DNA from: a virus
Virus record (IMG/VR): IMGVR_UViG_3300006192_000040
Coordinates: 1-23,220 of that record
Direction: 5' to 3' (one strand)
Length of the DNA: 23,220 bases
Part shown: in pieces, positions 1 through 23,220 of the stretch
Layout: each line of letters opens with the position of its first letter
Position numbering within the stretch: the stretch's first letter is position 1
Made by a program: the position numbers and the translations under genes
Notes under the pieces: generated by a model
Told to the model about the DNA's origin: nothing
What the model saw: only the letters and a program-made list of their open reading frames with translations
The model's database searches: none

Positions 1-1
1 G

Positions 2-1690
2 CTCCGCGCCATTGCTGAATTGCTGCAGACGCCGGAGGGGACAGTCTCGACCTGGAAGAAGCGCGACGGCTGGGATGACATCAAACCCATTGACCGGGTC
101 GACTTCGCCATCGAGGCGCGAATGTGCCAGCTGATCGCCAAGGAGGTGAAGAGCGGCGGCGACTTCAAGGAGATTGACCTGCTGGGCAGGCAGTTGGAGC
201 GCATCGCCCGGGTCAACAAATACAGCAATGGCGGCAATGAAACCGACCTCAATCCCAAGGTGGCGAACCGCAACAAGGGGCCGAAGAAGGCGCCCGAGCG
301 CAATGTGGTAGAGCCCGAGCAGCAAGAGCGGTTAATCGAGCGGTTCGAGTCGACCATGTTCGGTTACCAGCGCACCTGGTACGAAGCTGGCAAGCTGCAC
401 CGGATCCGCGATCTGCTCAAGTCGCGCCAGATTGGGGCCACTTACTTCTTTGCCTTCGAGGCGTTCATTGATGCCCTGGTGACCGGGCGTAATCAGATTT
501 TCTTGTCTGCCAGCAAGGCACAGGCCCATGTGTTCAAGCAGTACATCATCCAGTTTGCCAAGGAGGAGGGGGTTGAGCTGAAAGGTGACCCCATGGTGCT
601 GCCGAACGGGGCGCACATGTATTTTCTTGGTACCAACGCCCGCACCGCCCAGAGTTACCACGGCAACATCTACATGGATGAGTATTTCTGGATCCATGGC
701 TTTCTTGAGTTCCGCAAGGTGGCCTCTGGTATGGCGATGCACAAGACGTGGCGCCAGACCTACATTTCCACCCCGTCCAGCCTCTCCCATCCCGCCTATG
801 CGTTCTGGTCCGGCGCCAATTTCAACCGGGGCAAGGCCAAGGCCGACCGGGTCGAGATAGATCTGAGTCACGCCAATCTGTCTGGCGGCAAGCTCTGTGC
901 CGATGGCCAATGGCGGCAGATTGTCACTGTCGAGGATGCGGTGCTCGGCGGCTGCGACCTGTTCGATCTGGAGCAGCTGCGTAGTGAGTATTCCGATGAT
1001 GAATACAGCAACCTGCTGATGTGCGAGTTCATGGACGACACGGCCAGCGTGTTCCCGCTCGCTACCCTGCAGCGTTGTATGGTCGACAGCTGGGAGTTGT
1101 GGGAGGACTACAAACCTCACGCATTGCGTCCACTTGGCAACCGCGCTGTGTGGATCGGTTATGACCCGGCCAAGGGCGGTAAGGGTGATAGCGCGGGCTG
1201 CGCCGTGCTGGCCCCGCCGGCTGCACCGGGCGGCAAGTTCCGGGTGCTGGAGCGCCACCGCTGGAGCGGGATGGACTTTGATGCGCAGGCTAAGGCCATC
1301 CGGGCCATGTGCGATCGCTACAACGTTACCTATATCGGCATCGACTCAACGGGTATCGGGGAGGGCGTTTTGCAATTGGTGCGCCAGTTCTATCCCGCGG
1401 TGACTGCAATTCAGTACAGCGCCAACGTAAAAATGCAGATGGTGATGAAGGCGCAGGATGTGATGAACAAGGGGCGGCTGGAGTTTGACAGCGGTTTTAC
1501 TGACTTGGCCCAAGCGTTTATGAGTATCCGTCGAGGGTTAACGGCTAGCGGCAGGATGCCGACCTTTGAGGCCAGCCGCTCCGAGGAGATCAGCCACGCC
1601 GATATTGCCTGGGCAACGATGCAGGCCCTTTTACATGAGCCGCTGGCAGGTGCCAACGGTGCCAATACCAGTTCTATGGAGTTTTTCTAA
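2..1690 (+). CDS. P: Terminase large (ATPase/nuclease) subunit, P2 gpP family, 5'-truncated
   Basis: This is the motor subunit that cuts concatemeric or circular DNA at cos and pumps it into the prohead. The frame is open from base 2 with no credible start, so the gene begins outside the window; the TTG at 20 is not a real start. Counting from that TTG, residues 5-70 resemble the helix-turn-helix N-terminus of P2 gpP (WKKRDGWDD, then FKEIDLL). A Walker A-like KSRQIGAT lies at 134-141 and a Walker B-like YMDEYFW at 218-224. The nuclease domain has candidate metal-binding acidic residues in YDPAKGG (D382), GIDSTG (D442) and SHADIAW (D528). About 560 residues are visible; P2 gpP has about 590. 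The stop codon overlaps the portal start (TAATG), so P and Q form one operon, as in P2. The promoter lies outside the window. Confidence 0.95.
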   Translation, partial: LRAIAELLQTPEGTVSTWKKRDGWDDIKPIDRVDFAIEARMCQLIAKEVKSGGDFKEIDLLGRQLERIARVNKYSNGGNETDLNPKVANRNKGPKKAPERNVVEPEQQERLIERFESTMFGYQRTWYEAGKLHRIRDLLKSRQIGATYFFAFEAFIDALVTGRNQIFLSASKAQAHVFKQYIIQFAKEEGVELKGDPMVLPNGAHMYFLGTNARTAQSYHGNIYMDEYFWIHGFLEFRKVASGMAMHKTWRQTYISTPSSLSHPAYAFWSGANFNRGKAKADRVEIDLSHANLSGGKLCADGQWRQIVTVEDAVLGGCDLFDLEQLRSEYSDDEYSNLLMCEFMDDTASVFPLATLQRCMVDSWELWEDYKPHALRPLGNRAVWIGYDPAKGGKGDSAGCAVLAPPAAPGGKFRVLERHRWSGMDFDAQAKAIRAMCDRYNVTYIGIDSTGIGEGVLQLVRQFYPAVTAIQYSANVKMQMVMKAQDVMNKGRLEFDSGFTDLAQAFMSIRRGLTASGRMPTFEASRSEEISHADIAWATMQALLHEPLAGANGANTSSMEFF

Positions 1691-2763
1691 TGAGCAAACG
1701 CCGTACTCGTCGACCCTCTTCATCCCCCACGCCACCGGTGATGGCAACCCAACAACCCGGAAGATCCATGGAGGCATTCACCTTTGGCGAGCCGGTACCG
1801 GTTTTATCGCAGCGGGAGGTATTCGATTACCTGGAGTCAATGCACAACGGCCGCTGGTATGAGCCGCCGCTCTCCCTCAACGGGCTATCACGGGTCTATC
1901 GGGCCGGGGTGCACCATGCCTCGGCCATCCAGGTGAAGCGCAACATCCTGCGCTCGTGCTTTATCCCTCATCCGAAACTGAGCCTGGCAGGCTTTACCGG
2001 GCTGGCACTGGACTATCTGATTTTTGGCAACGGCTACCTGCAGGCGGTGCAGAACCGGATCGGCGGGGTGCTGCGCTATGACCATCTGCGCGCCAAGTAC
2101 ACCCGGCGCGGGCTGGATCTGAACCAGTATTGGTGGATTGCCCAACCCGGCCAGGAGCAGGAGCTGCCTGCAGGTCGGGTGGGACACGTGATGGAGAGCG
2201 ACATCAACCAGGAGATCTACGGCATCCCCGACTATGTGGGCGGGTTGAATTCGACCCTGCTGAACGAGTCAGCCACCCTGTTTCGTCGCCGGTACTATGA
2301 GAACGGCAGCCATGCCGGCTTCATCATGCACATCACCGACCCAACGCAGAACGAGCAGGATATCAAGGACCTTAAAGAGGCGCTGCGCCAGAGCAAGGGG
2401 CCCGGCAACTTCCGCAACCTGCTGCTCTACACGCCTGGCGGCAGCAAGGACGGGGTGAAGTTGATCCCGGTGGCCGAGGTGGCGGCCAAGGATGACTTCT
2501 TGAGCATCAAGAACGTGAGCCGGGATGACCAGCTGGCCACTCATCGGGTACCGCCCCAGCTGATGGGGGTGATGCCGAACAGCACTGGCGGGTTTGGCAA
2601 TGTGACGGAGGCTGCCCAGGTGTTCGACGTCAACGAGATCGACAGCATCAAGGCCAGCCTGCTGGCGATGAACGACTGGGCAGGGGAGGAAATCATCCGG
2701 TTCAATCCGTACAAGCTCGCCGCCGGTACCGAGCAGGCCAGCCAAAGTGATCAGCTGCGCTGA
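1690..2763 (+). CDS. Q: Portal protein, P2 gpQ / PBSX portal family
   Basis: This 357-residue protein forms the dodecameric portal at one capsid vertex, through which DNA enters and to which the tail connects. P2 gpQ is about 344 residues. Family features include the N-terminal FTFGEPVPVL, the central LIFGNGYLQ, HVMESDINQEIYG, a conserved RRRYYENGSHAGFI block and the C-terminal HRVPPQLMGVMPNSTGGFGN. The ATG shares one base with the terminase stop codon, so translation is probably coupled. An alternative start is Met27 (MEAFTF), since the first 26 residues are low in complexity. It is followed within 25 bases by a strong terminator, which ends the P-Q transcript. Confidence 0.95.
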   Translation: MSKRRTRRPSSSPTPPVMATQQPGRSMEAFTFGEPVPVLSQREVFDYLESMHNGRWYEPPLSLNGLSRVYRAGVHHASAIQVKRNILRSCFIPHPKLSLAGFTGLALDYLIFGNGYLQAVQNRIGGVLRYDHLRAKYTRRGLDLNQYWWIAQPGQEQELPAGRVGHVMESDINQEIYGIPDYVGGLNSTLLNESATLFRRRYYENGSHAGFIMHITDPTQNEQDIKDLKEALRQSKGPGNFRNLLLYTPGGSKDGVKLIPVAEVAAKDDFLSIKNVSRDDQLATHRVPPQLMGVMPNSTGGFGNVTEAAQVFDVNEIDSIKASLLAMNDWAGEEIIRFNPYKLAAGTEQASQSDQLR

Positions 2764-2784
2764 CCCGGCCAACCCATCCCGACC

Positions 2785-2812
2785 ACCCCGCCATCAGGCG
2801 GGGTTTTCTTTT
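2785..2812 (+). terminator. Rho-independent terminator of the P-Q operon
   Basis: A perfect 7-bp stem CCCCGCC/GGCGGGG (2786-2792 with 2797-2803), closed further by an A-T pair, has a 4-base ATCA loop and is followed by TTTTCTTTT. It lies 22 bases after the portal stop codon. It separates P-Q transcription from the cos region. Confidence 0.92.
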
Positions 2813-2939
2813 GCCCCGCACCTGGGCGCATCAGCGGCCCGCTGCTGCATCACTGATGCGGGCTACCCTCGCACCCTGGCGGATCCTTCCGCGAGCACCC
2901 GGAGCGACTGGCGCAGCCTGCCGCGCGGCGAGAGCGCGC

Positions 2940-2958
2940 CGCAAGACCTCGCCTCGCC
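2940..2958 (-). other. Candidate cos site (cohesive-end sequence)
   Basis: Read on the - strand from 2958, the sequence is GGCGAGGCGAGGTCTTGCG. The first nine bases are identical to the P2 cohesive end as I remember it (GGCGAGGCGGGGAAAGCAC), and GG matches again after one change. Orientation and position also match P2: the site is followed by the terminator and 3' end of gene Q. The exact nick positions and overhang length are inferred, not seen. Confidence 0.6.
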
Positions 2959-3049
2959 TGCGCGCTTTATGTGTGGGAAATCATGCGGGTGAAAGACTGT
3001 GGCCGGGTGGCTGCTCCCCGCGCCAGCACTGGGCGCGCGCGACCCACCA

Positions 3050-3094
3050 GATCCTTTTTGTGATCCTTCACTTTCCGTCAGATCCTTTCACTTT
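3050..3094. repeat. Three short direct repeats beside cos
   Basis: GATCCTT occurs three times, at 3050, 3062 and 3081. The last two copies extend into a shared TTCACTTT-like tail. A further AGATCCTTTT lies at about 3302 inside the small XRE fragment. Short iterated sites near cos could be terminase recognition elements, but nothing in the sequence proves this. Confidence 0.4.
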
Positions 3095-3143
3095 TGAGGC
3101 CCCCGTATTCTGGGTGCGCAAATACTCAGTGGCGAGTAAAACA

Positions 3144-3199
3144 ATGCGCCCCGTTTGTATCTGATTTTTCTATCAGGCACAAAACAGGGCGCGTTTTTA
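3144..3199. terminator. Strong, probably bidirectional terminator at the end of the early operon
   Basis: GCGCCC at 3146-3151 pairs with GGGCGC at 3187-3192. The stem continues through CGTTTGT against ACAAAACA, and a second small hairpin (CTGAT/ATCAG) sits in the loop. GTTTTTATT follows on the + strand; on the - strand the hairpin runs into ATTGTTTTAC. It lies about 20 bases beyond the last early gene, so it should stop early transcription before cos. Confidence 0.8.
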
Positions 3200-3221
3200 T
3201 TGGTACGGACTTGGCACCCCG

Positions 3222-3341
3222 TTAAAAGAACAGGGCGGGGGACAACGCAAAGCGCTTGCTTAGCGCCTCGATATGTTGGCGGGTGAGTTTTTTGCCCTCG
3301 GAGATCCTTTTATCTAGCTCGATATCGTTTTGATTTTTCAT
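3222..3341 (-). CDS. 39-residue XRE/HigA-like C-terminal fragment or mini-protein
   Basis: The ATG at 3341 follows AGGGG with a suitable spacer, and the frame encodes 39 residues ending at TAA. Residues 13-39 read ISEGKKLTRQHIEAL followed by SKRFALSPALFF. This closely resembles the end of HigA-type helix-turn-helix antitoxins, the segment of the form GKRKLT-x-I-x-x-LSxRFxxSPxxF. The first half of a normal helix-turn-helix is missing, so it may be the remnant of an antitoxin gene left by deletion, or a mini-protein that is still translated. An in-frame ATG at 3356 would give 44 residues but has no ribosome binding site. No partner toxin is visible next to it. Confidence 0.6.
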   Translation of the reverse strand: MKNQNDIELDKRISEGKKLTRQHIEALSKRFALSPALFF

Positions 3342-3392
3342 ATAAATACCCCTCATGTCTCAGTTAATGCCCATGTGCTGGTGAATGTGTCA

Positions 3393-3740
3393 TCAGCGGT
3401 GCGATCTGGCAAAGTCACCCTGCCGCGCCCGGGTGTCCTTCCATACCTGCTTGGCGGTGGGGCCAGTGGGTAGCACCCGCTTGGCCTTCACCGGTGGGGT
3501 GAGGGTGTCGACCTCGCCCAGGTAGAAGGGAAACCAGGCATCCTCGAACCGGATGACCCGTTCCATCCGGTCGAGCAACTGATCGCAGATGTGGCGGTCG
3601 GCTGCCGGCAGGCCATTGAGTTCGCGGGTGATGGCCGTGCGACCCGCCGATCCCGGCGGGTGCTGCTGGATGATGGGCCAGAGCCGCAGGCAGTGCGGCA
3701 GCAGGCGTTCCACGTCGGCGCGTGAGATAAGGTCGGTCAT
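3393..3740 (-). CDS. Hypothetical protein (115 residues)
   Basis: I do not recognise this family. The product is mixed in charge, with a helical-looking N-terminus (ISRADVERLLPHCLRLWPIIQ) and a basic C-terminus (KQVWKDTRARQGDFARSHR). It has no membrane segment and no cysteine pairs. Its ATG overlaps the stop of the DUF3850 gene upstream by four bases (ATGA), so translation is probably coupled. It is the last full-length gene of the early operon before cos. P2-type phages often carry superinfection or anti-phage genes at this place; that is context only. Confidence 0.7.
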   Translation of the reverse strand: MTDLISRADVERLLPHCLRLWPIIQQHPPGSAGRTAITRELNGLPAADRHICDQLLDRMERVIRFEDAWFPFYLGEVDTLTPPVKAKRVLPTGPTAKQVWKDTRARQGDFARSHR

Positions 3741-4222
3741 GCGGCCACCGCCTTATCGCTTTGATCCGCAGGGTATTGGCGTACGACATTGAATGATGTG
3801 ACTACAAATTCATCTTCTGGGGAGAAGATCTTGCCTTTCATGTCATCAAGAACATCTGAAATTGTCATGTCGTCTGGGTATATCCTTGTCAGCCATGAAT
3901 ATTGCCACCCCCTCTGAATCTCTTTCCAACCCGACATAAAATAGACGGTGGCGGGCAGCGCTACAGTTGTCGTTTCATCCCTTTCCAACGAAAGCGCCTT
4001 CATCCCGAACACAACAAACCCTGGCTTCTGGGCGTAGTCGGTGACGAAGGTGATCTCGCGATTGGCTTGGCGGCCGGTATAGCGTTCGCCGTCCCATTCA
4101 TTGAGGGTGACGGTGTCACCCTGCTGAAAGTTGCGGTCTGAGTTGTCGCGGATCTCGAACGGCTTGGAGCCATCCAGTACCGCAGGGAAGTAGGTCGTTA
4201 GGATTTTCAGATCGTGATGCAT
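3737..4222 (-). CDS. DUF3850 / ASCH-superfamily protein
   Basis: The N-terminal 75 residues match the DUF3850 pattern: HDLKILTTYFPAVLDGSKPFEIR, then DRNFQQGDTVTLNEW, then ITFVTDYAQKPGFVVFGM. These small beta-barrel domains belong to the ASCH/PUA-like group, thought to bind RNA or modified nucleic acids, and are common in phages. The protein is 161 residues. Residues about 85-161 form an unfamiliar extension that includes MSGWKEIQRGWQYSWLTRIYP. The start overlaps the end of the upstream 72-residue gene by 16 bases, and the stop overlaps the next start by ATGA. The molecular role is unknown. Confidence 0.75.
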   Translation of the reverse strand: MHHDLKILTTYFPAVLDGSKPFEIRDNSDRNFQQGDTVTLNEWDGERYTGRQANREITFVTDYAQKPGFVVFGMKALSLERDETTTVALPATVYFMSGWKEIQRGWQYSWLTRIYPDDMTISDVLDDMKGKIFSPEDEFVVTSFNVVRQYPADQSDKAVAA

Positions 4223-4425
4223 GCGGCCTCCATCTCAAGCTGGTGCATGGCTTCGGCCCAGCCACCCTTGACCCCGTTGGTAATGGCTACCATGTCCAGA
4301 GCACTGGATAGCTTCAACTCCTTACCTTTCGCCTTCTCTTCCTTCACCAGCCTTTTGGCTCTCTTGCGGCAAAATTCAACAGTATTACCCGATGGGAATT
4401 TCAGGTTGTCGTTGTCGTGCTTCAT
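4207..4425 (-). CDS. Hypothetical basic protein (72 residues)
   Basis: A 72-residue protein rich in lysine in its first half: KFPSGNTVEFCRKRAKRLVKEEKAKGKELKLSSALD contains a long basic helix. The second half (MVAITNGVKGGWAEAMHQLEME) resembles the tail of small plasmid- or phage-encoded proteins that I cannot name. Its ATG overlaps the exonuclease stop by ATGA and its 3' end runs 16 bases into the DUF3850 gene, so it sits inside a tightly coupled early operon. Confidence 0.65.
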   Translation of the reverse strand: MKHDNDNLKFPSGNTVEFCRKRAKRLVKEEKAKGKELKLSSALDMVAITNGVKGGWAEAMHQLEMEAACITI

Positions 4426-5024
4426 GCCTCACCCCCTACCCGTTGCCGAGCCATCGCTTGCAGCACGCCCAGCGTCATCATTACATCAGCCAAAGCACGG
4501 TGAGCGAGGCCGTCAGTCACAACCTCTTGCTGTGCCGCGGCATTGGTCAGACGCTGCCAACGGTATGAGCCCTTGTAGTCATTCCAGTCGCCATAGAACT
4601 CTGCATAGGCCAACATTGCGCAATGAACCCCTGCGTCGGCAGTAACCGGCGTTAGCCCATAAAGGGCCGCAGTCTGAGCCATCAGGCGCATGTCATAGTC
4701 AGCGTTGTAGATGACCAGCGGCTTGCTGCTGATGAGCCGGCACAATTCATCGTGGATATCTGCCCAACTCGGTGCGGTGGCCACCATGTCATTGGTGATG
4801 CCATGGATGGCGGTAGCCTCTGCAGGGATCGGCTGTTGTGGCTTAACCAGAGAGTCAAAAACCACGTTACCCAACTGGTCGATGATGCTGATTTCCACTA
4901 TCTCGGCTTTGTCATCGAGCCCGGTAGTCTCGGTGTCCAGGATTTGGCAGTTGAGCAACCAGTTGCTGGCCATCACACTTGCCTGTTCCTGATCGCTGGT
5001 CTGGTTCCAATCTATGTGTTTCAT
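4422..5024 (-). CDS. 3'-5' exonuclease, DnaQ-like DEDDh family
   Basis: This 200-residue protein carries all exonuclease motifs of the DnaQ superfamily. Exo I is ILDTETTG (D30, E32), followed by HGITNDM (74-80). Exo II is YNADYDMRL (D111). Exo III is HRALAD (H175 and D180, the DEDDh type). Such proteins remove 3' nucleotides from DNA or RNA as proofreading or processing enzymes. The ATG at 5024 is preceded by GGAGAAGGGT; the upstream in-frame extension is arginine-rich and lacks a ribosome binding site. It lies just after gene A in the early operon, which suggests a role in replication or in altering host nucleic acids. P2 itself has no equivalent here, so it is accessory cargo. Confidence 0.9.
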   Translation of the reverse strand: MKHIDWNQTSDQEQASVMASNWLLNCQILDTETTGLDDKAEIVEISIIDQLGNVVFDSLVKPQQPIPAEATAIHGITNDMVATAPSWADIHDELCRLISSKPLVIYNADYDMRLMAQTAALYGLTPVTADAGVHCAMLAYAEFYGDWNDYKGSYRWQRLTNAAAQQEVVTDGLAHRALADVMMTLGVLQAMARQRVGGEA

Positions 5025-5034
5025 ACCCTTCTCC

Positions 5035-7422
5035 TTACTCCACGCCCAGGCGCGCCCGCGCCTTGGCAATCTCCGCCTCATGGCGCTTGTTATCTGCTAC
5101 CAGCCAGTCCACCCGGGCTTGCTCCTGTTCGCTGGGCTGGTAGCGGCCCCGGTCTTCTTCGTCGTCCAGCAGGCGGGTGAAGATGGCGATCGCTTCTTCG
5201 GCCTGCGCCAGCGGCATGGCGGCCAGCCAGTCGGTGACGCTGCCGCTGGTGTGGATCAGCTCGCGGGCCTGCTTTTCCAGCTCGGTGCTGCTGGCGGCGC
5301 GGTTGCGGGCCTGTTCGGCCTCGACCTCGGCGGTCAGCTGGTCGGCCACGGCATCGCCAGCACCCGGCCAGCGACGGGTCACAATCAGCCGATCGCCGAC
5401 CAGTCGCACGTACTGGCCACCGGCATTGATGATGCTGCCGTGTTGCAGCAGGGCGGCGCTGCTTGCATCGAGACCCATACGGATCAACTCTTTGGCCAGA
5501 GTGAATCCTTTAACCCCTGATTTGGATCCTTCCGTACAGTTATTGAAAGAACTCCGAGGGGGGCGGCTGCCGCCGCCTGAGTGCAACTCGCTGCGCTCGC
5601 CCACTGCATGCTCGCGCTGCTCGCCCAAACCCGACCCGTTGACCCCCTTGCGCACTATCTGCCAGCCCTCGGTGCGGGTGATGGCGGTGGTCTGGCCGAT
5701 GTCGGTAATCACCCCCATCAGGCGCAGCACATCCTCGCCATACTTGTTGGCGGCTTCATCGAGGCGCTTGGAGAGGCGGATCAGGTGCTCTTTGCGGGGC
5801 AGGTCAATGCCGCCCATGGCGTTGATAAAGTCGCCCCAGCGGTTGTTGTCGGCGGCGGCGCGGGCGGCTTCCAGGATGCAATCCCACTCGATCACCTCGT
5901 CCCCCAGGCGGCGCAGTTCGCGCCATACGCTCACGGCAGGGCCGCCTATCTGCTGAAACTGGCGTATACGCCAACAGCTCGCCCAGGCCGCGACCGCGAT
6001 GGTGGTGTGGTCGACCGGTGCCTCTGCCTCGTAGTCCATCCCGACCTTGTGGCCGTCGATGTTCTTGGCGATGTATTTGGCGATATACCCGGTGGCGCTG
6101 CCCTTGGTCGGGTCGATCTCCTTCCAGTTCACCCGTGGGTTGATGGCCTTGACCACCGCCGGGCTGTTCACATCGAGCAGCCACTTGATGCGCGGCATCT
6201 TGTTGCGGATTTTCATCTCGGCCAGCGCATCGAGCTGGTCGCCGTTGGGCATCTTGAGCTCGGCCCGTTCGGCGGCGGTGAAGTGGTAGGCGAGCAGGGT
6301 CAGAAAGTCGCGTTGGTGCTCGGGGTTGATAAACAGCAGGCAATGCCAGTGCGGGGTTCCGTCGTGGTGCGGCTCCACCACCCGAAAACCGAAGGCCATG
6401 ATCCCCTCGCGGGCCAAGGCGGCCCGAAAGCGGGCCCACTGTTTGCACAGCAGGCGGTTGGTCTCGGTCGGGCAGGCGCCGTTGAACTTCTCGTTCTGGT
6501 AGGTCTTCGCCTTGTCTTTGCTGCCCTGGCGCCAGGCGTGATAGCTGGAGGGGGCGGTCAGGGTAAGGAACAGGCCCAGCTTGCCCTGCTCCTGTGCCAT
6601 GTCTTCAAAGCCCCGCATGCGCACCATCAGCTCATGACGGCGGATCTCGGGGTTGGCGACCGAGCCCATCACCGCATCGACCAGGTCAATCTCTTGCCCC
6701 AGCTCTTCGTTGACGGCGCTCATGCCAGCCATCCAGGCTTGCTGGGCTGCTTTACGCTGGGTGAACTCACGCACTGCGTGCGCACTGGCGTAGGGGCTGA
6801 CCCCCTTGCGCACCTGGCCGGTGAGGATGGCGATCAGCTCGCAGTAGATAGCCCAGGCGCGGTTGATCTTGCGCAGCCACCACGACTCGTCGAGCAGGCG
6901 CACCAGCAGACTGGCGGCGGCCCCTTCGAACTTATCCACCTCGTCGTTCAGGTCGTCCCGCTCTTCCTGACTCAGAGGACGCCCCAGCAGACGCTCGACC
7001 TTGGTGCGCGGGTGGATCGGTAGGGGCGGGCAGAAGTGCCACGCCTTGGCCTGGGCCCCGATATCGGCCAGCAGCTCGGCAGCGGTGCGCTCGTTGCCGG
7101 CCCGCGCCAGCAGCTGTTGGCAGCGACGTGCCCACTCGGCGGCAACCAGCTCGCGGCGAACATCGTTGCGCAGGTCGATCACCGGGATGGGGAACCGGCT
7201 CTGCGCGGCAGCGCAGGCGTCGACCATGCGGCGCAGCCAGATATTGGCGGTCTTGGGGTTGGCTGGGTAGCGGCGCAGGAAGGTCGCGGCCAGCGGCTTG
7301 GCGACATGCCACTCGATGCGGGCCAGTTGTTCGGCCGCCCCGGCCATGTTGATGGCGTGGTGCCCGACCAGGTAGTGCTGGGGGAGTTGGATGCCGTGCA
7401 GGTTGGTGATGGCGTCCATCAT
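5035..7422 (-). CDS. A: Replication initiator, P2 gpA-type rolling-circle endonuclease
   Basis: This 795-residue protein nicks the phage origin, stays covalently attached to the 5' end and starts rolling-circle replication. The three motifs of the superfamily are present: FLTLT (285-289), the metal-binding HWH (358-360), and the two-tyrosine motif GYIAKYIAKNIDG with Y446 and Y450. P2 gpA also uses a tyrosine pair four residues apart. Its length is close to P2 gpA (about 760). The ATG overlaps the stop of the upstream zinc-knuckle gene (ATGA), and a second ATG follows at once. Residues 600-630 (glycine-, serine- and arginine-rich, ending FNNCT) look like a linker and coincide with the probable origin sequence within the gene. 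Confidence 0.95.
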   Translation of the reverse strand: MMDAITNLHGIQLPQHYLVGHHAINMAGAAEQLARIEWHVAKPLAATFLRRYPANPKTANIWLRRMVDACAAAQSRFPIPVIDLRNDVRRELVAAEWARRCQQLLARAGNERTAAELLADIGAQAKAWHFCPPLPIHPRTKVERLLGRPLSQEERDDLNDEVDKFEGAAASLLVRLLDESWWLRKINRAWAIYCELIAILTGQVRKGVSPYASAHAVREFTQRKAAQQAWMAGMSAVNEELGQEIDLVDAVMGSVANPEIRRHELMVRMRGFEDMAQEQGKLGLFLTLTAPSSYHAWRQGSKDKAKTYQNEKFNGACPTETNRLLCKQWARFRAALAREGIMAFGFRVVEPHHDGTPHWHCLLFINPEHQRDFLTLLAYHFTAAERAELKMPNGDQLDALAEMKIRNKMPRIKWLLDVNSPAVVKAINPRVNWKEIDPTKGSATGYIAKYIAKNIDGHKVGMDYEAEAPVDHTTIAVAAWASCWRIRQFQQIGGPAVSVWRELRRLGDEVIEWDCILEAARAAADNNRWGDFINAMGGIDLPRKEHLIRLSKRLDEAANKYGEDVLRLMGVITDIGQTTAITRTEGWQIVRKGVNGSGLGEQREHAVGERSELHSGGGSRPPRSSFNNCTEGSKSGVKGFTLAKELIRMGLDASSAALLQHGSIINAGGQYVRLVGDRLIVTRRWPGAGDAVADQLTAEVEAEQARNRAASSTELEKQARELIHTSGSVTDWLAAMPLAQAEEAIAIFTRLLDDEEDRGRYQPSEQEQARVDWLVADNKRHEAEIAKARARLGVE
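5525..5580 (-). other. Candidate replication origin / gpA nick site inside gene A
   Basis: On the - strand a GC-only stretch ending CCCTCGGAG is followed by an A/T-rich stretch (TTCTTTCAATAACTGTAC). A small inverted repeat GGCGG/CCGCC lies directly before it, at about 5563-5576. In P2 the origin lies inside gene A, and P2-type gpA proteins tend to have an NNCT-like motif where this DNA is constrained; here NNCT is residues 627-630. The exact nick position is not identifiable by eye. Confidence 0.4.
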
Positions 7423-7859
7423 TTACACACCCCGCACTTGCTGTTCACATACTCGTTGGGTTGCAGGTAGCGGCCGCAGGTGGAGCAGGTCGGCACCATG
7501 TCCAGGGTGGCGAGCCGATCAGACCAGCAGGTGGCCTCGCAGAAAAACAGGCTGGTGAGTCGGTTGCCGACAAGGATGACCGGGCGCACATGGCCGAACT
7601 CGCCGCAGCAACTGCAGCGCATCGAGGGGCGGGCGTTGGCCGGGACGGTCTTCACCACGGTTTCACTGGCGGCGCGGGCCAGCGGCCAGCAGGTTTCGAC
7701 GCAGTAGGGGTAAGAGCGGCGACCGTGTCGGCCCGCAACCGGCAGGCAAACCGCCATCTGGCGGCACTTGGTGCAGGGCTCCAGCGTCACGATATGGCTG
7801 TTTGCAGTGCGCACGACGCCTAAAGCCGGGGCAAGCCCGGCTGGTTTTTGGTGAGTCAT
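7419..7859 (-). CDS. Cysteine-rich zinc-knuckle protein (146 residues)
   Basis: Cysteines occur in regular pairs: C29/C32, C53/C57, C82-C84-C85, C107/C111, C125/C128 and C142/C145. This spacing fits three zinc ribbons or knuckles, each built from two pairs. The last one (CSTCGRYLQPNEYVNSKCGVC) looks like a compact zinc ribbon. No catalytic motif is visible, so nucleic-acid or protein binding is the likely role. It sits directly upstream of gene A with an ATGA overlap, and its own start shares a base with the previous stop (TAATG). I do not recognise a named family. Confidence 0.75.
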   Translation of the reverse strand: MTHQKPAGLAPALGVVRTANSHIVTLEPCTKCRQMAVCLPVAGRHGRRSYPYCVETCWPLARAASETVVKTVPANARPSMRCSCCGEFGHVRPVILVGNRLTSLFFCEATCWSDRLATLDMVPTCSTCGRYLQPNEYVNSKCGVCK

Positions 7860-8065
7860 TAGATGGCGCCTCCGTTGTATGACTGGCGCAGACGGGCGGC
7901 AGATTGGTGCTCGCAGCGGCGGGCCGCGCGCACCATGACCAGCAGGGTTTTGATGTATCGGTGGGGGCGGCAGGGACGACGACGGGCATCCAGTAACTCG
8001 AGTTGGTATTCCCGGCGGCGCGCCGCGTCGCTCAACATGGCATCAAGCCAGAAGTCGTGGATCAT
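7859..8065 (-). CDS. Hypothetical basic protein (68 residues)
   Basis: A small arginine-rich protein (ARRREYQLELLDARRRPCRPHRYIK) with a predicted helical N-terminus and no recognised domain. The start codon at 8065 overlaps the end of the upstream gene (ATGA), with GGAG eight bases upstream. The stop overlaps the next start by one base. Its place in the coupled chain is the main support that it is real. Confidence 0.65.
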   Translation of the reverse strand: MIHDFWLDAMLSDAARRREYQLELLDARRRPCRPHRYIKTLLVMVRAARRCEHQSAARLRQSYNGGAI

Positions 8066-8376
8066 TTGATGGTCTCCTCCGGCATGCTGAATGGGCAGTT
8101 CTCCCAGAGCTGACTCATTTCCTCTATGAACCGCTCGTTGCTTTCGATTTGCTCGAACGCAAAATTGGCACCAGCCCGTTCTTCGCGGCAGGCAAACAAC
8201 AAGGAGCGGACGGCGGCAACATTCGTGCTTGGCTTTTGCTCCTTGCGCAGGGCGATCAGCTGGTTCTGAAACTGGCGAAGGGCTTCTTTCTTTACCAGGA
8301 AGATGAGTTTCAGGGCGGCGTTATCGGCGCCATACACCATTTCAGTGGTGCACTCTTCTTGTCTTGGCGTGGTCAT
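8062..8376 (-). CDS. Hypothetical protein (104 residues)
   Basis: A soluble, helix-rich protein with no recognised family, containing KLIFLVKKEALRQFQNQLIALRKEQ and EQIESNERFIEEMSQLWE. It ends in ETIK, as does the gene before it. The DNA for this shared ending and the following start codon is a perfect 16-bp repeat. Overlaps of four bases at both ends place it in the early operon chain. Confidence 0.7.
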   Translation of the reverse strand: MTTPRQEECTTEMVYGADNAALKLIFLVKKEALRQFQNQLIALRKEQKPSTNVAAVRSLLFACREERAGANFAFEQIESNERFIEEMSQLWENCPFSMPEETIK

Positions 8377-8388
8377 TTGATGGTCTCC
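8062..8388 (-). repeat. 16-bp direct repeat at two gene junctions (8062-8077 and 8373-8388)
   Basis: The - strand sequence GGAGACCATCAAATGA occurs twice, exactly, 311 bases apart. Each copy carries the final ThrIleLys codons of one gene, a Shine-Dalgarno GGAG, and the ATGA stop/start overlap into the next gene. It therefore works as a complete translation-coupling junction, which suggests that a gene was inserted or duplicated with its junction. Confidence 0.8.
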
Positions 8389-8690
8389 CCCAATCCGTGG
8401 AGTGGCTCACACTCGGCCCACCACTCGGCGATCTCTTTGGCCAGCGTGACTTCACCGCCACCCAGCGCCAGCCAATACACGGCGCGGATGGCACCAAGGG
8501 CCAGCAACTCCTGGGCGATGTTGCGGTTTCGGCGGGCATCGCTGCCCGAGGTGTTGAACTCTTCCTGGGCGACTTCCCAGTGCTTGGTCAGCTGGCTGAC
8601 CGGTGCCGGCGGCTGCATATGGGCGGGGCCAGATTCGGCGCCACCCAGCTCGTCGATTGGCGGCTCCAGTTCGAACAGGTCATCAGTCAC
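8373..8690 (-). CDS. Hypothetical protein (105 residues, GTG start)
   Basis: The likely start is the GTG at 8690, which overlaps the previous stop (GTGA) and follows GAAGGGGG. The longer open frame upstream has a coding-shadow composition and overlaps two other genes, so I reject it. The protein has an acidic, proline-rich N-terminus and a helical C-terminal half (NIAQELLALGAIRAVYWLALGGG). No family is recognised. It ends in ETIK like its downstream neighbour. Confidence 0.65.
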   Translation of the reverse strand: MTDDLFELEPPIDELGGAESGPAHMQPPAPVSQLTKHWEVAQEEFNTSGSDARRNRNIAQELLALGAIRAVYWLALGGGEVTLAKEIAEWWAECEPLHGLGETIK

Positions 8691-8869
8691 AGGGCACCCC
8701 CTTCCATGTCGCTGTAATCCGGTTCGTCGATGGCGACATGGCCAGCCTCGATGCGGATGGAGATCCCCAGTTCGCCACAGCAGCAGAGCGGGGCGGTCGG
8801 TACCAGGCGCTGCTCGTTCTCGGCTATCCACTGCTTCAAGCAGGCGAGGGTCATGATGGTGTTGCTCAT
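8687..8869 (-). CDS. Hypothetical protein (60 residues)
   Basis: A short acidic protein with a CCCG cluster (residues 29-32) and a C-terminal EPDYSDMEGG. The ATG follows AGGAG with an eight-base spacer and overlaps the previous stop (ATGA). No domain is recognised; the cysteine cluster alone is too small to call a zinc site. Confidence 0.6.
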   Translation of the reverse strand: MSNTIMTLACLKQWIAENEQRLVPTAPLCCCGELGISIRIEAGHVAIDEPDYSDMEGGAL

Positions 8870-9294
8870 GCCTGATACTCCTCATCTTCGCTGTCTGCAT
8901 TGGCTTCTCGGCTAGCCAATGCCAGCGCCCCATACATCGCCAGCAGCAACACCGCTGACCGAGTGACAGCCAAATCCTCTCGGCGCAGGCCAACAACCTT
9001 ATTCACCTCCGCCAGTAACTGCGCGACCAGCTCTCCGGTGTCTTCGAAGGCATCCATACGCTGGCTCAGCTCGACTGCTGACATTTCGTTCATGCGTCCA
9101 ACTGCAAGCGACATGGCGACCATGCTGGTATTCACTTCACCGACGAACTCGCCAGAAAGCGCTTCGCCGAGATCGTCGAACCAATTTCCCAAACCGCAGG
9201 CCGAGTCAGTGGCTACCCCTGACAAATCCAGCACCGCCAACTCGGCACCCAGACGGGCCCGCATTGCCATGGGGTTCACATAGACCTTGCTCAT
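8866..9294 (-). CDS. Hypothetical acidic protein (142 residues)
   Basis: The start at 9294 (MSKVYVNPMAMRARLGAE) follows GGAGTAGCAGC; the upstream in-frame extension looks non-coding. The product is alanine- and leucine-rich with an acidic tail (NADSEDEEYQA). A C-terminal stretch AVLLLAMYGALALA is hydrophobic but short, and could be a buried helix rather than a membrane segment. No family is recognised. Four-base overlaps occur at both ends. Confidence 0.65.
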   Translation of the reverse strand: MSKVYVNPMAMRARLGAELAVLDLSGVATDSACGLGNWFDDLGEALSGEFVGEVNTSMVAMSLAVGRMNEMSAVELSQRMDAFEDTGELVAQLLAEVNKVVGLRREDLAVTRSAVLLLAMYGALALASREANADSEDEEYQA

Positions 9295-9467
9295 GCTGCT
9301 ACTCCTTCCAGTACACAGGCGCGGCCAGAGGCCAGGGTTTCGATACGGGCGGCGTGACGCTGGCCTCTGAGCCAGTGACCGCGCACTTTGATGTAGCCAT
9401 GGCGCACCAGGTAGGCGACGGCATCGGCAGGGGATTGGGCGGTGTGCTTGCTGGTGATGGCGATCAT
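9291..9467 (-). CDS. Small hypothetical protein (58 residues)
   Basis: This short gene fills what would otherwise be a gap in the operon. The ATG at 9467 overlaps the previous stop (ATGA) and its TGA overlaps the next start in the same way. The translation begins MIAITSKHTAQSPADAVAYL and continues with a basic segment RGHWLRGQRHAAR. It has helix-turn-helix-like proportions, but I cannot assign a family. The exact fit to both neighbours is good evidence that it is translated. Confidence 0.65.
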   Translation of the reverse strand: MIAITSKHTAQSPADAVAYLVRHGYIKVRGHWLRGQRHAARIETLASGRACVLEGVAA

Positions 9468-9763
9468 TGGGCACCGCCTTGCAGCGCATAGGCAAAGGGC
9501 GGCTGGAATACCACGGTGCTATCTGGGCCGCTGGCTATATCCACGCCGATGATGTTCGGACGATAGCCACCCTGCAGGATCTCGAGGCGCTTGGTCAGCT
9601 CGGCGTAGATGTCGAGCAGAGCCAGCTCGTCGGCCAGTTCGGCCAGGGCTTCGAGGCTCGCCTCGATGGCGAGGCTGTGGCATGCCCCGAGCTGGGGACG
9701 GTGGGTATTAATGAGGCTGTTCGCGACTTTTCGGATCGCCTGTTCTGCTGTAAGATTGTTCAT
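9464..9763 (-). CDS. Hypothetical protein (99 residues)
   Basis: Started at 9763 (MNNLTAEQAIRKVANSLI), which follows GAGG at a suitable distance. An upstream in-frame start at 9811 would fall inside the terminator hairpin and is unlikely. The product is helical and leucine-rich (LEALAELADELALLDIYAEL), with no recognised domain. It is the first gene after the internal hairpin, so its expression may depend on read-through. Confidence 0.65.
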   Translation of the reverse strand: MNNLTAEQAIRKVANSLINTHRPQLGACHSLAIEASLEALAELADELALLDIYAELTKRLEILQGGYRPNIIGVDIASGPDSTVVFQPPFAYALQGGAQ

Positions 9764-9790
9764 GAGGTTTACCTCGCTGATTGATTGAAA

Positions 9791-9830
9791 GCCCCGCTGG
9801 TGCGTCAACACCGATAGCGGGGTTTTTTAT
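9791..9830. terminator. Terminator-like hairpin within the early operon
   Basis: CCCCGCT (9792-9798) pairs with AGCGGGG (9816-9822), with an inner GGTG/CACC stem. A run of six T follows on the + strand. On the - strand, the direction of the operon, the hairpin is followed by only CTTTCAATC, so termination there is probably partial. It lies directly after the 147-residue gene. It may reduce expression of the downstream genes or block antisense transcription. Confidence 0.6.
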
Positions 9831-10270
9831 TGGCCGCTTCCGGCCACCTTCTGCAAAACCGCTCTGCGGCTTTCCAACATGCCGGCCTGCTTGTTGAGCT
9901 CGGCCCGGCGCTTGTTCTCGTGTTCTGCCTGTTCCTGCTCGCTGCGGGTCGGCCCCTCGCTGCGGCGGGTGGTGCGGTGCCACTCGCGGCGGTGCAGCAC
10001 GCCGCCATCAAACTCATGCAGGGTTGCCAGCAGCGCACCCAGGGCGAGGCGGATCGCCTCTTGTTGGTCAAAGTCGAACTGGTCCAGCTCGCGGGTGCCA
10101 TAGGTGGTTGATAACCCGGCGGCGTAGCAGATGACGGCGCGGGCCCGGGTCGGCAGGCGTGACCAGCGGCTGGCCGCCCCATTGCGGCCGAACTGGGCGC
10201 GCATCTCTGCCAGCGCCACCTCTGCGGCGCTGGGCTGTTGAACGAGCTCGAAAATCTTTGCGGTGCTCAT
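9827..10270 (-). CDS. Hypothetical protein (147 residues)
   Basis: The start at 10270 follows GGAGG with a nine-base spacer. The N-terminal half contains RAVICYAAGLSTTYGTRELDQFDFDQQEAIRLALGALLATL, and the C-terminal half is a charged, probably coiled helix (SEQEQAEHENKRRAELNKQAGMLESRRAVLQKV). No family is recognised. It lies 15 bases after the preceding small gene and directly before the internal hairpin. Confidence 0.7.
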   Translation of the reverse strand: MSTAKIFELVQQPSAAEVALAEMRAQFGRNGAASRWSRLPTRARAVICYAAGLSTTYGTRELDQFDFDQQEAIRLALGALLATLHEFDGGVLHRREWHRTTRRSEGPTRSEQEQAEHENKRRAELNKQAGMLESRRAVLQKVAGSGQ

Positions 10271-10285
10271 GGGGTGGCCCTCCGG

Positions 10286-10504
10286 TTATGCCTGCAGCAG
10301 CTTGGTCAGCCAGTGTGGGCGAGGTTGATGGCACGGCTGGAACCGCAGCGCGCCACGGCGGCCCTGGCTGTCTTCCAGATAACTGCCGTCGAAACGGGTG
10401 GTGTTGCGCATCACCGGCTCGTCACCGCTGGTGACGACGGTGGCGCGGTTGAACAGCAAAAACGGCAGCGGGATCAGCCCCGGCTGCTCGGCGCGCAGTT
10501 TCAT
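10286..10504 (-). CDS. Hypothetical protein (72 residues)
   Basis: Its ATG overlaps the Ogr stop codon (ATGA), so it is translated as part of the same unit. The sequence (IPLPFLLFNRATVVTSGDEPVMRNTTRF, then a basic tail) has no recognised domain. The overlap and the matching reading direction are the main evidence that it is a gene. Confidence 0.6.
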   Translation of the reverse strand: MKLRAEQPGLIPLPFLLFNRATVVTSGDEPVMRNTTRFDGSYLEDSQGRRGALRFQPCHQPRPHWLTKLLQA

Positions 10505-10758
10505 GCTGACTCCTTGAGCGGGACGCTCTTCGACATGGTTTTGTGGTTTTTACCCACGCCCTTGCAGAACGGCAGCACGATGGCCGGATTGGGCATGGCG
10601 GATGGACTGATGGTGCCGACGATTTCAAACGCCGCCTTGAAGGTGTGGCCGCAGTTGACATTGCTGCAGGCGTAATAGGCGTGGCCTGTCAGCGGGCTCA
10701 TTTTGGTGGAGTTCCGGGTATTCGCGTGGTAACCGCAGTGTGGGCAAATCAATCTCAT
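10501..10758 (-). CDS. ogr: Ogr/Delta-family late transcription activator
   Basis: An 85-residue protein with the exact cysteine spacing of the P2 Ogr / P4 Delta zinc finger: C5-x2-C8-x22-C31-x4-C36, with the flanking MRLICPHCGY and YYACSNVNCGHTF. Members bind a dyad site about 55 bases upstream of late promoters and recruit RNA polymerase through its alpha subunit. The ATG at 10758 follows AGGAGACC; the longer open frame upstream overlaps CII and is not used. In P2 ogr lies between D and attP, whereas here it is an early gene directly after cII. The protein should switch on the tail operon and P-Q once the early operon is expressed. Confidence 0.93.
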   Translation of the reverse strand: MRLICPHCGYHANTRNSTKMSPLTGHAYYACSNVNCGHTFKAAFEIVGTISPSAMPNPAIVLPFCKGVGKNHKTMSKSVPLKESA

Positions 10759-10768
10759 GTCTGGTCTC

Positions 10769-11284
10769 CTATGCGCCGATGGCGGCGCGGGCCATATCAG
10801 CAGCGCACGCGAGGCTGGGGATGGCGTGAAAGCGGTCCTCGACCTCGGTAGCCAGCAGCACAAGGTGCTCGATGCCTGCCCAGATGCCGGTGACGACGGT
10901 GTTTCGGTGTGATTTGGTGACGCGGTCACCGGCGAGGAGGGTGGTGGCCTGGGCAGTGACGCCCAGGATCTGGGCCCCTGCATTGAGCGCCTGTTGGGCG
11001 CGGGCCTCTGGGGCAACCTGGGCGGCATCCGGCAGACGAACGGCGGTCAGGCCGCAGTCAAACAGCAGACCATCAAACAGGGTGTCGTCGCCGGTGGCGT
11101 GGTAGAGGGCGATGAGATCGTGCGCAGTCAGGTTGTGCCGCTCACACGCCGGGTTGAATTTGTTGTGCAGCACGTGGTGTGACATGCCGATGGTTTCAGC
11201 CAATTGGCTGATGTTGTGCGCCTGCTTGAACAGGTCGCAGGCCCCTGCAAAGTGGCTGTGTGAACGAGTGTGCTGGTTTGACAC
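10769..11284 (-). CDS. cII: Phage regulatory protein CII (CP76 family)
   Basis: This 171-residue protein matches the P2/186-type CII (CP76) family, with an N-terminal LFKQAHNISQLAETIGMSHHVLHNKFNP helix-turn-helix-like segment followed by LTAHDLIALYHATGDDTLFDGLL. In phage 186, CII activates transcription that establishes lysogeny. The start is GTG at 11284, preceded by AGGGGGATAAA. It lies after the Cox-like gene and 10 bases before ogr. The C-terminal half (residues 85-171) is helical and less conserved. Confidence 0.85.
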   Translation of the reverse strand: MSNQHTRSHSHFAGACDLFKQAHNISQLAETIGMSHHVLHNKFNPACERHNLTAHDLIALYHATGDDTLFDGLLFDCGLTAVRLPDAAQVAPEARAQQALNAGAQILGVTAQATTLLAGDRVTKSHRNTVVTGIWAGIEHLVLLATEVEDRFHAIPSLACAADMARAAIGA

Positions 11285-11317
11285 TTTATCCCCCTGTGCT
11301 CAATCGCTACCGTTAGG

Positions 11318-12091
11318 TCAAGCAGCAGCGCGCTGGCGCGACTTGCTGGTCGAATCCTTGGCCACACGACGACGGGAGTTCTCATGAACGAACTTGAAGT
11401 GGTGTTCCGGCTCCTTGGTCATCTCGCGCCAACGGTGCAGATTGACCCACGGCTTGTCGCCAGCACGCAGTTTGGGAACGATGGGCAGGCGCCCGTCGCT
11501 GATCATGTCCTGGGCGGTGCGCAGTGGCAGGTCGAACTTGAGTTCGTCCCGCAGCATGGTCAGGAAGGCATCGAGTGGGATGGCAGGGAAAGTGGTAAAT
11601 GTCAGGCTCTGCTTGATGTTGCTCAACTGGCGCAAAACCTCTTCATGCCTATCAATTTGACGGCCAGTAGATACGGACTCAGCAACAACATCAGAGGGAA
11701 CGGTGGTGGTGGCATTGCCTGAATCGTTGAGGCTATCGAGCCAGAGTTGCCAGCAATCTTGCAGGGCACCTTTAGCACCGAGCATGATTTTCCAGTGGGT
11801 ATCCATTTCTTCTTCGCTGTACTCGATGCCGGTGGTTGAGCAACCAAACAGAGAATTGAACTCTTCTCTGGTAGCTAGATGGTTGGCAGTAAAAGCTAAA
11901 CGTTGGCGAACACCAGCTTTGTGATAAACGCCGCGGCGGCAGCAGTAATCGACAAACGCTTCGTTACTCAGGTCAAAGTCGTACTCGGTGACCAAACACA
12001 GCACATCGATATCTTGAATAAGAGCGCGTGGCCCAATACGCCGAGCACCGGTTTGAGTTTCGATAGTTGGAACAGTCAGGGTGGTAGTCAT
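11318..12091 (-). CDS. Cox-like regulator with a long N-terminal extension
   Basis: This is a 257-residue protein. Residues about 170-225 (PLDAFLTMLRDELKFDLPLR, then DMISDGRLPIVPK and WVNLHRW) resemble the Cox family of P2-type phages: small winged-helix proteins that repress the lysogeny promoter and direct excision by Int. Typical Cox proteins are only about 90 residues, so the first 165 residues are unusual; they contain EAFVDYCCRRGVYHKAGVRQRLAF and no family that I recognise. The ATG at 12091 has GGAG eight bases upstream; a GTG three codons earlier is too close to it. The gene overlaps the cro-like gene's reading frame end, so the two are co-transcribed. The Cox assignment rests on pattern resemblance only. 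Confidence 0.6.
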   Translation of the reverse strand: MTTTLTVPTIETQTGARRIGPRALIQDIDVLCLVTEYDFDLSNEAFVDYCCRRGVYHKAGVRQRLAFTANHLATREEFNSLFGCSTTGIEYSEEEMDTHWKIMLGAKGALQDCWQLWLDSLNDSGNATTTVPSDVVAESVSTGRQIDRHEEVLRQLSNIKQSLTFTTFPAIPLDAFLTMLRDELKFDLPLRTAQDMISDGRLPIVPKLRAGDKPWVNLHRWREMTKEPEHHFKFVHENSRRRVAKDSTSKSRQRAAA

Positions 12092-12096
12092 AGTGA

Positions 12097-12354
12097 TCAC
12101 TCCTGCACAGATTGAACACTGGCAGCGTCAATAGCCCGTTTGACACACTCCGATTCACGGAATGAGCCAACTTGCTTGGTTTGGCGCTTGGGAGATGAGG
12201 CCTTTAACTGGCCGCCGGTCAGTACCTCGATTTGGTAGGCGCGACCTTGAGGTACGTAGGTTCCCCACTGAGAAACTGATTGGGGAGTGATACCTAAAGC
12301 GGCAGCCAACTGCACAACACCGCCGTAGTATTTTATGGCCTCATGTTTTTTCAT
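12097..12354 (-). CDS. Cro-like helix-turn-helix repressor (YdaS/Cro type)
   Basis: An 85-residue protein whose N-terminus MKKHEAIKYYGGVVQLAAAL followed by GITPQSVSQWG is a typical Cro/YdaS-like helix-turn-helix (residues 11-31), with a basic C-terminal region. It is the first gene of the early operon, divergent from cI across a 128-base control region, which is the standard Cro position. The start at 12354 follows AGGGG. The earlier in-frame ATG at 12381 overlaps the early promoter region and has no proper ribosome binding site. It probably binds the CTTACA-type sites and opposes CI. Confidence 0.85.
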   Translation of the reverse strand: MKKHEAIKYYGGVVQLAAALGITPQSVSQWGTYVPQGRAYQIEVLTGGQLKASSPKRQTKQVGSFRESECVKRAIDAASVQSVQE

Positions 12355-12374
12355 TTTCTTACACCCCTGAAGAG

Positions 12375-12403
12375 TTGACATACCTTATGGAATTAAATGT
12401 AAG
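12375..12403 (+). promoter_or_regulatory. Candidate cI promoter
   Basis: A perfect -35 box TTGACA (12375-12380) is separated by 17 bases from TGTAAG (12398-12403), a fair -10 box. Transcription would start near 12410 and leave about 70 bases before the cI ATG. The -10 box is also an operator half-site, so CI should control its own synthesis. Confidence 0.6.
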
Positions 12404-12424
12404 CGCACCTTCTATGAAAGGCAA
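12396..12424 (-). promoter_or_regulatory. Candidate early (cro) promoter
   Basis: On the - strand, TTGCCT (12424-12419) lies 17 bases before TACATT (12401-12396). Each box matches four of six consensus positions. Its -10 box overlaps the -10 box of the cI promoter on the other strand, giving two face-to-face promoters as in P2 (Pe/Pc). Transcription would start near 12389, 35 bases before the cro start. Confidence 0.5.
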
Positions 12425-12482
12425 CAAAAACTTACTCAAAAAGGAAGTAAAAACTCCGCAGTCGTTCTGTAAGATAACTTAC

Positions 12483-13160
12483 ATGAACATACATGAACGC
12501 ATAAAATCACAGCGATTGGTGCATGGGTTGACCCAAGAATCCTTGGCTAAAAAGTTAGGGATAAACCGCGTTTCTATAAGTCAGTGGGAGCGCGGCGATA
12601 CGTCGCCTAAAGGCAACAATTTGGTAAGGTTGGCGGAAATTCTCGGAGTTAAGCCGGAATGGCTGCTCTTTGGGAGTGATTCTGCAGACGTTGCAAGAGC
12701 GGGGGCTGCGGGTTATCACAATGTCGAGCCAGCTGAGATTCCACAGGGGAGACGAGTACCCATTATCAGCTACGTGCAAGCGGGTAACTGGCGTGAAATG
12801 TGTGAGCAGGCCAGTGGTTTCGATGGGGATGTCGAGTATGCGACTGCGGGGAGTCCGATAGGCCCCTGCTCCTTTGGTCTATGGGTTCGTGGTGACTCTA
12901 TGGCTCCCCGCTTCAGTGAGGGGGATCTGGTGATCGCTGATCCTGATGAGGTTCCTCGACCTGGTGACTTCGTGATAGCAAAGAACGGTCACGAAGAGGC
13001 AACGCTCAAAAAGTATCGCCCGCGTGGTTACAACGACGCAGGGGTTGAGGTGTTTGAATTGACACCACTCAATGATGACTATCCAGTGCTGCGTTCCGAC
13101 GTCAGCGCCATCAGCATCATTGCCACGGTGGTAGAGCATCATGTTTTTTTGAAGCGGTAA
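12483..13160 (+). CDS. cI: CI repressor, helix-turn-helix plus S24 self-cleavage domain
   Basis: A 225-residue lysogeny repressor. Residues 16-38 form the helix-turn-helix (LTQESLAKKLGINRVSISQWERG). The C-terminal half is a LexA/lambda CI-type S24 peptidase: cleavage site A100-G101 in YVQAGNW, nucleophile S139 in VRGDSMAPRF, and the lysine base in ATLKKYR (K176 or K177). RecA-stimulated self-cleavage would make the prophage inducible by DNA damage. P2's own C repressor is short and lacks this domain, so this is a different immunity module. The ATG at 12483 overlaps a perfect operator palindrome and has only a weak ribosome binding site (TAAGA); a longer in-frame extension upstream runs through the promoter and is rejected. 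Confidence 0.95.
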   Translation: MNIHERIKSQRLVHGLTQESLAKKLGINRVSISQWERGDTSPKGNNLVRLAEILGVKPEWLLFGSDSADVARAGAAGYHNVEPAEIPQGRRVPIISYVQAGNWREMCEQASGFDGDVEYATAGSPIGPCSFGLWVRGDSMAPRFSEGDLVIADPDEVPRPGDFVIAKNGHEEATLKKYRPRGYNDAGVEVFELTPLNDDYPVLRSDVSAISIIATVVEHHVFLKR

Positions 13161-13246
13161 CTAGGGCGTGAAGTTTTCACAATGACTTCGTGTTTTTTCA
13201 AACGTTAACAGGGTGCTCGAGTGCCCGTCATGCAGGAGCAGGCAAG

Positions 13247-13489
13247 ATGAACGCGTTACCCAAGACCGGACTGTATATCTCTACTAAAAAAGTCGAAGGT
13301 ATGAGGTTGATCGTTGAAGATGTGTTCGGCCCAGAGGACGATGATTTTGTTGATGATGACGAGTTTTATCTCGTCAACATTATTGATGAGACCAATAAAA
13401 ATGACGCCTCAGCTATTGGCGATGAACTTGATAGCAGTCAATGGCAAGCCCTGGTCGAAGAATATGGTTTAGTGCATCAGCCGTCCTGA
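13247..13489 (+). CDS. Small acidic hypothetical protein (80 residues)
   Basis: The start at 13247 follows GCAGGAGC. The product is strongly acidic in the middle (EDVFGPEDDDFVDDDEF) and resembles small proteins encoded beside integrases, but I cannot name a family. It lies between cI and int and reads in the same direction, so it is likely to be expressed in the lysogen. The acidic patch could mimic DNA, which is speculation. Confidence 0.65.
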   Translation: MNALPKTGLYISTKKVEGMRLIVEDVFGPEDDDFVDDDEFYLVNIIDETNKNDASAIGDELDSSQWQALVEEYGLVHQPS

Positions 13490-13502
13490 TCTATCCCTTT
13501 TT

Positions 13503-14549
13503 ATGACCGTCCGCAAACTCGACGACGGCAAGCCGCGCCTCTGGCTTGCCGAAGTCTATCCCCAAGGCCGTGAAGGCCCCCGCAAGCGCAAGCGCTTCGC
13601 CACCAAGGGCGAGGCGCTGGCTTGGGAAAAGTGGTTGCTGGAAGAGAGCAACAGCAACCCCTGGCTCACCGCCAACAAGGTGACCGAAGACAAGCGGCGC
13701 CTATCCGACGTCATCGACCTCTGGTTCCGTTTGCATGGGCAGACACTGGTCTCTGGCGAACAGGTCAAGCGCAAACTCGACTTGATGGCCGAGGCGATGG
13801 GCAACCCCTATGCGGTCGATCTCAACAAGGGGCATTTCGCCACGTACCGGGAAGGGCGGCTCACTGGAGCCATCATCTTCCCGGGTCGCTGCCGTGACCG
13901 GGCCGCTGGGCCCAAAACGGTGAACGACGAACAGCGCTTGCTGAATGCGGTGTTTGGTGAGCTGATCCGATTGGGGGAGTGGGTGAACCCCCACCCATTG
14001 ACTGGCTTGCGCCAGGTCAAAACCCATGAATCGGAGATGACCTACCTCACGGCAGCGCAAATCGACATGCTGCTGGCCAGTTGCGCGACCTCCCGGGTGC
14101 CGGCGTTGACCACGGTGGTCAAACTCTGTCTGGCCACCGGGGCGCGTTGGTCTGAGGTGCAGGGGCTGACCAGCGCCCAGGTGAGCAAGTATCGGCTGAC
14201 GTTCACCCAGACCAAGAGCAAGCGCAATCGCTCTGTCCCCATCTCGCCAGAGCTCTATGAACTGATCCCCAAACGCGGCATCCATGAAGGCAGGTTGTTC
14301 CCTCCATGCTATGACGCATTTGAGTATGCTGCGCAAAAATCCGGGGTGAAGCTGCCGGAGGGACAACTTTCTCATGTGCTCAGACATACGTTTGCCAGCC
14401 ATTTTATGATGAATGGTGGTAATATCCTTGTCCTACAGCGAATCCTCGGTCACAGCACCATCACCATGACCATGAGATACGCCCATTTTGCCCCCGAACA
14501 CCTTGATGATGCTGTCAGATTAAATCCTCTGGCCAGCCCTCACTCATAG
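13503..14549 (+). CDS. int: Tyrosine integrase
   Basis: This 348-residue site-specific recombinase integrates the phage at attP/attB. The catalytic set is complete: R215 (ATGARWSEV), K238 (TQTKSKRNRSVPI), H291 and R294 (HVLRHTFASH), H317 (ILGHSTI) and nucleophile Y326 (MRYAHF). The N-terminal basic segment (RKLDDGKPRLWLAEVYPQ) is the arm-binding domain seen in P2-type integrases. There is no clear Shine-Dalgarno before the ATG, and the gene starts 13 bases after the previous stop, so it may be translated by coupling or at low level. The gene ends next to the attP arm repeats, the usual arrangement. Confidence 0.95.
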   Translation: MTVRKLDDGKPRLWLAEVYPQGREGPRKRKRFATKGEALAWEKWLLEESNSNPWLTANKVTEDKRRLSDVIDLWFRLHGQTLVSGEQVKRKLDLMAEAMGNPYAVDLNKGHFATYREGRLTGAIIFPGRCRDRAAGPKTVNDEQRLLNAVFGELIRLGEWVNPHPLTGLRQVKTHESEMTYLTAAQIDMLLASCATSRVPALTTVVKLCLATGARWSEVQGLTSAQVSKYRLTFTQTKSKRNRSVPISPELYELIPKRGIHEGRLFPPCYDAFEYAAQKSGVKLPEGQLSHVLRHTFASHFMMNGGNILVLQRILGHSTITMTMRYAHFAPEHLDDAVRLNPLASPHS

Positions 14550-14556
14550 GTAAAAA

Positions 14557-14779
14557 TGGCGGCAAAGTGGCGGCGGAACTCCGCACGCATTACATGATAC
14601 CGCGTGATACTGCGCACTAACCCATTGTTTTAACTGTAAGTCGTTGAGCCAATTACTATGCCTAAGAAATTCTATGCTCTTTGGTGTGGGGTTTTTGACA
14701 TGGTAAAAGTAATTTAAAAACAATTACTTATTTGCGATCTCGCTAGTTGATTAAGCGGTTGTGGCGGCAAAGTGGCGGC
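14557..14779. repeat. Arm-type integrase binding sites (paired direct repeats)
   Basis: TGGCGGCAAAGTGGCGGC occurs at 14557-14574 and again, in the same orientation, at 14762-14779. Each copy contains two TGGCGGC units 11 bases apart, about one DNA helical turn, so two Int arm domains could bind side by side. Flanking of a central core on both sides is typical of P and P' arms. Confidence 0.7.
14707..14729. other. Candidate attP core (inverted repeat with 7-base spacer)
   Basis: AAGTAATT (14707-14714) and AATTACTT (14722-14729) are perfect inverted repeats separated by TAAAAAC. Paired 8-bp half-sites around a 7-base crossover region are what a tyrosine recombinase core needs. A further AATTACT copy lies at 14651-14657. 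No host sequence is present for comparison, so the exact crossover is unproven. Confidence 0.45.
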
Positions 14780-14865
14780 AACGGATTTGATGATCGATTT
14801 CTGTTGGTGGTAGTGATTTAACAGAATGACGCATTATGCACGGTCAGGCTTGTAGATAGAACAAA

Positions 14866-14885
14866 GGGGCCGGAGGCCCCTAGGT
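14866..14885 (-). terminator. Terminator of the accessory/tail transcript
   Basis: GGGGCC (14866-14871) and GGCCCC (14875-14880) form a six-bp G/C stem with a three-base loop. On the - strand it is followed by TTTGTTC. It lies 27 bases beyond the stop of the YodC-like gene and protects attP from transcription. Confidence 0.7.
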
Positions 14886-14911
14886 AATCCAACAACCAAG
14901 CCCTATATCAT

Positions 14912-15316
14912 TCAGCCCTGAAGAACTAAGAGTTCGGAGTGGAATTCCGTCGACAGAGGCTCTCTATTTTTCTCATCAAGCCAGATGCATGAGACATACG
15001 GTATACCGTTAGTCCTAAAGGTTTTAGCAACAGTCATGGCAGGCCCACCGCTACGAAGCTTTACAACTTGTCCAGCCTCAAAGCGTACTTGCGGATAACC
15101 ATACGGTGGCTCATTTTCTGCATCTAACTTCTGAAGCACGCATCGAGGGAAAACCGACTCTACAGGTGTTCCGCCCAAATCAGTATTAAACCAAATACAG
15201 CTAACATCGTTACTCGCGCTATCGCCTTCATCAATCACAGGCTTAACGGTCATAGGCAGCCCACCACTTAATAGGCACACTACTTGGCCTGGATATACAT
15301 GAGGATATCTTTGCAT
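14912..15316 (-). CDS. Tandem YodC-like (DUF2158) protein
   Basis: This 134-residue protein consists of two copies of a YodC/DUF2158 domain. Copy 1 is residues 7-65 (YPGQVVCLLSGGLPMTVKPV, then VSCIWFNTD), and copy 2 is residues 78-133 (FEAGQVVKLRSGGPAMTVAK, then VSCIWLDEK). Each has the family's G-x-VV-x-L-SGG-x-x-MTV start and CxW core. Single-domain homologues are about 60 residues, so this is a fusion or internal duplication. The ATG at 15316 follows AAGGAGAAG. The gene lies between D and attP, a usual place for accessory (moron) genes, and its composition is lower in GC than the tail genes. The domain's function is unknown. Confidence 0.8.
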   Translation of the reverse strand: MQRYPHVYPGQVVCLLSGGLPMTVKPVIDEGDSASNDVSCIWFNTDLGGTPVESVFPRCVLQKLDAENEPPYGYPQVRFEAGQVVKLRSGGPAMTVAKTFRTNGIPYVSCIWLDEKNREPLSTEFHSELLVLQG

Positions 15317-15346
15317 CAACTTCTCCTTGTTACGGATTTATCGGCA

Positions 15347-15559
15347 TCAATGGTCTGAGTATGGGGACACATCCTCCTTCCCATAATCCTGTTCTTGTTT
15401 ATAGGCTTCCATGTACTCAGCTGTTTTTATAGCCAGTTCCGGAGGCGTAGTTTTGGTTTCTGACGCTTCCTTTTGCAAAGCATCAACTTCTGCCTTGAGA
15501 CGCTGCACGTTGGCACGGAGCTGCTCACCCTTTACCAACTTTTCATAGCCTAATGTCAT
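15347..15559 (-). CDS. Hypothetical coiled-coil protein (70 residues)
   Basis: Residues 8-35 (LVKGEQLRANVQRLKAEVDA followed by LQKEASE) form a likely coiled coil; the rest is charged and tyrosine-rich. The start follows AAGGATTTTTT, a clear ribosome binding site. It is the lower-GC neighbour of the YodC-like gene and probably part of the same accessory unit. No family is recognised. Confidence 0.7.
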   Translation of the reverse strand: MTLGYEKLVKGEQLRANVQRLKAEVDALQKEASETKTTPPELAIKTAEYMEAYKQEQDYGKEDVSPYSDH

Positions 15560-15737
15560 AAAAAATCCTTAGTATCAAGCGGTATGCTCCATACGGATAT
15601 TGGGGCGATTGCATGCAGATCAATCCCTTAGTGATAAAGCGTTCACCTCGCAAGAGATAACACCCCTGCCCCGTGGCTGCATCGAGCATGTGAGGATTGA
15701 AATCCCCCCGTATTACTATTCGGTTTTGCGACTGCAA
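15543..15737 (-). CDS. Possible small protein after gene D (64 residues, weak start)
   Basis: An open frame follows gene D and overlaps the next gene by 17 bases. Its sequence (IVIRGDFNPHMLDAATGQGC, then YLLRGERFITKGL) looks protein-like, but the only full-length start is TTG without a ribosome binding site; the first ATG is at residue 17. An alternative is a 33-residue frame starting at the ATG that overlaps the D stop. In P2 this is where ogr would be, but there is no Cys4 finger here. Confidence 0.35.
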   Translation of the reverse strand: MQSQNRIVIRGDFNPHMLDAATGQGCYLLRGERFITKGLICMQSPQYPYGAYRLILRIFYDIRL

Positions 15738-15740
15738 TTT

Positions 15741-16901
15741 TCATTCTGGCAGCTCGTCGAGCTTCACTTCGAGCTGCAGGCGGTTGGTGTAGCCCTGATT
15801 TGTGAGGTCGTGCACCACCTGGGTGAGTAACCAGGGGGCGGCGTCTATATCAGGCTTGAATCCCCTGACGGTGGTTGGTTGTTCCGGGTAGAGCTCGGGG
15901 CGCCCCTTGGCCAAGGTGATGTCGAACTCGGCTACCCCGCGCTGGATCCGCTCCCACTCCGCACGGGCGGCCCGCATGGCGTTGCTCTGGTTGGCGTAAA
16001 CATGGCGCAGCTCTTTGACGTTCTCGCTGCTGCCGACCAGCAGCTCGTTTTCTTTCTTGTTGACCACGACCCCAGGCGGCAATGGCCGTTCCTGCTTCGG
16101 CTTGGCCTTCTTCTTGCGCTTCACCTCTATTTTCTTTTTCTCGGCGGTCTTGTTGTCTTGCCAGTAGGCGGTCACGCCGGTGTACGCATCCCGGTCGGCA
16201 ACCGAGAAGCGATGCTGATCGCCATCCCTACGGGTGATGGTGATGGCGGGCAGGGGCTGGCCACTCGCGGTGGTGCCCTGGCCCGCCTTGATAAACATCA
16301 GGCGGCCAGACTTGACGGTGGCGATGGCATCACACTGACCCGCTAAACGGGTAAGGAAAGCGAGATCGCTTTCGTTGGTCTGGTCGATGTGGTCGATCAG
16401 CAGGCCCTTGAGTGAGTCACCTACGCAGGGGGTGAGCTGGTAGGGTGCCGCGACTTGTTCGACGATGCCGTTAACAGTGGTCTGGTGCCAACTGCGCTCG
16501 CGCAGCTTGTTCATGCCGCCGCGCAGATCGGCCGCCTTGCCCCGGATGGTGAGCACATCTGGGGCTCCGTTGTGTTCTACCTCGTCGATTTTGTAGGTCC
16601 CCTTATCGACCAGGGCCTGGCCTTGCCAACCAATGAGGGCGCGCAGAGTGGCGCCCCGGCGTGGCATATCGAGCTGGCCATCGCTGTCATCGAGGGTGAG
16701 CTCGATGGTGTCAGCGTTGAATCCCCGGTTGTCGGTGATGGTCATCGACATCAGGCGCGGGCGGATGGCGGCCGAGATGTCTTTGCCATCGACCAGCACC
16801 TGGTAAGCCGGTACCGGGTGGCCTAGGCGCAAGGCGTCGAGCGGATTGGTCAGCCCCAAATTCTCGGCCAATCGCGTGCCGAACTGGTCGAATGCCCCCA
16901 T
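15741..16901 (-). CDS. D: Tail hub / late control protein, P2 gpD
   Basis: 386 residues, against 387 in P2 gpD. The protein forms the baseplate hub at the distal end of the tail tube. Family features are VLVDGKDISAAIRPRLMSMTITD near the N-terminus, ELTLDDSDGQLDMPRRGATL and a C-terminal APWLLTQVVHDLTNQGYTNRLQLEV. Residues about 253-280 are very rich in lysine (KTAEKKKIEVKRKKKAKPKQ), as in relatives, probably a disordered loop. Its ATG shares one base with the U stop, and it is the last structural gene of the FI-D operon. Confidence 0.95.
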   Translation of the reverse strand: MGAFDQFGTRLAENLGLTNPLDALRLGHPVPAYQVLVDGKDISAAIRPRLMSMTITDNRGFNADTIELTLDDSDGQLDMPRRGATLRALIGWQGQALVDKGTYKIDEVEHNGAPDVLTIRGKAADLRGGMNKLRERSWHQTTVNGIVEQVAAPYQLTPCVGDSLKGLLIDHIDQTNESDLAFLTRLAGQCDAIATVKSGRLMFIKAGQGTTASGQPLPAITITRRDGDQHRFSVADRDAYTGVTAYWQDNKTAEKKKIEVKRKKKAKPKQERPLPPGVVVNKKENELLVGSSENVKELRHVYANQSNAMRAARAEWERIQRGVAEFDITLAKGRPELYPEQPTTVRGFKPDIDAAPWLLTQVVHDLTNQGYTNRLQLEVKLDELPE

Positions 16902-17392
16902 CAGAGAAGCCCCCCGAGCTTGTTGCCGATACTGCCGACCAGCTTGCCCAGACCCAGGCGGCCGAAGAGGTTGCCCGCGGTGCGTCCCAGCAGGGTCTGG
17001 CCAAGGGATCTGTCGTTGTCATCTACCCGCTTGAGCTTGATGGTGAACTCGATTTTGCGGGCGGTGCCATCGCTGAAAAACTCGCTGCGGGTGGTGCTGA
17101 TGCCCTCTATCACGAATGACCCACGCATAACGCCATCGCCCTGGATCAGGGGGAAGGATTGGCCGCTGTCGGCCATGCTGTTGAGCAAATCGAGGGAGAC
17201 GGGGCCGCCGGTCACCTCTGGCAGCAGCACCCCGCTGAAGGTGGTGGTTTCATCATCCGGGCCGAGGTACTGGTACCCCGGGCGGGCGCCAATCCGGTTA
17301 TTGCCCGGATGGCGCCATGCCCGTTCGTCTTGTTGTGAAAGGGGAGCCACGGTCGAGCGCATAAACACGAACCAGCCCAGGGTCATCATCAT
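16901..17392 (-). CDS. U: Tail protein gpU
   Basis: 163 residues; P2 gpU is about 159. It is a small tail protein needed to finish the tail. Recognisable parts are MTLGWFVF at the start, WRHPGNNRIGARPGYQYLGPDDETTTFSGVLLPEVTGG and a glycine-rich C-terminus (GNLFGRLGLGKLVGSIGNKLGG). The start follows TAAGGAGCC; three ATG codons occur in a row. The gene lies 12 bases after T and overlaps D by one base. Confidence 0.93.
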   Translation of the reverse strand: MMMTLGWFVFMRSTVAPLSQQDERAWRHPGNNRIGARPGYQYLGPDDETTTFSGVLLPEVTGGPVSLDLLNSMADSGQSFPLIQGDGVMRGSFVIEGISTTRSEFFSDGTARKIEFTIKLKRVDDNDRSLGQTLLGRTAGNLFGRLGLGKLVGSIGNKLGGLL

Positions 17393-17404
17393 GGTTGTGG
17401 CTCC

Positions 17405-19852
17405 TTAATTGCGGTCGGTCAGGGAGGCGCGGCCATTGGCAGCTGCCTGCCGTTCGCGTCGGTCTAGTTCGCGGCGCACCTCTTGCGCCACATCCGCGCC
17501 GGATTGCCCGGGTTGCTGGACGATGTGGATCGGTGCGCTGATCTGGGTGGTGGTGTTGCCTCTGGCGACCGGTTTAGGGGTCGGTGTCGGAACGACACGC
17601 GGGCCGGTACCGTAGGTGTAAGCCGAGGAAAGTGCCGGGGTCCCAAAGTTGCCATTCAGATAGCCTGGCGTGTTGGCTGTCGGGATCTCGAACTTCGGGA
17701 TCTTCTTGGTTTCGAGGATGCCGAGCGATTCGAGCAGCCATTCGATCCCTTTCAGGAAAGCCTTGAGCGGGGTGAGGGCCAGGTTGAAGGCTTCGCCCAG
17801 GATGCGGCCGACGAACTGGCCGGCACTGCCAAACCCTTCCAGCGTCTCTTTCGAGAACTGGAGTGGTTCGAGCAGGTCGCCAAACCAGCCCGATAGCGCT
17901 TTAACCCCGGTACCGATGCCATCAATCAGCGGGGCGAACGGCTTGAAGGCTTCAAAGACGGGGGCGAGCCCTGCCATGATGCCCTGCCATAGCCCGCTGA
18001 AAAATGCGCTGATGGGCTGCCAAAACTTGATGATGGCCACGCCCAAGATTGCGAGCCCGGCCAGTGGCGCCAAGATGGCGGTGATGGCCCCCAGCATGCC
18101 GCCAAAGGTGACGCCCAGCACCCCAAGGGTCAACTTCATGATAGCCATGGGGCCAAGCAGGGCAGCAACGGCCAGCGACAGGCCTCCGAAGGCGATGGTG
18201 ACGACCGACACAATGGCGCCAATCTTCATCAGGGTGTTGGAGAGTTCCGGGTTTTTCTTTGCCCAGTTACCGAGGCGCTCTGATAGGTCGGCAATCCATT
18301 CTGTGATGGCCTTGATCTCGGGGGCGATAGCTTCGCCAAAGTTGACCATGACGTTGGTAAAGGTGCCGGTGGCGGCATCCCACAGGCTGCCCAGGGTGCC
18401 AAGCTGGGCGTTGACCCGCTCTTGCAGGGCGGCTTGGTCGGCCATCTTCTTCTGGGTTGCGCGATAGCCATCCATGCCTTTGTTGATGATCAGCTCCAGC
18501 ACCTGCAGGGTTTCAGCATCGTCGCCGTAGATGCCCTTCAGAACTTGCAGGCGGTGCTCGGTGTTCAACCCCTTTAGCTTGGCGAGCTGGGCAAACATGT
18601 TCTCCATCCCTGCGAATTCCCCCTTGCCGTCGGTGAAATTCAGCTTCAACCCTGTGCCTTTCGTGGCCTTGGCAATCTTGCCGGTGTTCATACTCATCTG
18701 GAAAACTTTGCGGTAGGCGTTCCCTGATGACTCGCCCGCCATGCCAGCCTGATCGGCCATGATGACCAGCGGGGCAAGCACCTTGGCGGCCTCAAGCCCT
18801 GACTTGCGCAAGATTCCCATGGCCGGGGTGAGTTTGGTGAAGGCGCCCAGCATGTTGCCGCTGTCAACGCCCAGGTAAAACGAGCGCTGGATGGTATCCA
18901 TCAGCCCCATCATGTCTTGCTCGGCGGTGCCGGTGGCATCCTGCAGCTTGGCCGCAAACAGCGCCGCCTGGTCGAATGGCATTTTCAACTGCACACCGAG
19001 GTAGGCAGTTGCCTCCCCCAGGCCACCCAAGATGGATTTTGCGCTCATCCCCTGCTGGATCAGCGTGCTCATCATGTTCTGAAAGTCCGCCGTGGTGCCC
19101 GGCAGTTTGTTGCCGAGCTTGGTGGCCAGATCGCTGATGGATTGGAACTCCTGCCGCACCTGGCCGCCCTTGCCCATCATGGACACCTTGAGGTCTACGA
19201 CCGATGTTTCAGCTCTGGCGAACTCGATCACCGGCTTGAGGGTAGTCAAGCCCATGGCTGTGCCGGTCGCCAGCGCCGTGGCGCCGTGGCCTGCTATCTG
19301 GCCACGCAGCTCCTGGGTTTGGCGGTAACTGGCTTTGACCTGGTTGAGGCGCTTTTGCTGGTCGGCCAGTTGGCCCAGCTTGGTGCGCTGAGAGTCGAGC
19401 ACGGTGTTCGCGGCGGCCAAATCGGTCTTGAGGCGGCGCTGTGTTTCGCTGAGGTTGCTGGTGTTGATGCCGCTCTTGCGCATGGCTTCACCCATCTGAG
19501 CATGACGGGTGATCATTTCCCCCTGTTTGGTCTTGAGCTGGTTGAGGGCTTTCTCGGCCTTGTTGAGCTCGTTGATCATCAGGCGGGTGGGCTTTGGAGT
19601 GTCGGCAATCTTGCGCTGCAGTTCGCTGAAAGAACCCTCGGCCTGTTTCAACTGAGCTTTGGTCGCGCCAATCTGGGCACCCAGCGTCTTGTAGCCTTCG
19701 ATTTGACCGGCTTGTGTTTCGAGGTCACGGATTTTCTTCTTGGTGTCGACCAGGTCTTTGGCGGTGATGCGGCTCTGGCCGCTGACTGCTTTGAGGGGGG
19801 CGGTGAGCTTGTCGACCGCCCCCAGCAGGATTTGAAGTTTGAGAGGGTTCAT
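17405..19852 (-). CDS. T: Tail tape measure protein gpT
   Basis: 815 residues, essentially the P2 gpT length, so the tail should be close to P2 length. It sets the tail length and is held inside the tube. The first 200 residues are strongly coiled-coil (ITAKDLVDTKKKIRDLETQ, then LNQLKTKQGEMITRHAQMGE). Residues about 540-615 are hydrophobic with several membrane-like segments. The C-terminus carries a proline- and threonine-rich linker (RVVPTPTPKPVARG). Its ATG overlaps the end of the E' frame (CAATGA), so it is probably coupled to E-E' translation. Confidence 0.95.
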   Translation of the reverse strand: MNPLKLQILLGAVDKLTAPLKAVSGQSRITAKDLVDTKKKIRDLETQAGQIEGYKTLGAQIGATKAQLKQAEGSFSELQRKIADTPKPTRLMINELNKAEKALNQLKTKQGEMITRHAQMGEAMRKSGINTSNLSETQRRLKTDLAAANTVLDSQRTKLGQLADQQKRLNQVKASYRQTQELRGQIAGHGATALATGTAMGLTTLKPVIEFARAETSVVDLKVSMMGKGGQVRQEFQSISDLATKLGNKLPGTTADFQNMMSTLIQQGMSAKSILGGLGEATAYLGVQLKMPFDQAALFAAKLQDATGTAEQDMMGLMDTIQRSFYLGVDSGNMLGAFTKLTPAMGILRKSGLEAAKVLAPLVIMADQAGMAGESSGNAYRKVFQMSMNTGKIAKATKGTGLKLNFTDGKGEFAGMENMFAQLAKLKGLNTEHRLQVLKGIYGDDAETLQVLELIINKGMDGYRATQKKMADQAALQERVNAQLGTLGSLWDAATGTFTNVMVNFGEAIAPEIKAITEWIADLSERLGNWAKKNPELSNTLMKIGAIVSVVTIAFGGLSLAVAALLGPMAIMKLTLGVLGVTFGGMLGAITAILAPLAGLAILGVAIIKFWQPISAFFSGLWQGIMAGLAPVFEAFKPFAPLIDGIGTGVKALSGWFGDLLEPLQFSKETLEGFGSAGQFVGRILGEAFNLALTPLKAFLKGIEWLLESLGILETKKIPKFEIPTANTPGYLNGNFGTPALSSAYTYGTGPRVVPTPTPKPVARGNTTTQISAPIHIVQQPGQSGADVAQEVRRELDRRERQAAANGRASLTDRN

Positions 19853-20273
19853 TGTTCTTCGGCCCCGTTGATGCGGTTGTGAATATCAACGAGGCGTTGG
19901 TGCCAGCCCATCAGCTCGCTGATCTCCATGGCCGCCATCTCGGACGGCGGCCAGTGGGCGATGATGGCGATCTCGGCCATCAGGTCGTCTATGCAGTGAG
20001 GTAGGCCTCCTGCTGCGAGCCCATCAAAAAACCGACCACCACTACCCCGGCTTTGAGCAGGTCAGCCGGGTCCATATCGTTCACTTCCTTTTCGGTCAAG
20101 TCGGTGATGCGGGGCAGCAGTTTGATGAGGGTATCCACGTTCATCTGGACGATGTCCATGGTGTTGAGCCCGCGCAGGTGGCCCGCCTTTTTGGGGCTGC
20201 GAATGGTCAGCTCGGTGATAGTGGTTTCGCCACGCTGAATAGGGGTATCGAGGGTAATGGTTTTGTTTTCCAT
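19849..20273 (-). CDS. E': Tail assembly chaperone E+E' fusion by -1 frameshift
   Basis: At 20031-20025 the - strand reads TTTTTTG, the same slippery T6G as in P2 gene E. Slipping back one base after codon 83 continues into a second frame beginning DGLAAGGLPHCIDDLMAEIA and ending NRINGAEEQ with TGA at 19849. The fusion is about 141 residues; P2's is 142. The long product is a tail assembly chaperone that, with E, prepares the tape measure for tube formation. The E' frame has no start of its own, which supports frameshifting. Confidence 0.85.
19989..20273 (-). CDS. E: Tail assembly protein gpE
   Basis: 94 residues; P2 gpE is 91. It is the short form of the tail assembly chaperone pair. Typical elements are IRSPKKAGHLRGL, QMNVDTLIKLLPRIT and DMDPADLLKAGVVVVGF. 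The start follows AGGAAAC. The frameshift signal lies at codons 82-83, eleven codons before the stop. Confidence 0.92.
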   Translation of the reverse strand: MENKTITLDTPIQRGETTITELTIRSPKKAGHLRGLNTMDIVQMNVDTLIKLLPRITDLTEKEVNDMDPADLLKAGVVVVGFLMGSQQEAYLTA

Positions 20274-20313
20274 GGAGTTTCCTGATTTTGTGAATAGATT
20301 CGTGAATAGATAA

Positions 20314-20335
20314 GGGCAGTCACGCTGCCCGTTGG
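20314..20335 (-). terminator. Terminator-like hairpin between FII and E
   Basis: GGGCAG/CTGCCC with a five-base loop (20314-20330) is followed on the - strand by TTATCTATT. A tandem repeat of TCTATTCAC follows at about 20290-20310. It would reduce transcription past FI and FII, which fits the much higher amounts of sheath and tube needed. There is no long T run, so it is probably leaky. Confidence 0.5.
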
Positions 20336-20344
20336 TTTATGTGG

Positions 20345-20863
20345 TTAGAGGCCGATGGCTTTGCGGTGTTCGGCCATGCGGTCGACGCCATCGGGGCCGA
20401 TCTCGATCATGTTGAGCAGGTCGATTTCGTGGATGACGGCCCCGTCAATGGTCACTTTGTAGTAGGTGTTGACCATGCTGACCTTGGCCTGGCTGTTATC
20501 GCCGACCTTGGCCGTGCCCCAGTCGATCTCTTTGAAACGACCTCGAGTGAACACTTCTACGGCCTGCACACCGACGACATCATCCCGCTGGATGGAACCG
20601 GCAAAGCGAAGGGCGATACCGTCGATCTTGCCATTGCCCATCTTGCCCAGGATCTCGGCGCTGTAGCCGCCCATGGTGAAGGAGGTATCGAGGGCGCTGT
20701 CATCGAGACCCATATCGATGTTGACGGCGCCGCCCATGCCGCCGCCGCGATAGGCCTCGAACTTGCGGGAGAGCTTGGCAAAGGTGAAATCTTCCGCTTC
20801 GCCAATCCAGTTGGTGCCATCTGTGAAGATGTTGAGCTGTTTGACTTTTTTCGGCAGTGCCAT
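20345..20863 (-). CDS. FII: Major tail tube protein gpFII
   Basis: 172 residues, the same as P2 FII. It polymerises to the inner tube of the contractile tail. Conserved parts are MALPKKVKQLNIFTDGTNW, FEAYRGGGMGGAVNIDMGLD and HEIDLLNMIEIGPDG. It has a clear ribosome binding site (GGAGCCACC) and lies nine bases after FI. Confidence 0.95.
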   Translation of the reverse strand: MALPKKVKQLNIFTDGTNWIGEAEDFTFAKLSRKFEAYRGGGMGGAVNIDMGLDDSALDTSFTMGGYSAEILGKMGNGKIDGIALRFAGSIQRDDVVGVQAVEVFTRGRFKEIDWGTAKVGDNSQAKVSMVNTYYKVTIDGAVIHEIDLLNMIEIGPDGVDRMAEHRKAIGL

Positions 20864-20872
20864 GGTGGCTCC

Positions 20873-22051
20873 TTATGCGGCGGCCGCGACGCGGGCGCCG
20901 AAGTCGATGAGGTAGGTGTCGGTGATGCGCTGGATGAAGCCCAGGTCTTCGAGCGGCGGTACCGGGGTGTAGTTGTAATCGATGCGCAGCTTGCCGGCCT
21001 TGAGGGTGTCTTTGTCGTTGAGCTCCTCGTTGTACCAGCAGTCAAAGCCGAGCAGGTAACCGCCCGCCACCAGTTCGCGACCCTTGGCCTTGATGCCCTC
21101 GATGATGTCTTTCACCAGGGTGGGGGTGAGCGGCTTGTCGTTGGCCCACATGTGGGCCTCGGCCATGGTGTCGGCCAGGATCTGGGCGGTGCGGGTGTAG
21201 TTCTCGAACTGGAACAGGGGATCATCGGAACAGGTCCGGTTGCCCCAGTAGCGGAAGCCGTCCGCCCGGATGAGGGCGGTGATCTCGTTGGCGTTGAGCA
21301 GGCCGACCTCGGTATCGGGGTCTTGCAGATCCCAGAACAGGGCCTTGGTCATGCCGTCGACCCCGGTCACGCCGACGTTCGACAGGGTCTTGTGCCAGCC
21401 GATTTCTTTGTCGATGAATGCCCGCATGGCGGCCGCCTTGAGGCAGGCATCCAGTTTGATACTGGCATTGGCGGTAGTGTCCCAGGCGGTCCAGTCGCCG
21501 TGGATCGGCATCAGTTCGCGGCTGGAGAAGTTCTCGCGGTAGGCGAGTGCCGCCTCGACGGTGTCGGCAATGGTCGGCACATAGGCGAAGGCGCGCAGCT
21601 TCTTGGCCGCACCCGCCAGGGCGGTGGCTACGGCTAAGGTGCAGTTGTCCGGCACGCAGAGGATGCGCGGCTTGACGCCCGTGACCGGGGCGGCCCGCTC
21701 CAGTGCCTTGAGGCCGGTATAGCTGCCATCCGGCAGAATGGTGCCGATGATGTTGCTGGTCAGCTCGGCGGCGTCGGCGCCATCGGCCACGCGCACGGCG
21801 ATGACGATGGTGTTGACGGTGTCATAGATGGTCTGCAGCGACTTTTTGAGGTTGCCGGTGCTTCCCGCCTTGGCGATGGCCGCCGGCAGGTTGGCAATCA
21901 GCACGGGTTTGTTGAGGGGGAAGTAAGCGGTATCCGCATCGCTGCTGGTGCAGATGATGCCGATCACCGCCGTGGCGACGGTGCGGATGGTGCGCGTGCC
22001 TTCGCTGACTTCCACGACGCGCACGCCGTGGTGAAATTGGTCCAGTGCCAT
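20873..22051 (-). CDS. FI: Contractile tail sheath protein gpFI
   Basis: 392 residues; P2 FI is 396. It forms the contractile outer sheath. The family start HHGVRVVEVSEGTRTI, with TAVIGIICTSSDAD, and the C-terminal FIQRITDTYLIDFG are clear. The ATG at 22051 follows CAGGAGAACCT; an in-frame extension upstream reaches into the reverse transcriptase gene and lacks a ribosome binding site. It is the first gene of the FI-D operon. Confidence 0.96.
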   Translation of the reverse strand: MALDQFHHGVRVVEVSEGTRTIRTVATAVIGIICTSSDADTAYFPLNKPVLIANLPAAIAKAGSTGNLKKSLQTIYDTVNTIVIAVRVADGADAAELTSNIIGTILPDGSYTGLKALERAAPVTGVKPRILCVPDNCTLAVATALAGAAKKLRAFAYVPTIADTVEAALAYRENFSSRELMPIHGDWTAWDTTANASIKLDACLKAAAMRAFIDKEIGWHKTLSNVGVTGVDGMTKALFWDLQDPDTEVGLLNANEITALIRADGFRYWGNRTCSDDPLFQFENYTRTAQILADTMAEAHMWANDKPLTPTLVKDIIEGIKAKGRELVAGGYLLGFDCWYNEELNDKDTLKAGKLRIDYNYTPVPPLEDLGFIQRITDTYLIDFGARVAAAA

Positions 22052-22190
22052 AGGTTCTCCTGTTGTCCGGACGGAGCATTCTTTGCAATTTTTCGCATGG
22101 GTAATGCATGTGATGTGAGCAGGGTCAGGATGCAGGGGCGGGGGATGACAGGCGAGCGGCGGCCAGTGTGTGAGGGCCGTACACACTGGC
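22052..22190 (-). promoter_or_regulatory. Candidate Ogr-dependent late promoter of the FI-D operon
   Basis: A 10-bp perfect inverted repeat GCCAGTGTGT/ACACACTGGC (22162-22171 and 22181-22190, nine-base loop) lies 111-139 bases upstream of FI. Ogr/Delta proteins bind a dyad of TGT...ACA type centred near -55; if this is that site, transcription would begin near 22120, 70 bases before FI. There is no good -35 box, as usual for such promoters. It overlaps the end of the reverse transcriptase gene. A hairpin terminator or DGR hairpin are alternatives, but no T run follows. Confidence 0.45.
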
Positions 22191-23201
22191 GAAGCGGTGA
22201 CAAGGCTCGCTAATCGCGACGCTCGGCACGATGGCCACCTCCCTCTCCTGGCGGCGCTGTTTTATAGCGCCCTGCATCCTTGCGCATGAAGACGTTCTGC
22301 GGGCGTGGGCCAGTATCGATATTGCTGCAGGCCAGTTGGCTCGGCGGATGGCGCGATTGAATTTGATCATTGAGTGCTTGCGGATAAATCGCCTGCCACG
22401 CCAAGTGCGATAGCCAACGAAGTTCACGCCACGACGAACGGGCGCGATGGTCCACTTTGAATAGGTCATGCCCAGCTCTCTGGCAATAAACTCCTCGATG
22501 GCTGCTTTGTGGCTTACAGCTTGCTCACGGCTCAGGTCGAACAGAATGAAGTCATCCACGTAGCGGCAATATTGGCGAACTTTTAGCTGGCGCTTGATGA
22601 AGTGGTCGAGCGGATTCAGATAGATGAGCGCGTAAAGCTGCGACAGCAGGTTGCCAATGGGGATCCCGAGCGGCTCTGGCAGGCTAGCAAATGTCATCAT
22701 CAGCCTGACTAGCGCCTCGTCGCCTATCACTGTGCGGATTTGCCGCTCCAGAATGGTGCGGTCGATGCGGTAGAAGAATTTTCGCAGGTCCAGCTTGAGG
22801 GTGTAGCTGTCTGGCTTGCTGGCGCGCAGGGCGGCCTGGGCGTAGTCGGCGGCCTTGTGGGTGCCTTTGCCTGGGCGGCAGGCGTAACTCTGATCGATAA
22901 AGCGGCGCTCAAAGAGCGGCATGATGACGCGATATATGGCGTGCTGAATGACGACATCGCCGAACCATGGGGCGCATATTTCCCTCTGTTTTGGCTCGCA
23001 GACCTGGAATCGCCTGTATTCGCGCGGCCGGTATGTTCCTTGCTTGATGCGATTGCTTAGCTCGGCCAGGATGGCACCGGCGCGAATGTCGAATGCCAGC
23101 ACGGCGCGGGTGCGCGTTTTTCGCTTGCGGGCGGTTTGCCACGCTGCGATCAGGTTGTCTGGCGCTAGAATTTTCGCCATCAGGTTTTTGTGTGTTTTCA
23201 T
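22125..23201 (-). CDS. Reverse transcriptase of a diversity-generating retroelement (DGR)
   Basis: A 358-residue reverse transcriptase. N-terminal part: RRFQVCEPKQREICAPWFGD and QSYACRPGKGTHKA (64-116). Catalytic aspartates: D138 in LKLDLRKFF and D216/D217 in YVDD. Its IGNLLSQ at 182-188 is the DGR hallmark; other retroelements have QGxxxSP there. GVNFVGYR follows at 258-265. It reads close to the Bordetella phage BPP-1 enzyme in every motif. DGR enzymes copy a template repeat with A-to-N mutations into the variable end of a receptor-binding gene. It lies where P2 has its tail-fibre end, so the target is probably just right of the window. A stop codon (TAA) abuts the ATG. Residues after about 315 have no clear counterpart. 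Neither template nor variable repeat is visible here. Confidence 0.9.
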   Translation of the reverse strand: MKTHKNLMAKILAPDNLIAAWQTARKRKTRTRAVLAFDIRAGAILAELSNRIKQGTYRPREYRRFQVCEPKQREICAPWFGDVVIQHAIYRVIMPLFERRFIDQSYACRPGKGTHKAADYAQAALRASKPDSYTLKLDLRKFFYRIDRTILERQIRTVIGDEALVRLMMTFASLPEPLGIPIGNLLSQLYALIYLNPLDHFIKRQLKVRQYCRYVDDFILFDLSREQAVSHKAAIEEFIARELGMTYSKWTIAPVRRGVNFVGYRTWRGRRFIRKHSMIKFNRAIRRANWPAAISILAHARRTSSCARMQGAIKQRRQEREVAIVPSVAISEPCHRFASVYGPHTLAAARLSSPAPAS

Positions 23202-23220
23202 TTATTGCTCGATGGTGGCG

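Follow-up and report, generated by a model that had tools for sequence, protein, structure and literature searches.

The gene at positions 22125–23201 (minus strand) encodes, with a probability of about 0.95, the reverse transcriptase (RT) of a diversity-generating retroelement (DGR) whose cassette occupies the tail-fibre slot of a temperate P2-like phage, directly upstream of the tail sheath gene FI; the phage is probably one infecting Aeromonas. The window, the stretch of DNA analysed here, is 23,220 bp long and spans an entire viral record. Within it, the RT gene is an intact open reading frame of 358 codons with an ATG start, and FI follows directly downstream. The remaining parts of the cassette were read from a sister phage contig that continues beyond the window edge.

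The sequence of the RT places it among enzymes of the DGR kind. The open reading frame matches Pfam RVT_1 (1.3e-16) and PHROG 1423, 'Reverse transcriptase' (8.8e-103). Its best solved relative by sequence is chain 8ub7_A, deposited as 'Reverse transcriptase' (5.9e-54), which we take to be the DGR enzyme of BPP-1; the remaining solved RT chains score 3e-21 or weaker, the next being a group II intron RT at 3e-21. In a tblastn search of phages, BPP-1 brt exhibits 38% identity to the window RT, and none of the curated NCBIfam cut-offs for group II maturases, retrons or DRTs is reached by it. The motifs IGNLLSQ, YVDD and GVNFVGYR, from which an earlier note on this DNA had recognized a DGR enzyme rather than a retron or group II intron RT, are all found as described, and that classification holds. 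Residues 1 to about 315 are conserved across relatives. By contrast, the last ~25 codons (22125–22203) consist of DNA that is shared with a phage lacking the RT, and this C-terminus is probably a read-through of the FI promoter region.

The window carries the P2-type genes for terminase P, portal Q, gpA, Ogr, integrase, repressor, D, U, T (tape measure), FII (tube) and FI (sheath), and both gene content and gene order are those of a P2-like phage (Peduoviridae), in line with the earlier note, which had called the phage P2-type. The sheath gene FI (20873–22051, minus strand, ATG at 22051; Pfam Phage_sheath_1 and 1C) lies downstream of the cassette and encodes the 392-aa form that is also found in the sister contig (L002 9141–10319). 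A zinc-finger late activator of the Ogr/Delta type is encoded at 10501–10743 (minus strand; PF04606, 57.7 bits) and presumably activates the operon that carries the cassette. The nearest named genome is that of Aeromonas phage vB_AsaM_LPM4 (Piscesmortuivirus, Peduoviridae), which is likewise P2-like and exhibits 83% identity over 51% of the window; because of this similarity over half of the window, the host is probably Aeromonas. Near the N-terminus of the tape measure T, positions 19487–19735 do not align to L002 although both flanks do, which on alignment marks a further mosaic joint.

No TR/VR repeat pair is present in the 23,220-bp window, because the window reaches no more than 19 bp past the RT start codon in the upstream direction. 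The region beyond was therefore read in L002 (IMG/VR 3300034522_000100), a 35-kb contig. Over its final 1,072 bp the window is 100% identical to L002, including the 19 bp that precede the RT start (23202–23220, minus strand), and the RT genes share 1,075 of 1,077 bases, with two differences. In L002, the genes run V, W, J, I, a PHROG5417 protein, a tail-fibre N-terminus protein, a PHROG8734 protein, the DGR target, avd and RT, and the cassette itself is ordered as target with VR, GAGA-loop hairpin, avd, TR, RT, late-promoter-like site and sheath FI. The target gene (L002 6149–7252) encodes a 367-aa protein with an FGE-type domain that matches 5vf4, the DGR variable protein TaqVP of Thermus aquaticus, over its full length (3.6e-105); by this homology it has a C-type lectin fold, with the VR (L002 7129–7241) at the 3′ end of the gene. 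The accessory gene avd (L002 7335–7712; Pfam bAvd, 1.2e-15; PHROG 'Avd protein of DGR') is followed by the 113-bp TR (L002 7750–7862), which lies between avd and RT and stops 138 bp short of the RT, an equivalent position being past the window edge. The target takes the place that genes H and G hold in P2, ahead of FI, the very position that had been predicted for the element. By linkage to L002, we infer that the window's own phage carries a corresponding TR, VR, avd and target.

The TR and VR of L002 differ at 16 of 113 positions, and all 16 differences fall at TR adenines, of which there are 24 (hypergeometric p = 6.6e-14). Both the avd-like gene and the A-biased repeat pair of 100–150 bp that the earlier note expected to the right of the window are thus found in this contig. 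An A-biased TR/VR pair also accompanies all 74 RT relatives that have >1.5 kb of upstream DNA and 79 of 89 relatives overall, a total that counts some with less upstream DNA than 1.5 kb; among 31 control zones scanned, none contained such a pair. An exact search for this particular TR/VR in other viral contigs returned only the L002 contig. Natural variation in the VR was accordingly assessed in near-identical groups of more distant relatives, in which the RT is about 51–58% identical. In several contig groups, including L062/L064/L065/L068 and L053/L055/L056/L057, the RT, TR and flanking DNA are identical, whereas as many as 21 adenine-derived positions, and no more than one other position, differ between the VRs. 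Read from these alignments, such variation is a probable trace of mutagenic homing in nature, in the relatives rather than in the window phage. Because the VRs of otherwise identical contigs differ almost only at template adenines, the DGR family appears to be active in nature.

By analogy with the family, the RT and Avd would reverse-transcribe the TR RNA, making errors at adenines; the resulting cDNA would then take the place of the VR in the 3′-terminal part of the C-type-lectin target gene. The replacement would alter the binding face of the tail tip, such that new receptors could be tried. This diversification mechanism, proposed in the earlier note, is supported by the TR/VR pair, avd and target in L002, and by linkage for the window phage.

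Two other readings of the gene were weighed. P2-like prophages are known to harbour defence RTs, and PADLOC matches the window RT to many UG/DRT models, so that the gene might be a defence-type (DRT/UG) or retron RT borne as prophage cargo. We regard this as scarcely credible: the PADLOC matches are generic RT matches, the RT falls far short of the NCBIfam cut-offs for Drt and retrons and no family-specific defence model is reached above its cut-off, a BPP-1-type RT is the best solved relative, and avd, TR and VR adjoin the RT in L002, with a TR/VR pair in every testable relative. The defence-RT and retron identities were rejected on the missed cut-offs and the presence of TR/VR pairs. It is also very unlikely that the cassette is decayed or orphaned, with the RT left behind and the TR or target missing or dead in the window's genome. 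The location of TR, VR, avd and target outside the window would fit such decay, as would a P2-like contig of the same lineage (L097, 5001–6300) that shows that parts can be absent; yet the RT is absent there too, whereas the window RT is intact, is only 2 nt from that of L002 and lies in 1,072 bp, including the 19 bp upstream of the RT, that are identical to a complete cassette. In L097 the target is kept at 75% identity without avd, TR or RT, and sheath FI follows directly, within about 190 bp of the target; on its gene content L097 is a target-only sister, and members of this lineage can lack the cassette.

A hairpin with a GC-rich 7-bp stem and a GAGA loop (GCCCCGC-GAGA-GCGGGGC) lies 29 bp after the VR in L002, and none follows the TR there. 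Phage DGRs carry a GC-rich hairpin with a GRNA loop 4–34 bp from the VR (PMC3240598), and the L002 hairpin is of this form. Since DGR-less sisters carry a similar stem with a different loop at the operon end, the L002 hairpin may double as an operon terminator. Among the 79 relatives, a stem of at least 7 bp is found after the VR in nine and after the TR in none, compared with one in shuffles. The hairpin after the VR is not general across these relatives and occurs mainly in the target family of the window phage.

The right-hand boundary of the module coincides with a palindrome. A sequence of the type CCAGTGT-N13-ACACTGG is found at 22164–22188 (unstranded), within the 3′ end of the RT gene and before FI. 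In the LPM4 and L002 genomes this type precedes V and FI and is also found at the O/P divide; copies lie at L002 1645–1669 and 9014–9038, L177 14546–14570, and L093 7605–7629, 11607–11631 and 19133–19157. The palindrome at 22164–22188 is probably a late-promoter site of the Ogr type that serves the sheath operon, a reading based on its recurrence at these places and on the Ogr/Delta protein encoded in the window. P2 late promoters contain Ogr sites of the form TGT-N12-ACA, whereas the spacing here is 13. L002 resembles LPM4, which has no DGR, on either side of an interval from L002 2878 (inside J) to 8999 (in the last RT codons), within which homology is broken. Identity between the window and L002 runs down to 22149 and gives way to several percent divergence. 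The right-hand edges of both comparisons fall at the palindrome. We give roughly even odds to the proposal that the receptor-binding module (fibre, target, avd, TR and RT) is one unit exchangeable between Mu-like and P2-like phages, with the right-hand crossover in this lineage at the Ogr-type palindrome before FI, where the last RT codons and the late promoter share DNA. The palindromes recur at late operon starts; their core is uniform across all three LPM4 sites and different between phages, as if the sites and their activator change together.

The RT tree joins the window, L002 and L003 in a single clade, nested in a group of 11 members that also includes Pseudomonas phage Bise and L004–L010 (100/98). 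Bise is Mu-like, with transposase, Mor, Gam and Ner. Like the module here, that of Bise and L005–L009 comprises fibre, target, avd and RT with small proteins between, and the Bise RT and target are 61% and 62% identical to their counterparts here. Unlike here, the genome is Mu-like and a Dam methylase rather than FI follows; in L006–L009 the gene after the RT is Dam-like, as in Bise, at 30–35% identity. On this tree, the closest kin of the window's module sit in Mu-like phages, which points to repeated DGR capture in the same tail-fibre slot. Sheath FI is also downstream of the RT in L029–L031 and L039, yet these lie elsewhere in the tree, and the ACA1 RT is far from the window RT, beside BPP-1, where the branches are long and the join may be false. 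The placement of L029–L031, L039 and ACA1 apart from the window clade suggests separate captures of DGRs into this slot.

The DGR of BPP-1 (mtd-avd-TR-brt) shares with the present cassette the order of target/VR, avd (Bbp7), TR and RT, adenine-specific TR/VR differences and a hairpin after the VR, but its target is Mtd, its phage genome is of an unrelated type and only the module here is located upstream of a P2 sheath gene. TaqVP, the full-length homologue of the L002 target, comes from a Thermus prophage. The earlier note knew of no report for such a phage; Pseudoalteromonas phages ACA1 and ACA2 (Peduoviridae, 2023; PMC10612066) are a published P2-like precedent, so a DGR in a P2-like phage was already known. 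In these phages, target, avd, TR and RT follow gpI and a fibre attachment gene, the VRs differ between phages, and no other P2-like phage characterized by then had a DGR, according to the authors (PMC10612066). Like the window phage, they are P2-like and carry an antireceptor target, avd, TR and RT; they differ in that the RT is 36% identical and on a distant branch, the target is of the VHML type, the TR is translated within the RT open reading frame and other genes lie downstream. Among >30,000 metagenomic DGRs surveyed, three of six major lineages are mainly phage-encoded (PMC8144416). New here are the Mu-like kin, the block ending at a palindrome in the last RT codons and the target-only P2-like relative. 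The few P2-type phages whose tail tip is diversified by a DGR thereby gain a further P2-like lineage, probably one of Aeromonas. LPM4 without the module, L097 with the target alone, and L002 and the window with the full cassette form a natural series for comparing the retention and loss of diversification.

L180 (4001–5077), which is Klebsiella phage KPN U2874 of the unrelated family Casjensviridae, encodes a homologue of the DGR target at 43% identity, and neither an RT nor avd is annotated within 4 kb of it. Several contigs, namely the window, L003, L011, L021, L024 and L082, stop at most 300 bp upstream of the RT; the repeated and variable TR/VR may be what interrupts assembly there.
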